DNA from: Elizabethkingia occulta
Lineage (GTDB): Bacteria; Bacteroidota; Bacteroidia; Flavobacteriales; Weeksellaceae
Length of the DNA: 64,000 bases
NCBI RefSeq assembly: GCF_002023715.1
Contig: NZ_MAHX01000007.1
Location: 62,001 to 126,000, forward strand
Reading direction: 5' to 3'
In this document: positions 1-64,000 of the stretch, piece by piece
Layout: each line of letters opens with the position of its first letter
Position numbering within the stretch: the stretch's first letter is position 1
Notes under the pieces: generated by a model
What the model saw: only the letters and a program-made list of their open reading frames with translations
Database searches by the model: none
Told to the model about the DNA's origin: nothing
Position numbers and translations under genes: made by a program

Positions 1-915
1 GAAAAACGCAGAAAATTGTTTGCAGATTCTGGTTTTCATACCATTTTATTTGCTCCTAAAAGCAAGTATAAATATGTTTTCATTCCTCTTTATATTCTTG
101 CTTTTACCTTTTTAATCCTTGCTTTTGCAGACTTGTTAGGGGGTAAAGAGGAAATGAAAGTAAGTCATAAGATTGCTAATGTAGTCTTGTTGATGGATGT
201 ATCTAACTCTATGAATGCAGAAGATGTTCAGCCGGACAGCAGATTAAGTCGTGAGAAAAAGATTGTTCTGGAGACGCTGAAGAAAATGAAAGATGAAAGA
301 GTTGGCATTGTAGTTTTTGCAGGTAATGCAGTATCTATTATGCCACTGACTACGGATTATGCTGCTGTTGAAACTTATATCAATTCCATAGAAACAAGCA
401 TTATCGGGCAGCAGGGGACTGATTTTCTGGTGGCTATGAGGGAAGCAGCTAAAATGTATAAGAATACAGGAAAGAGTGGTAGAAACGTAGTATTAATAAG
501 TGATGGTGAAGATAACGAGGGGCATGATAAGGAAGCTGCTGCTTTGGCTAAAAGTCAGAATATTAAGATTACTGCTGTCGGAATAGGTACAGAACAGGGA
601 GCTCCGGTTCCTGACTACATGTACGGCCAGTTAATGGGTTATAAAAATACACCTTATGGCGAACCAGTAATTTCCAAACGGGAAACTCAGGCTCTGGTAC
701 AGATGTCCAACGGAACAGGGGGAACCTATATAGACGGAAACAACGATAATGCAGCAAACCAATTGGTTAGTGCTTTGGATAAGCTAAAAAGTGATACCGA
801 GGTTACAACCAATTCCCAGTCTTCAATCCATTATTATCAGTGGTTTTTAGGGATTTCGTTTATTCTGTTTTTTATAATATATTTAACAAATCCAAAAAGA
901 GATCTTAACATATAA
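1..915 (+). CDS. batB: BatB-like VWA-domain membrane protein (5' end outside window)
   Basis: The reading frame is open from base 1, so the gene starts upstream and only about 304 C-terminal residues are visible. A TTG at 16 lies inside the protein and is not a credible start. The piece has an N-terminal hydrophobic segment, a von Willebrand A domain with the metal-binding motif DVSNS after a hydrophobic strand, a second MIDAS element around SDGED, and a C-terminal membrane helix just before the stop. This order (TM, VWA, TM) is typical of the BatA/BatB proteins of Bacteroidota, which sit in the inner membrane with the VWA domain in the periplasm. The TPR and BatD genes follow immediately, which supports a Bat operon. 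Assignment to BatB rather than BatA rests on position directly before the TPR gene. The exact role (aerotolerance or envelope stress) is poorly defined in the family. Confidence 0.85.
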   Translation, partial: EKRRKLFADSGFHTILFAPKSKYKYVFIPLYILAFTFLILAFADLLGGKEEMKVSHKIANVVLLMDVSNSMNAEDVQPDSRLSREKKIVLETLKKMKDERVGIVVFAGNAVSIMPLTTDYAAVETYINSIETSIIGQQGTDFLVAMREAAKMYKNTGKSGRNVVLISDGEDNEGHDKEAAALAKSQNIKITAVGIGTEQGAPVPDYMYGQLMGYKNTPYGEPVISKRETQALVQMSNGTGGTYIDGNNDNAANQLVSALDKLKSDTEVTTNSQSSIHYYQWFLGISFILFFIIYLTNPKRDLNI

Positions 916-940
916 AAGGCTAATTTTGTAGCGTATTAAG

Positions 941-1669
941 ATGTTGAAAAAAAGCACTTTATTCATATTATTCGTATTTGCAACAGGGATTTTTTATGCT
1001 CAGGATTATAATGCTTTAGTTTATAAAGGAAATAAAAATTTTGAGAATAAGAAGTACGATGATGCTTCGGCTAAATATTTAGATGCCATAAAAAAGAATC
1101 CACAAGACTTTACGGCTCATTATAATTTAGGAAATGCTTTGTACAAACAAAAGATGTACAAAGAGGCTCATGCTGAATATAAAAAAGCTGCGGAGTTAAG
1201 TAAAAATACAAATGATAAAATGGCTTCTCTGTATAATCAGGGAAATGCTATGATGCAGCAAAACAACCATGAAGAGGCTGCAAAATACTATAAGGAAGCG
1301 CTGAAGTTATCCCCTGCAGATTCTTCACTCCGCAAAAACTATGAAATTGCTATGCTGAAAGATAAACAGAAAAAGCAGAAGAATGGTGGCGGCGGAAATG
1401 ACCAGAATAATAAAAACCAACAAGGTAATCAGGGGCAGCAAGACAATAATCAGGGCGATAAAAAAGATAAGCAAGGAGGCAATGACCAAAAGAATAAAGG
1501 TCAGGGCGACGGGCAGGATCAAAATAAAAATGAAGGAAAAAACAAACTTCCAAAAGATGTAGAAAAGGAAATTCTCCGTCAGATGGGGGATAAAGAAAAA
1601 AATACATCAAAAAGAATTCTTAATCAAAAAGCAAACAGTAGCCCTATAAGCAACGAAAAAGACTGGTAA
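941..1669 (+). CDS. batC: BatC-like TPR protein
   Basis: A secreted or periplasmic protein of 242 residues. It opens with a signal peptide ending near FYAQ, followed by tetratricopeptide repeats (residues about 25-135, with pattern residues such as AHYNLGNALYKQ and YNQGNAMMQQ). A low-complexity tail rich in Gln, Asn, Gly and Lys follows (about 140-215). TPR proteins occupy this position between batB and batD in Bacteroidota Bat operons and are thought to be protein-protein adaptors. The stop overlaps the start of batD by one base, so the two are translationally coupled. The polar tail is probably disordered. Its reverse strand produces long spurious ORFs that were left out. Confidence 0.85.
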   Translation: MLKKSTLFILFVFATGIFYAQDYNALVYKGNKNFENKKYDDASAKYLDAIKKNPQDFTAHYNLGNALYKQKMYKEAHAEYKKAAELSKNTNDKMASLYNQGNAMMQQNNHEEAAKYYKEALKLSPADSSLRKNYEIAMLKDKQKKQKNGGGGNDQNNKNQQGNQGQQDNNQGDKKDKQGGNDQKNKGQGDGQDQNKNEGKNKLPKDVEKEILRQMGDKEKNTSKRILNQKANSSPISNEKDW

Positions 1670-3426
1670 TGAACCGCGTGTTCCTTTACATATTATTTCT
1701 GTTAACTGGCCTGCAGATTCATGCACAGGTTGAAGTCGACGTGGTTATGGATGAGAAACCTAGCTATAAGATTGGTCAGGAAATACCTATTGTATTTATT
1801 GCTACCTCCAAATCTTCTCTTGATGTCCGTATGAAGTTACCATATTTTGATCCTAAAAAGTATGATGTATCACTTCCGGCTACCAATACGGAGTATTTTC
1901 TGGATGACAAAGGTGTATCTCTAACGAGATTTTCTGCTTTGGTTGTTGTAAAGCCTAAAGTTCCTGGGGCACTAAAAATTGGTAGTGCCTTAGCCAGAGT
2001 AGATAATGTAATGTATAAAAGTGACGCAAAAGATATTTTTGTTAAGAACGAAAAGTATGTAGAAAACAGACCTCCTGTCCGCAATAATAACGAAGTATAT
2101 ATCAGAACAAATGTTAGTGATAATGATGTCTATGTAAATCAGGCTACAATGGCTGTAGTAACTGCATATAGCAGAAATATGAACAGTCTGGATAACGTTG
2201 AAGATGTTCAGCTTCCACCTGCACAAGGTATCCGGTACTACAGAGTAGGAGACAGCAATGGTGAGGTGAACGATCATGAAGAAGAATATTCCATGAGAAT
2301 GGCTATTTATCTTTTGTTCCCGGAAGAAGCAGGCAGAGCTATTATTCCTCCTGCTAGTGCTAAAGTAGTACAAGGTGGCAGTACAACAAAGATTAAGGCG
2401 AACAGTGTAAGCCTGAATGTAAAACCACTACCGGAAAATGCACCTGCAGATTTCCAGAATGCTGTTGGTAAATACGATGCAAAAGTTGCTGTGAAAACAC
2501 CAGGAGATCTTGAAATAAATAAACCTGTTAGCGTTGAAGTAAAGCTTACTGGTGTGGGAAATCTTAAAGATGTAAATTTGCCGAAATTTGCTAATTCCGA
2601 ATATTACAGCGTATATAAGCCAAAAGTAAATTATAATGTAAAGCCTTCGGGAAGCAAAGGATTTAGAGGAGAACTTACGGCCAACTATATTATAGTACCT
2701 AAAAAGCAGGGTAATTTTCCAATTGCCCTGGAAGGTTTCTCTTATTTTGATCCGGAAGAAAAGAAATATAAGCAAGTGGCTTTGTCTACAATACCATTAT
2801 TTGTTCAGACACCAGAACAAATGGCATCTGACAGATCGACTGTAGAAAAAGTTATGGAAAATACTGCAAATGTACTCAATCAGAAAGTAAAATTACCAGT
2901 TATAGCCCAGGTGGATGCTGATCATAGTTTTATGCCGAAAAGTTCAGAAAATATTCCTGTATGGTTACTATTTTTGGCATTAGCATTTGTAGCATTCTTC
3001 CTTTATTTCTTCTATAAAATATACAGCTCCAACAAAACAGCTTCACCTACCGGGAAAAACTATTCCCCGCACTTTAAGCCTGTAACTAATGTTGAAGAGT
3101 CTGAAAGACAAATTCGCGAAGAGATGTCTGTAGATATTCCTGCGCATCTTCAATATTTGGAAACACTCATCAAGCAGAAAGATTACTCTGGTTTCTTTAA
3201 TGCTTATGCAGAAATGAATGTGGATCTGGAACACGATATTGATATCCATCACAATATGACGGTATTGGATTATATTGAAGATACCTTCGGAAGAAGTGAT
3301 ATGGAAACCTTTAAAGATGTACAAAATCGCGTTGAGCTAATGAAGTTCTCTCCATTTAAGGAAGAAGATTCTATGAACGATTTGTTACAGCAGATCTACT
3401 CCGCATATTCGAAAATTGAAAAATAA
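1669..3426 (+). CDS. batD: BatD family protein
   Basis: This 585-residue protein has a signal peptide (cleavage near HAQ, residue about 20) and a long periplasmic region of beta-sandwich character. A single membrane helix follows around residues 428-450 (a run of Leu, Ala, Phe and Tyr after PVWLL), and then a cytoplasmic tail of roughly 130 residues. This is the layout of BatD (oxygen-tolerance family). The ATG overlaps the stop of the TPR gene. No batE-like TPR gene follows; the next gene is marC, behind its own candidate promoter. Confidence 0.85.
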   Translation: MNRVFLYILFLLTGLQIHAQVEVDVVMDEKPSYKIGQEIPIVFIATSKSSLDVRMKLPYFDPKKYDVSLPATNTEYFLDDKGVSLTRFSALVVVKPKVPGALKIGSALARVDNVMYKSDAKDIFVKNEKYVENRPPVRNNNEVYIRTNVSDNDVYVNQATMAVVTAYSRNMNSLDNVEDVQLPPAQGIRYYRVGDSNGEVNDHEEEYSMRMAIYLLFPEEAGRAIIPPASAKVVQGGSTTKIKANSVSLNVKPLPENAPADFQNAVGKYDAKVAVKTPGDLEINKPVSVEVKLTGVGNLKDVNLPKFANSEYYSVYKPKVNYNVKPSGSKGFRGELTANYIIVPKKQGNFPIALEGFSYFDPEEKKYKQVALSTIPLFVQTPEQMASDRSTVEKVMENTANVLNQKVKLPVIAQVDADHSFMPKSSENIPVWLLFLALAFVAFFLYFFYKIYSSNKTASPTGKNYSPHFKPVTNVEESERQIREEMSVDIPAHLQYLETLIKQKDYSGFFNAYAEMNVDLEHDIDIHHNMTVLDYIEDTFGRSDMETFKDVQNRVELMKFSPFKEEDSMNDLLQQIYSAYSKIEK

Positions 3427-3448
3427 ACAATTTTATTTTATAATTTTG
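3416..3448 (+). promoter_or_regulatory. Candidate promoter of marC
   Basis: TTG at 3416-3418, 22 bases, then TAATTTTG at 3441-3448, a match to the Bacteroidota TAnnTTTG -7 element. Transcription would start about 10 bases before the marC ATG at 3466. The -33 TTG lies in the last codons of batD. Pattern match only. Confidence 0.4.
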
Positions 3449-3465
3449 TACCATTAATTTTCTGT

Positions 3466-4062
3466 ATGCTCGAAGATATTTCAATTAAAGAGATCATGAC
3501 CTCCTTCATGGTTTTGTTTGCCGTAATAGATATTATTGGCTCAATTCCCGTTATTGTAGGTCTGAAACAAAAGTTTGGAAAGATTGAAGCGGAGAAGGCA
3601 TCCATCGTGGCCGGATGTATTATGATTTCCTTTTTATTTATAGGTGATAAAATACTAAAGCTAATCGGAGTAGATGTGAATTCATTTGCAATAGCCGGAG
3701 CTTTTGTGATTTTTATTATTGCCGTGGAAATGATTCTTGGAATAGAGATCAATAAACCTGGAAAAGTAAACTCGGCTTCTATTGTTCCTATTGCCTTTCC
3801 TTTAATTGCCGGTGCAGGTTCTCTAACGACAATTCTTTCACTTAGATCAGGCTTTCACGATATTAATATTATCCTGGGAATTATCCTGAATATTATTCTT
3901 ATCTATGTGGTATTGAGGTCTGCAAACTGGATGGAGCAGAAGCTTGGAGATGCATCTCTGCAGGTTTTGCAAAAAATATTCGGAATTATTCTTTTAGCTA
4001 TCTCTATTAAATTATTTACAGCTAACTTTGCACAGTTGATCAAGAGCTATATCAACTTTTAA
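3466..4062 (+). CDS. MarC family integral membrane protein
   Basis: A 198-residue protein with about six hydrophobic helices. The first contains the family pattern FVLFAVIDIIGSIPV, and a later loop reads IAFPLIAGAGSLTTI, which closely fits MarC/NAAT proteins (usual length about 200). The family was once linked to multiple antibiotic resistance, but that link is discredited and the transported substrate is unknown. The start is ATG at 3466, 39 bases after batD, behind a candidate promoter. A small membrane protein follows after 11 bases and is probably co-transcribed. Confidence 0.85.
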   Translation: MLEDISIKEIMTSFMVLFAVIDIIGSIPVIVGLKQKFGKIEAEKASIVAGCIMISFLFIGDKILKLIGVDVNSFAIAGAFVIFIIAVEMILGIEINKPGKVNSASIVPIAFPLIAGAGSLTTILSLRSGFHDINIILGIILNIILIYVVLRSANWMEQKLGDASLQVLQKIFGIILLAISIKLFTANFAQLIKSYINF

Positions 4063-4073
4063 ATTTTTATTTT

Positions 4074-4271
4074 ATGAAGACGTTTTATAAGGTGTTTTTA
4101 GTATTGTTTATTGTTTTTATCGGTATCAATTTTTACGCAGTTCAGTGGAATCTTGGCGCTTTTAATGAAGAAAATGATAAATTTTGGTTTTCCATCGCTG
4201 CTGCAGTTGTAGGAATAATCGTTGTGTTTATTCTGGATTTCTGGAGTCGCCTAAGCACCAAGAAAGGTTAG
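4074..4271 (+). CDS. Small two-helix membrane protein, unrecognised
   Basis: A 65-residue protein with two hydrophobic segments (residues about 5-25 and 38-58) joined by an acidic loop containing NEENDKFWF. It follows marC by 11 bases with an ATG start and reads on the same strand, so it is probably in the marC transcript. Its last 21 bases overlap the 3' end of the convergent isochorismate synthase gene. I do not recognise a family. Coding status rests on position, start codon and regular hydrophobicity. Confidence 0.65.
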   Translation: MKTFYKVFLVLFIVFIGINFYAVQWNLGAFNEENDKFWFSIAAAVVGIIVVFILDFWSRLSTKKG

Positions 4272-5231
4272 TCGTTGTAATACAGCGTCAGCTTTCATCT
4301 CAGTTTCTTTCCATTCCTTTTCAGGCTCACTCAGAGCTGTTATTCCACCACCGGCATAAAGCAAAACGCCGTTGTGAAAAAGTTGTGCACAGCGAAGATT
4401 TACATAACAGGTTGTTTTACTATCCTGTTCTATTTGTATATAGCCAGCATAAAATGCTCTGTTATACTTTTCAGTATTTTTGATAATCTGAGAGCATAAA
4501 TCTTTAGGAACGCCACATATTGCGGGAGTAGGGTGTAACTCTTTTATAAGGCTGGAAATATCCTGTTTGCTGATTACTGCTTTAAAATCGTTGCGCAGGT
4601 GTTTTATGTTGCCTGATATATGGTCATATACAGGGCTGATTTGTACTTGTTGAGAATATTGGCTAAGTACAGATTGTATATAAGTACTTACAGGTTTTTG
4701 TTCCTCAATTTCTTTTTCAGACCAGTCCTCGGACACAGGAAGAGTTCCTGCGAGGCTCATCGTTTCAAAATCTTCTGTATTTTTATCATATTGTCCCAAT
4801 ACCTCAGGTGTAGCCCCTATCCATGCCTCGTTCTTATCTACAAAAAGGTGTATAAATGCATTTGGATAATCCTTGCACAATTTCAAAAAAGTTTTACCCA
4901 GATCTATTGTTTCATGCTCCGGAATATCAACCCATTTTTGTCGCGATATTACAACTTTTGGTAGCTGATTTTCTTTAATAATTCCGATTACATTTTCTAT
5001 ACGGACTAGATAATCATTCTTGGTTTCAGGCATATCATAATATTCCTGCTGAATGTTTTGGCTGGTAATATTCAGGCTTAGAATTTCTTGTTCAGTAATT
5101 GGCTGAAAAGAACCATCAAATGTGATCTCCTTCAGATTGTCAAAAGAATGAAATTTGATTGTATTGTTAAGAGGAGTATCACTGTTAAGAGTATAAAAAA
5201 CCTCTTTAAAAGGAAATTTAAAAAGTATCAC
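4251..5231 (-). CDS. menF: Isochorismate synthase (chorismate-binding enzyme)
   Basis: This 326-residue enzyme is a shortened member of the chorismate-utilising family (MenF/EntC/TrpE fold), missing part of the usual N-terminal region. Family signatures include SRQKWVDI, the region ATPEVLG, LHPTPAICGVP, YNRAFYAGYIQI and the C-terminal LYAGGGITALSEPEKEWKETEMK. These are the active-site strands and magnesium-binding helices. The likely reaction is chorismate to isochorismate, the first step of menaquinone synthesis, the usual quinone of Flavobacteriia. The upstream hotdog thioesterase on the same strand (5353-5769) could provide a later step of the same pathway. A siderophore role (EntC) is possible, but no siderophore genes are nearby. 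Confidence 0.85.
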   Translation of the reverse strand: MILFKFPFKEVFYTLNSDTPLNNTIKFHSFDNLKEITFDGSFQPITEQEILSLNITSQNIQQEYYDMPETKNDYLVRIENVIGIIKENQLPKVVISRQKWVDIPEHETIDLGKTFLKLCKDYPNAFIHLFVDKNEAWIGATPEVLGQYDKNTEDFETMSLAGTLPVSEDWSEKEIEEQKPVSTYIQSVLSQYSQQVQISPVYDHISGNIKHLRNDFKAVISKQDISSLIKELHPTPAICGVPKDLCSQIIKNTEKYNRAFYAGYIQIEQDSKTTCYVNLRCAQLFHNGVLLYAGGGITALSEPEKEWKETEMKADAVLQRLTFLGA

Positions 5232-5352
5232 TTTTGTATTTTATGTTAGTAAAGAATGTAAAGGTATAATCAGTAAAATAAAATAAACAACATACTTATT
5301 GCAGAACAAATCCGGAATAAGCATGTGTACTTGTTATCTTATTATTGTACCG

Positions 5353-5769
5353 TCACCTGACATTAATTACCACATTGGTCATCGTAGAATGGCAGATAAG
5401 GTCACCTTTCTCGTCTCTTATTTCTATTTCGGTAAAGTGCTGTGTTCTTCCTTTGCGGATAAGTCTTGCAGTTCCGGTAACCATTCCTTCTTTTTTAGAT
5501 TTAAGGTGATTACAGTTAAGGTTAGTTCCTACAGCCGCATTTACAGATCTGTCCAGTACAATGTTGGACAAACATGAGCCTAAACTCTCAGCCAATGCAG
5601 CGCTGGCACCGCCATGCAGCATTCCTAATGGCTGATGTACGATAGGTGTTACAGGCATTGTTGCTACCAGAAAGTCATCACCAACATCTGTGAATTTTAT
5701 ATCCAGTGTCTGTAATAATGTATTTCTGTTCCAATCATTTAATGCTTGTAGCTGCTCTTCCTTTGTCAT
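5353..5769 (-). CDS. Hotdog-fold PaaI/MenI-type acyl-CoA thioesterase
   Basis: A 138-residue protein of the hotdog thioesterase superfamily. Diagnostic stretches are the helix region HQPLGMLHGGASAALAES, with the catalytic acid in the AES part, and the later strand GTARLIRKGRTQHFTEIEI. The length matches E. coli MenI (about 136). I placed the start at the ATG at 5769, giving MTKEEQL; this leaves one base after the acyltransferase stop. An in-frame ATG at 5811 would overlap the acyltransferase. The gene lies 121 bases upstream of isochorismate synthase on the same strand, which favours 1,4-dihydroxy-2-naphthoyl-CoA hydrolysis in menaquinone synthesis. Phenylacetyl-CoA-type thioesterase is the alternative. 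Confidence 0.8.
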   Translation of the reverse strand: MTKEEQLQALNDWNRNTLLQTLDIKFTDVGDDFLVATMPVTPIVHQPLGMLHGGASAALAESLGSCLSNIVLDRSVNAAVGTNLNCNHLKSKKEGMVTGTARLIRKGRTQHFTEIEIRDEKGDLICHSTMTNVVINVR

Positions 5770-5770
5770 C

Positions 5771-6337
5771 TTAGTAGATCTTAGGGTTGTAGTTTTCAGG
5801 ATATTTAGCATTTATATCCTTGAAGTAGTTTTCAATTTCATCCATAACACTCTCAAAAGATCTTTTAGTAAGATCTTCATAAGGTATCATATAGCCTATT
5901 TTTATCTTTTTATATTTGTAGTCTCCTGACGCCAGTACAATTGGAACTTTAGCCTGCAGTGCCATGTGGTAGAAACCGAGTTTCCATTTTTTAGCATAAG
6001 AACGGGAGCCTTCCGGTGTAATTACAAGGCTGAAGTCTTCTTTCTCAAATTCTCTTGCAATAACATTAATAAGGTCATTCTTTTGAGAGCGGTCTATACC
6101 AATAGCTCCGATAGATTTAATAATGCCTCCGTAGAAAGCTTTGGTATGAGAGTCTTTAATGATTACTTTCAGGCGTTTGCCAAATTTCCAGTATACCATA
6201 ATTCCCAACAGATAATCCCAGTTGGAGGTGTGTGGCGCTTCTACCAGAATACAGCGGTCCAGATTTTTAAGATCACCATCTAACTGAACTTTCCATCCAA
6301 GTAATTTAAGAAGAGTACTACCAATAAGTTTTTTCAT
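5771..6337 (-). CDS. Lysophospholipid acyltransferase family protein
   Basis: A 188-residue acyltransferase of the PlsC/LPLAT superfamily. The catalytic HxxxxD appears as HTSNWD at residues about 36-41, and the substrate-binding block as TPEGSRS at about 109-115, with the spacing expected of the family. Such proteins transfer acyl chains to lysophosphatidate or related acceptors at the inner membrane face. The short length and the TSNWD variant point to a stand-alone accessory enzyme rather than the main PlsC. It heads the minus-strand set continuing into the thioesterase one base downstream. Confidence 0.85.
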   Translation of the reverse strand: MKKLIGSTLLKLLGWKVQLDGDLKNLDRCILVEAPHTSNWDYLLGIMVYWKFGKRLKVIIKDSHTKAFYGGIIKSIGAIGIDRSQKNDLINVIAREFEKEDFSLVITPEGSRSYAKKWKLGFYHMALQAKVPIVLASGDYKYKKIKIGYMIPYEDLTKRSFESVMDEIENYFKDINAKYPENYNPKIY

Positions 6338-6359
6338 TCCGGTTTGAATAAATAATTAA

Positions 6360-6384
6360 AACGATTGCAATAGCTGCAATCGTT
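6360..6384 (-). terminator. Hairpin between pspC and the acyltransferase gene
   Basis: Perfect inverted repeat AACGATTGCA (6360-6369) / TGCAATCGTT (6375-6384) with a five-base loop. On the minus strand it is followed by TTTAATTATTT, consistent with a weak intrinsic terminator for the pspC transcript, only 22 bases before the acyltransferase start. Confidence 0.55.
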
Positions 6385-6489
6385 CTACAAATATAAAGAT
6401 TATGCTTATACTTTTAAAATAAGGATGAAACAAAGTCCATAATTTTGAGGACTATTTCGAAAACAAACTGGATCATGACTGTGGGTTTT

Positions 6490-6562
6490 GGTGTTAAATT
6501 TCTTTAAAACTAACACCACAAATTTAGAATTTTTTTTGAAAATTACCCAAAAAGTGGTGTTA
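6490..6562. repeat. Three mutually complementary GGTGTTA arms
   Basis: GGTGTTA occurs at about 6490-6496 and again within GTGGTGTTA at 6554-6562. Between them lies the complement TAACACCAC (6511-6519), so the middle arm can pair with either flank. The stretch lies in the 246-base gap between the acyltransferase and pspC, in what would be the pspC 3' region. The longer pairing (9 bp, 6511-6519 with 6554-6562) is followed on the minus strand by a short T-rich run. It may be a terminator or a structured 3' UTR. No gene was seen in the gap. Confidence 0.4.
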
Positions 6563-6583
6563 ATTTTTTTACAATAATTTAGA

Positions 6584-8239
6584 TTATCTGGTTTTTATTT
6601 TAACCTCTTTTTTGCCGTTGCTGATGCTTACGTTCACTTCTTTAATAGAATCTTTGTCTATTTTAATTTTGTTGTTGTCTTCGGATTTTCCGATTTTAAT
6701 ATCGTCGACAGCTACTTTTTTACCGTTTACTATGATACTGTCCGGAGCATCCTCATTACCAGTTGTACTGATAGAGATGTTGCCATTGAAGCTGTCATCA
6801 TCGTCGTTATCCTTTTCGTTTAGGCTAATATCAGCACCTGGTGCAGTTACTACTTTCATTTTTTTCGGTACTACAAGTTTATATTCTATTCTGTAGTGAC
6901 GGAATCTGTTGTCGTAGTTATAAGAGAAGTAATTTGGTAGCAAAATTTTGTTATCAATAACTTCTACCGGAAGCTTCATTTGTAATGGTTTGTTATAACC
7001 GTTTGCAGATTTTTCTACAATCAGGTATGGTGCAGCAACATCTTTTCTTTCAACATGTATGTATGGATAAGTTTTTTCGAAGATAGTTTTCTTATCAGAA
7101 TAGATATCGCTGATGTATGATTTGAAGTTCTCCGGAATAATAACCTTTTTGTTATCCAGTATTATACTGTCAGACTTAGTATTGATCGAGATATTCTCTG
7201 TTTCTTCATTATGCCCGTTGAATCTGAAATTAGTTTTAGATGCGGAGTAACCAATGAATCCGATAAGTACAATCCAGCACAATACAAGTGTCCCGATAAG
7301 GTATCCCATATATTTTATCTTCAGATTTGGACTGAATAATTTCAGTGAAATCAGTGTAAAGATAATAGCAGGGATGAACATGCTCAGGAATCCGAAGAAG
7401 ATAATTGCGCTACCTGTTACACCATCGTTAAAATAAAAGTTGATGTTTTCAGGAATATCTATAGCGCCTTCTCCAAATGATAACCCTCCGAATAATACTG
7501 CAATACTTCCTAAGAAAAATGATACTGCAATTGCTGAAGTGAATAATCCAAAGATTATAGAAAGAGCCTTTAGAAAAGCATTTCCTACATCGTTTGCCTG
7601 TCCTTTATTGCTTTGGTAAAACTGATTTACTTTCTCAGAAGAATCTGTTGCAAACTGTACAACTTTGTTGCTTTGTTCTTTCAGGTTGTCAAAATTAAGA
7701 GGTTTACCTCTCATTTTTAAGAAATCACCTGCAGTTTTTGCTTTAGGAACTACTATCCATAAGATAATATAGATAAGAGCTCCGAAGCCTTTAGCGAAAA
7801 GTAATAGTACAAAAGCCAAACGAATCCATACAATATCTACTCCAAGGTACCCGGCTAATCCACCAGATACACCTCCGATCATTTTTGTTTCAGGATCACG
7901 GAATAGTTGCTTGTCTCTGCTGAAGCCACTTCCGCTGGCTCTGGAACTTCCGCTCTTTTCTTTGGAAGTATACTCCTGCTCTTGCTCGTCAATCTGCTCT
8001 GGCGTACCGATAAGGGCAATTATAGCCTCTACATCTTCATCGTTAACCACTTCACGTTTACCAAGTCTGGTTTTGAAGATCTCTACAATACGCATTTCTA
8101 TATCTTGCATTACCTCATTAGCTTCTTCCGGTTCCATAGAACGACGAAGGGCAGCAAGGTAATCATTAAGCTTTATATAGGCATGTTCCTCGATTGTGAA
8201 GGAGAAACCTGCAAGTCCTATTGATAGTGTTTTATTCAT
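6584..8239 (-). CDS. PspC domain-containing membrane protein
   Basis: A 551-residue protein. The N-terminal about 90 residues form a helical, acidic cytoplasmic domain (MEPEEANEVMQDIEMRIVEIF). A PspC domain follows around residues 112-165, with IGGVSGGLAGYLGVD and a hydrophobic helix ending in WIVVPKA. Three or four further membrane helices (about 220-340) precede a C-terminal extracytoplasmic domain of about 200 residues rich in charged beta-like sequence. PspC proteins act in envelope stress responses. The gene overlaps the upstream padR gene by 8 bases, so the two are co-translated; this PadR-PspC pairing is common in Bacteroidota and suggests direct control by PadR. Confidence 0.85.
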   Translation of the reverse strand: MNKTLSIGLAGFSFTIEEHAYIKLNDYLAALRRSMEPEEANEVMQDIEMRIVEIFKTRLGKREVVNDEDVEAIIALIGTPEQIDEQEQEYTSKEKSGSSRASGSGFSRDKQLFRDPETKMIGGVSGGLAGYLGVDIVWIRLAFVLLLFAKGFGALIYIILWIVVPKAKTAGDFLKMRGKPLNFDNLKEQSNKVVQFATDSSEKVNQFYQSNKGQANDVGNAFLKALSIIFGLFTSAIAVSFFLGSIAVLFGGLSFGEGAIDIPENINFYFNDGVTGSAIIFFGFLSMFIPAIIFTLISLKLFSPNLKIKYMGYLIGTLVLCWIVLIGFIGYSASKTNFRFNGHNEETENISINTKSDSIILDNKKVIIPENFKSYISDIYSDKKTIFEKTYPYIHVERKDVAAPYLIVEKSANGYNKPLQMKLPVEVIDNKILLPNYFSYNYDNRFRHYRIEYKLVVPKKMKVVTAPGADISLNEKDNDDDDSFNGNISISTTGNEDAPDSIIVNGKKVAVDDIKIGKSEDNNKIKIDKDSIKEVNVSISNGKKEVKIKTR

Positions 8240-8570
8240 TGTCTTGGCTTTTTGTTATTTGGTTAACAGAATCTGTTAATTCCGTCCATGTGTTTTGTAA
8301 TTCGTTCAGGAACAATTTTCCTTTCTCAGTTATTTCATAATATTTTCGTGGGGGGCCGCTTGTAGACTCTTCCCAACGGTAGGAGAGAAATTCTCCGTTT
8401 TTCAGACGGGTTAGCAACGGATAAAGTGTGCCTTCCACAACATCTAGTTTTCCTTTTTTCAGCTCATCAATAAGATCTGATACATACATTTCTTTTTTAT
8501 TGATAAGACTTAAAATACAGAACTCTAAGATGCCTTTTCGCATTTGCGCTTTGGTATTCTCTGTATTCAT
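8232..8570 (-). CDS. PadR family transcriptional regulator
   Basis: A 112-residue winged-helix protein. The PadR core is clear: MRKGILEFCILSLI, then LKKGKLDVVEGTLYPLLTRLKNGEFLSYRWEES, then GPPRKYYEITEKGK, where the Arg-Lys-Tyr-Tyr wing is the family hallmark. It is a short PadR of the subfamily with a minimal C-terminal dimer helix. It is transcribed first and overlaps pspC by 8 bases. A well-formed promoter with an overlapping palindrome (8649-8683) lies upstream, consistent with autorepression. The ligand or stress signal is unknown. Confidence 0.9.
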   Translation of the reverse strand: MNTENTKAQMRKGILEFCILSLINKKEMYVSDLIDELKKGKLDVVEGTLYPLLTRLKNGEFLSYRWEESTSGPPRKYYEITEKGKLFLNELQNTWTELTDSVNQITKSQDNE

Positions 8571-8648
8571 CTGTGTAATGGTTTGATTTTAAATTAATAT
8601 TCAGAATAAACTCTCAGCTGATTTTAAGCTTATTCCGATTTTACATTA

Positions 8649-8683
8649 CAAAGATATATAAATTAAATGGTATTATGCAATAC
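8649..8683 (-). promoter_or_regulatory. padR-pspC promoter with candidate PadR operator
   Basis: On the minus strand: TTG (8680-8678), 21 bases, TATCTTTG (8656-8649), a full match to the Bacteroidota consensus, about 78 bases before the padR ATG. The perfect inverted repeat GTATT-ATGC-AATAC (8670-8683) covers the -33 TTG. That is where an autorepressor would bind. The promoter call is stronger than the operator call. Confidence 0.6.
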
Positions 8684-9008
8684 AAAGTAGTAAAATAATT
8701 TTTATACCTAATGTAAGTACTTGTAGATCAGTCATAAAAATTTCAACTGTATTTTTATGATTATTTTAGATAAAGCAATTTTTAATGAAAATTATTTGAA
8801 TTATGGATAAAAATGAACTTGCTGATATAAGAGTTAGTTTGATTTTTTCAAACTGGATAATATACTTCGATAATTTAGTTAGGCTTATTATAAACTCGGC
8901 TCAGCATCTTTGTATTGAGCAAAATATTTAAACTTAATTGAAATTCTTCATGTTTTTTAGAATTGGTAATCTATAGCTTTTGATTTTTACTTCCCCTGAT
9001 AAAGATAA

Positions 9009-9192
9009 CGTTCCTCCGGAACGCTCTGAATTTTCATAATTATAATCTATAAAGATAAAGCTCCTAATGGAGCTCCTCATTCATTATGTTGAACCATATT
9101 TCCATGATATGAGAAATCAGAAAGATGCTCCGGAGGAGCTTGATCTGTGTAAAAGCAAGTGTATCAAAAAGTAAGTATTCCAGAGGAATACT
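9009..9192. repeat. Four spaced palindromic units with covarying stems
   Basis: The 835-base gap between padR (8570) and the gene at 9406 has no convincing gene beyond the padR promoter. It carries four small palindromes: CGTTCC/GGAACG (9009-9023), AGCTCC/GGAGCT (9059-9074), GCTCC/GGAGC (9127-9139) and AGTATTCC/GGAATACT (9174-9192). Loops are 3-4 bases. All share CC at the end of the left arm and GG at the start of the right arm. The first three are preceded by AAAGAT. Spacing is about 50-65 bases. The outer stem bases differ between units but remain paired. This looks like a dispersed palindromic repeat family rather than an operator set. Confidence 0.6.
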
Positions 9193-9405
9193 ATCTCACA
9201 ACAGTAATATTTTCTCTCTATATACCTGAAATTTGTATCTGAATAAGTAGGATCTTTATATTTAATCCTGAAGCTACATTACAATTGATGCTAAATAATG
9301 AAACTTGGTTAAAAATAAATATGAAATTTTGTTGACTTTGCTATATGAAATTGCAACGATAATACGTTTAAGTTTAAAATAATATTAAATTTGAGAAAAA
9401 GAATT

Positions 9406-9885
9406 ATGAAAAAAATGTTTTATTTGGCTTCTTTGCTTATAGGAGGGGCCGCTTTTGCACAAATCACAACAAACGAAATTAACGGAATAGAGGTGAACAT
9501 GCCTTTAACAGAACTAAATGCTAAGTTCAAGCAGGATATTAAACCAAAAGTAGTAGAAAACTTTACAGATGAACCAGAGAACTTTACTCCGGTAACTATT
9601 AATGGAACAAAGTATAGTATCATCTTTGTAAAGGACTTCTACAGTCCTGATAAAACTTTGGTTTATTCTGTTGCAACAACTGATCCGAAGAGTAAAGGTA
9701 AAAATCTGGTTGGAATCGGGAGTACGTTGGCAGAACTAAAGAAGGCTTATGCTAAAGAATCGACAGACACTACTGGCGATACTTTTACCGTATATCAGAA
9801 AGACAAAGGCGAAAGAATCCTTATCTTCAAACTGAAAAACAATAAAGTTACCCGAATTTTTGCTTCTGTATTTGCAGCGGGTTAG
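9406..9885 (+). CDS. Small secreted protein, unrecognised
   Basis: A 159-residue protein with a clear signal peptide (MKKMFYLASLLIGGAAFAQ) and a mature region of about 140 residues without Cys. I start it at the ATG at 9406; an upstream in-frame TTG at 9391 would only add five basic residues ahead of the signal peptide. The mature part has a repeated strand-turn feel (INGIEVNMPLTELNAKF and later VGIGSTLAELKKAYAKE), two versions of a motif where a Gly-rich strand leads into a helix, as in small periplasmic proteins that sense or bind ligands. A weak promoter (TACGTTTA at 9363-9370) lies upstream. I do not recognise a named family. Confidence 0.8.
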   Translation: MKKMFYLASLLIGGAAFAQITTNEINGIEVNMPLTELNAKFKQDIKPKVVENFTDEPENFTPVTINGTKYSIIFVKDFYSPDKTLVYSVATTDPKSKGKNLVGIGSTLAELKKAYAKESTDTTGDTFTVYQKDKGERILIFKLKNNKVTRIFASVFAAG

Positions 9886-9923
9886 TACTACAAATATTCC
9901 TGTAATTTAACAGGTAATCATCT

Positions 9924-9952
9924 AAAGGTACTAAATAAGTTTAGTACCTTTG
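9924..9952 (+). promoter_or_regulatory. 12-bp inverted repeat overlapping a -7 element
   Basis: AAAGGTACTAAA (9924-9935), spacer TAAG, and its exact complement TTTAGTACCTTT (9940-9951). The right arm contains TACCTTTG (9945-9952), a perfect TAnnTTTG -7 element, and the next gene's ATG is at 9957. The arrangement suits an operator that blocks the promoter of the HD/Crp genes; it could also be a terminator for the secreted protein, but it lacks a T run. The resulting transcript would be nearly leaderless. Confidence 0.5.
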
Positions 9953-9956
9953 ATAG

Positions 9957-10547
9957 ATGAAATTAGAGAAAGAAATCCAGTTTATACTGGCTGTAGATGC
10001 ACTCAAAAATGTGCAGCGCAGAAACTACAATGCAGATGATTCCCGCAGAGAAAATACAGCAGAACACAGCTGGCAAATCGTAATACTGGCACAAATCCTT
10101 TATCCATACGCTAAAAATAAAGAACAGGTTGATTTACTAAGAGTTATCCGTATGCTTTCTATTCACGATCTTGTAGAAATAAACGCCGGAGACACATTTC
10201 TTTTTGATGAAGAAATGATGAAAGGTAAGTTTGAACGTGAGAAAATCGCAGCAAAAGAGATTTTCGGAATTTTAGATGAGCCTTTGCAATCTGAGTTTTA
10301 CAATTTGTGGATAGAATTTGAAGGTGAAGAAACTCCTGATGCCATATTTGCTTGTGCTATAGACAGAATTATGCCTTTTATTCTTAATTCTAATACTAGC
10401 GGGAAAAGCTGGACTGAAGCTGGAATTTCAGAAAATCAGGTGCGCAATATGCTGGAAAATGCAATTAAGCGTGCTTCAGATGAAATGGGAGAAGCTTTCG
10501 ATATCCTGCTACAGAAAAGTATTGATGAGGGAATGTTGAAAAATTAA
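9957..10547 (+). CDS. HD-domain phosphohydrolase (YfbR-like)
   Basis: A 196-residue protein of the HD superfamily. The metal ligands are visible as AEHSWQ (His37), the HD pair in SIHDLVE (His70-Asp71), and a following Asp79 in NAGDT. The arrangement and length match the 5'-deoxynucleotidase YfbR and related proteins, which dephosphorylate nucleoside monophosphates. The exact substrate cannot be read. The start is 5 bases after a perfect TAnnTTTG element, within reach of a 12-bp palindrome. A Crp/Fnr-type regulator follows 18 bases downstream on the same strand. Confidence 0.8.
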   Translation: MKLEKEIQFILAVDALKNVQRRNYNADDSRRENTAEHSWQIVILAQILYPYAKNKEQVDLLRVIRMLSIHDLVEINAGDTFLFDEEMMKGKFEREKIAAKEIFGILDEPLQSEFYNLWIEFEGEETPDAIFACAIDRIMPFILNSNTSGKSWTEAGISENQVRNMLENAIKRASDEMGEAFDILLQKSIDEGMLKN

Positions 10548-10565
10548 TTTTCAATTTTGCAGATT

Positions 10566-11138
10566 ATGCAGGACTTTATAAAACAGATTAACTCTTATTA
10601 TCCTTTGTCAGCAGAAACAACTGATGCTCTCCTTGGTATATGTAAAGAGGACCATTTTAAAAAGAACGAGTTGCTGCAAAAATCCGGTGAAACTGCCAGA
10701 TACTATTATTATTTAAAATCCGGTCTGGTGGGATATTATATGATAGATGAAGATGGAGAGCAGGTTTACAAGTTATTTTTTGCGGAGAAAAGTTTTCCTG
10801 CAGCTACGGTTTCTATTATTAAAAAAGAGCCCGGAGATTTTAGTATTATAGCACTTGAAGATTGTACAGTTATAAAATACCCGGCAAAAGAATATCGGGA
10901 TCTGCTTTCTAAACATCATGACCTGGCCATGTTTCATATCCGCTATCTGGAGCAAAATTGGGTGGTAAATAAAGAGCCGCTGGAGATTTCTCTAAAGCAT
11001 GAAACAGCAAAGCAGCGTTATCTGAAATTATTGAAAGATCCAGATTTGTACAACAGGCTGAAGCAGCATCATATTGCGTCTTATTTGGGAGTGACTCCAA
11101 CCCAGCTCAGTCGCATAAGAAAAGAAATAAAAGATTAA
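10566..11138 (+). CDS. Crp/Fnr family transcriptional regulator
   Basis: A 190-residue regulator with an N-terminal cyclic-nucleotide-binding-like beta barrel (about 15-115, FKKNELLQKSGETARYYYYL and later GEQVYKLFFAEKSF) and a C-terminal winged helix ending IASYLGVTPTQLSRIRKEI. There is no Fnr-type cysteine cluster, and the conserved cAMP phosphate-binding Arg/Ser pair is not evident, so the effector is unknown. I use the ATG at 10566 instead of a TTG at 10557. It follows the HD gene by 18 bases and ends in an intrinsic terminator. Confidence 0.85.
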   Translation: MQDFIKQINSYYPLSAETTDALLGICKEDHFKKNELLQKSGETARYYYYLKSGLVGYYMIDEDGEQVYKLFFAEKSFPAATVSIIKKEPGDFSIIALEDCTVIKYPAKEYRDLLSKHHDLAMFHIRYLEQNWVVNKEPLEISLKHETAKQRYLKLLKDPDLYNRLKQHHIASYLGVTPTQLSRIRKEIKD

Positions 11139-11173
11139 AAGCATTTACATATGTAGATGCTTTTAGTTTTTTT
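11137..11173 (+). terminator. Intrinsic terminator after the Crp/Fnr gene
   Basis: AAAAGCAT (11137-11144) / ATGCTTTT (11157-11164), with TACATATGTA inside the loop forming a further self-complementary stem, then AGTTTTTTT. The stem begins in the stop codon. Confidence 0.75.
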
Positions 11174-11211
11174 ACACCTCAATTTTGTCTCATTAATTAA
11201 TAATAAAAATT

Positions 11212-12024
11212 ATGAAGACATTACTTAATCTCACACTTTTATTGGTATTCTCACATTCACTTTTTGCACAAAAAGTTATTCGTGAAAAGATCTTTAGTGC
11301 AAAGATGAAAAAAGAAATCAGCACCATTATTGTAACTCCGGACATTAAACCTCATCAGCAGTACAAAACAGTGTACATTTTACATGGTTACAGTGGGAAT
11401 CCGGAAAGAACGTTGAAGCAGGATATTCCGGATTTACAGACTAAGGCGAAAGCCTATAATACCATCTATATTTTACCCGATGGTAATTACAACAGCTGGT
11501 ATGTGGATAGTCCGGTTGATCAGAAATCACAATACAAAACTTTTATTGGTTCAGAATTGGTACAGTATATCGATGGACACTATCCTACAAAGGCTGAAAA
11601 AACATCCAGAGGAATTTTAGGGTGGAGTATGGGAGGTTTTGGATCTCTGTATATCGGGACTTCTTTTCCGGAAACATTCGGGATTGTGGGGAGCTCTTGT
11701 GGAGCTTTGGATTTCCGGACTTTCAATGAAGGTTATAACAATTATCAGGTGGATAAAGTTTTAGGTCCATTATCTTCTTTAAACTCAGAATATATTTTGT
11801 CTGATAGTACTGATAAAATGCTGAACACAGGGCAATATTATATTCTGGACTGCGGAATAAATGATTTTTTTATCAGTAAGAATCAGAGTTTTCATCAGGA
11901 ATTGCTCAGCAAAAAAATTGAACACCTTTATATAGAATCCTTAGGAGAACATAATACTGAATACTGGAGCCGGGCTTTATCTAATCAACTATCATTGTTT
12001 GAAAACTATTTTAATCATCAGTAA
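11212..12024 (+). CDS. Secreted esterase D-like alpha/beta hydrolase
   Basis: A 270-residue secreted hydrolase with a signal peptide (cut near LFAQ). The fold is that of the esterase D / S-formylglutathione hydrolase family (FrmB-like). VYILHGYSGNP carries the oxyanion strand, GWSMGGFGS holds the nucleophilic Ser, and the C-terminal GEHNTEYWSRAL carries the likely catalytic His. An Asp in LDCGINDFF fits the third triad member. The secreted location argues for an acyl-esterase acting on an extracellular or envelope ester, not glutathione detoxification. It is a single-gene unit between two terminators. Confidence 0.85.
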   Translation: MKTLLNLTLLLVFSHSLFAQKVIREKIFSAKMKKEISTIIVTPDIKPHQQYKTVYILHGYSGNPERTLKQDIPDLQTKAKAYNTIYILPDGNYNSWYVDSPVDQKSQYKTFIGSELVQYIDGHYPTKAEKTSRGILGWSMGGFGSLYIGTSFPETFGIVGSSCGALDFRTFNEGYNNYQVDKVLGPLSSLNSEYILSDSTDKMLNTGQYYILDCGINDFFISKNQSFHQELLSKKIEHLYIESLGEHNTEYWSRALSNQLSLFENYFNHQ

Positions 12025-12034
12025 AAAATAAAAA

Positions 12035-12074
12035 CTTTCAGGATTAATATTAGGCTTATCATTAATCCTGAAAG
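12035..12074. terminator. Bidirectional terminator
   Basis: Perfect 14-bp stem CTTTCAGGATTAAT (12035-12048) / ATTAATCCTGAAAG (12061-12074), with A-rich sequence on one side and ATTTTT on the other. It serves the convergent esterase and the minus-strand gene at 12084. Confidence 0.85.
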
Positions 12075-12083
12075 ATTTTTCGA

Positions 12084-13196
12084 TTAACGAATATTCTGAC
12101 TAATTCTGTTTTTATACCAAAGGTCTGTAATCCATGCAAATACACTGTAGAAAATCAGAATACACGGGAAAATAACAAATACTGCCAGAAGAACATAACC
12201 TTGCTTCATTCCTTGTTCGTCAACGACCCATTGGATAAAGTCGTAAGAGAATATGAAAATGAGGGATGTAAGTATAGCAATAATTAAAGAACCCAACAAT
12301 ATAGTATAATTGAATTTTTTAGGATGTTTTCTCCTGCGGCTGCGCATCCATTTGATATGGAAATAAAACATAATCAGAAATCCGATAGTCATAATGCCAA
12401 TAGGATCTAAAAAAAGTAAAACTTTACCGAATACAGAAACCTTTTTCGAAAAAGTAATTTCCAGCTGTTCTTGTGTTACACTATTAATCTGTATTTTATA
12501 ATTTCCGTTTTGTCCTTCCTGAAGCTTACCAATATTGGTTTTTATTATTTCCAGATTCGATGGCAGGTGTAGGTTTATTTCTATTGGTCCAAAAGATTTC
12601 CAGTAGTTAGAAGGATATAGGGCATAGGCTATCTTAAATTCTCTTAATAGTCCGTATATATTGTATTCCGGGACACCTTCGTATTCTACAACAATATTGT
12701 TTTCTCCTTTTTGAAGAACGGTCTCGAAATAGATAAGTTCATGCAGGCTAACATTTTTTGGAGAATTCTGCTCAAAGCTAATATTATATAAATCTTCACT
12801 ATCCTGATCTTTGTGTATAAATGAAAACTGAGAAATGTTCTGGTTAGTGATTTTCGGAGTATTTATCTTTTTTCCGTTAACAGATACCGTGCTTTCGGAA
12901 GCCATGTTTTGTGCAATAAAGAGTAAAGGGAGTTTAGCTTCTTTTTCGGAATATATCTGATAAGATATCTTGTACTTCACCCTGTAAAATTCAGAATAGT
13001 CATCATACATATCTGAAGCAACTACAGTTAAATCCATTTTTTCACTCAGTACTTTACAATCTTTACTTCCGAATATAGGAGAGCTTGTAGTTCCGTCGGA
13101 ATAAGGTTTTGCCATATTTCCGTAAATACGGATACATATCATTAGCATAAAAAGTAACAGAAAGTATTTTGTAAGTATTGTGGAGTGGTGTTTCAT
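12084..13196 (-). CDS. Membrane protein with extracytoplasmic beta domain, unrecognised
   Basis: A 370-residue protein. An N-terminal signal or anchor (LLLFMLMICIRIYG) leads into about 230 residues of predicted beta-rich extracytoplasmic sequence, then three hydrophobic helices (about 265-285, 300-322 and 333-358). A very basic patch, MRSRRRKHPKK, after the first helix should lie in the cytoplasm. I do not recognise the family. The layout (secreted beta domain plus C-terminal helices) recalls surface-exposed envelope proteins of Bacteroidota. It is preceded on the same strand by the terminator of the Cys-rich peptide gene, so it has its own promoter. Confidence 0.75.
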   Translation of the reverse strand: MKHHSTILTKYFLLLFMLMICIRIYGNMAKPYSDGTTSSPIFGSKDCKVLSEKMDLTVVASDMYDDYSEFYRVKYKISYQIYSEKEAKLPLLFIAQNMASESTVSVNGKKINTPKITNQNISQFSFIHKDQDSEDLYNISFEQNSPKNVSLHELIYFETVLQKGENNIVVEYEGVPEYNIYGLLREFKIAYALYPSNYWKSFGPIEINLHLPSNLEIIKTNIGKLQEGQNGNYKIQINSVTQEQLEITFSKKVSVFGKVLLFLDPIGIMTIGFLIMFYFHIKWMRSRRRKHPKKFNYTILLGSLIIAILTSLIFIFSYDFIQWVVDEQGMKQGYVLLAVFVIFPCILIFYSVFAWITDLWYKNRISQNIR

Positions 13197-13278
13197 AAAA
13201 TTATTTCAAGGCTGAAAAATAGGCAGAATTTTTATATTTTTTGAAAAGTTATTGAACAAAGAAAGATGGACAAACAAA

Positions 13279-13298
13279 AAAGCCCGTAAAAGGGCTTT
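13279..13298 (-). terminator. Intrinsic terminator of the Cys-rich peptide transcript
   Basis: On the minus strand AAAGCCC, six-base loop, GGGCTTT followed by TTTTG. It lies 170 bases downstream of the peptide stop, with the MITE-like element in between. Confidence 0.7.
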
Positions 13299-13316
13299 CT
13301 GTTTTTAATATTACTG

Positions 13317-13461
13317 TTAGAGCCTATTTAAATTTTGATTAAAAAAATATTAGACTTCGACAGGCTCAGTCTGACACTCCTAAAAGTAAGATATCTTGAA
13401 TGAACAATGTCACTCTGAGCCTGTCGAAGAGTATTAACAATAAAATTTTCACAGGCTCTTA
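13317..13461. mobile_element. MITE-like element with nested inverted repeats
   Basis: About 145 bases, non-coding. The outer ends are imperfect inverted repeats: TTAGAGCCTATTTAAATTTT on the left, and AGAGCCTGTGAAAATTTT when the right end is read on the other strand. Inside is a stronger pair, CTTCGACAGGCTCAG (13355-13369) and its exact complement (13415-13429), each extended by two mismatches and a matching TGACA. The 7-base word TATTACT occurs at 13309-13315 and 13460-13466, close to both ends, and may be a target duplication, although on the left it is three bases away from the AGAGCCT end. The element ends within about 7 bases of the peptide gene stop. No transposase is encoded. Confidence 0.65.
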
Positions 13462-13467
13462 TTACTT

Positions 13468-13644
13468 CTACAGTGGACAGATTACTGCAGGGCATTTGTA
13501 TCCCGGGCAAAGAGGTTTAGGTATTTCCGGACAACACTCATAGGTGCACCAGTTACCAGCACTACCGTTAATGCTTTTCATCTGTTCTCTGGACAATGCT
13601 TTTTGGCTTTTAAGCTTTAAAGCGTTTACTTTTAATGTTTTCAT
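13468..13644 (-). CDS. Double-glycine-type leader, Cys-rich small peptide (bacteriocin-like)
   Basis: A 58-residue ORF missed by length filters. The first about 28 residues are a basic leader containing LSREQMKSINGS, which matches the leaders of flavobacterial bacteriocin-like peptides (a hydrophobic/charged helix ending in two small residues, here Gly-Ser in place of Gly-Gly). The remaining about 30 residues contain six Cys and seven Pro, including CTYECCPEIPKPLCPG and CPAVICP. This suggests export by a peptidase-containing ABC transporter with leader removal and then disulfide or other Cys modification. No transporter or modifying enzyme is in the window, so function is open. It is on its own between terminators, with the MITE directly after the stop. 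The start is ATG at 13644; there is no other in-frame start. Confidence 0.75.
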   Translation of the reverse strand: MKTLKVNALKLKSQKALSREQMKSINGSAGNWCTYECCPEIPKPLCPGYKCPAVICPL

Positions 13645-13753
13645 TTTTCAGTGATTTTGGTTAAAAAAAATATTATAAAAGTTTAGTACATGATTGTACA
13701 ATAGCAAGTTAAATATTTTTTTTCAAATGAAAATACAACTAAAATATACCCAG

Positions 13754-14389
13754 TTATAGTGCTGTGTCTGGCTTTTTTGGGCCATATATCGCCTCCGGAT
13801 TATTACGCAGGAAATAAACAAATATGCAATGGAATAATAACAATATGGCAAAAAGGAGAGAGCATATATAAAATGCACCTCCAAAACCTAATGTAATAGA
13901 TAAATCGCTTCCAAAACCAACCTTATAATCTCCCAATCCATTCATTTGAGATTGAAAAGTCCAATAAAAGACAGATAAACATATTAATGCTATTGCAGAA
14001 AGCACAATATGGTAAATATATTTTTTCCTTATACTTCGGATAGCATGCAGAATGGTCCCTAAAACCGCAGATAACAATGGAATAATAATAAATGGGTTTG
14101 GCGGAATATTGCCTTTGGAATTATCCGACTTATCCATTGGAGAATAACCGATTTCATCAGACGAGTTATCATTTCCAAAAGAGCCAAAAGGAGAATCTTT
14201 TTTTAGTGTTTCTTTCATTTGTCTGTTCATTTTTTCTTTGGAAATACCTGTCACCAAATCGGTACCTTTAACAGATACTAGTGTTGTGCTGCCACACTTC
14301 ACAAGAAAAAACGGAAAGAAGAAACATATAATAATTATACTGTAGCTGGGAATCGGTAATAGATCTGAAATGACTTTTAATGGTTTCAT
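13754..14389 (-). CDS. Four-helix membrane protein, unrecognised
   Basis: A 211-residue protein with hydrophobic segments at about 15-32, 99-117, 125-145 and 170-193. A long polar, Ser/Lys/Asp-rich loop lies between the first and second (residues about 40-98). There is no signal peptide cleavage site and no recognised motif. It stands alone, with the mutS2 terminator upstream and the Cys-rich peptide gene 109 bases downstream on the same strand. A link to the peptide (for example immunity) is possible from proximity alone and is unsupported otherwise. Confidence 0.7.
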   Translation of the reverse strand: MKPLKVISDLLPIPSYSIIIICFFFPFFLVKCGSTTLVSVKGTDLVTGISKEKMNRQMKETLKKDSPFGSFGNDNSSDEIGYSPMDKSDNSKGNIPPNPFIIIPLLSAVLGTILHAIRSIRKKYIYHIVLSAIALICLSVFYWTFQSQMNGLGDYKVGFGSDLSITLGFGGAFYICSLLFAILLLFHCIFVYFLRNNPEAIYGPKKPDTAL

Positions 14390-14434
14390 AATTGGTATTT
14401 TGGTAAAAATAGGGATTTAGCTCAAATAATAAAA

Positions 14435-14462
14435 AATCCCTTAACACAGCTGCTAAGGGATT
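14435..14462 (-). terminator. Intrinsic terminator of mutS2
   Basis: Perfect 9-bp stem AATCCCTTA (14435-14443) / TAAGGGATT (14454-14462) followed on the minus strand by a T-rich run. It lies 33 bases after the mutS2 stop. Confidence 0.85.
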
Positions 14463-14495
14463 GATATAAGTTGTATGGGATTTCGGAAATCCGAA

Positions 14496-16643
14496 TTAGA
14501 TTCTTTCTAACTCATCTGCATTTATGGTTGTCTTAAATGTTCCGTAATTTACAATCACTTTATTTTTAGAGATTTTTTCGATAGTACCTACACTTGTACT
14601 TCCGGAGATACGTACACGCTGACCTTCTTTTAGCCACAGCGCACGTTCTTTTTGTTTTTTCTCTTCCAGCTTTTCATTGGTTTCAGCAATCTTTTCTTTC
14701 ACATCATCCTTTTTCAGTTGTTGGGTAATTTTCCGCTTTACTACTTTTAGTCTGTCATTGGTAGTCTTATCAGTTTCCTTGCGGCGGTATTTTTCCTGTT
14801 CCAGGATTTTCACAAAATCCTTTACAATATCTTTTCGGGACTTCCCGTTTACATAACCATCGATAAAAGATTCTACACGATTTCCAAACTGTAGCTTGCG
14901 GTGCTCTTCTTCATATAGCTTCTGAAAGTTGAAGAGTTTTTGCTGAAGCTGCTCATTTAGTTTTTGCAGATTATCGCGTTTGTCTTCTACAGATTCCTTT
15001 CTTTCAGTAAGATCAGATTTTAGTTTTTCAACCTCATATTTCTCTTGCTGCAGTTTTACAATAGTTTTATCAAGATTTACAATATCATGTTCTACCTTTT
15101 TCTGAGCATTTTTAATAATAAATCTTGGTATTTTATTTTTCTCAGCTACTTCGAAAGTAAATGAACTTCCGGCCTGGCCAATTTCCAATTTGTACATAGG
15201 CTCCAGAGTCTCTTCATCAAAGAGCATAGCTGCATTAATAGCATTTGGAAGTTGTTCCACAACCAACTTGATGTTGGTGTAGTGGGTCGTAATAATAGCA
15301 AAGCTATTCTTGTCGTAGAAAAATTCCAGAAAAGCCTCTGCTAAAGCACCGCCAAGTTCAGGATCGGATCCTGTTCCGAATTCATCAATTAACAATAAAG
15401 TATTATCATCTGCCTCACGAATAATACCTGCCATTTTCTTCAAACGCGAAGAGTAGGTAGATAAGTGATTTTCGATAGATTGATTATCACCAATATCCGT
15501 ACGTATTTTATCGAAGAAGAACATTTCAGATTTTGGGTGTACAGGTACCAGAATTCCACTTTGAATCATTAATTGTAGTAATCCTACAGTTTTCAATGTA
15601 ATGGATTTTCCTCCTGCATTGGGTCCGGAGATACAGATAATTCTGTTTCTCTCGGAAAGTTCCAGTGTCTGTGAGTAGATAGGCTTTTGCTCTTCCTGAT
15701 TTCTCATCCATAGTAACGGGTGGAAAGCATTGATAAGTTTTAGTCTTTTCTTTTCATTAATTTCAGGAAGTATACCATTCACTTTATGGGCAAATCTGGC
15801 TTTAGCCTGTGTAAGATCAGTATCAAAAATATAAGCCTGATATTCCTCCAGCAAAGGTTGGAAGATAGCGATCTCTGCAGTAAGCTGGCGCAGAATTCTG
15901 TCTATTTCTTTTTTCTCCTCTTCTTCACTCTCACGAAGACGAAACTGATGCTTTACAACACTTTCCGGCTGTATGTAAGTAATAGAACCTGTTTTGGATA
16001 CTCCAAGTGTTCTGCCTGGTATTCTTTTCTTGAATCCTGATTTTACGGCTAATACTCTTTGATCGTCTATAATAGTTTCACGAATGTCATCCAAAAGTTC
16101 CGATTGTCCGTACATTGTTAATGCCCGGTTGAAATTTTCCTGAATGGCTTTTCTTGCATGGCTGATCTCCTTACGTATAATTTCCAGATCCGGAGAAGCA
16201 TCAGACTTTACCTCACCATAGCGGTTAAATACATTATTAATCTTCTCAATAATTTCTTTAGTCAGTTCAATTTCCTGAGACTCACTAAAAAGTACAGGAT
16301 AATATTCATTGAACTTTTTGAAGTAAACCACCAGTTTTCCTACCATCATGGAGATATTCTTTATCTTCATGAAAGATGCTGCATCCAGACGATAGTTTTC
16401 TATACCCATTACCTTTAGCTCTGCTTCTATATCCTCATACTCATTGAAGGGGATAGCATTGTCATTCTCGTATGAAGATGCATATTCCGACACCTTAGTA
16501 AGACTTATTCTGGCCTCATCCAAAGGCATTGGTAGTATATGGGTAATCTGTTCTGCTATTTTCGAAGAAAATGCAAAAGGAACGATTTGTTCTAAGAGTT
16601 GCGGAAATTCTAATTCCGATAAATTGTCTTTTGTTACTTGCAC
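14496..16643 (-). CDS. MutS2-family DNA-binding ATPase without Smr domain
   Basis: MutS2 family protein, 715 residues from the GTG start chosen at 16643 (giving a start like QVTKDNLSELEFPQLL, the usual N-terminus of the family). An in-frame TTG at 16691 would add 16 unrelated residues. The MutS core and clamp regions are followed by a Walker A (SGPNAGGKSITLKT), Walker B with LLLIDEFGTGSDPELGG, and a long coiled coil (about 510-640). The C-terminus is a KOW/SH3-like strand region (GQRVRISGSTSVGTIEKIS) and stops there: the Smr nuclease domain of Bacillus MutS2 is absent, so endonuclease activity should not be assumed. MutS2 proteins act on recombination intermediates or stalled ribosomes, not in mismatch repair. 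Confidence 0.85.
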   Translation of the reverse strand: MQVTKDNLSELEFPQLLEQIVPFAFSSKIAEQITHILPMPLDEARISLTKVSEYASSYENDNAIPFNEYEDIEAELKVMGIENYRLDAASFMKIKNISMMVGKLVVYFKKFNEYYPVLFSESQEIELTKEIIEKINNVFNRYGEVKSDASPDLEIIRKEISHARKAIQENFNRALTMYGQSELLDDIRETIIDDQRVLAVKSGFKKRIPGRTLGVSKTGSITYIQPESVVKHQFRLRESEEEEKKEIDRILRQLTAEIAIFQPLLEEYQAYIFDTDLTQAKARFAHKVNGILPEINEKKRLKLINAFHPLLWMRNQEEQKPIYSQTLELSERNRIICISGPNAGGKSITLKTVGLLQLMIQSGILVPVHPKSEMFFFDKIRTDIGDNQSIENHLSTYSSRLKKMAGIIREADDNTLLLIDEFGTGSDPELGGALAEAFLEFFYDKNSFAIITTHYTNIKLVVEQLPNAINAAMLFDEETLEPMYKLEIGQAGSSFTFEVAEKNKIPRFIIKNAQKKVEHDIVNLDKTIVKLQQEKYEVEKLKSDLTERKESVEDKRDNLQKLNEQLQQKLFNFQKLYEEEHRKLQFGNRVESFIDGYVNGKSRKDIVKDFVKILEQEKYRRKETDKTTNDRLKVVKRKITQQLKKDDVKEKIAETNEKLEEKKQKERALWLKEGQRVRISGSTSVGTIEKISKNKVIVNYGTFKTTINADELERI

Positions 16644-16714
16644 AATGCAAAGATAATCAATGATAAAAGAAATTTCACTAACTTGCTTCAAACTAATTAA
16701 CCGCGAACCTCAAT

Positions 16715-18808
16715 ATGAGAAAATTATTTTTTTTCATAGCCTGTGTTGTATGTATCAGCATAAGTAAGGCCAATGAAATAGATCTTATTAAACACCGGAT
16801 TGCTGAATGGCACTGGGAAAAAGGATTGGATAAAGCTGCAACAGTACGAAATGCACAAAAATGGCAGCAAACACTACAAGATAATCAACAATGGAAAGAT
16901 GTAGATTATGTAGATCCATCTCCAAGTGTGTGGAAGGGCATAGACCATCTGAAGCGCATTCATGAAATGACGGTTGCTTATACTGCACCGTGGAGCAGTC
17001 TGAAGAATAATCCGGAAGTTTTCAAAGCCATTGAAAATGCTCTTGTCTACTGGAACAGGAGTAAGCCTAAAAATAAAAATTGGTGGTGGAACGAAATAGA
17101 AGCACCCAGGGTATTGGGCGTTATCCTTATTATGCTTAGTGAGAAGGATAACCAAAATAGGCTTTCCAGTGAGCTGTTTGCAAATCTGGTAAAGCAAATG
17201 GAATATAAACGCTATAAAGGTGATACAGGAGTAAATATGGCGGATTATGATACGCATATTTTCTACAGTGGATTAATCAATAATGATGAATCTCAAATCC
17301 AAAGCGGACTGAATAATATATTCTCTATTAGTAAACCAACGGTAAAGGAAGGAATTCAGTTTGATAATTCCTATGCACAGCACGATATCATGCTGCATAT
17401 CTTTGGTTATGGAACCGAATATCTGAAAGTAGAAACCTATATCGGCGCCATGGTAGCCGATACAAAGTTTGCCATGAAAGGTGAGCACTTACGAGTATTC
17501 ACTGATTTTATTACTAAAACTTTAATTCCACAGATTCGTGGTCGTTATACCAATTCAACATCCTTTGGCAGACAGATCTCACGGGAAAGCTTTACTGATC
17601 TGGAGTGGCTGGTTCCTTATCTGGAGAGTCTTATCCTGATGGATAAAGCCAATACTCAGATTTATAAAGACACTATATTACGTCTTGAAGGTAAGAAGAA
17701 ACCGAATTATCATATTGCAGAATTTCAGAAACATTACTGGAATACCGATTTTTCGTTTTATCAGGATAAAAACTATCAGTTCTCAGTTCGGATGTCTTCT
17801 AAATTTACAGAGCAGGCAGAGACCAATCTAAATGGAGAAAACAAACTTGGAGGTTACCGTTCTATAGGCTCTTATTCAATATTACAGGACGGGACAGAAT
17901 ATTTCAACATATACCCAGTATGGGACTGGAAAAAAATTCCGGGAACAACCACTTTGGATCAATTACCGATTCCGGATACCTATTGCCTTACTCCCGGAGT
18001 TTCTGGTTTTGCAGGTGGGGTAAGTAACGGTAAGATAGGTGCATCTGCATTTATGCAAAATCAGTTTGGTGTGAGAGCTGAAAAATCATGGTTTATGTTT
18101 GAAGGTGCAGTTATTTGTCTGGGCAATAATATTTCAGCTGAAAGAGAAGGGGAAGTCTTCACAACTGTGGAGCAAAGTTTTTTTAAAGATCGACTGGCTT
18201 ATCAGAATAATGAAGAAACTAAAAAAGTTGCAGCCGGACAGTTGATAAATAATGTTGGGGAGCAGGTACTTATTCATAATAATACAGCTTATCTTTTTCC
18301 ACAAAAGACAAATCTGAATGTCAGTACACAGGTTCAGAATGGCCGCTGGAAAGATATTAACGATGTAGGAAGTAATGAAGAACATAAAAATGCAGTATTT
18401 AAGGTGTGGATCAATCATGGAGAGAAAGCTGATAAAGCAGCTTACCAATACCTTATTATGCCCGGGATAAACAAACCTGCAAAAGCAAGAAAACTGGCAG
18501 ATAATTTTGTGATACTTAATCAGACAAATGTACAGGCTGTGTATAGTAAATCTGCTAATAAGCTAATGTTGGTTTTCTTCAGACCTTCGGAAACGGAGAT
18601 CGAAGGAATAAAGATAAAAGCAGATCAGGCATGTGTTATACTAATCGAAAATCCCGGATCCGAAAATCCGGAGTTATATGTAGCAGATCCTTCCCGGAAA
18701 GCAAAAGAAGTAAATATAGAATTAGGGACAGAAAAAATTAATATTCAGCTTCCTGTTACTTTAGATTATGCAGCTTCATCCGTTCACTATAAAAAAACTA
18801 ATCCATAA
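16715..18808 (+). CDS. Polysaccharide lyase family 8, chondroitin AC lyase-type (copy 1)
   Basis: A secreted 697-residue lyase. A signal peptide ends near SKAN (residue 20). The N-terminal alpha/alpha toroid carries the PL8 active site: WWWNEIEAPR, Asn174 (TGVN), His223 in NSYAQH, Tyr232 in GYG, and Arg286 in FGRQ. These lie within two residues of the catalytic set of Pedobacter heparinus chondroitin AC lyase (Asn175, His225, Tyr234, Arg288), and the overall length is the same, so chondroitin sulfate or hyaluronan is the likely substrate. C-terminal beta-sandwich domains follow. The next gene, 12 bases on, is a paralogue. No SusC/SusD genes are adjacent. Substrate is inferred, not read. Confidence 0.88.
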   Translation: MRKLFFFIACVVCISISKANEIDLIKHRIAEWHWEKGLDKAATVRNAQKWQQTLQDNQQWKDVDYVDPSPSVWKGIDHLKRIHEMTVAYTAPWSSLKNNPEVFKAIENALVYWNRSKPKNKNWWWNEIEAPRVLGVILIMLSEKDNQNRLSSELFANLVKQMEYKRYKGDTGVNMADYDTHIFYSGLINNDESQIQSGLNNIFSISKPTVKEGIQFDNSYAQHDIMLHIFGYGTEYLKVETYIGAMVADTKFAMKGEHLRVFTDFITKTLIPQIRGRYTNSTSFGRQISRESFTDLEWLVPYLESLILMDKANTQIYKDTILRLEGKKKPNYHIAEFQKHYWNTDFSFYQDKNYQFSVRMSSKFTEQAETNLNGENKLGGYRSIGSYSILQDGTEYFNIYPVWDWKKIPGTTTLDQLPIPDTYCLTPGVSGFAGGVSNGKIGASAFMQNQFGVRAEKSWFMFEGAVICLGNNISAEREGEVFTTVEQSFFKDRLAYQNNEETKKVAAGQLINNVGEQVLIHNNTAYLFPQKTNLNVSTQVQNGRWKDINDVGSNEEHKNAVFKVWINHGEKADKAAYQYLIMPGINKPAKARKLADNFVILNQTNVQAVYSKSANKLMLVFFRPSETEIEGIKIKADQACVILIENPGSENPELYVADPSRKAKEVNIELGTEKINIQLPVTLDYAASSVHYKKTNP

Positions 18809-18820
18809 TTATAAATCAAC

Positions 18821-20905
18821 ATGAAAAAACTCTTACTAATACTATGCTGCTTTGTTTTTGTGGGATTTTGTAAAGCTGACGAGATAGAGGTAATAAAACA
18901 AAGAATTGCGGAATGGAACTGGTCTAATGATATCAACCGAACCGAGATAATCCGGGATGCACAGAAATGGACGCAGACATTACAGGCGGATCAACAATGG
19001 CAGGATGTAGACTATAAAAATCCTACACGTGCTATCTGGACAGCATTTCAGCACCTGAAAAGAGTAAAGGAAATGACCATTGCATATACAGCTCCCTGGA
19101 GTTCATTGAGAAATGATGAGAAAACTTTTGAAGCTATTCAAAATGGATTGTTATTCTGGAATAAAGCCAAAATGAAAAATATTAACTGGTGGTGGAATGA
19201 GATAGAAGCTCCAAGAACCATTGGTGTAATATTGATTATGCTGGAACGAAATAATGGAAAACAATTGCCTGGTGAACTTTTCAGTAGTTTGGTAAAACAG
19301 ATGGATTATAAACGAACGAACGGTGTCACTGGTGTTAACCTTGCCGATTTTGATACCCATATTTTTTATAGTGGTTTGTTGAATCAGAATGAAGAAGAGA
19401 TTCGGAAAGGCTTGGAAAATATTTTTTCTATCAATAAAGCAACAATAAAAGAAGGAGTACAGTTTGATAACTCGTATGCTCAACACGAAATTATGCTGCA
19501 TATTTTTGGTTACGGAACAGAATACCTGAAAGTGGAAACTTACATCGGTGCTATGGTGGCTGATACCAAATTTGCGATGAAAGGCGAACAACTGAGAACT
19601 TTCACCAACTTTATTGCGAGAACATTGATTCCGCAAATCAGAGGGCGTTATACGAATTGGACATCATTCGGACGACAGATTGCCCGCGAAGATTTTACAG
19701 ATATGAAATGGCTGGCTCCTTATTTTGAAAAGCTAATCTTAATGGATAAGATGAATACAAGTATTTATCAGGATGCAATTGAGAGAATTAATCAAAAGAA
19801 AAAACCAAATTTCCATATCGCAGAACTTCAAAAGCACTATTGGAATACCGATTTTACCTTTTATCAGAATCCTGTTTATCAGTTTTCTGTAAGAATGTCG
19901 TCTAAATATACACAGCAAGCGGAAACCGATCTGAATGGTGAAAACAAAAAAGGTGGAAACCGCTCTATTGGTTCTTATGCATTATTGCAGGATGGTACAG
20001 AGTACTACAATATTTATCCGGTATGGGACTGGAGAAAAATCCCGGGAACGACTACGCTGGAAAATTATCCTTTACCGGATACTAAATATTTAACTCCGGG
20101 AAAATCTGTATTTGCAGGTGGGGTAAGTGATGGTAAAACCGGAGTGTCAGCATTTTTGCAAGATCAGTTTGAAGTAAAAGCCCAAAAATCGTGGTTTATG
20201 TTTGGAAAAGAAATTGTTTGTGTCGGTAATCAGATTTTCACGGATAAAGATGATGAGGTACTAACAACAGTAGAACAGAATTTCTTTAAAGATAAAGTTA
20301 CTTATCGGAACTGTGTTGATAAATATGAAGTAAAAGAAGGACAGTTGGTAAATAGCAATGATCAGCAGATCCTTTTACATCGGAATACAGCTTACATATT
20401 TCCGGAGAAAACTAATCTGACTATTTCTTCCCAGATACAGAAAGGAACATGGAAAGAACTGACAGAACTGGGAAGTACGGAAGAAAAGCAATCAGCCGTA
20501 TTCAAATTATGGATTAATCATGGCAAAAAAGTGAATAATGGCAGTTATCAGTATTTTATTGTACCTGGCATCCGTAATGTGAACAGAGCGAAGAAAATTA
20601 CTGCTGATTTTACCATATGGAATCAGAAAGATGTACATGCAGTGTATCAGAAATCTTCTAAAAAGCTAATGTTGGTCTTCTTCAGACCGGGAGAGATCGA
20701 ACTGATGGGACAGATGATTAAGGCGGACCGTGCCTGTACATTACTAATCGAAAATTTGGAAGCACAAAATCCTGAAGTTTTCGTTTCCGACCCTTCAAGA
20801 AAAGAAAAAGAAGTAAATTTGGGGATCGGAAAAGAGAATATTCATATTAATCTGCCTACCGACAGAGCTTTTGCGGGCTCTTCGGTACACTATAAAAATA
20901 AATAA
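18821..20905 (+). CDS. Polysaccharide lyase family 8, chondroitin AC lyase-type (copy 2)
   Basis: A second PL8 lyase of 694 residues, colinear with copy 1 along its full length and with the same catalytic residues (Asn173, His222, Tyr231, Arg285). The signal peptide ends near CKAD. The pair arose by tandem duplication; divergence is spread across the protein rather than confined to loops, so the duplication is not recent. It lies 12 bases after copy 1 and 5 bases before ung, so all three are probably one transcript. One copy may prefer differently sulfated chondroitin or hyaluronan; the sequence does not tell which. Confidence 0.88.
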   Translation: MKKLLLILCCFVFVGFCKADEIEVIKQRIAEWNWSNDINRTEIIRDAQKWTQTLQADQQWQDVDYKNPTRAIWTAFQHLKRVKEMTIAYTAPWSSLRNDEKTFEAIQNGLLFWNKAKMKNINWWWNEIEAPRTIGVILIMLERNNGKQLPGELFSSLVKQMDYKRTNGVTGVNLADFDTHIFYSGLLNQNEEEIRKGLENIFSINKATIKEGVQFDNSYAQHEIMLHIFGYGTEYLKVETYIGAMVADTKFAMKGEQLRTFTNFIARTLIPQIRGRYTNWTSFGRQIAREDFTDMKWLAPYFEKLILMDKMNTSIYQDAIERINQKKKPNFHIAELQKHYWNTDFTFYQNPVYQFSVRMSSKYTQQAETDLNGENKKGGNRSIGSYALLQDGTEYYNIYPVWDWRKIPGTTTLENYPLPDTKYLTPGKSVFAGGVSDGKTGVSAFLQDQFEVKAQKSWFMFGKEIVCVGNQIFTDKDDEVLTTVEQNFFKDKVTYRNCVDKYEVKEGQLVNSNDQQILLHRNTAYIFPEKTNLTISSQIQKGTWKELTELGSTEEKQSAVFKLWINHGKKVNNGSYQYFIVPGIRNVNRAKKITADFTIWNQKDVHAVYQKSSKKLMLVFFRPGEIELMGQMIKADRACTLLIENLEAQNPEVFVSDPSRKEKEVNLGIGKENIHINLPTDRAFAGSSVHYKNK

Positions 20906-20910
20906 GAAAA

Positions 20911-21555
20911 ATGATGTGGTCTGAGGTTTTAGCTCCTATTAAAAGTTCTGAATACTTTGAAACCTTATGGAAGAAGGTTAACGAACAGTATAAAACACAA
21001 AAATGCTTTCCGCCGAAGAATCAGATCTTCAGGGCGCTGGAGCTTACTCCGTTCGATGATGTAGAAGTGGTAATTATAGGGCAGGATCCTTATCATAACG
21101 ATGGTCAGGCGAATGGTCTGTGCTTTTCCGTATCCGAAAGTGTAACTGCACCTCCTTCTCTAAAAAATATATTTACAGAGCTGAAAGATGATCTTGGCAT
21201 TACCAGAAGCAAAAAGGAACTGGATGACTGGGGACAACAAGGGGTTTTACTTCTTAATGCAACACTTACTGTACAAGCACATCAACCTAATTCACATAAA
21301 GACTTGGGATGGGAGAAATTCACAGACTATGTGATTCGTCAGATTTCTGAGAAAAAAGAAAATGTAGTTTTTGTACTTTGGGGAGCTTTTGCACAGAAAA
21401 AAGCTGCGCTGATAGATACTTCAAAACATCATATTCTGGCATCGGCACATCCTTCGCCTTTTTCAGTATACAGAGGTTTTTATGGAAGCAAGCCTTTTTC
21501 TAAAATCAATGAATATCTGGAAACAAAAGGAAAGAAACCTATTGTTTGGGGATAG
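20911..21555 (+). CDS. ung: Uracil-DNA glycosylase
   Basis: A 214-residue family 1 UNG. The catalytic water-activating motif GQDPYH, the uracil-binding LLLNATLTV, and the C-terminal HPSPFSVYRGF are all present. It excises uracil from DNA as the first step of base excision repair. The ATG at 20911 is 5 bases after the second PL8 gene; a second ATG follows one codon later. Placement at the end of a lyase transcript is unexpected for a housekeeping repair gene. A strong terminator follows. Confidence 0.95.
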   Translation: MMWSEVLAPIKSSEYFETLWKKVNEQYKTQKCFPPKNQIFRALELTPFDDVEVVIIGQDPYHNDGQANGLCFSVSESVTAPPSLKNIFTELKDDLGITRSKKELDDWGQQGVLLLNATLTVQAHQPNSHKDLGWEKFTDYVIRQISEKKENVVFVLWGAFAQKKAALIDTSKHHILASAHPSPFSVYRGFYGSKPFSKINEYLETKGKKPIVWG

Positions 21556-21587
21556 TAATCAGTAATTTTCTGAACTTAATATATAAA

Positions 21588-21614
21588 CCTCATAGATTTC
21601 TAAGATCTATGAGG
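21588..21614 (+). terminator. Intrinsic terminator after ung
   Basis: Perfect 10-bp stem CCTCATAGAT (21588-21597) / ATCTATGAGG (21605-21614), seven-base loop, then CTTTTTAT. Confidence 0.88.
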
Positions 21615-21654
21615 CTTTTTATATTGGCATACCATAATATATTTGGAAAACAAA

Positions 21655-21801
21655 TTATGGTTTTATTCTTACGATTTTGTTTTCACGAATAACTACAATT
21701 TCGCTGTTCTTTTCTCTTTTGAATTTAAGCATCCTTTCGTATGCTTTTTCAAGTCCCTGTAGTATTTTAGTTTTTCTTTCGTTTTTAGCTTCTTTTGTCA
21801 T
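21655..21801 (-). CDS. 48-residue basic protein downstream of zeta toxin (candidate partner)
   Basis: A 48-residue ORF with an ATG at 21801, overlapping the last 17 bases of the zeta-toxin gene in another frame. The sequence is charged and helical in the first 32 residues (MTKEAKNERKTKILQGLEKAY), then ends in two short strands (SEIVVIREN, KIVRIKP). The overlap, tight size and strand suggest translational coupling to the toxin-like ATPase. In other zeta-type systems the antitoxin usually comes first, so this order is reversed. I know of no named family. It could be an antitoxin or a regulator of the pair. Confidence 0.65.
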   Translation of the reverse strand: MTKEAKNERKTKILQGLEKAYERMLKFKREKNSEIVVIRENKIVRIKP

Positions 21802-22372
21802 AATAAGTTTTTAAATTATTAAACTTTTCTAAATCATAAATGATAATATCTTCATCATAAGACTTTTCAGCAATTAAAATATGCTTTCCTTCTGAGTTGT
21901 CAAAAATTAGAATTTGATCAACAATTTCTAAATAAATATCAAACAAATTCTTAATTCCGTTCAGATATCTTCTTTCAATGACATCTTTAGGAATATTATG
22001 GCCACCTTCATTAACTCTTATCCTTACACGTTCCTTTGCTAGTTCTGAACTTTCAAGCCAAAAGAAAAGCAAGGTCGTATTATAATTGTTTTCTTTTGCA
22101 TACTCAATTTTTTGTTTGTAAGTTTTCGTTGCCAAGGTTGTTTCAAATGCAAAAGTTTCCTGATTTTTAAATAATTCATCAATCCTGTTAAGCATTATCC
22201 TCCCAGCTTCAAAAGCTACTTTTTCTGGTTGAAAAGGAGAAAGCCCTCTAGCAATTTCATCAGCATTTACAAACTCTTTACAGTCTAGTATTTCAGGTAA
22301 AATTGTAAAAGAAGCCGTTGTCTTTCCAGCTCCGTTACAACCAGCAATAATGTAAAGATTTTTTTCATTCAT
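21785..22372 (-). CDS. Zeta toxin-family P-loop kinase
   Basis: A 195-residue P-loop protein with Walker A GCNGAGKTT (residues about 11-19), FVNADEIARGLSPF (the conserved Asp and Arg of the substrate site) and FAFETTL. A later basic helix, KERVRIRVNEGGHNIP, fits the family's R-x-x-x-GGH lid. This is the pattern of zeta toxins and their bacterial chromosomal relatives, which phosphorylate UDP-N-acetylglucosamine or other small substrates. Not all such relatives are toxic. A 48-residue gene overlaps its 3' end. The upstream 116 bases to the heparinase-family gene are AT-rich with no other gene. Confidence 0.75.
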   Translation of the reverse strand: MNEKNLYIIAGCNGAGKTTASFTILPEILDCKEFVNADEIARGLSPFQPEKVAFEAGRIMLNRIDELFKNQETFAFETTLATKTYKQKIEYAKENNYNTTLLFFWLESSELAKERVRIRVNEGGHNIPKDVIERRYLNGIKNLFDIYLEIVDQILIFDNSEGKHILIAEKSYDEDIIIYDLEKFNNLKTYYDKRS

Positions 22373-22488
22373 TAATGCAAAATTAGCACAAAAAAGTATT
22401 ATTATAATACTTTTTAAGAAAGACTTTGGTTTTAGAAGAGATGAATTATTTTTTATATAACTTAATGATCCTTAGTTATAACGATGCT

Positions 22489-24363
22489 TTATTTCCACTC
22501 TTCCAAAGGTTGTACTTTCGCTTCGAAGCGTTTTTTCATTTTACCTTTCGGAATTAGTTGTACGGCAAATATGCTTTTGGTATTAGCAGGCAACTCGGCT
22601 TCAAATCCCACGAGTACAGTTCCCGGATTAGGGGCATCATAAGAATTTGTCGGAGCTGTGCTCCATGTTTTAAGTGTGACAGGAGTGGCAGAATTAATCT
22701 TTAAGAGTAATTTCTTATTGTCTTTTTTTAATAAAATTTCAGTTGGAGAAATAATTTCTGCATCAGCAGGAGTCAGCATTCTCCAGCGTACTATTGTAGA
22801 GGCACTTCCTGTCTGAACTTCGTCCTGAATAAGTGCATAATCCTGATCCTTGAGAGCAACACCTCGGACAACCTTAGAGACTTTGTTTTTGTACAGGTCA
22901 GAAAGATCTGAGGTTGCAAAGCTGAAGTTTTTATTATCTGTTTTTTTCAGAAATGTAGCTTTTCCTTTTGAATATTGTTGATCGTTGTCAAACGTAAGCA
23001 TGTTATGAGACAGACTGTTGTAACGGAAGACTGTCCAACGCTGTGCGTTCTGCCCATAACTCCAGAGATCAATGTTTTTAGATTCAAGGGATTCATACTC
23101 TTGTTGTCCAAAATCCATTGCCCATCTTACGCCATCGGAATCAAAGACAAAAGAACCTACATCCATATGTCCATGTTCAACACTTGGAGATCCCAGCTTG
23201 AACCCCAGAAATAAAGCCTTAGGATTTGTCCAGCTGCTGCGCATCATAGCTACAGGATTATCACCCTCTCCAGACCAGAATAATTTTTCCGGACGCTGAG
23301 GTGATAATTTTTGTATATCTTTCCCCCATATAGGAATCAGAGGAAGAAAACGATCAGAAGTAAGTTGTTTAGCTTTATCGGAATTTCTTATGTATTGAAG
23401 ATCGTTCCATACCAGTGACGGATTATTAAGATTTTTAGCGAACCAGAAAGTTGCGGAGCTCATTTCCGGAGACGACATGCTATCGGAATAATTAAAAGAT
23501 AGTCCGGATGTACCCATCAAATGCTGGAAATATTCTGCTGTAGCTGTAAAGCCAGGGGCATGTCCTAAGCCATAATCACTTTTGGTTAATTTTTTCAGCA
23601 CATCCAGAAATATAACATTGTAGGTTGTTCCGTAAGCCCAATAAGAATAACCTTCGGGATAAGTTCCGTTAGGTTCATATCTTTTCATAGGGACTTTGAT
23701 AGATTCTATTGCCCTTGAAATAATTTGAGAAGCCATTGCCGGATCATTTTCATATACAGCCATAGCACCTAAAGAAACTCCGGCATTGCAGACCTGATTC
23801 CAATTGTTTTGTACTTTTAACCAACTGTTATATTTTTTATCCAGTGAAGGCTTTAATCCTTTTTCAATAATTGCAGTTCTGATTTTCTCACGCGAGGTGT
23901 CCGATAATTTATCATACAGCCAATCGTAGCCTATAGATACAGCGAGTGTCATTTCTGCTACATCCAGAAAATGAATAGGATTCCAATCTGTAAACGATGA
24001 CAATTGTAACAACTCTTTTTCAGCAGCATCAAAATATTTTTGTTCTTTAGTTGTACGGTATAAATAAGAAAGAACAAAAACCCTTCTCAATGCTTCTCTG
24101 GAAATATGTAACAGTCTTTTTCCTATTTTTTTGTGCTCCAGAAGGGGAAGATTTATTATTGAATTTCCGGATTTTTTCAGGGCAAAATCTACCTTTTTTA
24201 AATCGGAATTGTGAGTAATAGCGTTGATTAATGTTTTTTCTTCATCCTTTTGCATAAATAACCGTGGATGAGAAACAGAAGCAATTGCGTCAAAGCTTTG
24301 TTGTGCATTTACACAGCTAAAAGACATTAACAATGTAAATACAATAGGAGTAATATATTTCAT
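22489..24363 (-). CDS. Heparinase II/III-family polysaccharide lyase
   Basis: A secreted 624-residue lyase with a signal peptide (cut after NAQ, about 21). Then comes an alpha/alpha toroid domain (about 30-370), with HPRLFM at the start, NWNQVCNAG and the active-site-like YPEGYSYWAYGT. The C-terminal beta-sheet domain opens with VEHGHMDVGSFVFDSDGVRWAMDFG; the His in HGHMD matches the zinc/catalytic region of heparinase II-type enzymes. Length and order agree with the heparinase II/III superfamily (PL12/15/17/21 clan). Substrate is uncertain: heparan/heparin, dermatan and alginate are all cleaved by members. A perfect GAAAACGTTTTC palindrome lies 69 bases upstream. Confidence 0.8.
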   Translation of the reverse strand: MKYITPIVFTLLMSFSCVNAQQSFDAIASVSHPRLFMQKDEEKTLINAITHNSDLKKVDFALKKSGNSIINLPLLEHKKIGKRLLHISREALRRVFVLSYLYRTTKEQKYFDAAEKELLQLSSFTDWNPIHFLDVAEMTLAVSIGYDWLYDKLSDTSREKIRTAIIEKGLKPSLDKKYNSWLKVQNNWNQVCNAGVSLGAMAVYENDPAMASQIISRAIESIKVPMKRYEPNGTYPEGYSYWAYGTTYNVIFLDVLKKLTKSDYGLGHAPGFTATAEYFQHLMGTSGLSFNYSDSMSSPEMSSATFWFAKNLNNPSLVWNDLQYIRNSDKAKQLTSDRFLPLIPIWGKDIQKLSPQRPEKLFWSGEGDNPVAMMRSSWTNPKALFLGFKLGSPSVEHGHMDVGSFVFDSDGVRWAMDFGQQEYESLESKNIDLWSYGQNAQRWTVFRYNSLSHNMLTFDNDQQYSKGKATFLKKTDNKNFSFATSDLSDLYKNKVSKVVRGVALKDQDYALIQDEVQTGSASTIVRWRMLTPADAEIISPTEILLKKDNKKLLLKINSATPVTLKTWSTAPTNSYDAPNPGTVLVGFEAELPANTKSIFAVQLIPKGKMKKRFEAKVQPLEEWK

Positions 24364-24431
24364 GATTAATTAGTTTAAAGTAAAAATAATTAAAAAGAAA
24401 CTTGATACTCGTTTTTAATGAAAACTATAGC

Positions 24432-24443
24432 GAAAACGTTTTC
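24432..24443. promoter_or_regulatory. LacI-type palindrome upstream of the lyase
   Basis: GAAAACGTTTTC, a perfect 12-bp palindrome with the central CG typical of LacI-family operators, between the DinB gene and the lyase and 69-80 bases before the lyase start. It may control the lyase by sugar availability. No LacI regulator is in the window. Confidence 0.45.
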
Positions 24444-24455
24444 ATTGATAAGTAT

Positions 24456-25010
24456 TTACATTATAATTTCGCTGGTAGCTTTTATCGCTTGCTGAAGATG
24501 TCTTTCGTTGTGGTAAATAAAAAAGCGAAAAGTATCACCCAGTTTTAATTTTAAATGTTTGTAGATACTGATAGAAACCTTCGTTTTGTTTAAGCTTACT
24601 GCTTTTGATTCCTCCAACAACATTAATGTTTGATGAAGTTGCTTAAGAAAAGTATCCAGAATAAAGCTATCCAGTTTACTGCCCAATGGATTCATATTTT
24701 TAGGAGATTTCATTTTATTAAGCTTCTCCTTGGGCTTTATAAGGTTGGTGAAATAGTTACCTAATATTCCGCTTTTGAACGTGTTTTCAGAAAGATAAGA
24801 AGAGTTTTTTATTCTATTTTCAATTTCCGGTAAATAGAAATTTCCATAGCGGTTAAGATGTTCAATACACTCCAAGGCACTCCAACTTTCAGCAGAAGTT
24901 TTCTGATTTAGCTTCATTTCTGCTTTCGATTTCAGTTTTTCTATAATCTGTATATGCGATTGTACGAGTGTGGTTAATTCATTGTAAAACTGATCAAACT
25001 GAATTTTCAT
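24456..25010 (-). CDS. DinB-family protein
   Basis: A 184-residue four-helix-bundle protein of the DinB/YfiT metal-dependent superfamily. The signatures are WSALECIEHLNRYG, with a His metal ligand, and IYHNERHLQQA near the C-terminus, with two more His. Such proteins often act as thiol (for example bacillithiol) transferases, but many have no known role. A stand-alone gene; the 256 bases upstream to the Crp/Fnr gene contain no ORF and no clear site. Confidence 0.85.
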   Translation of the reverse strand: MKIQFDQFYNELTTLVQSHIQIIEKLKSKAEMKLNQKTSAESWSALECIEHLNRYGNFYLPEIENRIKNSSYLSENTFKSGILGNYFTNLIKPKEKLNKMKSPKNMNPLGSKLDSFILDTFLKQLHQTLMLLEESKAVSLNKTKVSISIYKHLKLKLGDTFRFFIYHNERHLQQAIKATSEIIM

Positions 25011-25266
25011 TTCTTATTTTTTTAATACGATTTTAGATTAACCCAAAGCCACAAAATAAACATACTATTAAGGCACAAAGATTTTATCTTACGATAAAAA
25101 TTATGATTTTCCCTTCGTGTCTTTAAAAAAGGATTAATATTCTAAACTAAATTGTGCCATTGTTTTAATTGATATAATGGCAGTATATAGAAAAGAATAG
25201 TCCTACATGGGCTTTGATACTTTTAGCAAAATTCAGCAATTGGTTCTTTTAAACCCTTGATTGAGA

Positions 25267-25803
25267 TCAAGATTTTTTAATGCGGGAGAGCGTCTCCGGA
25301 GTCATACGCAAGTAATTGGCAATATGCTTATTCGGAATCTGTTGGAAAACCTGAGGACTTCTTTTTAGCAGGCGATAGTAGCGCTCGCGTGGTGATTGGG
25401 TGAGAAGATCTATTTCTCTTTCGAACTGCTGCAGATTTAAATCTTCCAGAATACTATTCCATAGTTGAAGGTGTTGCGGATCTTTATTCATTATTTGCAT
25501 AAAAGAGCCTTTGGAAGCAACAAGGATTGTAGTTTTTTTTAGAGCCTGAATATAGAGTGGTGAAGGTTTATTGCTTAAAAAAGAATCGAGGGAAACAATA
25601 ATATTTCCAGAATAACCAAAACGAATATTGCGTTCTTCAGCATCGTCGGAGATAAAGATTCTTACGCTGCCTTCCCGTATGAAATAAATATTGGTGTCGG
25701 TGCTGCCTGACTCTTTCAGGTACTCATTTCTATTTAGAATAATAGCCTTCTCAAACAGATTTTCATCTTTGAGAAGGCTATTAATATCTGGTCGGGATGA
25801 CAT
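25267..25803 (-). CDS. Crp/Fnr family transcriptional regulator
   Basis: A 178-residue protein with a cNMP-binding-like barrel (about 18-115, with TNIYFIREGSVRIFI) and a C-terminal winged helix ending NKHIANYLRMTPETLSRIKKS. No Cys cluster. It is a distant relative of the other two Crp/Fnr proteins here (10566 and 60665). The first codon is 8 bases after the stop of a lipoprotein gene on the same strand, so the three-gene set DUF456-lipoprotein-Crp/Fnr is likely one transcript. The effector is unknown. Confidence 0.85.
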   Translation of the reverse strand: MSSRPDINSLLKDENLFEKAIILNRNEYLKESGSTDTNIYFIREGSVRIFISDDAEERNIRFGYSGNIIVSLDSFLSNKPSPLYIQALKKTTILVASKGSFMQIMNKDPQHLQLWNSILEDLNLQQFEREIDLLTQSPRERYYRLLKRSPQVFQQIPNKHIANYLRMTPETLSRIKKS

Positions 25804-25811
25804 TTATATTG

Positions 25812-26231
25812 TTAGTTTGTTTTCGAAACTTTTTCAACTCTTACACTAATGCTGTAATCGCTCTTTTTAAGTTCAATATTGGTAACTCTATCCGGCTGAA
25901 TGCTTTCCAGAGTATACCGATATCCACCCAAAATCTGAGTTTTTGCATATTTTCTGTCCGGCATATCCTGAGTGTCCAGTATAAGAGTCTGATTATTTAC
26001 CTTCAGCTTTATTCTGGCATTACCAATCCATATGCATCTGGCATTCATAGGACATCGGGAATCTTCCGGAACGTCCACAAATTTTATTTTTAATTTCTCC
26101 TTTTGCAGAGATTTTTCCTCACCCATTTTCAGAGTGATAACCGGCCCTTCTATATAACTGGTATTAGATGTTGCTTTACAGGATGACAAAGCACTTAGCC
26201 CTAATAAAGCGGTGAAAAGATAAGCTTTCAT
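25812..26231 (-). CDS. Small lipoprotein, unrecognised
   Basis: A 139-residue lipoprotein. I chose the ATG at 26231 (MKAYLFTALLG), which places a lipobox LSSC directly after a hydrophobic stretch; an earlier ATG at 26264 would add 11 polar residues and overlap the upstream gene. The mature protein is beta-rich with DSRCPMNARCIWIGNARIKL, a two-Cys motif seen in uncharacterised Bacteroidota secreted proteins. It sits between a DUF456 protein and a Crp/Fnr regulator in the same minus-strand set. Confidence 0.75.
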   Translation of the reverse strand: MKAYLFTALLGLSALSSCKATSNTSYIEGPVITLKMGEEKSLQKEKLKIKFVDVPEDSRCPMNARCIWIGNARIKLKVNNQTLILDTQDMPDRKYAKTQILGGYRYTLESIQPDRVTNIELKKSDYSISVRVEKVSKTN

Positions 26232-26250
26232 ATAATGTAATTTGGTTTGT

Positions 26251-26736
26251 TTAAAATAAATCAATTATTACTACAATAAGCATAGCGCAGCCTACTACAA
26301 AATTAAACCCGGTTCCGTAAAGAAAACCGATTAAAGCTCCTTTAGTAGAGTTCCATGCTTTTTTATGATCTTTACGATCGTGGAGTAATTCACCAACAAA
26401 AACACCGATTAGCATTCCTATTAAAAATCCGAATATTACCGGTATAAAAAACATACCCAATATAGTGCCAATAAATGAGCCAATGCTTCCCCAGCGGGTA
26501 CCGCCATATTTTTTGTTGGTTTTGGCAGGAATGACATAGTTCAGTATAGCAGATAGAAGGGTTAGTATCCCGAAAATCCAGATATATCCCATGGACATAT
26601 CAGAATTGGTGCCGAATTTATAAATCAGAAGTCCGGCATAACTAACAATAAGTCCGGGTAATACCGGCAGGAATGTACCCAATATTCCTATGATCAGTAA
26701 AATAATGCAAACAAGCGTTACAAGCCCCTCTTCCAT
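26251..26736 (-). CDS. DUF456 family membrane protein
   Basis: A 161-residue protein with four to five hydrophobic helices rich in Gly: LLIIGILGTFLPVLPGLIVSYAG near the start and GSIGSFIGTILGMFFIPVIFGFLIG in the middle. This matches the DUF456 family (two repeats of Gly-rich helices). Function unknown. The start at 26736 faces the divergent mscS gene 93 bases away. It leads the transcript that continues through the lipoprotein and Crp/Fnr genes. Confidence 0.85.
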   Translation of the reverse strand: MEEGLVTLVCIILLIIGILGTFLPVLPGLIVSYAGLLIYKFGTNSDMSMGYIWIFGILTLLSAILNYVIPAKTNKKYGGTRWGSIGSFIGTILGMFFIPVIFGFLIGMLIGVFVGELLHDRKDHKKAWNSTKGALIGFLYGTGFNFVVGCAMLIVVIIDLF

Positions 26737-26829
26737 ATTGTAAATATCTGGTTTAAATGTAAGGAATTTAAAGAAAGTGAAGAATAAATTGTTAATTTTG
26801 TGTATTAAACGAAATTTACATCCCGCTAC

Positions 26830-28092
26830 ATGAATAATGATTTACAGGAAACAAGAGATTTTCTACAGCAAATCAGTTATGACATTAATGTATTCTTTGC
26901 AAAGTACTTTGATGGCAGTATTGCGTGGATATTTCAGGTCACCAGTAAGATTTTAGTTCTTCTTGCATTTTACTTTATTGTAGACCTGGGGATAAGACTT
27001 TTCTTCAACTTTCTCTATAAGATTATAAAGAAAGATAAGTATCCGTTTGTAGAAGCACTTTATCAGTCAAAGTTTCCCCGTGCTATGGCACATGTTATTG
27101 CATTAGGTTTATGCAGTTTTGCACTGGATTCTATTTTCTATAAGAATATGCATCCGGCTACCAAATCTATATTGGATGTAATTGTTCAGATAGGACAGTT
27201 AATTGTAATCGGTAGTGCGGGACTTCGTTTGTATAAATCTGTAGAGATTTACTATATTCTGATTAAAGAAAATTATAAGCTTATTGCTTTCAAAGCAGTA
27301 TCCCAGACGCTTAAAATCTTTGGTGGTGTGATTCTGTTTTTTATTGCCATCAAGATTGTTTTCAAAATCAATAGTGGTACTATTCTGGGAAGTTTAGGAG
27401 CCATAACTGCCGTGATGGTATTGGTTTTCCGGGATACTATTTTGGGGTTTGTTACCGGGATTCATGTCGCTACATCCAAAAATCTGAAAGTAGGTGACTG
27501 GATAGGAATTCCAAAATATAATATTGAAGGGAATATTACAGATATTAGCCTGTTGACTACCAAAATTGTAAATTTTGATAAAACAGTATCTACAATTCCT
27601 ACCTACGATCTGATGTCCACGGAAATCCGGAATTATCAGGTAATGACTGAAGGTAATCTGAGAAGGATAAAGCGTTCCATGATTTTCAATATTAAATCTT
27701 TCCAGTTTTTGACCAAAGAAGATTATGAAAGGCTGGAAAAAGTAAATTTGATCTCGGATTATATCATTACTAAAAAGAATGAGATTGATTCCGAAAAGCT
27801 GGATCTTCATAATGCAGATAATATGCTGAATGGTCAGCAGCTAACCAATATCGGAGTTTTCAGAAAATATGCTGAAAATTATCTGCGTAACAATCCCAAC
27901 ATAGAACAGAAAGAGATTATATTGGTACGCCAGCTGGAAATTACACCACAGGGAATGCCATTAGAAATATACTGTTTCACCATTTACTCTAATCTCGAAG
28001 ATTACGAAAGAGTACAATCCGATATTTTCGATCATTTGTTAGTTGCTACACACGACTTCGGTCTGGAAGTAATACAGGTGAACAAAGTTTAA
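26830..28092 (+). CDS. Mechanosensitive channel of the MscS family (YbdG-like)
   Basis: A 420-residue channel protein. Four to five hydrophobic helices in the first 200 residues end in the pore-lining helix ILGSLGAITAVMVLVFRDTILGFVTGI. The beta domain follows (LKVGDWIGIPKYNIEGNITDISLLTTKI). The C-terminal region and overall length fit the YbdG subgroup, which opens under osmotic downshift. The TAATTTTG at 26793-26800 is a possible -7 element. pdxJ follows after 28 bases. Confidence 0.88.
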   Translation: MNNDLQETRDFLQQISYDINVFFAKYFDGSIAWIFQVTSKILVLLAFYFIVDLGIRLFFNFLYKIIKKDKYPFVEALYQSKFPRAMAHVIALGLCSFALDSIFYKNMHPATKSILDVIVQIGQLIVIGSAGLRLYKSVEIYYILIKENYKLIAFKAVSQTLKIFGGVILFFIAIKIVFKINSGTILGSLGAITAVMVLVFRDTILGFVTGIHVATSKNLKVGDWIGIPKYNIEGNITDISLLTTKIVNFDKTVSTIPTYDLMSTEIRNYQVMTEGNLRRIKRSMIFNIKSFQFLTKEDYERLEKVNLISDYIITKKNEIDSEKLDLHNADNMLNGQQLTNIGVFRKYAENYLRNNPNIEQKEIILVRQLEITPQGMPLEIYCFTIYSNLEDYERVQSDIFDHLLVATHDFGLEVIQVNKV

Positions 28093-28120
28093 GAAAGTAA
28101 ATTACATACAATAAAAGAAC

Positions 28121-28840
28121 ATGACTAAATTAAGCGTCAATATTAATAAAATAGCAACATTGCGAAATGCGAGAGGGGGTGATGTACCGAGTGTAACACA
28201 AATAGCTGTTGATGCACAAAAATTTGGAGCACAGGGAATAACAATACATCCGAGACCGGATGAAAGACATATTACCAGAAAAGATGTTTATGATCTTAAA
28301 CCTTTGGTAACCACAGAATTTAATATAGAAGGAAATCCACACCGCTCATTTATAGATATGGTACTGGACGTGAAGCCAGAGCAGGTAACATTGGTACCGG
28401 ATGCAGATGATGCAATAACCTCTAATGCGGGATGGGATTGTAAAACTCATCTGGATAAACTAACTGATATTATTGCGGAATTTAAAAATGCAGGTATCAG
28501 AACTTCTATTTTTTTAGACCCGGATCCTGCGATGGTAGAATATGCTGCTAAAACAGGAACAGACAGAATAGAGTTGTACACTGAGGCTTATGCTACAAAT
28601 TATCCAAAAGATAAAGAGGCCGCTATAAAGTCTTACTATGAAACAGCACTAAAAGCAACAGAATTTGGCTTAGGCATCAATGCCGGACACGATCTTAGCT
28701 TGGATAATCTGAAATATTTTGCAGATAAGATTCCTAATTTACTGGAAGTTTCTATTGGGCATGCACTAATTTCTGAAGCCTTATATTTGGGTCTGGAAAA
28801 TACTATTCAGTCTTACCTGAAGCGCATAGCACAGTGGTAG
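28121..28840 (+). CDS. pdxJ: Pyridoxine 5'-phosphate synthase
   Basis: A 239-residue TIM-barrel enzyme. N-terminal [34 protein letters not shown] (with the catalytic His and Arg), VTLVPD, IELYTE and [10 protein letters not shown] are PdxJ hallmarks. It condenses 3-amino-2-oxopropyl phosphate with deoxyxylulose phosphate to give pyridoxine 5'-phosphate. Deoxyxylulose phosphate is therefore needed although isoprenoids here appear to use mevalonate (mvaS, mvaD). It lies between mscS and a hydrolase gene on the same strand. Confidence 0.95.
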
Positions 28841-28904
28841 GTTTGGAATACTGAAGGTTAGAATAATGTTGAGAATTTAAATTTTATTATTTAAAATTAA
28901 AGAA

Positions 28905-29681
28905 GTGGAAATTTTACATTCAAAAATATACGGACAAGATAAAACCGGAACACCATTATTGGTGTTTCATGGTTTATTTGGAATGCTGGACAATTGGGGG
29001 TCTTTCGGACGTGAATTTGGCGAATTAATGCCGGTACACCTTATCGATCTTCGTAATCATGGAAAAAGCTTCCATTCCGATGAGATGACCATAGATGCAA
29101 TGGTGAACGATATCCAGGCTTATATGGATCATTACGGAATGGAAAAAGTGTATCTGTTGGGTCATTCTTTGGGAGGGAAAGTAGTGATGCAATATGCAAT
29201 CACCAATCCCGAAAAAGTAGAAAAGCTTATAGTAGCTGATATGGCACCAAAAGCATACCCGCCACATCATCAGGGGATTTTTAAAGCACTTAATAGTGTA
29301 GATTTGACTCAGGTAACCAGCAGACAAGAGGTAGAAGAAGAACTGAAAAAATATATTCCGGAGATTGGTGTTATCCAATTCCTTCTGAAAAACCTGTATT
29401 GGACAGAAGATAAAAAACTAAACTGGAGGTTTAACCTTCCGGTACTTACGGATAAGTACACTACTTTCGTAACTAATGCTGTAAAGTATGGAGTTTATAA
29501 CGGACCTGTTTTATTCTTGGCAGGAGCAAACTCCAATTATATATTGCCACAGGACGGACTCCTGATCAGACAGCAGTTTCCGGATTCTGAAGTCAAAAAA
29601 ATCGCAAATGCCGGACATTGGGTACAAGCAGAAAACCCGAAAGACTTTAATGCGGAAGTAAAAGAATTTTTAACACAATAA
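28905..29681 (+). CDS. Alpha/beta hydrolase (YbfF-like esterase)
   Basis: A 258-residue cytoplasmic hydrolase with HGLFGMLDNWGSFG (oxyanion region), DLRNHGKS, GHSLGGKVVMQYA (nucleophile Ser), and AGHWVQAENP with the catalytic His. The pattern fits the YbfF esterase subgroup. The start is GTG at 28905, followed by EILHSK; no ATG upstream fits. It lies 64 bases after pdxJ and one base before the epimerase gene, which is likely coupled. Confidence 0.85.
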   Translation: MEILHSKIYGQDKTGTPLLVFHGLFGMLDNWGSFGREFGELMPVHLIDLRNHGKSFHSDEMTIDAMVNDIQAYMDHYGMEKVYLLGHSLGGKVVMQYAITNPEKVEKLIVADMAPKAYPPHHQGIFKALNSVDLTQVTSRQEVEEELKKYIPEIGVIQFLLKNLYWTEDKKLNWRFNLPVLTDKYTTFVTNAVKYGVYNGPVLFLAGANSNYILPQDGLLIRQQFPDSEVKKIANAGHWVQAENPKDFNAEVKEFLTQ

Positions 29682-29682
29682 C

Positions 29683-30693
29683 ATGGTTTTAGTTACCGGA
29701 GCAACAGGAATATTAGGAAGAGTCATTGTGCTGAAACTTTTAGAAAAAGGATTCAGTGTAAAGGCTACAAAGCGTCCGTCGAGTAATATAAACGATGTGA
29801 AACATTCCTGGTATGCCTATACAGATAAGGCAGAAGAATATTTTAATAAAATCCAGTGGGTTGATACTGATTTTGACGATGCAGATTCTTTGCAACATGC
29901 ATTAGAAGGCGTTACAGAGGTATATCACTGTGCCGCAAGAGTCAGCTTTAATCCTAAGTTCAGAAAAGAGCTGTACCATACCAATATTGATGGTACCAAA
30001 AACTTGCTTTATGCCTGTGAAGGTTCTTCGGTAAATAAATTTTGTTTTATAAGTTCTATAGCTGTTTTAGACGGATTTAATGAAAGTGGAGAATTAGATG
30101 AAGAGTCCGATTTTAAACATGCTTTGGAGCACTCTGCATATGCAAAGTCCAAACATTTTTCGGAAATGGAGGTATGGCGTGCTTCAGCAGAAGGACTAAA
30201 CACTGTGATTCTACTCCCGGGAATTATTCTGGGAACAGGAAATTGGGAGGCAAGTAGTGGTAAGCTATTTAGCTCTTTCGAAGTAACTCCCTATACATTT
30301 TCCGGCAGTTCTGCATATGTAGATGGCAGAGATGTTGCGAATATCGCAATAGAGTTAATGGAAAAAAATATTTTTGGAGAACGCTTTATTACAATAAGCG
30401 AAACCAGCACTTATAAGAGTTTCTCTGAGAAAGTACGCAGCAAATTAGGGCTTTCTGCTCCTAAGATTATTCCGGATGGTTTGTTACACTTTTCCCGAAT
30501 TTTCGGAAAGCTGGGCTTCCTTATACCAACTCTTAAAATGCTTAACAAATCCAATATAGAAGCGATAACGGCACATAATAAAATATCCAACAAAAAGATA
30601 AAGGAGCAACTGGGTTATCAGTTTATCCCGCTTGACGAAAGTATAGACTTTCACCTGAATAATTATATTAAAGACAAAAAATTGAAGTCTTAA
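29683..30693 (+). CDS. NAD-dependent epimerase/dehydratase-type SDR
   Basis: An extended short-chain dehydrogenase of 336 residues. The Rossmann motif VTGATGILGRVI opens the protein. A VYHCAARVSF segment and the SISSIAVLDGF strand follow, and the active-site pair appears as YAKSKHFSE. The C-terminal domain is typical of UDP-sugar epimerases or dihydroflavonol reductase-like proteins; the substrate cannot be assigned. It sits one base after the hydrolase and three bases before the acyl-CoA ligase, hinting at a shared lipid or small-molecule pathway. Confidence 0.8.
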   Translation: MVLVTGATGILGRVIVLKLLEKGFSVKATKRPSSNINDVKHSWYAYTDKAEEYFNKIQWVDTDFDDADSLQHALEGVTEVYHCAARVSFNPKFRKELYHTNIDGTKNLLYACEGSSVNKFCFISSIAVLDGFNESGELDEESDFKHALEHSAYAKSKHFSEMEVWRASAEGLNTVILLPGIILGTGNWEASSGKLFSSFEVTPYTFSGSSAYVDGRDVANIAIELMEKNIFGERFITISETSTYKSFSEKVRSKLGLSAPKIIPDGLLHFSRIFGKLGFLIPTLKMLNKSNIEAITAHNKISNKKIKEQLGYQFIPLDESIDFHLNNYIKDKKLKS

Positions 30694-30696
30694 CGA

Positions 30697-32460
30697 ATGA
30701 ATTTAGCACAATCAATTATAACCCGAAACCTGGAAAAGCATGCGCTGAAAGCTGCTGTTGGTTTTAAAAAAGAAAACCAGTGGAAAGAACTGAGCTGGAA
30801 GAAATTTAGTGAAATGATCGCTAAAACAGCTAATGCACTTAAAGCAGCAGGGGTTCAGGAGAATGACAGAGTCGCTATTTATTCAGAAAACTCGGCTGAA
30901 TGGATAATTTTTGATCTGGCTATATTATCTATAGGTGCTATTACTGTTCCCATTTATTCTACGAATAATGCGGAACAAGCCGAATATATTATCAACGATT
31001 CGCAGTCTAAAGTTATTCTGGCAGGTAATCAGGAACAATACAATGCTTGTTATGAGTTGTTACAACGAAATGATTATTTAAAAACGATTGTTGTTGCCAA
31101 GAATAAAGTAATCGGAAAAAAAGAGAATACTGTTTTTCTTCGTGAGTTTATTGCGGACCAGTCTTCTGTTTCTGAATTCTGTTCGAAAGAAGATGACGAT
31201 ACAGCTACACTTATTTATACTTCCGGGACAACAGGAATACCAAAAGGTGTAATGATTACACACGGGAATTTTCGCAAAGAATTTGATGCCCATTTTGAAT
31301 TTTTCAAATTCAAAAACTTTGAAGACGAACTTTCATTGGCTTTTCTTCCTTTAACACACGTTTTTGAAAGAAGCTGGTCGCTTCTGAGTTTGTATGGAGG
31401 TGCAAAAGTTTATTTTCTGGAGGACCCTAAAAATATTGCCCATGCATTAACGGAGGTAAAACCGACGATGATGTGTACAGTTCCAAGGTTTTTCCAAAAA
31501 GTATACGCAGGTATTCATGATGTAGTAGAGAAAAGTTCTCCGACAAAGAAAAAAATCTTTAACTGGGCTGTAGGTGTTGGGAAACAATATGCAGAACTAA
31601 GAAGAACCGAAAAAGAAATTCCTTTTGGATTAAAAGCCAAATATGGACTGGCAGATCTTTTGGTATTCAGTAAAATGAAAGAAAAATTGGGCGGAAGATT
31701 ATGGTTTACACCTTGTGGTGGAGCTTCTATTTCACCTGAGGTTACAGAATTTTTCGATGCCTTAGGACTTCATCTTACAGTAGGTTATGGCCTTACAGAG
31801 ACTACGGCAACGCTTTCGCTTTTCCCTTTTACAAAATACAAATACGGAAGCTGCGGTAAAATATTACCGGGAGTAGAGATAAGAATTGGAGCTGAAAGCG
31901 AGATACAAGCCAGAGGAAGCGGTATCATGAAAGGCTACTTCAACAAACCTGAAGAAACAAAAGCTGTCTTTACAGAAGATGGATGGTTTAAAACAGGTGA
32001 TGCTGGAAATATCGATGACCAGGGAAATCTTACGATTACAGAAAGAATAAAAGATTTATTAAAAACATCTAACGGAAAGTATATAGCACCTCAGCAGGTA
32101 GAAAATATACTATCCAATAACAATTATATCCAGCAGGTAATGGTAATTGCAGAAGGAAGACAGTTTGTTTCTGCTTTAATTGTACCAAATTTCGAATTCC
32201 TGAAGGGAGAGCTAAGTAAAATGAATATTCCTTTTACCGACTGGAGTGAGATTGTAAAAAATGAAGAGATCAATAAGCTGTACAAAGCTAAAATAGAAGA
32301 ATTTCAGACTTCTTTGGCGTCATTTGAAAAAGTAAAGAAATTTACGCTGATGCCGGCAGAATTTGAAATCGGAAGTGGTGAGATAACACCAACGTTAAAG
32401 ATTAAAAGAAAGGTCGTCTCAGAGAAATATAAAGACCTTATCGAACAGATGTACAGCTAA
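30697..32460 (+). CDS. Long-chain fatty acid--CoA ligase (AMP-forming)
   Basis: A 587-residue adenylate-forming enzyme. The AMP-binding P-loop is TLIYTSGTTGIPKGVMITH, then TVGYGLTETTA, GWFKTGDAGNID and the C-terminal hinge LTITERIKDLLKTSNGKYIAP. The length and FxxLTHVFE region agree with the long-chain acyl-CoA synthetase group. It activates fatty acids to acyl-CoA at the membrane. Same strand as its neighbours with 3- and 12-base gaps. Confidence 0.9.
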   Translation: MNLAQSIITRNLEKHALKAAVGFKKENQWKELSWKKFSEMIAKTANALKAAGVQENDRVAIYSENSAEWIIFDLAILSIGAITVPIYSTNNAEQAEYIINDSQSKVILAGNQEQYNACYELLQRNDYLKTIVVAKNKVIGKKENTVFLREFIADQSSVSEFCSKEDDDTATLIYTSGTTGIPKGVMITHGNFRKEFDAHFEFFKFKNFEDELSLAFLPLTHVFERSWSLLSLYGGAKVYFLEDPKNIAHALTEVKPTMMCTVPRFFQKVYAGIHDVVEKSSPTKKKIFNWAVGVGKQYAELRRTEKEIPFGLKAKYGLADLLVFSKMKEKLGGRLWFTPCGGASISPEVTEFFDALGLHLTVGYGLTETTATLSLFPFTKYKYGSCGKILPGVEIRIGAESEIQARGSGIMKGYFNKPEETKAVFTEDGWFKTGDAGNIDDQGNLTITERIKDLLKTSNGKYIAPQQVENILSNNNYIQQVMVIAEGRQFVSALIVPNFEFLKGELSKMNIPFTDWSEIVKNEEINKLYKAKIEEFQTSLASFEKVKKFTLMPAEFEIGSGEITPTLKIKRKVVSEKYKDLIEQMYS

Positions 32461-32472
32461 AATGAAGTAATT

Positions 32473-33528
32473 ATGGAAAAAGAATTTTTAGGAAATACAA
32501 ATTTTAATATCAGTAGTCAGACTGTTACAGAAAGCTGCCCTTCTAATATAGCATTGATTAAATACTGGGGGAAATATGAAAATCAGATTCCTGCTAATCC
32601 TAGTATCAGTTATACACTTAATCACTGCAGAACAAATACTACAATGGAATTTTCGGCAGGAGAGGAATTTTCTGTACAAACATTTTTGGCCGGAAATGAA
32701 GAGCAAAAGTTTGCAGAGAAAATTGAAAAATACTTTAAAAATATTGAACAGTATTTACCATGGATTCTGAAAGGTAAATATGTAATCAGAACCGAGAATA
32801 CTTTCCCACATAGTTCAGGTATTGCAAGTTCAGCTTCAGGATTTGGAGCGATAGCAAAATGTCTAATGCAGCTGGATGCAGCTTTTTCAGGAAGTATATC
32901 GGAAGAAGTATCACTGGAAAAAGCCTCGTTTTTGGCAAGACTGGGAAGCGGAAGTGCATGCCGTAGTCTGTACAATGGACTCGTGGTATGGGGAAATACA
33001 AAAGAAGTAGAAGGAAGTTCGGATTTGTATGCGGTACAATATCCAAACGATGAAATTCACCCTGTTTTCAAAAACTTCAATGACTGGGTATTATTAATCC
33101 ACGAAGGAGAGAAAAGTGTTTCTTCCACAGTAGGACATGGACTAATGAAAACAAATCCATATGCTGAAAGACGTTTTCAGGAAGCACATGAAAACTTTGC
33201 TACGCTTAAGGATATTCTGAAAACCGGAGATCTGGAAGGTTTTATAAAACTTACCGAGCACGAAGCGCTTACGCTTCATGCATTGATGATGATGAGTGAT
33301 CCTGCTTTTATATTAATGAAAACCGGAACTCTGGAAGTTATCAATAAAATATGGGAATTCCGCAGAATTACAGGACTACCATTATTTTTCACACTGGATG
33401 CAGGAGCTAATGTTCATTTGCTGTTCCCGAACGATATTGAAAGTGATAAAATAAAAATATTTATAAAGCAGGAGCTTTTACCGTTTACTCAGAATGGAGG
33501 AGTGGTGAAAGATGAAATGCGCTTCTAA
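32473..33528 (+). CDS. mvaD: Diphosphomevalonate decarboxylase
   Basis: A 351-residue GHMP-superfamily enzyme. CPSNIALIKYWGKYENQIPANPSIS contains the substrate site, and SSGIASSASGFGA the phosphate-binding loop. A catalytic Asp is expected in LDAGANVHLL. It makes isopentenyl diphosphate in the mevalonate pathway, which Flavobacteriia use. mvaS is in this window at 43620. The blaGOB gene begins 12 bases downstream. Confidence 0.92.
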   Translation: MEKEFLGNTNFNISSQTVTESCPSNIALIKYWGKYENQIPANPSISYTLNHCRTNTTMEFSAGEEFSVQTFLAGNEEQKFAEKIEKYFKNIEQYLPWILKGKYVIRTENTFPHSSGIASSASGFGAIAKCLMQLDAAFSGSISEEVSLEKASFLARLGSGSACRSLYNGLVVWGNTKEVEGSSDLYAVQYPNDEIHPVFKNFNDWVLLIHEGEKSVSSTVGHGLMKTNPYAERRFQEAHENFATLKDILKTGDLEGFIKLTEHEALTLHALMMMSDPAFILMKTGTLEVINKIWEFRRITGLPLFFTLDAGANVHLLFPNDIESDKIKIFIKQELLPFTQNGGVVKDEMRF

Positions 33529-33540
33529 AATTGTTGTCCA

Positions 33541-34413
33541 ATGAAAAGAATAACGACTTTACTTTTTCTGTTAGTATGTTTTGGCTGGAATGCTCAGACT
33601 GTTAAAGAACCTGAAAATACACCAAAAGAATGGTCTCAAAATTATGAACCATTCAGGATAGCAGGTAACCTGTATTACGTAGGAACTTATGATTTGGCTT
33701 CTTACCTAATCGTTACAGATAAAGGAAATATTCTGATCAATACAGGACTAGCAGGCTCTCTTTCTACAATAAAAGAGAACATTGCTAAATTAGGATTCAA
33801 TTATAAAGATATCAAGATTCTGCTTCTCACACAGGCTCATTATGACCATACAGGTGCGTTAATGGATTTTAAAACAGAAACAGGTGCAAAATTTTATGCA
33901 GATGCCGCAGACGCAGATGTTCTGAGAACAGGCGGGCAGTCTGATTATGAAATGGGAAAATATGGTGCAACTTTTAAACCTATTATCCCGGATCGTACGT
34001 TAAAAAATCTGGATAAAATAAAATTAGGAAATACAACACTTACGATGCTCCATCATCCTGGACATACAAAAGGTTCCTGTAGTTTTGTATTTGATACAAA
34101 CGATGGAAAAAGAAAATACAGAGTGCTTATAGCCAATATGCCCTCCATTATTGTTGATAATAAATTCTCTGAAGTTACAGCATATCCAAATATTCAGTCC
34201 GATTATGCTTATACCTTTAATGCGATGAAAAAACTGGATTTTGATATTTGGGTAGCATCGCATGCGAGCCAGTTCGATCTGCATGAAAAACGCAAAGAAG
34301 GAGAGCCGTACAACCCACAATTGTTTATGGATAAGCAAAACTATTTCCAAAACCTTAATAATCTGGAGAAAAGCTATCTTGATAAAATTAAAAAAGATTC
34401 ACAAGATAAATAA
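33541..34413 (+). CDS. blaGOB: Subclass B3 metallo-beta-lactamase, GOB type
   Basis: A 290-residue secreted enzyme with a signal peptide (cut near NAQ, about 19). The zinc motif appears as LLTQAHYDHTG: Gln replaces the first His of the usual HxHxDH, exactly as in GOB enzymes of Elizabethkingia. Other ligands are HHPGHTKGSC and HASQFDLHE. GOB enzymes hydrolyse penicillins, cephalosporins and carbapenems and are chromosomal in this genus. Here the gene lies 12 bases after mvaD and one base before a DUF2867 gene, and no promoter is obvious, so expression may come from the upstream run. Its family number within GOB was not determined. Confidence 0.93.
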   Translation: MKRITTLLFLLVCFGWNAQTVKEPENTPKEWSQNYEPFRIAGNLYYVGTYDLASYLIVTDKGNILINTGLAGSLSTIKENIAKLGFNYKDIKILLLTQAHYDHTGALMDFKTETGAKFYADAADADVLRTGGQSDYEMGKYGATFKPIIPDRTLKNLDKIKLGNTTLTMLHHPGHTKGSCSFVFDTNDGKRKYRVLIANMPSIIVDNKFSEVTAYPNIQSDYAYTFNAMKKLDFDIWVASHASQFDLHEKRKEGEPYNPQLFMDKQNYFQNLNNLEKSYLDKIKKDSQDK

Positions 34414-34414
34414 T

Positions 34415-34912
34415 ATGAAAACTATACCTGCCTTTTCTGCATTAATCAAGCAAAAATTTGATTATACTGACGTTTATTTTCAAGAAGTGACAACGGAAAA
34501 GAATATTCGCCCGGAAGATTTAGGAAAAGCTTTCTTTACAAGCAATATTCCTTGGATTAAAAAACTTTTTACACTGCGCAATAAGTTGGTTGCAGTATTT
34601 GGATTGAAAGGATCTGATAAGAAAAGTAAAATTATGCAACAGGCGGAACAATCTGATTTTGCAGTTGGTGAAAGATTCGGATTGTTTAAAGTGCTGGATA
34701 AGAGAGAGAAAGAAATTATTCTGGGAGAAGATGATAAGCATCTGGATTTTAAAGTATCCTTGCTCTATGCTCAGCCAGAAAATAAAATCTACATTTCTAC
34801 CGGTGTGCAATATCATAATTTTTTCGGGAGACTGTACTTTTTCTTTGTTAAGCCTTTCCACAGACTAGTGGTAAGATCCATGCTGAACTCTATGGCAGCA
34901 AGTTTTGCCTAA
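34415..34912 (+). CDS. DUF2867-like protein
   Basis: A 165-residue protein of the DUF2867 type: FGLFKVLDKREKEIILGEDDKHLDFKVSLL and the C-terminal VQYHNFFGRLYFFFVKPFHRLVVRSML fit what I recall of this family. ATG at 34415 is one base after blaGOB. An earlier in-frame ATG at 34262 lies within blaGOB and is not used. Function unknown; the family occurs beside varied genes. The pairing with a lactamase is probably an accident of the run. Confidence 0.8.
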   Translation: MKTIPAFSALIKQKFDYTDVYFQEVTTEKNIRPEDLGKAFFTSNIPWIKKLFTLRNKLVAVFGLKGSDKKSKIMQQAEQSDFAVGERFGLFKVLDKREKEIILGEDDKHLDFKVSLLYAQPENKIYISTGVQYHNFFGRLYFFFVKPFHRLVVRSMLNSMAASFA

Positions 34913-34958
34913 ATTAATAAGACCTACTTATTTGTTATCTAATAAAATACCAGATAGG

Positions 34959-35120
34959 GAAAGAAGAAAAAAGCTTCTAATACAAAGAAGATGTTCACTA
35001 AAATTTAGATTTAATTTTATAAATCAAGGATCAGATAAAAAAGGAAGGAAAACACTTTTAGTACAAAGAAGACTTCTTCGCAAATTAAGGTTCAGCTGTA
35101 TGAACCAGCTCCCGGAAAAA
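34959..35120 (+). repeat. Imperfect 81-bp tandem duplication
   Basis: Two degenerate copies of an 81-bp unit, sharing the 11-bp word TACAAAGAAGA at 34981 and 35062 and readable in one frame as similar peptides (KKLLIQRR and RKTLLVQRR). They lie between the DUF2867 gene and the ATG of the next ORF. The frame stays open across both back to a TTG at 34905, so they could encode an N-terminal extension of that gene. Confidence 0.5.
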
Positions 35121-35564
35121 GCTGTATTTAGGAAAACAAATATTCAAATCTGGTTTGTTCTGATTGTGGCAGTAGTTGTTATTCCTGCTATACTAATGCT
35201 GGATAAACAAAGTCAGAAATATGTATTAACTATAAGGCTTTTTATGGCTGCTATTTTTGTTATTGGAGCCCTTATAAAACTGATTCTAGGTTATATATTT
35301 CCTGAATTGACATTGAGTGATAAAGGCGTGAAAATCTTCGGTAGAGAACTAATTGTCTGGAATGATATTAAGAGAATAAAAACCGCCGGGTTATATGCCG
35401 GAGATGCGCAGCTAATTATTATCAAGAAAAATAATAAAAGAATAACAGAGGACTTTAAGCGTCTTAATACAAATAGCTATAAGTTGGCATTGATAGTCCG
35501 CTCCTTTGTTAAGAAGTACAAAACAAGAGACGTTCTTTTGCCTCTAAATAATATTAAACAATAA
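35100..35564 (+). CDS. Two-helix membrane protein with PH-like domain
   Basis: A 154-residue protein from the ATG at 35100. Two hydrophobic helices (about 17-35 and 45-65) are followed by about 80 residues resembling a bacterial PH-like domain (LSDKGVKIFGRELIVWNDIKRI), ending in a basic tail. No named family is certain. The open frame extends upstream through the tandem duplication to a TTG at 34905 (219 residues). Because that extension is basic, repetitive and lacks an ATG I prefer the short form, but the long form cannot be excluded. Confidence 0.65.
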   Translation: MNQLPEKAVFRKTNIQIWFVLIVAVVVIPAILMLDKQSQKYVLTIRLFMAAIFVIGALIKLILGYIFPELTLSDKGVKIFGRELIVWNDIKRIKTAGLYAGDAQLIIIKKNNKRITEDFKRLNTNSYKLALIVRSFVKKYKTRDVLLPLNNIKQ

Positions 35565-35627
35565 AACCTGCCCGAAAGCTTACAGGATGAAACCAAAAAA
35601 CATCCCATAGTTTTCAGGCAGGTTTGT
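35565..35627 (+). terminator. Terminator between the PH-like gene and endo F1
   Basis: AAACCTGCC (35565-35573) / GGCAGGTTT (35618-35626), with a further GAAA/TTTC pairing inside a long loop, then a T-rich run on the plus strand (TGTTTTATT). It may also act on the convergent endo F1 transcript. Confidence 0.7.
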
Positions 35628-35653
35628 TTTATTATAAACTACCGTTAGAACTT

Positions 35654-36673
35654 TTACCAGTCCTTAGAATATGGTGTATTGGTATATACCAGTTCATCCC
35701 CGTATAATTCTTTTGCGATAAGTTTAAGTGCAGGAAGCTGGCCTGAAGTAAAATTACTGCGGTTAGGATCCATTGCAAAAATCATATGACCTCCATAACC
35801 TTTTGTCACGATATTTCTCAACGCCTGAGCTGTTGCATATCTACCCTGGTTAAATTCCTGAGAAGACATTACCATGCCTGACTTTGAAAGCCCCGGATAG
35901 TTACTTGCCAAATCGTAGCTGCCACCATAATCATGAATAGCGTAGTCTACATAGCTGCCAGCATTTACACCATCAACAGCAGTAGGGAAAGAAGATGTTC
36001 TGCTGTAAACGTATACAGTTACCAACTTATTTGGCATAGCTTGTTTAGTTTCGTAAGCCAGGCGCGCAGCAGCATTGTTGGACGGTGTTACAAAGCCAGA
36101 AGGAGGTGGAGTCTGATATGCAGAATATTCATCATCGAAAAATACACCATCTAAGTTATACTGGTCGCATGTATTCTTAAGTTCCTGAGCGAATGCTTTT
36201 GCCCGTGCTGTTGAAAGGTTAGCGATGCCCGATCTGTCATGATTTCCTAATATACTCAATATAACTTTTATGCCTTTGTCCTGTAAAGGTTTTAGGTATT
36301 TTGCACGATTGGTTAATAGGTGTTGCACATTGGGATTATTGCTTACAAAAACTTTATCAGTAGCAGCATCGTAATTGATATTAGCAGAAAACAAAACAAC
36401 CATATCCACCAATGGTTTTCCACTATTCTTTAATGTGAAATTCAGATTGTTAAGAGGATTGGTATCATTTACTTCTGTAAAACTGAATAATTTAATATTC
36501 GCTTTTGTTGTACCAGTTACCGCTGCTCTTACTGCAGCATTTGGTGAAATATTACTATTCTCAGAAGAGAGTGAATTGTCTCGTGCACACGATGTCCACA
36601 CAAAAGGAAAAGTCAGGAATACTAAGATATTATTCTTCAGACTGGCCGAAAATTGGTTAATAAATTTTTTCAT
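35654..36673 (-). CDS. endOF1: Endo-beta-N-acetylglucosaminidase F1 precursor (GH18)
   Basis: A 339-residue precursor. The leader contains a hydrophobic segment and WTSC, a lipobox-like site, so it may be lipid-anchored or proteolysed. The known mature enzyme begins after residue 50 (AVTGTTKAN), and 289 residues remain, the known Endo F1 length. The GH18 catalytic motif reads LDGVFFDDEY, with Glu182 equal to Glu132 of the mature enzyme. It cleaves between the two GlcNAc residues of high-mannose and hybrid N-glycans. The sequence is nearly identical to what I remember for E. meningoseptica Endo F1. Upstream, an ATTCCC/GGGAAT repeat lies at 36730-36747. The 240-base gap to the VOC gene holds no other gene. 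Confidence 0.95.
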   Translation of the reverse strand: MKKFINQFSASLKNNILVFLTFPFVWTSCARDNSLSSENSNISPNAAVRAAVTGTTKANIKLFSFTEVNDTNPLNNLNFTLKNSGKPLVDMVVLFSANINYDAATDKVFVSNNPNVQHLLTNRAKYLKPLQDKGIKVILSILGNHDRSGIANLSTARAKAFAQELKNTCDQYNLDGVFFDDEYSAYQTPPPSGFVTPSNNAAARLAYETKQAMPNKLVTVYVYSRTSSFPTAVDGVNAGSYVDYAIHDYGGSYDLASNYPGLSKSGMVMSSQEFNQGRYATAQALRNIVTKGYGGHMIFAMDPNRSNFTSGQLPALKLIAKELYGDELVYTNTPYSKDW

Positions 36674-36913
36674 AGTGATATATTTTATGTTAATTTGGTT
36701 TTTATATTTTGACGGGTGTCATAATATTTATTCCCCTGTTTGGGAATTTTAATATAGATTTACAAGTGTTTCATGTAAAATTATAAATTAATCGTAATAT
36801 TGAATATGAATCAGTGTTAATTTTTTAATTAAGTCAAATATTTGTTGAATTTGTAGTATATATGTAGGGCGTGGTTCCCGTAAATAACCAGAATTAATCA
36901 TAAAAATTTAAAA

Positions 36914-37291
36914 ATGCATATTCATCATATTGCTATTATCTGTTCGGACTATCAGATTTCCAAAAAATTTTATACAGACGTTTTAGGACTAAATATTATC
37001 CGGGAAGTTTACCGTGAAGAAAGAGAATCATATAAACTGGATCTTGCAATAGGAGATCACTATGTGATAGAATTATTTTCTTTTCCCGATCCACCTAAGC
37101 GTCCGTCCAGACCAGAAGCCTGTGGTTTGCGGCATCTGGCCTTTGCGGTAGAAGATATAAACTCCAAAAGAGAGGAATTAATAAAAAAAGGATTGGTATG
37201 CGAAGACATCCGGATTGATGAATTTACCAGTAAAGAATTCTTTTTCACACAGGATCCGGATCAGCTACCGTTAGAATTTTATCAAATCTGA
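36914..37291 (+). CDS. VOC-family metalloprotein (YaeR/glyoxalase-like)
   Basis: A 125-residue vicinal oxygen chelate protein. MHIHHIAIICSDYQISKKFYTDVLGL is the first beta-alpha-beta unit, with a metal-ligand His; LRHLAFAVEDINSKREEL carries the second His and QDPDQLPLEFYQI the Glu. The fit is to the YaeR/SMU1112c glyoxalase-related group, enzymatic role not assigned. A stand-alone start after a long gap. DUF1543 and NTF2-like genes follow, on the same strand with gaps of 46 and 4 bases. Confidence 0.85.
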   Translation: MHIHHIAIICSDYQISKKFYTDVLGLNIIREVYREERESYKLDLAIGDHYVIELFSFPDPPKRPSRPEACGLRHLAFAVEDINSKREELIKKGLVCEDIRIDEFTSKEFFFTQDPDQLPLEFYQI

Positions 37292-37337
37292 TTTTCAGGG
37301 AAGCAGAATATTTCACTATTTTTGCAAAGAAAGAGCT

Positions 37338-37874
37338 ATGAAATTATTCTATGTAATCCTGGGTGCCACTCCTGAAGGAAGAAATATCGAACAGCACGAT
37401 GTATTTTTTGGAATTGCAGAAACACTGGATGAGCTTATTCCTGAAATGAAGGAGTTCTGGAAAGAAGCTAAAATTCATATCGATTGTCATCAGGAAGTAA
37501 AATTTGCAGATGGTTACGAAGTGAAAATTGCGGAAAGAGGTACTCAGAAATCCGAAGACCAGTTATACTTTATTAACCTGGGAGGTTACAAGCCGGGTTT
37601 TTTTGAAGAGTTTCATGAGCAACACCTGATGGTAGGAACTTCGATGGGCGAAATTGTAAAAAGAGTGAAGCAAACCGAGTTCTATCAGCAAATGGGATTT
37701 GCAGGAGCTGTAAGCCATATCGATGACAAGCATGGTGTAGATATCGATGATATCTTTAATGTTAGCGATATTCTCCCAAAGAAAATGAAAGAAAAGTATA
37801 GCATTGTTCTGGAAAAAAGCAACGCTGAAGTTCAGGAAAATGAAATGCATTTAGGCTATTTTAAACTTAAGTAA
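37338..37874 (+). CDS. DUF1543-domain protein
   Basis: A 178-residue protein. LFYVILGATPEGRNIEQHDVFFGIAETLDELIPEM is the DUF1543 signature, repeated in divergent form in the middle (LYFINLGGYKPGFFEEFHEQHLMVG). This two-repeat structure is typical of the family, whose function is unknown. Four bases separate it from the NTF2-like gene. Confidence 0.85.
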   Translation: MKLFYVILGATPEGRNIEQHDVFFGIAETLDELIPEMKEFWKEAKIHIDCHQEVKFADGYEVKIAERGTQKSEDQLYFINLGGYKPGFFEEFHEQHLMVGTSMGEIVKRVKQTEFYQQMGFAGAVSHIDDKHGVDIDDIFNVSDILPKKMKEKYSIVLEKSNAEVQENEMHLGYFKLK

Positions 37875-37878
37875 TATT

Positions 37879-38346
37879 ATGCGCAGCAGCTTCATACTTA
37901 TACTGGGACTAAGTTCTAATTTATTTTTCTCTCAGGTTTCAGAAACCGAAGCTGTGAAAGCCGGAATTAACAAACTCTTTACAGCGATGAAGAACTCCGA
38001 TTCGGCAGGTATTAAATCAAGTTTCACCAAGCAGGCAATTTTACAGACTATAATGAAAAACGGAGAGGTAAAAACGGAAACAATTCCTGCATTTGCCGGA
38101 ACCGTAGCAAAAGCTGTGAAAAATACACTGGAAGAAAGAATCACTTTTTCGGCCATTCACATTGATGGAAATTTGGCGTCTGTATGGACTCCTTATCAGT
38201 TTTATTTTCAAGGGAAATTCTCGCATTGTGGTGTAAACAGTTTTCAGATGATTAAAGAAAATGGAGACTGGAAAATACAGTATATTATAGATACCCGAAG
38301 AAAAGATGGCTGCATTCAGGATGGTAAAACTGAATCTGTAAAATAG
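37879..38346 (+). CDS. Secreted NTF2-like (SnoaL/DUF4440) protein
   Basis: A 155-residue protein with a signal peptide (cut near FFSQ). The NTF2-like fold follows: an N-terminal helix EAVKAGINKLFTAMKNSDSAGIKSSF, then strands ending FHSQM-like CGVNSFQMIKENGDWKIQYIIDTR. Such domains bind small ligands or act as uncharacterised enzymes. No catalytic residues can be assigned. ATG at 37879 follows the DUF1543 gene by four bases. purK follows after 46 bases. Confidence 0.8.
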   Translation: MRSSFILILGLSSNLFFSQVSETEAVKAGINKLFTAMKNSDSAGIKSSFTKQAILQTIMKNGEVKTETIPAFAGTVAKAVKNTLEERITFSAIHIDGNLASVWTPYQFYFQGKFSHCGVNSFQMIKENGDWKIQYIIDTRRKDGCIQDGKTESVK

Positions 38347-38392
38347 GAATATCAATCGACTTATTATAAAAGTAAATCTAATAAAGTAAATA

Positions 38393-39502
38393 ATGAAAAT
38401 AGGAATTTTAGGAGGCGGACAGCTTGGAAGAATGTTGATCCAAAGTGCTCTGAAATATGATGACGAATTTTATACACTAGATCCGGCAGCCGATGCACCA
38501 TGCCACAATATATCCTACTTTACACAAGGAAATTTCAATGATTATCAGACAGTCCTGGATTTTGGAAAAGATAAAGATGTTGTAACTATTGAAATCGAAC
38601 ATGTAAATGCTGATGCTCTGGAAACATTAGAAAGCCAGGGTGTAAAAGTTGTTCCTAATTCAAGAATTATTAAAATCATTCAGCAAAAAATTCTTCAGAA
38701 AGAATTTTACAAAGAAAATAACATCCCAAGCCCGGATTTTCAGACAGTACAAAGTAAATCGGAAATAAGCTTTCCTCTTCCTTTTGTACAAAAAATGAAT
38801 ACCGGCGGTTATGACGGAAAAGGAGTACAGGTAATCCGTACAGAAGATGATCTTCAAAAGCTGTGGGATGCTCCATCTGTATTGGAAAGTCTGGTAGATA
38901 TCGATAAAGAGCTGGCAGTAATTGTAGCCAGAAATGAAGATGGTGAAACCAAAACTTTCCCGGTAACCGAAATGGTGGCAGATCCTAAACTTAATCTGCT
39001 GGATTTCAATATTTGTCCGACAACACTGACTGAGGATATACAAAACCAGATTTCGGCAATTACAGATAAATTTTTGGCAGCAATTAATTCTCCGGGATTA
39101 TTTGCTATAGAATTATTTTTGGATAAAGAAGCTAAGGTTTGGGTAAACGAGACGGCTCCAAGGTTGCACAATTCCGGACACCAAAGTCAGGAAGGAAATG
39201 CTAACTCCCAGTTCGAGCAAATGTACAGAGTTGTAAAAAACTTGCCATTAGCAGATACAGATGCTGTTACCTTTAGTGGAATGCTAAATTTGGTAGGAGC
39301 AGAAGGCTTTTCCGGAAAAGTAGTATATGCAGGATTGGAGGAAGTACTGAGGTTACCTAAAACATATATACACCTGTATGGTAAAACTGAAACCAAACCA
39401 GGAAGAAAAATGGGGCATATTAACGTATTAGCTGAATCCCGTGAGGAACTGATGGAGAAGCTGGTGAAGATAAAAGAAATGGTGCAGGTAATTGCAGAAT
39501 AA
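38393..39502 (+). CDS. purK: 5-(carboxyamino)imidazole ribonucleotide synthase
   Basis: A 369-residue ATP-grasp enzyme. ILGGGQLGRMLIQSA opens the protein, NTGGYDGKGVQVI is the ATP-grasp glycine loop, and VNETAPRLHNSGH the metal site. It carboxylates AIR using bicarbonate and ATP in purine synthesis. Its partner purE is at 42550, about 3 kb away and separated by three unrelated genes, whereas in many bacteria purE and purK are adjacent. Confidence 0.95.
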   Translation: MKIGILGGGQLGRMLIQSALKYDDEFYTLDPAADAPCHNISYFTQGNFNDYQTVLDFGKDKDVVTIEIEHVNADALETLESQGVKVVPNSRIIKIIQQKILQKEFYKENNIPSPDFQTVQSKSEISFPLPFVQKMNTGGYDGKGVQVIRTEDDLQKLWDAPSVLESLVDIDKELAVIVARNEDGETKTFPVTEMVADPKLNLLDFNICPTTLTEDIQNQISAITDKFLAAINSPGLFAIELFLDKEAKVWVNETAPRLHNSGHQSQEGNANSQFEQMYRVVKNLPLADTDAVTFSGMLNLVGAEGFSGKVVYAGLEEVLRLPKTYIHLYGKTETKPGRKMGHINVLAESREELMEKLVKIKEMVQVIAE

Positions 39503-39519
39503 TACAGAAAACTAAAGAT

Positions 39520-40242
39520 TTGGAAAAAACACGTATCAATAAATACCTGTCAGAAGTAGGTTATTGCTCCAGGAGAGCAGCAGATAAGCTACTGGAAGAA
39601 GGCAGAATCACAATAAACGGAAAGCTTCCGGAGATGGGGACTAAGGTCTCGGATGAGGATGAAATCCTTGTGGATGGGGTTTCTATTCGCAAAACGGATG
39701 AAGAGCATGTTTATATAGCTTTCAATAAGCCTGTGGGTATTGTTTGTACAACCGATACTAAGCGTGAAAAGAATAATATTATTGATTATATCAACCATCC
39801 TAAACGTATTTTTCCGATCGGACGACTGGATAAGCCGAGTGAAGGATTGATCTTACTGACATCGGATGGTGATATTGTTAATAAAATCCTGAGGTCAAGA
39901 AATAATCACGGTAAAGAATATCTCGTAAGAGTAAATCAGCCAATAACACCTAAGTTTCTGGATAAAATGAGAAACGGAGTACCTATCCTGGATACGGTTA
40001 CTAAGAAATGTGAAGTAGAGCAGATTGATAATTTTACATTTAGAATTGTTCTTACACAGGGACTTAATCGTCAGATTAGGAGAATGTGCGAGTTTCTGGG
40101 GTATGAAGTGAAAAAGCTGAAACGTATCCGTATTATGAATATCAGACTGGATTTACCGATTGGTAAATGGCGGGATCTAAGTATACAGGAATTGGCAGCA
40201 CTCAATAACCTGCTGGAAGATTCACAAAAAACAACAGATTAA
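39520..40242 (+). CDS. rluF: 23S rRNA pseudouridine synthase (RluF-like)
   Basis: A 240-residue enzyme with an N-terminal S4 RNA-binding domain (RINKYLSEVGYCSRRAADKLLEEGRI) and a pseudouridine synthase domain (IGRLDKPSEGLILLTSDGD has the catalytic Asp; QGLNRQIRRMCEFLGYEV the substrate-binding part). Similar to RluF, which modifies U2604 of 23S rRNA, or RluB. The start is a TTG at 39520 (followed by EKTRINKY); no ATG or GTG is available before the S4 domain, so a TTG start is likely real. Strong terminator after. Confidence 0.9.
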   Translation: MEKTRINKYLSEVGYCSRRAADKLLEEGRITINGKLPEMGTKVSDEDEILVDGVSIRKTDEEHVYIAFNKPVGIVCTTDTKREKNNIIDYINHPKRIFPIGRLDKPSEGLILLTSDGDIVNKILRSRNNHGKEYLVRVNQPITPKFLDKMRNGVPILDTVTKKCEVEQIDNFTFRIVLTQGLNRQIRRMCEFLGYEVKKLKRIRIMNIRLDLPIGKWRDLSIQELAALNNLLEDSQKTTD

Positions 40243-40246
40243 TGAT

Positions 40247-40285
40247 AAAAGAGCACTTGCGGAATTAGACGCAAGTGCTCTTTTT
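40247..40285 (+). terminator. Intrinsic terminator after rluF
   Basis: Perfect 11-bp stem GAGCACTTGCG (40251-40261) / CGCAAGTGCTC (40270-40280) flanked by A4 and T5ATTTT; can function on both strands. Confidence 0.9.
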
Positions 40286-40379
40286 ATTTTGCTCATACCG
40301 AATATATTAATATTACGAAGCAATTTATGTCCTGAAATCAAAAGAAATTAAATATAATTTGTGTCTTGGTGTTAATATA

Positions 40380-41279
40380 TTATGCCAATCTGCGTTCAGA
40401 TTTTGGTTTATAGTTCGTAATGAATACACCGCAGATAATAAGAAATGCTGCTATAATAAACTTAACAGAAATTTCTTCGTCCAAGAGTAACCATCCTAAA
40501 AATATAGCAATAATAGTATTGATATAAGCCAGTATGGAAACCTGTATCGGTGTGATTTTGGTGAGTGCATAGTGAAAAGCGAAAAAAGCAGTCACAGAAC
40601 CAAAAACTGCAAGGTATATCATAGCCGATATACTTTTTAAGGTCCAGTTTCCAAAATTGTAATGGTCTGAAAATATAAAGGCCAGTATAATCTGCACAAC
40701 TCCGGCAAAAGCAAATTGATAAAATAAGTTCAATGAGATATTACCGCTTTGTATATTCATTTTTTTAGTGAAAATCGTTCCTGATGCCCATCCTGAAATG
40801 GCACAAAACATGAGGATAATACCATTTCTGTAGCTTGGATTGGCCAGATCTTTTAATCCGTCCCAGAAAATGAAGATAATCCCAAAGAAACAAATCAGAA
40901 TTCCTGTCATTGCCCGAAAACTGAACTTCTGTAATCCTACAGCCAAACTTCCCAGAAAAACCAAAATAGGGGCACAGGCACTAATCAGAGATGCAAGACT
41001 GCTTGTTACATTTTCCTCAGCAACTGTAGTTAGCCCATTAGCACCTACAAGCATTAGGGTAGAGAAAATAATCTGATATCTTAAATTTTTCCAGCCAATC
41101 CATTTCATTTCTTTCCGGAATATAAGAATTGTCCCCATTATAATTGCGGCCAGAAGCTGGCGTATGCCCGCTACAAACCATCCGGGAATGCTTTCCACTG
41201 CAACACGTATCCCCATAAAAGTAGTTCCCCAGACGATGGCCACCGTCAGAATAGCAAATAGTAATTTATAGTCTCTCAA
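40380..41279 (-). CDS. EamA-family (DMT) transporter
   Basis: A 299-residue protein with ten hydrophobic helices arranged as two EamA repeats (first around 10-140 with IVWGTTFMGIRVAVESIPGWFVAGIRQ, second around 150-290 with FAISGWASGTIF). Drug/metabolite superfamily, probably an exporter; the substrate is not known. Faces away from the hypothetical at 41372 across 92 bases. Confidence 0.88.
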   Translation of the reverse strand: MRDYKLLFAILTVAIVWGTTFMGIRVAVESIPGWFVAGIRQLLAAIIMGTILIFRKEMKWIGWKNLRYQIIFSTLMLVGANGLTTVAEENVTSSLASLISACAPILVFLGSLAVGLQKFSFRAMTGILICFFGIIFIFWDGLKDLANPSYRNGIILMFCAISGWASGTIFTKKMNIQSGNISLNLFYQFAFAGVVQIILAFIFSDHYNFGNWTLKSISAMIYLAVFGSVTAFFAFHYALTKITPIQVSILAYINTIIAIFLGWLLLDEEISVKFIIAAFLIICGVFITNYKPKSERRLA

Positions 41280-41371
41280 AATGGATTGGAATAAAGTATT
41301 GCAAAGATATTATTAGTTTTTATATTTTAGCCTGTAGCAAGTAAATACAAGTGCTGAAAAGATAATTTAAT

Positions 41372-42502
41372 ATGTGGAACCCTTTTAGAAAAAAGAAAAA
41401 AATAAAACATAATAAATACAACTTTGACTTCAAAAGTTTTTATAAGCTTTTTATGTATCTGCAGGAAGAGAATAGTTATGTAGAAACACTGGTGGAAGGG
41501 CAGTATAAAGTCGCAGAAATGATCTGGTATGAAATTCCGAACTCTTATCGGGATAGTGAGACTGATCTGAATGTGTTAAAGAAAAATGGATTTTCTAATT
41601 TTTATGAATTACTGAATAAAGTTCATGAAAAAGCAGAGATTGGTCTTATAGATACAGAGGAATGGTTGAAAAAAGACGCACAATATAATCTTATGCAGTT
41701 CAATTTCCAGACTGATCCTTCTGAAGAAGAACGAAGCTATTTTAAAAGTGCACTCCACAAGTTCTATGTACTTTTCGTAATAGTAGGTGATGGAGAGGAA
41801 ATAAATGCTTATCGTATTTTTTACAAGAGAGGTATGGATTATAGTATTGCAGGCTTACTCAACTCAATTGATATTGTTGATCTTAATAATCCGGATCCTG
41901 AAATAGAGCCAGCTGTAGCTGAACTTGAAAAAGTATTGGCAGCTATGTCTCAGGAAACCGCAGTAGAGATTAATAAAGGCATTACAGATAAATATCCGAA
42001 CGCCAGAGTTTCCAGAGAAATTACATTGCAAGACTTTAAAGACGTTCTGGACTTAGCAAATTACTGGGAGATTGAAGATTTAGAAGAAAAGGCTCAATAT
42101 CTGTATGAGCAGAATTATAGAGATAAAGATGAGCTGATTGCAGAACTGGAGGGAAAAGATGAAGATTGGGAGTATTATGATGATGGTTATTTCCCACTAA
42201 GGTTTGAGATTATTCATGAAGATAATTATTGGTACAGCGACTGGAAATTTGATCCGGAGGATATTGAAGGAATTATCGGAGCATTTTTGGATGAAAGATG
42301 GAATTTCAATTATCCTGAAGAAACATACAGCCACGATCTTTTTCCTTATATACAGAAAGCTTTGGCGGAAAGGGATCTTGAGCTAATGAATATGAATACT
42401 TTAGGAGATTCCTATGGCTTCTTTTTGGTGAAAAAAGAAAATGTTGCACCTCTGCTTAGTCTTTCTGCTAAAATGGCTTTAGGAATAGAGCAATTACAAT
42501 AA
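41372..42502 (+). CDS. Acidic cytoplasmic protein, unrecognised
   Basis: A 376-residue protein with a basic start (MWNPFRKKKKIKHNK) and otherwise acidic, aromatic-rich sequence without signal or membrane segments. The C-terminal third contains YYDDGYFPLRFEIIHEDNYWYSDWKFDPEDIEGIIGAFLD and QKALAERDLELMNM, which read like a small mixed alpha/beta domain. Not identified with a named family. It stands alone between a divergent EamA transporter and purE. Confidence 0.7.
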   Translation: MWNPFRKKKKIKHNKYNFDFKSFYKLFMYLQEENSYVETLVEGQYKVAEMIWYEIPNSYRDSETDLNVLKKNGFSNFYELLNKVHEKAEIGLIDTEEWLKKDAQYNLMQFNFQTDPSEEERSYFKSALHKFYVLFVIVGDGEEINAYRIFYKRGMDYSIAGLLNSIDIVDLNNPDPEIEPAVAELEKVLAAMSQETAVEINKGITDKYPNARVSREITLQDFKDVLDLANYWEIEDLEEKAQYLYEQNYRDKDELIAELEGKDEDWEYYDDGYFPLRFEIIHEDNYWYSDWKFDPEDIEGIIGAFLDERWNFNYPEETYSHDLFPYIQKALAERDLELMNMNTLGDSYGFFLVKKENVAPLLSLSAKMALGIEQLQ

Positions 42503-42549
42503 GCTTTCCTTTCAATTTCATTATCTTTGACCATCTAAAAAAAGTAAAC

Positions 42550-43053
42550 ATGATCGGAATTATTATGGGAAGTCAGAGCGACTTACCAATTATGGAACAG
42601 GCAGCCAATTTTCTTAATGATTTAGGTATTCCATATGAACTGACTGTGGTTTCTGCACACAGAACACCAGAACGTATGTTCGAATATGCTAAGTCTGCAA
42701 AACAGAGAGGTCTGCAAGTAATTATTGCCGGAGCAGGAGGTGCAGCACACCTTCCGGGAATGGTGGCAAGCTGTACAACCCTTCCGGTAATCGGAGTTCC
42801 AATATTATCCAGTAATTCTATAGACGGATGGGATTCAGTATTGTCTATTCTGCAAATGCCGGGTGGTATTCCGGTAGCAACAGTTGCATTGAATGGAGCT
42901 TTAAATGCTGGTATTTTAGCCGCTAAAATAATAGGGAGCTCAGATGAGCAGATAGCAGAAAAATTACAGCAATATCAGGATACATTAAAAGATAAAGTTT
43001 TAGGAACTGTGGATGTGATTAAAGCACAGCATCCTAACCACTACGATCTTTAA
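42550..43053 (+). CDS. purE: N5-carboxyaminoimidazole ribonucleotide mutase
   Basis: A 167-residue class I PurE. IIMGSQSDLPIMEQAA, VSAHRTPERM and IAGAGGAAHLPGMVAS are diagnostic for the CO2-shifting mutase. It acts after PurK. TATCTTTG at 42522-42529 is a perfect -7 element 21 bases before the ATG, although no good -33 TTG is present. Confidence 0.95.
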   Translation: MIGIIMGSQSDLPIMEQAANFLNDLGIPYELTVVSAHRTPERMFEYAKSAKQRGLQVIIAGAGGAAHLPGMVASCTTLPVIGVPILSSNSIDGWDSVLSILQMPGGIPVATVALNGALNAGILAAKIIGSSDEQIAEKLQQYQDTLKDKVLGTVDVIKAQHPNHYDL

Positions 43054-43136
43054 TTTTTGTCCTTTTTCGAAAAAAAATAATCCAAATTAGACTTTTTAGC
43101 ACGGTTCTTGTCTTTAAGGCCGGAAATATAAATTCT

Positions 43137-43505
43137 ATGAAAAAAATACTTGCAGTTAGTAAACTATTTGTGGCCGGATTAGGACTTTTTGTACTTCAGC
43201 AGTGTAACGTACAAAAGACAGCTAAAGAGAGCAATGCCGAAACATTTTTAATTGCTTCAAAACAAGTTGACTGTACTGGTGTAGGAAAGCAAAAATGCTA
43301 TTTGGTAAAAGAAGGAGATGCTAAAATCTGGAGTTATATGTATCAGTCCGTTGAAGGATTTACTTATGAACCAGGATACGAATATGTATTGAAAGTGAAA
43401 AAAGAAAAAGTAGCTAATCCACCTGCGGATGCTTCTTCTATAAGATATATTCTGGAGAAAGTAGTTTCAAAAAAACAGAAAATATCAGAAGATTTACCTC
43501 AATAA
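43137..43505 (+). CDS. DUF4377 lipoprotein
   Basis: A 122-residue lipoprotein: hydrophobic leader, then LQQC (lipobox) and two more Cys (DCTGVGKQKC). SYMYQSVEGFTYEPGYEYVLKVKKE is the DUF4377 core, a family in Bacteroidota and Proteobacteria often linked with META-domain proteins. Unknown role at the outer membrane. A clear terminator follows. Confidence 0.8.
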   Translation: MKKILAVSKLFVAGLGLFVLQQCNVQKTAKESNAETFLIASKQVDCTGVGKQKCYLVKEGDAKIWSYMYQSVEGFTYEPGYEYVLKVKKEKVANPPADASSIRYILEKVVSKKQKISEDLPQ

Positions 43506-43527
43506 ACAGAAAAACAACATCAATAAT

Positions 43528-43566
43528 TATGGCGTACTGTGTAAAATAGTACGCCATATTTTTTTC
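43528..43566 (+). terminator. Intrinsic terminator after the DUF4377 gene
   Basis: TATGGCGTACT (43528-43538) / AGTACGCCATA (43548-43558), nine-base loop, then TTTTTTTC. Perfect stem. Confidence 0.88.
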
Positions 43567-43619
43567 TTTTTAAACTCAACTCCCTAACTTCGTAGGGTTT
43601 TTTACAAAAACTAATATTT

Positions 43620-44951
43620 ATGAGAGTTGGAGTTGAAGCGGCTTCTTATTATGTGCCGCACTTGTATTTGGAAATTAAAGATTTAGCAGAGAATAGAGGT
43701 ATCGATCCCTTAAAATTAGAAAAAGGATTAGGACTTCATAAAATGGCTTTTCCGGATGTACATGAAGATGCTGCGACATTTGCTGCAGAAGCTTTGTTGA
43801 GGCTGATCAATGATTACAATATTAATCCGAAAGAAATCAGCAGAGTATATCTGGGAACAGAAAGTGCTCTGGATGCCGCAAAACCTACAGCGACTCTTGC
43901 TGTACAAATGGTAGAACAAGCTTTAGAAGAAGAATATGGAAGTCGCAGTTTCAAAAATTGTGATGTTTTAGATATGACTTTTGCTTGTATTGGTGGAGTA
44001 GATGCTTTGCAAAATGCTATTGATTTTGTAAGAGTAAATCCTGGTAAGAAAGCAGTTGTTATAGCATCAGACTATGCAAAATATGAATTGGCTTCAGGAG
44101 GTGAGTATACACAAGGAGGTGGAGCTGTAGCTTTATTAGTCTCTTCCAAACCAGATTTGCTGGAGATAGAAAATCACTGGGGAGTAGGTATGGAAAGTGT
44201 TTTCGACTTTTTCAAGCCAAGAAGACATTATAAGAAAGAAGAGCTGAATAATGCTCCGGAAAGTTTTCCTGATAAAATTGAAGTGTTCTCCGATGAACCT
44301 GTTTTCGACGGACAATATTCAAACGAATGTTTTAAAGACAGAATCCGTGAAGCTTACCAGCACTTTAAAGAAGAGAAAGGCATTTCCGGAAATGCATTTG
44401 CAGACTGGAGATTCCTGATATTCCATTTGCCTTACGCATTCCATGGTAAAAGAATTTTCAGTGAGATTTTTGCTATAGAAAACAATTTGCCTTACGCAAC
44501 AAATGATGATTTGAAAGCTGTTGCCGGTAGTGATGCTTATAAGGCACTTGTAAATGAAAAAATAGAAACATCCCAGCGGGCTTCCTCAGAAATAGGAAAC
44601 ATGTATACTGCTTCAGTATTTATGGCGTTACTTTCTGCACTTCAGGTTTCTGCCAATGATGGTGAAGATCTTAGCGGAAAGAAAGTCGGTTTCTTTGCTT
44701 ACGGAAGTGGTTCCAAGTCGAAAGTTTTCGAAGCCACTATAGGCACTAACTGGAAAAGTGTAGTTGGAAAGTGGAATCTGTTTGATCATCTTAAAGAACG
44801 TCAGGCCATTGATTTCCCTACTTATGAAAAGCTTCACCGCAAACAGGCTGAAAATTCTGTTGCAGCTGATAAAAAAGGATTTAAGCTGGATTATACAGAA
44901 ACTGAAAATCCGGTTCTGAAAGGAGCTCGATATTATGAGTATAAAAAATAG
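43620..44951 (+). CDS. mvaS: Hydroxymethylglutaryl-CoA synthase
   Basis: A 443-residue thiolase-fold enzyme. VGVEAASYYVP opens the protein, a Glu in YLGTESALDAAKP acts as general base, and the catalytic Cys lies in DMTFACIGGVDALQ. A His in FHLPYAFHGKR completes the site. It condenses acetyl-CoA and acetoacetyl-CoA in the mevalonate pathway and pairs functionally with mvaD at 32473. It is a stand-alone transcript between two terminators. Confidence 0.93.
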   Translation: MRVGVEAASYYVPHLYLEIKDLAENRGIDPLKLEKGLGLHKMAFPDVHEDAATFAAEALLRLINDYNINPKEISRVYLGTESALDAAKPTATLAVQMVEQALEEEYGSRSFKNCDVLDMTFACIGGVDALQNAIDFVRVNPGKKAVVIASDYAKYELASGGEYTQGGGAVALLVSSKPDLLEIENHWGVGMESVFDFFKPRRHYKKEELNNAPESFPDKIEVFSDEPVFDGQYSNECFKDRIREAYQHFKEEKGISGNAFADWRFLIFHLPYAFHGKRIFSEIFAIENNLPYATNDDLKAVAGSDAYKALVNEKIETSQRASSEIGNMYTASVFMALLSALQVSANDGEDLSGKKVGFFAYGSGSKSKVFEATIGTNWKSVVGKWNLFDHLKERQAIDFPTYEKLHRKQAENSVAADKKGFKLDYTETENPVLKGARYYEYKK

Positions 44952-44952
44952 T

Positions 44953-44984
44953 TAAAGAAACCGCAGTTTATCTGCGGTTTTTTT
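44953..44984 (+). terminator. Intrinsic terminator after mvaS
   Basis: AAACCGCAG (44958-44966) / CTGCGGTTT (44972-44980), five-base loop TTTAT, then more T. A near-identical copy follows the next gene at 47945-47975 (loop TCTAT). Confidence 0.88.
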
Positions 44985-45088
44985 AATTTTAGTACAATTA
45001 ACTTTATTTTAACTATATTGTTTTGAAGTAAATTTTATGTAATTAAAAAATATTAATACTTTTAGTTTTCAAATTAAAAGGTATTTAT

Positions 45089-47938
45089 ATGAAAAAAAAT
45101 TTACTATCATTTGCTGTCATCTTTTTGGCGGGAGCAAATATTTTTGCCCAAAACATCCCGGTTGATCCTACTGTAAGGACAGGAACACTTCCGAACGGAA
45201 TGAAGTATTATATTAAAAAGAATACTATGCCTGAGAAGAAAGTTGATTTCAGGCTGGCAATTAATGCCGGTTCTATTCTTGAAGATGAAAACCAAAGAGG
45301 TCTTGCTCACTTTATGGAGCATATGAACTTTAACGGGACCAAAAACTTCCCGGATAATAAGCTTGTAGATTTCTTACAGTCCATCGGTGTTAAATTTGGA
45401 CAGCACCTTAATGCTTATACCAGTTTTGACGAGACCGTATATATGCTTCCTGTACCATTGGACAAGCCTGGAAATCTGGATTCTGGTTTAAAAGTAATGG
45501 AGGATTGGGCATTTAATGCAACACTTTCGGATGAACAAATAAACAAAGAAAGAGGTGTTGTATTAGAGGAGCTAAGACTAGGATTAGGAGCTGATAAGAG
45601 AATGATGGACAGATATCTTCCTAAAATGCTTTATAAATCCCAGTATGCAGAAAGACTACCGATTGGTAAAAAGGAAGTTCTGGAAAACTTTAAACCAGAT
45701 GTAATCAGAAAGTTCCATAAAGACTGGTACAGACCAGATCTTATGGCAATAGTTGTCGTAGGAGATATTAATGTAGATGAGGTCGAGCAAAAGATTAAAA
45801 CAAACTTTGGGAAATATCCGAATCCTAAAAATGTAAGAGAGAGAAAGTCTTTTGATCTTCCGAATCATGCGGAAACATTAGTGTCTATTGAAACAGATCC
45901 GGATGCTACAAGCTCCATGGTTCGATTTATTATAAAAGATAAAGAAACTTATAAGCCGGACGTTACTATAGAACAGTATAATCAAAGTCTGATTGAGAAT
46001 ATTGCAGCAGCTATGCTGAATAACAGACTAAGAGAACTTGTAAACTCCACCAATCCGCCGTTTACTTATGGTTCTGTCTATCATGGCGGAACATATGCAA
46101 GAAGTAAAGAAGCTTTTCAGGGATTCGCAATGACAAAAGAAGGTGGTCAGGTTAATGCATTGAAGGTTCTTTTAGAAGAAGTAGAAAGAGCAAAAAGATT
46201 TGGCTTTACTCAGTCCGAATTAGATCGGGCCAAAGCACAGACTTTATCCAATCTCGAAAGATCATATAATAACCGGGATAAAACAGAAAGTGGTATTCTG
46301 GTTGATGAATATGTTCGAAATTTCCTGGAGCAGGAACCTGTGCCGGGAATTGTATGGGAGTATGAGCACACTAAAAAAAGCCTGCCTTCTGTAACACTTG
46401 CTCAGACAAATGAAGTGATCAAAAAGCTGGTAAAAGACGACAGTCGTGTTATTGTAATTACCGGACCTAAAAAGGATAATATTACAATGCCTACAGAAGC
46501 TATGGTATTGAAAACTTTTGATGATGTAAAAGTTGCAGATCTTAAACCTTATGAGGAAAAAGCAACCATTAAAAACTTGGTAAAGCCATTCAAATCTGAA
46601 GGGAAAATTGCTAAAACGGATACAGATGCTAAGCTGGGAACAACTACATGGACACTAAGTAACGGTGCTAAAGTAACCTTTAAAAAGACAGATTTCAAAG
46701 ATGACGAAATTGTATTTACAGCCAGAAGCTTAGGCGGAAGCTCTCTTATTCCGGATGCAGACTATAATAAAACCCAGTTTGCTTTTTCTGCATTATCAGA
46801 GGCGGGAGTAAATGGTCTGAATAAAACAGAATTGACCAATTACCTGGCGGGTAAACAAGTGAGCGTAAATCCTTTTATAAGTACTTATACCGAGGGAATT
46901 TCCGGAAGAACAACCCAAAAGGATCTGGGAGCTACGATGGAGCTTATTTATGCTTATTTTACAGGACTAAATTATAATCCGGCAGCATTCAATGCTTATA
47001 AAGAAAAGCAGTCTGCTATGCTAAATAATCTGCTGTCCAATCCTCAATTCTATTTCTCCAGTGAGCATGCTAAATTTATGAATCAGAAGAATCCTAGATT
47101 TATTGGTATAATTCCGATGGAAAAAGATTGGGCCAATACGGATTATAAGAAAGCTTATGATATTTATAAAGATAAGTTTTCAAACGCCGGGAATTTCCAA
47201 TTCTATTTTGTGGGTAACATAGACGAGGCTAAGTTTAAAAATGAAATTTTACAATACATTGCAAGTCTACCTTCTGCAGGAAAATCAACAACATACAAAG
47301 ATTCCGGTTACAGACAGATTACCGGAGACTATAATAAAGTCTACAAAAAAGGAAAAGATCCTAAAAGTTTAGTAACAATCTCTTATAATGGTGAAGCTCC
47401 TTATAGCGAAAAAGACGCATTGGCATTATCTGCATTAGGAGAAGTTGCAACAATAAAAGTAATTGAGAAATTGAGAGAAGATGAGAGTGGTATTTATGGT
47501 GGAGGAGCCAGAGGAGGAATGAGTAAAGTTCCTTACGGATCTTATAACTTCAGTATAAGCTTCCCTTGTGGACCGGAGAATGCTGAAAAGTTAACTAAAA
47601 GTGCTTTAACTGAACTTCAGAAAATTATTGACAACGGACCGGAGCAAAAAGATCTCGATAAATACAAGGAAGGAGAGTATAACGATGATAAAACAAATCT
47701 GAAAGACAATATGTACTGGATGAATGCTCTTACTAAAAACCAGTATGATGGCAGTGATAAATATGAAATTCTTGACTACCAGGAAAAAGTAAAAGCACTG
47801 ACGACAAAAGATCTTCAGAATGTGGCTAAAAAGTATCTTACAAAAAGTAAAATTATTGCGATGCTAATGCCTGAAGATGGATGGCAGGAAAATGCAAAAA
47901 AGAAAGACGAAAAACCGGCAACGGCTAAACAGAATTAA
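45089..47938 (+). CDS. M16-family zinc metallopeptidase (secreted)
   Basis: A 949-residue secreted peptidase with a signal peptide (cut near IFAQ). The first M16 domain contains the inverted zinc motif HFMEH (GLAHFMEHMNFNGTKNFP) with the downstream Glu in the ERGVVLEELRLGLG region. The second half repeats the fold without the zinc motif (GSSLIPDADYNKTQFAFSAL), as is usual for pitrilysin-type proteins. It likely degrades peptides in the periplasm or at the surface. Between two nearly identical terminators. Confidence 0.9.
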   Translation: MKKNLLSFAVIFLAGANIFAQNIPVDPTVRTGTLPNGMKYYIKKNTMPEKKVDFRLAINAGSILEDENQRGLAHFMEHMNFNGTKNFPDNKLVDFLQSIGVKFGQHLNAYTSFDETVYMLPVPLDKPGNLDSGLKVMEDWAFNATLSDEQINKERGVVLEELRLGLGADKRMMDRYLPKMLYKSQYAERLPIGKKEVLENFKPDVIRKFHKDWYRPDLMAIVVVGDINVDEVEQKIKTNFGKYPNPKNVRERKSFDLPNHAETLVSIETDPDATSSMVRFIIKDKETYKPDVTIEQYNQSLIENIAAAMLNNRLRELVNSTNPPFTYGSVYHGGTYARSKEAFQGFAMTKEGGQVNALKVLLEEVERAKRFGFTQSELDRAKAQTLSNLERSYNNRDKTESGILVDEYVRNFLEQEPVPGIVWEYEHTKKSLPSVTLAQTNEVIKKLVKDDSRVIVITGPKKDNITMPTEAMVLKTFDDVKVADLKPYEEKATIKNLVKPFKSEGKIAKTDTDAKLGTTTWTLSNGAKVTFKKTDFKDDEIVFTARSLGGSSLIPDADYNKTQFAFSALSEAGVNGLNKTELTNYLAGKQVSVNPFISTYTEGISGRTTQKDLGATMELIYAYFTGLNYNPAAFNAYKEKQSAMLNNLLSNPQFYFSSEHAKFMNQKNPRFIGIIPMEKDWANTDYKKAYDIYKDKFSNAGNFQFYFVGNIDEAKFKNEILQYIASLPSAGKSTTYKDSGYRQITGDYNKVYKKGKDPKSLVTISYNGEAPYSEKDALALSALGEVATIKVIEKLREDESGIYGGGARGGMSKVPYGSYNFSISFPCGPENAEKLTKSALTELQKIIDNGPEQKDLDKYKEGEYNDDKTNLKDNMYWMNALTKNQYDGSDKYEILDYQEKVKALTTKDLQNVAKKYLTKSKIIAMLMPEDGWQENAKKKDEKPATAKQN

Positions 47939-47944
47939 TCGATA

Positions 47945-47975
47945 TAAAGAAACCGCAGTCTATCTGCGGTTTTTT
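47945..47975 (+). terminator. Intrinsic terminator after the M16 gene
   Basis: AAACCGCAG (47950-47958) / CTGCGGTTT (47964-47972), loop TCTAT, then T-run. Differs from the mvaS terminator by one base in the loop. Confidence 0.88.
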
Positions 47976-47977
47976 AT

Positions 47978-48010
47978 TTGTCTATACTGTAAAGTATTTA
48001 GCTATATTTG
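47978..48010 (+). promoter_or_regulatory. Promoter of the NagX-like gene
   Basis: TTG (47978-47980), 22 bases, TATATTTG (48003-48010): full Bacteroidota -33/-7 consensus about 43 bases before the ATG at 48053. Confidence 0.55.
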
Positions 48011-48052
48011 TTAGAATATAGAAATATTATAGTTAAATTTTATTACTTCTGA

Positions 48053-49255
48053 ATGAAATCAGCCCGTTATTACTCCTTAGATGTATTTCGTGGTGCCACG
48101 GTCGCACTAATGATTTTAGTAAATAATCCCGGAACCTGGTCTGCTATATATCCACCTTTAGAACATGCTAAATGGCATGGTTGTACTCCTACAGATCTGG
48201 TCTTTCCGTTTTTTCTTTTTGCGGTAGGAAATGCGATGACTTTTGTAATACCAAAGTTTCAGCAGCAGGATAGTTCTGTTTTCTGGAAGAAAGTAATTAA
48301 AAGAACATTGTTAATCTTTGCTATAGGTCTGTTTCTTAATTGGTGCCCGTTTTTCAAATGGGATCATAACAGCCTAAGCTTTATGAGCTGGAAAAGTTCT
48401 GAAGAAAGTGGCGTCCGTATTATGGGAGTCTTACAAAGAATCGCAATAGCCTACTTCTTTGCCTCGGTTATTGCCTATTACTTCAAAGAGAAAATGGTTT
48501 TATGGATTAGTGGTGCATTGCTAGTTATTTACTGGTTGCTCACATCACTGTTGGGCGGAACAGATCCGTATAGTATAGAAGGCTTTATTGGTGTACCAAT
48601 AGATCACAGTATACTGGGAGTTGCACATGAATATAAAGGAGAAGGAGTTCCTTTTGATCCTGAAGGTTTATTTAGTACCATTCCTGCAATTCCACAGGTT
48701 TTATTCGGTTACCTGGTTGGTAATTATATTCAGAAAAAGGGAAATATTCAGTGGTTTGGAAAAACTTTGAAAGAAAATAGTATCTACTCTATGTTGTCGG
48801 GGCTTTTTGTTCTGGGCATTATAGCGCTTTTTATTTCTTATGTATGGCAATTGGATTTTCCGTATAATAAGAAAATATGGAGCAGTTCTTATACTTTACT
48901 GACTACAGGGCTGGCTATAACAGTTCTGGGAGTGTTAATATGGTTTATAGAAATTCTTGAAATAAGAAATGGTCTGATGAAGTTCTTTGATGTATTTGGA
49001 AAAAATCCGTTATTTATCTATGTTATCAGTGGAGTAGTACCAAGGTTGTTCAGCCTTATCAGAATTGAAAATGGTTTGGATGATAAAGGAAAAATAAAAT
49101 ACTTATCCCCTTTGGGGTGGTTTCACAAACACATATGTGATCCAATATCCTATTCACCAGAATTTGGATCTTTTCTATATGCACTTATTTTTCTTGGATT
49201 CTGCTGGCTATTGGCCTATTGGTTGGATAAAAAGAAAATCTACATTAAAGTGTAA
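48053..49255 (+). CDS. HGSNAT/NagX-like acyltransferase membrane protein (DUF5009)
   Basis: A 400-residue protein with ten or so hydrophobic helices. The start YSLDVFRGATVALMILVNN and the block AKWHGCTPTDLVFPFFLFAVG, with a conserved His, match the heparan-alpha-glucosaminide N-acetyltransferase / NagX family. In eukaryotes HGSNAT acetylates terminal glucosamine on heparan sulfate; bacterial NagX is tied to GlcNAc uptake. With two PL8 lyases and a heparinase-family lyase in the window this suggests use of glycosaminoglycan-derived amino sugars, but there is no direct gene link. Confidence 0.85.
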   Translation: MKSARYYSLDVFRGATVALMILVNNPGTWSAIYPPLEHAKWHGCTPTDLVFPFFLFAVGNAMTFVIPKFQQQDSSVFWKKVIKRTLLIFAIGLFLNWCPFFKWDHNSLSFMSWKSSEESGVRIMGVLQRIAIAYFFASVIAYYFKEKMVLWISGALLVIYWLLTSLLGGTDPYSIEGFIGVPIDHSILGVAHEYKGEGVPFDPEGLFSTIPAIPQVLFGYLVGNYIQKKGNIQWFGKTLKENSIYSMLSGLFVLGIIALFISYVWQLDFPYNKKIWSSSYTLLTTGLAITVLGVLIWFIEILEIRNGLMKFFDVFGKNPLFIYVISGVVPRLFSLIRIENGLDDKGKIKYLSPLGWFHKHICDPISYSPEFGSFLYALIFLGFCWLLAYWLDKKKIYIKV

Positions 49256-49316
49256 ATATTGTGTTCGAATAATAATGTAATCAGGAAATTAAAATTTGTA
49301 AATTTGAAGTAAACTG

Positions 49317-49547
49317 ATGGAAATGAATACAGCAGAGCTAAAAATTGACATAATAAATAAAATAACCAAACTTAAAGAAACTCGCATCATTGAAGAGATT
49401 CAAAAGATATTAGATTTTGAATTAGATCAGGGGGTTTTTCAGTTAAGTGAGGCGCAAAATAATAGAATTATTGAAGCTGCTCAAGATGTTTTTTTAACAG
49501 ATGAGCAAGCAAATAAAGATATTGATGAATGGCTGCAAGGAAAATAA
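49317..49547 (+). CDS. Antitoxin-like protein of a RelE/ParE-type pair
   Basis: A 76-residue helical acidic protein (MEMNTAELKIDIINKITKLKE; SEAQNNRIIEAAQDVFLTDEQANKDIDEWLQ). The length, helical content and 19-base overlap with the following toxin-like gene match the uncharacterised antitoxins of flavobacterial RelE/ParE pairs. TAAATTTG at 49299-49306 may be its -7 element. Unlike the toxin gene it is intact. Confidence 0.75.
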   Translation: MEMNTAELKIDIINKITKLKETRIIEEIQKILDFELDQGVFQLSEAQNNRIIEAAQDVFLTDEQANKDIDEWLQGK

Positions 49548-49828
49548 TCTGGACACAAAAAGCCAATCTTGAACGAAAAGCTATTCTTGAATACTGGATT
49601 GAAAGAAATAAATCCAAAAAGTTTAGTATTAAACTAAACAAACTTATAATAAGCACTATAAAGCAGGTTGTTGAAACTTCTGGTATAGGACGTAAAACCG
49701 ATCTGGAAAATGTTCGGGTGAAAATTATCCGCGATGACTTTCTTTTCTATTAATTCGATGAATACTATTTGAAAGTGTTAGCGCTATGGGATGGACGAAG
49801 AGATGAGAATTCACTACAAATGAAATAG
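49529..49828 (+). pseudogene. RelE/ParE-family toxin with an internal stop codon
   Basis: The first 74 residues (MAARKIIWTQKANLERKAILEYW; VKIIRDDFLFY) are a RelE/ParE-type toxin. A TAA at 49751-49753 interrupts the frame. Beyond it the same frame continues with FDEYYLKVLALWDGRRDEN and stops at 49826-49828, restoring the C-terminal strand and Trp-Asp-Gly-Arg-Arg ending of the family, total 99 codons. So the toxin is inactivated by one nonsense codon, probably a substitution from GAA or CAA, with no frameshift. The C-terminal strand is needed for the fold, so the product is unlikely to work. Sequencing error is an alternative. Confidence 0.8.
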
Positions 49829-49870
49829 CAAATATTTCCCCATACAACCCCAATTAATATATCTCATAAA

Positions 49871-50791
49871 TTAAAGAATTTCTATAGAATCCTGAAATAT
49901 TTTAGGAGTGATTCCTTCATGCTGCCTGAAAATTCGGGTAAAGTAATTGGTGTCCGAAAAACCTGTTTGGAAAGCAACTTCTTTTATGCTTTCGTGTCTG
50001 GCCAGAAGCTCTTTTGCTTTTTTTATGCGCTCCGCCAGAATAAATCTGTTAGGCGAAATTCCCAGCTCTTCTTTAAACATTTTGAAGAAATTAGATTTGC
50101 TTACATAGGCCACGTTTGCAATCTGATCTATTGTGAGTTTTTGGTGCAGATTCTTTTTTATAAATTCAATAGCATATCCTATATGGGACTTACTTTTCAT
50201 AAGGCACTTTTCAACAAGATTTCGGCCTTGCGTCTGCATCAACCGGATTAATAATTCTTTCAATGCAAAATCGGCCATAACATCCTTCTGAGGATTGTCA
50301 TCCATAGCTATGCGGATAATATTATTGGTTGTAAGTGCCAAAGCAGGAGTATTAAACAGATAGAATTCATCCATAGAAATATTCCAGTTAGAAGTCTCAT
50401 CCACTTTTGGAGTTCGGAAATTAAGCTCATTCAGAGAGTTTTCCACAAAGTCGGGATTAAAGCTTAGTGTAATACACTGAGATGGCGTTTTATCTGCCTC
50501 CGGAAAATCGATAATCATAGTTTCACCGGGAGCTACCAAAACGCTTTCCCCCGGAAGGTATTCGAAATAATCAGTTTTCCCATCCAGCTTCATTCGTTTT
50601 TTTCCCTGAAGCATTCCGGTAAAAGTAAGATTTTCAAAATTCAGTTTTACATCAGCAGCACTTCTGTGGGTTTCATAAATACTGAACTCACAGTTTTGCA
50701 TACCAAATGTTGTCTTATTTTCTATGAAATTAGAAAGCTGATCTTCCTGTAAGAGTGTAAGCGTATTTACTAAAGACTTTGCATTTTTCAT
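49871..50791 (-). CDS. AraC-family transcriptional regulator
   Basis: A 306-residue regulator: N-terminal ligand domain of the AraC_N type (about 25-190, with MLQGKKRMKLDGKTDYFEYLPGES) and a C-terminal double helix-turn-helix (about 205-300, LTIDQIANVAYVSKSNFFKMFKEELGISPNRFILAERIKKAKELL and AFQTGFSDTNYFTRIFRQHEG). Divergent from the aldehyde dehydrogenase gene across 186 bases; such an arrangement is standard for a regulator and its target. The inducer is probably an aldehyde or alcohol. Confidence 0.9.
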   Translation of the reverse strand: MKNAKSLVNTLTLLQEDQLSNFIENKTTFGMQNCEFSIYETHRSAADVKLNFENLTFTGMLQGKKRMKLDGKTDYFEYLPGESVLVAPGETMIIDFPEADKTPSQCITLSFNPDFVENSLNELNFRTPKVDETSNWNISMDEFYLFNTPALALTTNNIIRIAMDDNPQKDVMADFALKELLIRLMQTQGRNLVEKCLMKSKSHIGYAIEFIKKNLHQKLTIDQIANVAYVSKSNFFKMFKEELGISPNRFILAERIKKAKELLARHESIKEVAFQTGFSDTNYFTRIFRQHEGITPKIFQDSIEIL

Positions 50792-50977
50792 GACTTCTTT
50801 TTTAAGCTGTGACTTATAAAAGTATTAAATAAAAATCAAACAGAGCCATAAAGTACTGTTAATGAAATGATAAAATTGTCCGGTGAAGATTATTTTGCTA
50901 TAAAAATGGAATATTATGCTATGTGTTTGGTCTTAGAGTAGATAACTTCGGTTGAAGGAGATTTAAAAAAAATAATT

Positions 50978-52510
50978 ATGAGTACTACAGAAGCTGTGCT
51001 TGCAGAAGACAAAGCACTAAAAAGACCTGAGTTCAAGGCAAAATATGATAATTATATCGGTGGAAAATTTACGGCCCCTGTACTAGGTGGTTATTTCGAT
51101 GTAGTTTCACCAATAGACGGAAAAGTTTTTACTAAAGTAGCACACTCTACTAAAGAAGATACTGCGCTGGCAGTTGATACAGCTTATGAAGCTTTTAAGT
51201 CGTGGAAAAATACATCTGCTACAGAACGCAGCATTATGCTGAACAAAATTGCAGATCGTATAGAACAAAATCTGGATTATATTGCTGCTGTAGAAACAGT
51301 AGATAATGGAAAGGCTGTTCGGGAAACACTGGCAGCGGATATTCCGTTGGCAATAGATCATTTTAGATATTTTGCAAGCGTTATAAGAGCGGAAGAAGGT
51401 TCTCATAACGAACTGGATAAAGATACAGTTTCATTAATAGTGAATGAACCTTTAGGAGTTATCGCTCAGATTATTCCGTGGAACTTCCCGATTCTTATGG
51501 CGGTTTGGAAACTAGCTCCGGCATTGGCTGCAGGAAACTGTGTAGTTCTGAAGCCTGCAGAAAGTACACCTGTATCTATTATGGTTTTAATGGAGCTAAT
51601 AGGAGATCTTATTCCTGCCGGAGTGGTTAATATTGTCAATGGCTTCGGTGCAGAACTAGGCCGTGTACTGGTTACCAATCCCAAAGTATCTAAAGCAGCA
51701 TTTACAGGTTCTACAACAACAGGACGTATGGTAATGCAATATGCTACGGAAAACATTATTCCTGTAACATTGGAATTAGGAGGTAAATCACCAAATATAT
51801 TCTTCAATTCAGTAATGGATGCTGATGACGAATTCCTGGATAAAGCAATTGAAGGAGCAGTTCTGTTTGCTCTTAATCAGGGTGAGATTTGTACTTGCCC
51901 ATCCAGATTACTGGTACAGGAAGATATCTATGATGAGTTTATAGAAAGAGTAATAGACCGTGTGAATAAAATTAAAGTTGGAAACCCATTGGACCCGACC
52001 GTAATGATGGGAGCACAGGCTTCCCAAATTCAGAAGGATAAAATATTGTCTTATATCAACCTCGGAAAAGAGGAAGGAGCAGAAGTATTAACAGGGGGAG
52101 ATGTGAATAATGTAGGGGAAGGTCTGGAAGATGGTTTCTATATCCAGCCGACATTGTTCCGGGGAAATAATAAAATGAGAATTTTCCAGGAAGAGATTTT
52201 TGGACCAGTACTGGCCGTTACAACTTTTAAAGACGAAGAAGAAGCAATTGCTATTGCAAATGATACCATCTATGGGCTAGGTGCCGGCGTATGGACAAGG
52301 GATGCACATCAGTTGTACCGTATTCCGAGAGCTGTTGAGGCTGGTAGAGTATGGGTGAATCAGTACCATTCCTATCCTGCGGGAGCACCTTTTGGAGGAT
52401 ATAAACAATCCGGAATTGGAAGAGAAAATCATAAAATGATGCTCGATCATTACCGTCAGACTAAAAATATGTTGATATCCTATAATAAAAACAAATTAGG
52501 CTTTTTTTAA
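50978..52510 (+). CDS. Aldehyde dehydrogenase (ExaC/AldB-type)
   Basis: A 510-residue NAD(P)-dependent aldehyde dehydrogenase. [21 protein letters not shown], the Glu in [10 protein letters not shown] and the catalytic Cys in [15 protein letters not shown] are visible. The size and the CTCPSR form match the ExaC/AcoD group, acting on acetaldehyde or chloroacetaldehyde. AraC regulator divergently upstream, DUF779 gene downstream; DUF779 proteins are often next to such dehydrogenases. Confidence 0.93.
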
Positions 52511-52524
52511 ATAGTGTGTTTGAG

Positions 52525-52570
52525 CAACTAAACCTGAAGAATGATATAAAGATTCTGAAAGGTTTAGTTG
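52525..52570 (+). terminator. Terminator after aldehyde dehydrogenase
   Basis: CAACTAAACCT (52525-52535) / AGGTTTAGTTG (52560-52570), a perfect 11-bp stem with an inner AGAAT/ATTCT pairing in the loop; followed by TTTATT. Confidence 0.7.
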
Positions 52571-52710
52571 TTTATTATCCATCAATATAATCTGGGTATG
52601 GTGTAAAAAAATAGTGTAAATCATTCTTTTTAACTGCCTGTTTCAGGTTGCACAATGGCACTATAGCTTATAGCATTTTAAATGCGCTTTTAGGATACAA
52701 CAAAATATCG

Positions 52711-52732
52711 TTTATCTTGTACACAAGATAAA
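52711..52732. promoter_or_regulatory. 10-bp inverted repeat upstream of the DUF779 gene
   Basis: Arms TTTATCTTGT (52711-52720) and its complement ACAAGATAAA (52723-52732) with the spacer AC. About 108 bases before the DUF779 start, in an otherwise empty 269-base gap after the terminator. It lacks a T-run and looks like a protein-binding palindrome. Confidence 0.45.
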
Positions 52733-52839
52733 AGCTTTGAGTGCCTTAATAAAGCATTATGTAAATGAAATTTTTGTGTCTTTGTGTTGACAATAATTTT
52801 TGAGTTTTATATAGAATTCAAGTTAAAATAATAGTAAAT

Positions 52840-53217
52840 ATGATTTCCAGATTGGATATAACGGATAAAGCACTGACAGTAGTAGAGGAGCTGGAGCAAA
52901 AGTATGGACCGTTAATGTTTTATCAGGCCGGAGGATGTTGTGAAGGAACACAGCCACAATGCTTTGAAAAAGGAGGTTTCTTTCCGAGAATGAATGACGT
53001 TCTTCTCGGGCATGTAAAAGAATATGAATTTTGGGTAGACAGAGATCTGTTTGAATACTGGCAGTATTCGCATTTTACGTTAGATATTCTGGATGGTTTT
53101 GGACCTGGTGGGTTTTCTCTGGAAACACCATTGGGGAAAACTTTTAAAATACATTACAGATTATTTACTCCCGAAGAGTTGGAAAATCTGGAACCCGTAA
53201 AAAGAAATTATGCTTAG
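52840..53217 (+). CDS. DUF779 protein
   Basis: A 125-residue protein of the DUF779 family: FYQAGGCCEGTQPQCFEKGGFFP with three Cys (two adjacent) and HFTLDILDGFGPGGFSLETP. These proteins occur next to aldehyde dehydrogenases and may act as metal or redox accessory proteins. It does not share a transcript with the dehydrogenase, given the terminator between them. A strong terminator follows. Confidence 0.85.
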   Translation: MISRLDITDKALTVVEELEQKYGPLMFYQAGGCCEGTQPQCFEKGGFFPRMNDVLLGHVKEYEFWVDRDLFEYWQYSHFTLDILDGFGPGGFSLETPLGKTFKIHYRLFTPEELENLEPVKRNYA

Positions 53218-53221
53218 ATAT

Positions 53222-53253
53222 AAAAAAAGTGAACCAAGTGGTTCACTTTTTTT
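53222..53253 (+). terminator. Intrinsic terminator after the DUF779 gene
   Basis: AGTGAACC (53228-53235) / GGTTCACT (53240-53247), four-base loop, with A6 before and T6 after. Works on both strands. Confidence 0.88.
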
Positions 53254-53425
53254 ATCGTATTATTTATGCAAACATAATAGGTTTCGAAAACCTATGATGT
53301 TTTTTAGACCTTGTTTTTACTAATGCTATGTTAGTTGCATTATGTTTATTGATGAATATTTTATATTAATCATTTACAAATAATCATGAATAATCGATTT
53401 TGCAATTTTACAGTTTACATAACGC

Positions 53426-54970
53426 TTAGTTGGTTCCTTTACGCTTAGGTTCTTTTACCTCAGGCCAGGTTTGTCCTGCAGGCATAGTACGCTTTTGTCT
53501 GCTTACAAGTTCAGGTTCTTCCGAAGCCATATAAGCCATAACTGCTGCGGCAATTACGTTATTTTTTACCTCATCAAACATAATTTTGTCATAAGTATCT
53601 CTGTTGGTATGCCATGTATAACCAAAATAACCCCAGTTAAGAGAACTTAATGATATCCCCGGTACACCAGCCGCAACAAAAGAAGCATGATCAGATCCGC
53701 CGCCGCCAGGCATTCCCGGGAACGAGGTTTCGATATGCTTACCTACATTTTTAGGAAGGGCTGTCATCCAACGCGTAAGATAATCATAAGAGTCTACAAA
53801 ACCTTGTCCCTGGATATTTACAACACGGCCTGTTCCATTATCCTGATTAAATGCTACCTGTGTATTTTTGATAATTTCAGGATTATCCAATACAAATGCT
53901 CTGGAACCGTTTAGTCCTTGTTCTTCACTTCCCCAATGTCCTATAATAATAGTTCTTTTGTTGTTAGGGTAGTATTTTTTAAGGATTCTTGCAGCCTCCA
54001 TCATAGTAATAGTACCAGTTCCGTTGTCTGTAGCACCTTGTGCTCCGTCCCATGAATCGAAGTGAGCAGAAAGAATTACATATTCGTTTGGCTTTTCTTT
54101 TCCTTCAATTCTTGCAATTGTATTGAAAGACTTGGCTGTTCCCAGGTTTTTAGATTGTGCATTTACCTTGATTGTTGGTTTTTTACCATTCAAAGCAAGA
54201 CGATAAAGCATTCCGTAATCTTCTACAGCAATGTCTATCATAGGGATATTTTTGGTTTTAGCTCCAAAAATTCTGTTGGCACCCATAATGCCAGTCCAGT
54301 TAGAAATAGCAATACCAGCTGCACCAGCTTTTTCTAAAGCTTCAGGAAGGCTATTATTATCGTAACCTGTATTTTTAATTAAGTTTCTGAAATCTTCAGC
54401 ATCTTTATCTCTTTGTGCTTTAAACTTTTCATACAATTCCGGAGTAGCAAATTCTTTTATTTGATAGTCAGGGCGGCCAGATCTCTGATATTGTGCCATT
54501 AAGACAAATTTGCCCTTAATTCCTTTTAACCATTCCGCAAATTCTGAAGGATTATTCACTTTAGGAAGTATTACCACCTCAGCATCTATTGCTTTTTTAG
54601 TAGCAGGAGACCATGCCAACTGCATAGATTCCAGACTTTTTACACGCGGTGAAGTCATTTCTACCTGTGTAATTCCTCTTTGCCAGGAAGCCCATTCGCC
54701 AAACTGTTGGTTTTGTGCATCGATTCCCCAGCTTTTATATTTTTCTACAGCCCAATCGTTAGCTTGCTTCATTGCAGGCGAGCCTACCAAACGTGGACCA
54801 ATCACATCTAATAATTCAAAAGCCAGATTCTCTAGCTGGGAATTGTTATTGACTTCATTTACAATGTTTTGAACTACAGGATTTAATTTTTCCTGTGAAG
54901 TTTGCTGGGCCGACCAGAATTGCGCTGAAATAACTAACGCAGAAAGCGTAATTTTTTTGTACATATTCAT
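53426..54970 (-). CDS. Secreted M28-family peptidase
   Basis: A 514-residue zinc peptidase with a signal peptide (cut near WSAQ). A PA-like domain (about 140-280) precedes the M28 catalytic part: AHFDSWDGAQGATDNGTGT (metal His and Asp), GSEEQGLNGS (catalytic Glu) and HTNRDTYDKI (His). It resembles secreted aminopeptidases/carboxypeptidases of Bacteroidota. A second ATG two codons in (54964) is equally possible as the start. No downstream partner; the DUF779 terminator lies beyond. Confidence 0.9.
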   Translation of the reverse strand: MNMYKKITLSALVISAQFWSAQQTSQEKLNPVVQNIVNEVNNNSQLENLAFELLDVIGPRLVGSPAMKQANDWAVEKYKSWGIDAQNQQFGEWASWQRGITQVEMTSPRVKSLESMQLAWSPATKKAIDAEVVILPKVNNPSEFAEWLKGIKGKFVLMAQYQRSGRPDYQIKEFATPELYEKFKAQRDKDAEDFRNLIKNTGYDNNSLPEALEKAGAAGIAISNWTGIMGANRIFGAKTKNIPMIDIAVEDYGMLYRLALNGKKPTIKVNAQSKNLGTAKSFNTIARIEGKEKPNEYVILSAHFDSWDGAQGATDNGTGTITMMEAARILKKYYPNNKRTIIIGHWGSEEQGLNGSRAFVLDNPEIIKNTQVAFNQDNGTGRVVNIQGQGFVDSYDYLTRWMTALPKNVGKHIETSFPGMPGGGGSDHASFVAAGVPGISLSSLNWGYFGYTWHTNRDTYDKIMFDEVKNNVIAAAVMAYMASEEPELVSRQKRTMPAGQTWPEVKEPKRKGTN

Positions 54971-55057
54971 ACTCTTTTCATTTATATATTTCGGAGTCTA
55001 AATTAACGAATAATAAAAGTTTTACCAAGTTTATGGCTTTTTGTTTTAAAATTATTT

Positions 55058-55089
55058 TTGATATGGTTGATAAATTATAGTTATTTTTG
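55058..55089 (+). promoter_or_regulatory. Candidate promoter of the GNAT gene
   Basis: TTG (55058-55060), 21 bases, TATTTTTG (55082-55089), 38 bases before the ATG at 55128. Confidence 0.45.
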
Positions 55090-55127
55090 GCTAAAGTTTA
55101 TAAAATAGATAAAAATAGTAGTAGTTT

Positions 55128-55661
55128 ATGTTTCCAGTATTGTTTACCAATAGGTTAGTGCTTAACCGTATTGAAGACGTAGATGTTGAAAGTATTTTTT
55201 CTCTTCGTTCTGATGAAGAAGTAGCTCGTTACATCAAAAGAGGACCTGATCATGATATTCAGCAGGCTTATGATTTTATCCGGTTGGCCAGAGATCGATA
55301 TGAAAATAAAAGCGCAATAAATTGGGCTATTCGCAAAAAAGAAACTCCGGATTTAATAGGAGGTATATGCCTGTGGAAAATCTCTGCAGATCGTAAAACA
55401 GCAGAGATAGGCTATGATTTAAAGCCCCTTCACCATGGTAAAGGAATTATGTCAGAGGCCATGGTTACAATAATTGAATATGGTTTTTCAACACTTGGTC
55501 TGGATAAAATAGAAGCTTTTACAAGCCGATATAATGAGGCATCTAAAAGCTTATTGTTAAAACATAATTTTATACTGAATCCTGAACGTATTGATGAGGA
55601 CAATATGGATAATCTTATTTTTGAACTTAAAAGAAATCCTACTCTTCAACCGGTGGGTTAA
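55128..55661 (+). CDS. GNAT-family N-acetyltransferase
   Basis: A 177-residue protein of the GNAT (RimJ/RimL) group: LFTNRLVLNRIEDVDVESIF, GYDLKPLHHGKGIMSEAM (acetyl-CoA loop) and EAFTSRYNEASKSLLLKHNF. The substrate (ribosomal or other N-termini, small molecules) is unknown. The gene overlaps the convergent symporter by 23 bases. Confidence 0.9.
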   Translation: MFPVLFTNRLVLNRIEDVDVESIFSLRSDEEVARYIKRGPDHDIQQAYDFIRLARDRYENKSAINWAIRKKETPDLIGGICLWKISADRKTAEIGYDLKPLHHGKGIMSEAMVTIIEYGFSTLGLDKIEAFTSRYNEASKSLLLKHNFILNPERIDEDNMDNLIFELKRNPTLQPVG

Positions 55662-56883
55662 ATTTCTCTCCCACCAGTCTCGTAACGACCATCGCTGCTA
55701 CAGTATCTCCGGTTGAGTTAAGTATTGTAGCCAATGGGTCTACAAGTGTACCAATAATTATTACTGCTGGAATAGCTTCTTGCGGAAGGTTATATGCGGA
55801 TATCATCAGCATCTCTCCAATGTAGCCTCCGTTGGGGATACCTCCCGCAACAACGCTTACAAAGACTGTGATTCCTAAGGCTATAACCAGGTTGTTGAAA
55901 TCGAAGAAATCCCACCCCAATAAAAGAAAAGCAACATATATTTTTACAATAGAAGAAATAGATGATCCGTTTTTATGAATGGTTGTTCCGATAGGGATTA
56001 CAACATTGGCAACCGAATCTGGGATTCCAATTTTTCTCGCAGCATCCAGATTAGCCGGCATAGTTGCCAGGCTACTGCACGTACTGATAGCTGTAAATGA
56101 GGGTACAATATTATTTTTCCAGAAAAGTTTAATGCCTTTGGTTCCGTTAGCTACGAAAGCATACAAACTGAAAAATACAAAGAAATAAACGATTCCGGCT
56201 CCATAATAAACACCCAAGGGTTTTGCATAGAATCCAAAAAGCTGAGGTCCTAATGTACCAACCTGGTATGCGATATAAGCGCCGAGTCCTATAGGTGCAG
56301 CTTTCATAATTAATATTAGTAATTCCTTCATTACTTCGTTTCCACCTGCCATAAATTTGCGGAAAGTTTCAGTTTTTTCAGGAGCAGATTTACGGATAGC
56401 AATCCCCAAAAGGAAAGAGAATATCAGCATAGCCAGCATATTCTGTCGGGAAAGAAGCATGTAAAACTCACCAACAGTAAAGAAACGTACAATTCGGTCA
56501 CTCCAGGTTTCAGTACTGGTAATGTTTTCTGCAATTGTTACGGCTGCATCAGTTGAAGGTCTTGCAGTAGGGAAAAGATATACTGCTCCTATACTGAAAA
56601 TAGCAGCAATAATGACAAAACACAAAAAAGTAAACATCATAGCAAAAAGTATTTTTCCCAGTTTTCCTTTTTGTTCAATCGCCGATACAGAAGTTACAAT
56701 GGCAAAGAATACCAAAGGAATAACGGTAACGAAAAGCAGGTTAAGGAAAATGTCCCCAACAGGTTTAAGATAGTCTACAACATTTGGAAAAAAAATACCG
56801 ATAATGCTACCAACGGTAATACCTATCAGTAGGAGTATTATATTGGAATAACTCTGCCAGAAAGAGTGTTGAGTTGTTGTCAT
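55639..56883 (-). CDS. Dicarboxylate/amino acid:cation symporter (DAACS)
   Basis: A 414-residue protein with about eight membrane helices and two re-entrant loops. The hairpin SCSSLATMPANLDAARKIGIPDSVANVVIPIGTTIHKNGSS and the later DPLATILNSTGD are characteristic of the glutamate/aspartate/C4-dicarboxylate symporters (GltP/DctA). It imports these with sodium or protons. Single gene, its 3' end overlapping the GNAT gene. Confidence 0.92.
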   Translation of the reverse strand: MTTTQHSFWQSYSNIILLLIGITVGSIIGIFFPNVVDYLKPVGDIFLNLLFVTVIPLVFFAIVTSVSAIEQKGKLGKILFAMMFTFLCFVIIAAIFSIGAVYLFPTARPSTDAAVTIAENITSTETWSDRIVRFFTVGEFYMLLSRQNMLAMLIFSFLLGIAIRKSAPEKTETFRKFMAGGNEVMKELLILIMKAAPIGLGAYIAYQVGTLGPQLFGFYAKPLGVYYGAGIVYFFVFFSLYAFVANGTKGIKLFWKNNIVPSFTAISTCSSLATMPANLDAARKIGIPDSVANVVIPIGTTIHKNGSSISSIVKIYVAFLLLGWDFFDFNNLVIALGITVFVSVVAGGIPNGGYIGEMLMISAYNLPQEAIPAVIIIGTLVDPLATILNSTGDTVAAMVVTRLVGEKFNPPVEE

Positions 56884-56939
56884 CAGAAAAATTATAAAAG
56901 TAAAAATACAAATTAATAGGTTTCTTTTTTAACAAATAA

Positions 56940-56974
56940 TTGGCCATACTTTTCTTTCAGATTCATTAAATTTG
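56940..56974 (+). promoter_or_regulatory. Candidate promoter of cbpA
   Basis: TTG (56940-56942), 24 bases, TAAATTTG (56967-56974). The spacing is slightly long, and the ATG is 17 bases further on at 56991. Confidence 0.4.
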
Positions 56975-56990
56975 AGAAAACATATATTCT

Positions 56991-57911
56991 ATGGCGTTTA
57001 TTGATTATTATAAAACTCTGGGAGTCAATAAAAATGCGACCCAGGATGACATAAAAAAAGCTTATCGAAAACTTGCCCGAAAAATGCACCCGGATCTTAA
57101 TCCGGATGATAAAGAAGCGCATCATAAATTTCAGGAACTGAACGAAGCCAATGAAGTATTGAGCGATCCGAAAAAGCGCGCGAAGTATGACAAGTATGGT
57201 GAACACTGGAAAAATGGTGAAGAATACGAGAAATATGAACAAGCCAGACAACAACAGCAAAGTTCACAACGGGCTTATTCATCAGGAGGCTTTTCGGGTT
57301 CTGATTTTGGTGAAGGCGAAGATTTCTCAGATTTTTTCCAATCTATGTTTGGCGGCGGTGGCGGTGGATTTAGTTCTTCTTCCAGAGGAAGAAGTTCTGG
57401 TAAGTTCAAAGGTCAGGATCTGCATGCAGAACTGCAGCTTTCCTTATATGAAGCAGCAGAAACACACCAGCGTACACTGGATGTAAATAGTAAGAAAGTA
57501 AGAATTACAATTCCGGCAGGGGTCTATGACGGTCAGCAGATAAAACTGAAAGGCTATGGAATGGAAGGTCATAATGGCGGACCAAGCGGAGATCTGTATA
57601 TTACATTTATTATTCCTGAAGACAGTCATCTTAAACGTTCAGGAGACGATCTGAAAACAACTGTCAATATTGATATGTATACTGCTTTACTAGGGGGAGA
57701 TGTTGAGGTGAAAACCTTAAACGGAAGTGTAAAACTGAAAGTAAAACCGGAAACGGCCAATGCTTCAACAGTACGTCTGAAAGGAAAAGGATTCCCTGTG
57801 TATAAAAAGGAAGGACAGTCCGGAGATTTGTATGTTACTTTTAATGTACAGTTACCAAAGAATCTTACAGACAAACAAAAAGAATTACTAAAAGAAATGC
57901 AAAAATCCTAA
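56991..57911 (+). CDS. cbpA: DnaJ-type co-chaperone CbpA
   Basis: A 306-residue type II J-protein. The J domain (1-70) includes HPD in [12 protein letters not shown] Gly/Phe/Ser-rich linker (about 90-140) follows, and then two C-terminal beta domains ([35 protein letters not shown]). There is no zinc domain. It partners DnaK and binds curved DNA in other bacteria. The CbpM gene follows by 3 bases, a pairing specific to CbpA. Confidence 0.93.
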
Positions 57912-57914
57912 GTC

Positions 57915-58223
57915 ATGGAAGAGAGAATTTCACGAGAAGAACTGATTAAACTTTATAATATAGAAATGTCATTTTTGGAGTCTCTGGAAGATTCCGGATT
58001 ATTACATGTACAGATAGAAAATGAAGTTAAATATGTTTCATACAGCGATCTTCCGGCATTGGAGCGCTTTACCAACTGGCATTATGATCTGGATGTTAAT
58101 ATGCCCGGAATAGAAATTATCAGCAATCTGCTTCAGAAAATAGAAACGATGCAGCAGGAAAGAAAAAAGATGATCGAACAGTTTCATTTCAGAGGAATTG
58201 TATGGGAGGATGTTGAACTGTAA
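57915..58223 (+). CDS. cbpM: Chaperone modulator CbpM
   Basis: A 102-residue protein in the MerR-like CbpM family (ISREELIKLYNIEMSFLESLEDSGLLHV, then LPALERFTNWHYDLDVNMPGIEIISNLL and a coiled-coil end). CbpM binds the J domain and inhibits CbpA activity. Three bases after cbpA and co-transcribed. The 168-base gap that follows contains no gene. Confidence 0.88.
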   Translation: MEERISREELIKLYNIEMSFLESLEDSGLLHVQIENEVKYVSYSDLPALERFTNWHYDLDVNMPGIEIISNLLQKIETMQQERKKMIEQFHFRGIVWEDVEL

Positions 58224-58391
58224 ATATACCTTCTGAAATAAATTTTTAGAGTTTTACGTTAAGTGATATTTAGTGAAAACTTTGATAAGGATTGTAAACT
58301 AAATCTAAATTCACGCTATATTAATGTGCTAACAGATAAAATTAATAAGAATCACTGCCATGCAACCAGTGCTTTACCGTAATTTTGTTTT

Positions 58392-59369
58392 ATGAATATT
58401 TATGATCTTGTAATTATTGGTGGAGGGCCTATAGGATTGGCATGTGCGTTGGAAGCTGAGAAAAAGAAACTTTCCTATATTATTTTGGAAAAAGGTACTA
58501 TTGCTAATAGTCTTTATCATTATCCGTTGTATATGCGTTTCTTTTCGTCGGCAGACAGATTGGAAATAGACGGAGTTCCGTTTATTACAACAGCTCCCAA
58601 ACCAGGTAGACAGGAAGCTCTGGAATATTATCAGGGTATTACAAGACAAAGAAATATCAATATCCATCTTTATGAAAAAGTATCAGATGTAACTAAGGAT
58701 GGTGAATTGTTTAAAGTAGTTTCCTCTAAATCTGAATACACTGCCAAAAACGTCATTCTGGCAACAGGTTTCTATGATATTCCGAATCCAATTCAGGTAA
58801 AAGGAGAGGAGCTACCTAAAGTGCAGCATTATTATTCAGAACCTTATCCATATGCAAAGCAAAAAGTTGTAGTAATTGGAGCCAGCAATTCTTCTGTAGA
58901 TGCAGCTCTGGAAATTTACCGAAAGGGTGGTGATGTTACAATGATTGTGCGTGGACCGGAAATTGGACGAAGAGTAAAATATTGGGTACGCCCCGATATT
59001 GAAAACCGAATTTCCGAAGGTAGTATTAAGGCTTATTTTAATGCTGAGCTTACAGAAATTACAGAAGGAAGCGTAATATTCAGAGATGGAGACGGTAATA
59101 TTAACGAAATTGAAAATGACTTTGTTTTGGCTTTAACTGGTTATTTACCTGACTTTGATTTTCTTGGTAAAGCAGGTGTTTTGTTGGAAGGAGAAAGTAT
59201 GGTTCCACATCATAATGATCATACAATGGAAACTAATGTATCCGGACTTTATCTTGCAGGAGTAGTTTGTGGTGGAAAAAATACCCATTTATGGTTTATT
59301 GAAAATTCCAGAATTCATGCCCAGATTATTATGAATGCTATTGTAGCCAAGAAACTTGGTGTAGCTTAA
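58392..59369 (+). CDS. ypdA: YpdA-type putative bacillithiol disulfide reductase
   Basis: A 325-residue flavoprotein. FAD motif IIGGGPIGLACALEAEKK, NADPH motif VVIGASNSSVDAALEIYRKGG, and the C-terminal LYLAGVVCGGKNTHLWFIENSR match YpdA/Bdr. Flavobacteriia make bacillithiol in many cases, consistent with a redox role. TAATTTTG at 58380-58387 is only 5 bases before the ATG, so the transcript would be nearly leaderless. Confidence 0.9.
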   Translation: MNIYDLVIIGGGPIGLACALEAEKKKLSYIILEKGTIANSLYHYPLYMRFFSSADRLEIDGVPFITTAPKPGRQEALEYYQGITRQRNINIHLYEKVSDVTKDGELFKVVSSKSEYTAKNVILATGFYDIPNPIQVKGEELPKVQHYYSEPYPYAKQKVVVIGASNSSVDAALEIYRKGGDVTMIVRGPEIGRRVKYWVRPDIENRISEGSIKAYFNAELTEITEGSVIFRDGDGNINEIENDFVLALTGYLPDFDFLGKAGVLLEGESMVPHHNDHTMETNVSGLYLAGVVCGGKNTHLWFIENSRIHAQIIMNAIVAKKLGVA

Positions 59370-59428
59370 AGAGAATATAATCTACGGAATAGATAATGAA
59401 TGTTTCCGGACTATTCAGAAATATAATA

Positions 59429-59469
59429 AAAAGGAGAGCACCTTTTATAAGAAAGTGAGCTCTCCTTTT
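59429..59469. terminator. Bidirectional terminator between ypdA and the monooxygenase
   Basis: AAAAGGAGAGC (59429-59439) / GCTCTCCTTTT (59459-59469), perfect 11-bp stem, with runs on both flanks, serving the convergent genes. Confidence 0.88.
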
Positions 59470-59472
59470 GTT

Positions 59473-60603
59473 TTAACTTATACTGTCTAAGGTAAATAAG
59501 CGGTCAAAATTTCTTGCCTGTATAGATTTTGGCGTCTTGCGTAGTATTAAATTTCTCAGGCCAATCAATAGCTTATTTTCCAGTTGTGCAATTTTGCCGA
59601 TTTTCCAACTGGTATTTACTACATGATGTGCCTTTTCCTGCCTTATTAACGGATAATTTCTAAAGGTCAGTTCCAGATTATTTTCTTTGAGTAGTTTGAA
59701 TAATACATAGACGTCTTCTATTGCCTGGCATGCACCTTGTCCCATATTAGGTGTAGTAGCGTGTGCAGCATCGCCCAAAAGTATAACCTCATCTTTTTGC
59801 CATTCTATAATAGGTTTTAGGTCTTGTAGATTTGCTGTAAACCATTTCTCTTTTGATGTATTTAGAATCATTTCTCTTACAAATTCCGGCGCATCTGTAA
59901 GATAAAAATCTAGATCAGGATGCTTTTGATAAAGATCATCATTAACAAGAAAGTACCAGTAAACAATTCCCCCTGAAATTTCTACAAAGCCAAACCGTTT
60001 TCCTTTTCCCCAACCTTCTGTTAATTCGTTTTTGTATCTGGTTGGCAGATTAAAATGTGTAACCCCCCGAAAACAAATTTGATTTGCATTTCTTAGCTGT
60101 GTGTCCGGGAAAAATATTTTTCTGATTTTTGAATGAATACCATCAGCTCCTATTACAAATCTGTGATGTGCTTTTTCCTTATTTTCAAAGCTTAGTTCAT
60201 AATCATCATTGCCTGTTTTTACTGCATTCGTAAGCCTGCTGTTTAGTACTATATTTTCTGAGCCAACTTCATTTACCAAGATGTGATGAAGATCTGCCCG
60301 GTGTATGGCGATACTGTTATGACCATATTTTTGCTCAAAAGGGGAGAGTAAAGTTTCTGTGAGAGGGGCTAGCCTAAAGTCGGTGACATTAATGCTTTCT
60401 ACTTTTTTTCCGACTTGTAATATCTTGCTTTCTATCTGCAACTGGTGGTATACCTGCATTGCATTAATACCCAAAATGATTCCGGTGCCAACAGGTTTTA
60501 ATTCTTCAGCAGCTTCATAAACTTTAAACGGTATATTCCTTCTCTTCAGAGCCAAAGCTGTTGTTAGCCCTCCGATTCCGGCTCCTATAATGGCGACATC
60601 CAT
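59473..60603 (-). CDS. FAD-dependent monooxygenase
   Basis: A 376-residue class A flavin monooxygenase. GxGxxG at the start (AIIGAGIGGLTTALALKRR), the GADGIHSKIRK motif, and LLGDAAHATTPNMGQGACQAIEDVYVL (second FAD-binding motif). The closest group is the HpxO/zeaxanthin-epoxidase-like or salicylate-type hydroxylases; the substrate cannot be assigned. It lacks the distinctive segments of Tet(X), so tetracycline inactivation is not supported. A Crp/Fnr gene on the same strand 61 bases upstream may regulate it. Confidence 0.88.
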   Translation of the reverse strand: MDVAIIGAGIGGLTTALALKRRNIPFKVYEAAEELKPVGTGIILGINAMQVYHQLQIESKILQVGKKVESINVTDFRLAPLTETLLSPFEQKYGHNSIAIHRADLHHILVNEVGSENIVLNSRLTNAVKTGNDDYELSFENKEKAHHRFVIGADGIHSKIRKIFFPDTQLRNANQICFRGVTHFNLPTRYKNELTEGWGKGKRFGFVEISGGIVYWYFLVNDDLYQKHPDLDFYLTDAPEFVREMILNTSKEKWFTANLQDLKPIIEWQKDEVILLGDAAHATTPNMGQGACQAIEDVYVLFKLLKENNLELTFRNYPLIRQEKAHHVVNTSWKIGKIAQLENKLLIGLRNLILRKTPKSIQARNFDRLFTLDSIS

Positions 60604-60664
60604 AATAATGTTGTATTAGATTAATACAGCAAATTTCGCCGCTATAAATAGCAAAAACATTCAC

Positions 60665-61240
60665 TTATGTTAATAAAATGCGGCTTCTAATTCTGGAAAG
60701 AGACTGTGTTGTAATTCCAAGATAGCTGGCAATATATTTTTGTGGTATTTTTTCAATAACCTTAGGTCTGTTCGTGATTAAATTCAGGTAGCGTTGTTCG
60801 TAAGTATAAAATAGCAGTTCCTCAATTCTGCGCTTAGCCTCCAGAAAACAAACATCCGCAATTTGTTTGTAGAAGCTTATCCAAAATGGATCTTTATCCA
60901 TGAGGTAATGTAAATGTTGCTTTTCTATCAAAACAACCTCTGTTCCTTCTGTTGTCTGTAATTGCCAGTTAGACTTTTTCCCATTAAGAAAACATTCGTA
61001 GTCACCAAAAAAATCACCATCCACCTGCAATAGGAAACTGATATCTTCTCCTTCCTGATTGATTGTAAAAGTTCTAAGCGCTCCTTTAATAATAAAGCCT
61101 AGCTGATGAGACAATTCACCATGATGCATTAGGAAGCTTCCTTTTTTGTATTTAACAACTGAGGAGCTCTGCATTAGCTCTTGCAGGCGATCAGCAGATA
61201 AATTTAGTTTTGTTGCCAGTACCTGCAGTTTTTCGTTCAT
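60665..61240 (-). CDS. Crp/Fnr family transcriptional regulator
   Basis: A 191-residue regulator: cyclic-nucleotide-binding-like domain (about 25-120, YKKGSFLMHHGELSHQLGFIIKGALRTF) and winged helix with IPQKYIASYLGITTQSLSRIRSRI. No cysteine cluster for oxygen sensing. It is upstream of the FAD monooxygenase on the same strand, so the monooxygenase may be its target. One of three Crp/Fnr paralogues in the window. Confidence 0.88.
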   Translation of the reverse strand: MNEKLQVLATKLNLSADRLQELMQSSSVVKYKKGSFLMHHGELSHQLGFIIKGALRTFTINQEGEDISFLLQVDGDFFGDYECFLNGKKSNWQLQTTEGTEVVLIEKQHLHYLMDKDPFWISFYKQIADVCFLEAKRRIEELLFYTYEQRYLNLITNRPKVIEKIPQKYIASYLGITTQSLSRIRSRILLT

Positions 61241-61354
61241 AATTGTTAGTTATATTAAGGTTTCCTGCTAGTAAATCAGAAAAGCTTGATTAATCAGAAT
61301 CTATAAAACGAAGATAAGGCAGAAAAATGAATTATCCTTTTTGATGTACAGAAA

Positions 61355-61378
61355 ATGGCTACCCTGTGAGGTAGCCAT
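61355..61378 (-). terminator. Hairpin after glnS
   Basis: ATGGCTACC (61355-61363) / GGTAGCCAT (61370-61378), six-base loop. On the minus strand it is followed only by TTTTC, so termination may be partial. Confidence 0.65.
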
Positions 61379-61402
61379 CTTTATTATTGTTTATTCTGGT
61401 TC

Positions 61403-63073
61403 TTATGGTTTGTAAGAATCCTTCAAAGTTACTGTTCTGTTGAAAACCAGTTTCTCATCAGAAGAATCGCGATCCTTCGTAAAATAACCAATTCTCTGGA
61501 ACTGTAATGGTTCTCCGATTTCCACATCTTTAAGACTTGGCTCAGCAAAACCGTGAGCTGTATTTAATGACTCAGGATTAATATACTGTAAGAAATCTGC
61601 GTCCTTTTCTGCATCCGGCTGTTCTACTGTGAACAGGCGTTCGTACATACGGGACTCTACCGGAATAGCGTGTGGTGCAGATACCCAATGAAGAGTACCC
61701 TTTACCTTTCTTAGGCTTTCCTCGGTGCCACTTCCAGATTTACTTTTTTCGTCGTATGTAGCATAGATGGTAGTAATTTCACCATTCTCATCTTTTTCTA
61801 CACGCTCTGCTTTGATAATGTAGGCAGATTTCAGACGAACTTCTCCACCTAATTTCAGGCGGAAAAATTTATTGTTGGCTTCTTCTTTGAAGTCTTCTCT
61901 TTCAATGTATATTTCTCTGGAGAAAGGAATTTGTCTGGTTCCGGCATTTTCATCTTCCGGATTGTTTTCAGTTTCTACCCACTCTTCCTGTCCTTCCGGA
62001 TAGTTTTCAATGATCAGTTTTACCGGATCTACAACAGCCATTACCCTTTTAGCCTTTTTGTTCAGATCTTCACGTACGAAGAACTCCAGTAACTGAATAT
62101 CGATAAGGTTTTCGCGCTTTGCAACACCAATACGCTCGATAAAGTTACGGATAGCTTCCGCAGTATAACCTTTTCTTCTCAATCCCGAAACAGTAGGCAT
62201 TCTTGGGTCGTCCCAGCCAGTGACTACATTTTCTGCAATCAGCTTTTGCAGCTTTCTCTTAGATGTAATCATATAAGTAACATTCATTCTGGCAAATTCT
62301 CTTTGCTTTGGTGCTACTTTGTTTTCATCTCTTACCTGCTCAAGATACCAGTTGTATAATGGTCTGTGATTTTCGAATTCCAAAGAACAAAGCGAGTGCG
62401 AGACTTGCTCCAGATAATCGGATTCGCCATGTGCCCAATCATACATCGGATAAATTTTCCATGTAGTTCCGGTTCTGTGGTGTGGTTTGTTCAGAATACG
62501 ATACATAACAGGGTCACGCATATTCATATTTGGCGAAATCATATCGATTTTAGCACGAAGTGACATTGATCCGCTTTCGAATTCTCCGTTTTTCATTTTT
62601 TCAAATAAATCCAGAGACTCTTCTACCGGTCTGTTTCTATATGGTGATTCTACTCCTGGTTCAGCAGGATTTTTACGTTGTTCAGTGATTACCTCAGAAG
62701 GCTGCTCGTCTACATAAGCTTTTCCTTCTTTAATCATTTTTACGGCCCAGTCATATAGCTGTTGGAAATAGTCGGAAGCATAAAGTTCCTTGTCCCACTT
62801 AAAGCCAAGCCACTCTACATCCTTCTTAATAGAATCTACAAATTCCTGCTCTTCCTTTTCAGGGTTAGTGTCATCAAAACGCAGGTTAACCGGAGCATTA
62901 TATTTTTCACCCAAACCAAAGTTAATACAAATAGCCTTCGTGTGGCCAATGTGTAAATAACCATTTGGTTCCGGTGGGAAACGGAAACGGATCTTGTCTT
63001 TTTCAAGACCGTTTGCCAAATCTTCCTCTATAATTTGCTCAATAAAATTGAGAGATTTTTTTTCTTCTTCCAT
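61403..63073 (-). CDS. glnS: Glutaminyl-tRNA synthetase
   Basis: A 556-residue class I synthetase from the ATG at 63073 (MEEEKKSLNFIEQI); an in-frame ATG at 63106 would add 11 unrelated residues. FPPEPNGYLHIGHTKAI carries HIGH, and the KMSKS equivalent appears as MTSKRKLQ after MNVTY. The two C-terminal beta barrels are present. It charges tRNA-Gln directly, so the organism does not rely only on the amidotransferase route. Single gene with a hairpin after it; the 309-base upstream gap contains the TonB receptor promoter. Confidence 0.95.
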   Translation of the reverse strand: MEEEKKSLNFIEQIIEEDLANGLEKDKIRFRFPPEPNGYLHIGHTKAICINFGLGEKYNAPVNLRFDDTNPEKEEQEFVDSIKKDVEWLGFKWDKELYASDYFQQLYDWAVKMIKEGKAYVDEQPSEVITEQRKNPAEPGVESPYRNRPVEESLDLFEKMKNGEFESGSMSLRAKIDMISPNMNMRDPVMYRILNKPHHRTGTTWKIYPMYDWAHGESDYLEQVSHSLCSLEFENHRPLYNWYLEQVRDENKVAPKQREFARMNVTYMITSKRKLQKLIAENVVTGWDDPRMPTVSGLRRKGYTAEAIRNFIERIGVAKRENLIDIQLLEFFVREDLNKKAKRVMAVVDPVKLIIENYPEGQEEWVETENNPEDENAGTRQIPFSREIYIEREDFKEEANNKFFRLKLGGEVRLKSAYIIKAERVEKDENGEITTIYATYDEKSKSGSGTEESLRKVKGTLHWVSAPHAIPVESRMYERLFTVEQPDAEKDADFLQYINPESLNTAHGFAEPSLKDVEIGEPLQFQRIGYFTKDRDSSDEKLVFNRTVTLKDSYKP

Positions 63074-63289
63074 TGAGATATATTCTAAGAGTGCAAATTT
63101 AACCATTTTAATCGGTTCTTCCGAATCTTTATAAAATGTCCGTTTATGAACATAGGTGTCTGAAAATGAACACTAAAATCATAATTTTCATTTGTAAGTA
63201 TCTGTCTGCTATATAGTTATTTGGTTGTTTTTTTCTGGTATTAGTTATGTGTAATAAAAAGAAAGAGAATTTAGTTAAAATTTTTTATC

Positions 63290-63347
63290 ACTAAAAAATT
63301 AGTTTAATAAGAAAATTAGAATACATTTGTATTACTAAATATTTAGT
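63290..63347 (+). promoter_or_regulatory. Promoter with two ACTAA-N4-TTAGT palindromes
   Basis: TACATTTG (63322-63329) is an exact -7 element for the TonB receptor at 63383. It is bracketed by two palindromes with the same arms: ACTAA-AAAA-TTAGT (63290-63303) and ACTAAATATTTAGT (63334-63347), 44 bases apart. A further TTAGT lies near 63271-63275. The arrangement suggests a repressor that binds both sites around the promoter. No -33 TTG is seen. Nothing else was found in the 63074-63382 gap. Confidence 0.55.
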
Positions 63348-63382
63348 TATAAAAAACAGTTACAAAATAAAACTAATTTAAT

Positions 63383-64000
63383 ATGAAAAATAAGTCAGGT
63401 CTTTGGGCAGTTGTTTTACTTAGCTCTATAAGTTCATTAATACATGCACAGAATACTTCAGGAAAAGCTTCTGAGAAGGAAATACAAACAGTGAATCTTA
63501 GTGGTAAAAAGAAACTTGTTGAAAGGAAAATTGACCGTATGGTTTTTAATGTGGAAAATTCTATTGCATCACAAGGGACAGACGGAGTAGAAGCTTTAAG
63601 AAATACACCATTGGTAAAAGTAGATGAAGCCAGCGGGATATCTATTGTTGGTAAAAGTAATGTATCGGTAATGATTAATGACAGAATTGTGCAAATGTCC
63701 GGATCGGAATTACTGAATTATCTGAGATCTGTAAGATCTGAGAATATTGCAAAAATAGAGGTGATAACGACACCACCAGCCAAATACGATGCACAAGGTA
63801 ATAGCGGTATTATTAATATAGTCCTGAAGAAAAATTCCAATCTGGGTTGGAGTGGTAGTCTAACTACCGGATATGTTCGAAAATCTCGCGATGGGTTTAC
63901 AAATAATATTGGTTTGAATTATCAGTCTGCTAAAGTCAGTAGCTCCCTGAAACTAAGACACTATGATTCCAAAAAGAATTCTACAGAACAAAATGAAATT
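63383..64000 (+). CDS. TonB-dependent receptor, outer-membrane beta-barrel type (3' end outside window)
   Basis: 206 residues are visible from an ATG at 63383 to the window end without a stop. The signal peptide ends near IHAQ (residue about 23). A plug domain follows with VEALRNTPLVKVDEASGISIVGKSNVSVMINDR and IEVITTPPAKYDAQGNSGIINIVLKK, the classical TonB-plug ending. Then comes the first barrel strand region. It lacks the carboxypeptidase-like N-terminal domain typical of SusC, so it fits the outer-membrane beta-barrel family of receptors without a SusD partner. Substrate unknown. The promoter carries two palindromes. Confidence 0.85.
   Translation, partial: MKNKSGLWAVVLLSSISSLIHAQNTSGKASEKEIQTVNLSGKKKLVERKIDRMVFNVENSIASQGTDGVEALRNTPLVKVDEASGISIVGKSNVSVMINDRIVQMSGSELLNYLRSVRSENIAKIEVITTPPAKYDAQGNSGIINIVLKKNSNLGWSGSLTTGYVRKSRDGFTNNIGLNYQSAKVSSSLKLRHYDSKKNSTEQNEI

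Follow-up and report, generated by a model that had tools for sequence, protein, structure and literature searches.

A conserved six-cysteine leader peptide of Elizabethkingia occulta and a putative distant transporter–oxidase cassette for its export

Introduction

Within a 64,000-nucleotide stretch of the Elizabethkingia occulta genome (contig NZ_MAHX01000007.1, positions 62,001 to 126,000; the window), a short open reading frame encodes a cysteine-rich peptide with an export-type leader and no transporter beside it. How might such a peptide be matured and leave the cell, and is it a bacteriocin, as the name of its leader family would have it? An earlier note on this DNA had located the frame at exactly 13468-13644, with 58 residues, as we also find; it had counted six cysteines and seven prolines, of which the cysteine count stands, while the prolines number six. 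Here we describe the gene, its family and genomic settings, and a cassette elsewhere in the genome that is likely to serve it.

Results

Gene and precursor

The frame lies on the minus strand, begins with ATG and translates as MKTLKVNALKLKSQKALSREQMKSINGSAGNWCTYECCPEIPKPLCPGYKCPAVICPL. The features of the locus are as follows.

13468-13644, minus strand: gene for the precursor peptide (58 codons and a stop); an open reading frame under purifying selection, its six cysteines invariant in 52 aligned family members
13561-13644, minus strand: leader, residues 1-28, ending in the putative cleavage motif Gly27-Ser28; matches NF047798 at residues 17-27, with R19 and G27 invariant
13471-13560, minus strand: predicted core, residues 29-58, AGNWCTYECCPEIPKPLCPGYKCPAVICPL, covered by the 52-member alignment and orthologue comparison
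13645-13700, minus strand: 5' region strongly conserved in a four-way orthologue alignment, with a ATTGTACAAT palindrome; probable promoter/UTR, of putative regulatory role
13279-13298, minus strand: hairpin AAAGCCC/GGGCTTT, then a minus-strand T-run; likely terminator, from its sequence
13320-13458, no strand: 139-bp MITE-like repeat between stop codon and terminator, with flanking TTA duplications and both empty and filled sites

The leader LSREQMKSINGS and the CxxxCC, CPG and CPxxxCP motifs are all present as previously described. L17, M22 and I25 occupy positions -12, -7 and -4 and G27 position -2, the arrangement of a C39-type double-glycine leader, the predicted cleavage motif being GS rather than GG. 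The cysteines (residues 33, 37, 38, 46, 51 and 56) are spaced C-x3-CC-x7-C-x4-C-x4-C, and the predicted core has a neutral monoisotopic mass of 3267.48 in the reduced form and 3261.43 with three disulfides. AlphaFold2 models the peptide poorly (pLDDT 64), so that disulfide pairing cannot be proposed, and no relatives of solved structure were found.

The gene looks monocistronic, being bounded by the hairpin and T-run on its 3' side and by the conserved region on its 5' side; the hairpin is retained, with small changes, in all four orthologues of the four-way alignment. The MITE-like repeat, whose ends form GAGCC/GGCTC inverted repeats and which has CTTCGACAGGCTCAG arms inside, is outside the peptide system: its site is empty at loci L006 and L008 and filled at L007, and the genome holds some two dozen other copies.

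Three other Elizabethkingia genomes carry orthologues with 96-98% identity, and most substitutions relative to the window gene affect the third base of a codon; dN/dS is about 0.05-0.11 in these comparisons. At L006 there are eight synonymous and two nonsynonymous codons, corresponding to a dN of 0.014 and a dS of 0.28. Judged from this substitution pattern, 13468-13644 is a real gene. The flanking genes are the same at L049, the single orthologue locus whose surroundings were read, and the gene is missing from G001 and G005, two small, fragmented Elizabethkingia genomes.

The six-cysteine family

The peptide belongs to a family defined by six invariant cysteines in the order C-x3-CC-C-C-C behind a double-glycine-type leader, all of which it displays. 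Matches occur in 161 of 296 Weeksellaceae genomes at E<=0.1, a threshold at which the weakest may be leader-only, and in 121 of the 296 at E<=1e-6; there are up to 14 per genome, and the bulk fall in one other Weeksellaceae genus (g21). In the alignment of 52 members, three of them from Elizabethkingia, all six cysteines, R19, G27, P44, P47 and V54 are invariant, and the consensus core reads NCSxxCCPxDGRPRCPGLICPAVVCPQ. Relatives with up to 67% identity to the window peptide retain every cysteine. The earlier note had made its reading depend on conservation of leader and cysteine pattern in relatives, and in silico both are conserved. At g21 loci, purifying selection acts more strongly on the core than on the leader, with median dN/dS values of 0.11 and 0.29, respectively. 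The window peptide is of the CTYxCC...LCPGY subtype, found in several g21 genomes in tandem with a CSNxCC-like subtype.

No Pfam model matches the peptide, and NCBIfam offers for it only two models, both of which it scores below cut-off: the leader model NF047798 (leader_Chryseo; cut-off 23.5 bits, with scores of 20.0 and, in the genome search, 21.1) and the weakly similar NF047792 (CCPGW; 18.3 bits against 80). The former is matched by 48 of the 52 members at E<=0.01, some relatives passing its cut-off (e.g., 26.7 bits), which bears out the suggested kinship with flavobacterial bacteriocin-like leaders; the latter is matched weakly by 31 of the 52. No curated model was found to cover the family core, and our literature search returned nothing directly on the six-cysteine core or on a C39-VKOR fusion in peptide export. 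The family is large, strongly conserved and apparently undescribed, and in the case of the window peptide "bacteriocin" is only a label, any antimicrobial action being putative.

Genomic settings

Members of the family are found in two settings. Among the genomes fetched, 41 have copies at one conserved site between nitrilase-like and UbiB-like kinase genes, without a transporter. In the other, seen in a genus neighbouring Elizabethkingia, a member lies between a VKOR-thioredoxin (VKOR-Trx) gene and the genes for a C39-peptidase ABC transporter (PCAT) and HlyD, all on one strand (loci L145-L147, L151, L152, L154, L157, L160 and L161); these loci were chosen largely because the proximity of member and cassette had already been seen, and their number is not a frequency. 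No transporter or oxidase was found within about 10 kb of the 40 best orphan relatives. None adjoins the window gene either, and the neighbouring open reading frames confirm the absence of an adjacent transporter that had been reported for it.

The neighbouring 211-residue four-helix membrane protein (13754-14389), for which a link to the peptide had been suggested, has no homologue in any of the 60 loci around relatives, and we have rejected this link; the protein itself matches no Pfam or NCBIfam model over cut-off. Further along the window, at 16715-20905, two adjacent and similar secreted proteins of ~695 residues look by eye like tandem polysaccharide lyases.

A transporter-oxidase cassette in the same genome

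Our genome-wide statements derive from searches of the genome contigs. These revealed three C39 transporters, in keeping with the earlier expectation that export would use a distant peptidase-containing ABC transporter, and one of the three sits in a cassette like those found beside family members in relatives:

L051:6564-12918 (contig C13, about 566.6-572.7 kb): genes for PCAT, HlyD and VKOR-Trx, with several leader peptides of four or six cysteines around and between them

The C13 PCAT (746 aa, C39 motif DCGPTC) is 88-91% identical to the PCATs of relatives, and the same cassette is present in all three other Elizabethkingia genomes that hold the peptide. The remaining two transporters, in other RiPP-type clusters, could provide an alternative exporter. 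One, on contig C16 (L058:755-7298), belongs to a class I lanthipeptide-type cluster with a LanC-like protein and a LanB dehydratase; the other, at the start of contig C4 (L059:58-3206), adjoins a radical SAM/SPASM gene in a possible rSAM RiPP cluster.

The VKOR-Trx protein is the sole VKOR above cut-off in the genome, in which no separate DsbB was found. It has cysteines at 178 and 192, CKVC at 259-262 and a CGFC thioredoxin site at 371-374, while its first ~115 residues are cysteine-free in 21 homologues. A model of the N-terminal 125 residues (pLDDT 85) matches the C39 domains of PCAT1 and ComA and the C39-like domain of HlyB listed as 3zua (best match E 8e-5, TM 0.66), and this region is therefore predicted to adopt a C39-peptidase fold devoid of cysteine. 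In HlyB-type transporters, C39-like domains lacking the catalytic cysteine bind the substrate rather than cut it, and on this basis the VKOR-Trx protein may act as a dock for leaders.

This VKOR protein is encoded in all 121 genomes with a strong core match, vs 31 of the 175 others. Restricted to g21, the corresponding counts are about 125/0 vs 13/8 (p=5e-8); they were hand-read from tables, and the 8 is a minimum. The co-occurrence stems partly from shared ancestry.

Even numbers of cysteines

The leader peptides of the E. occulta genome were collected by the leader model alone, so that cysteine played no part in their choice, and all 29 examined have an even cysteine count (13 with four, 16 with six). 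At the fetched loci, where leader peptides were identified by HMM, 205 unique cores gave 197 even and 7 odd counts (72 vs 5 by distinct cysteine spacing), whereas leaderless small open reading frames with at least three cysteines gave 202 even and 439 odd. In these counts, kinship among the peptides limits their independence, and most control frames are not genes. The bias fits cysteines being used in pairs.

The 29 peptides are scattered genome-wide (L013-L042), with very different cores. The main exception to the even rule is a five-cysteine family (FCMYxC...CATCSDDFKCPD), found as follows.

L145:3401-3568, L157:12634-12798, L158:8578-8742 and L161:11653-11820: five-cysteine leader-peptide family

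Discussion

We consider it likely that the window peptide is an orphan precursor, processed and exported in trans by the C13 cassette to give a secreted mini-peptide with three disulfides. With no transporter or oxidase beside the gene or its 40 best orphan relatives, export in trans rests on analogy with the members that sit within such cassettes. We infer a course in which the double-glycine-type leader would dock on the C13 PCAT at its C39 peptidase domain and be cut after Gly27-Ser28, the 30-residue core then being moved out by the PCAT with its HlyD partner. The membrane oxidase of the same cassette, which combines the cysteine-free C39-like domain with VKOR and the CGFC thioredoxin domain, would make the disulfides, the C39-like domain plausibly holding leader peptides near the oxidase, and the six invariant cysteines would end up in three disulfides.

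As for what the exported peptide would do, we lean towards a conserved role, as a signal within the species or at the envelope, rather than a classical bacteriocin, since the core is conserved and the locus is fixed in relatives. A narrow-spectrum bacteriocin that uses the same export and kills close relatives, with an immunity gene nearby or unlinked, seems to us rather unlikely; this is a reading about activity, and it partly coincides with the export mechanism just described. The leader family is called "bacteriocin-like" by NCBI, and the bacteroidetocins, which are likewise disulfide peptides, kill relatives without an immunity gene (PMC6671954), a precedent because of which killing has to be kept in consideration. 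Nevertheless, the core is conserved more than the leader, and the 41 genomes with copies at the fixed nitrilase-like/UbiB-like site suggest vertical inheritance, unlike typical, variable bacteriocin loci. Nor was an immunity candidate found, the 211-residue membrane neighbour not being encountered near relatives.

It is improbable that the peptide is instead a RiPP precursor whose cysteines a radical SAM, LanB/LanC or other enzyme would turn into thioethers or heterocycles. The rSAM-modified RiPP leader model TIGR04149 does score 15.5 bits on it, and the genome contains the LanB/LanC and rSAM/SPASM clusters with their own PCATs; this score, however, lies under the cut-off of 25, for which the rSAM reading was rejected, and the family travels with VKOR-Trx, no modification enzyme being seen to travel with it. 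No radical SAM maturase was recognised by eye among the neighbouring open reading frames, two of which were scanned against families. The lanthipeptide reading was also rejected: with one threonine and no serine in the core, lanthionines cannot use six cysteines, in agreement with the earlier view that the core is unlike lanthipeptides. Even less credible is a cytosolic metal- or thiol-binding peptide that is never exported, as the CPxxxCP and CC motifs, which could bind metal, and the lack of an adjacent transporter might suggest, given the conserved C39-type leader with its invariant G27 and the family members encoded within C39 transporter cassettes. A spurious frame or a decayed gene, which the short length and missing Pfam match would allow, can practically be dismissed, because the orthologue differences lie almost all at third codon positions, with the low dN/dS given above, and the cysteines are invariant in the family; the frame is not there by chance.

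Beyond export of the window peptide in trans by the C13 cassette, we tentatively propose, as a possibility that we hold with less than even confidence, a new secretion-oxidation system of Weeksellaceae, in which the peptidase-dead C39-like/VKOR/Trx oxidase and one PCAT/HlyD pair would export and disulfide-lock dozens of scattered orphans, the six-cysteine family serving across the genus as a signal or at the envelope rather than as a bacteriocin. If so, Elizabethkingia and its relatives would use a common transporter-oxidase to secrete a set of about 30 disulfide-locked peptides, and their only recognised VKOR would be dedicated to peptide export. Many "bacteriocin-like protein" annotations would become a testable system, a leader-docked disulfide oxidase might be a tool for stapled peptides, and one would have to ask why a "bacteriocin" core is conserved genus-wide.

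In comparison with named families, the leader type of NF047798 ("bacteriocin-like protein"), LSRExxKxIxGG/GS, is common to the family described here, but that model spans 18 leader positions and is silent on the core, and the window peptide scores below its cut-off. The putative bacteriocins of NF047792 have a similar leader and a core that likewise contains CCP; our family lacks their "CCPGW" motif and has a distinct core, CCPxDGRPxCPxLxCPAVVCP. Class IIa bacteriocins such as pediocin combine C39 cleavage with disulfides, but they have Gram-positive hosts and a YGNGVxC motif absent from the window peptide, and we know of no class IIa operon with a C39-like-VKOR-Trx fusion. The bacteroidetocins of Bacteroides (proposed class IIf, PMC6671954) are disulfide peptides with a double-glycine leader, a thiol oxidoreductase and a C39 transporter, and no immunity gene. 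They share with the present system the phylum Bacteroidota, the leader type, the disulfides (predicted for our peptide) and the thiol-oxidoreductase/C39-ABC cassette, and differ in having four cysteines, a leader of 15-16 residues and a 5-TM gene in the cassette, whereas the window gene is a six-cysteine orphan. No bacteroidetocin-type cassette of its own surrounds the window gene; its relatives sit by VKOR-Trx and PCAT. The bacteroidetocins are thus the closest tested precedent that we found, one that appears to work alike, and membership of the window peptide in their class is putative.
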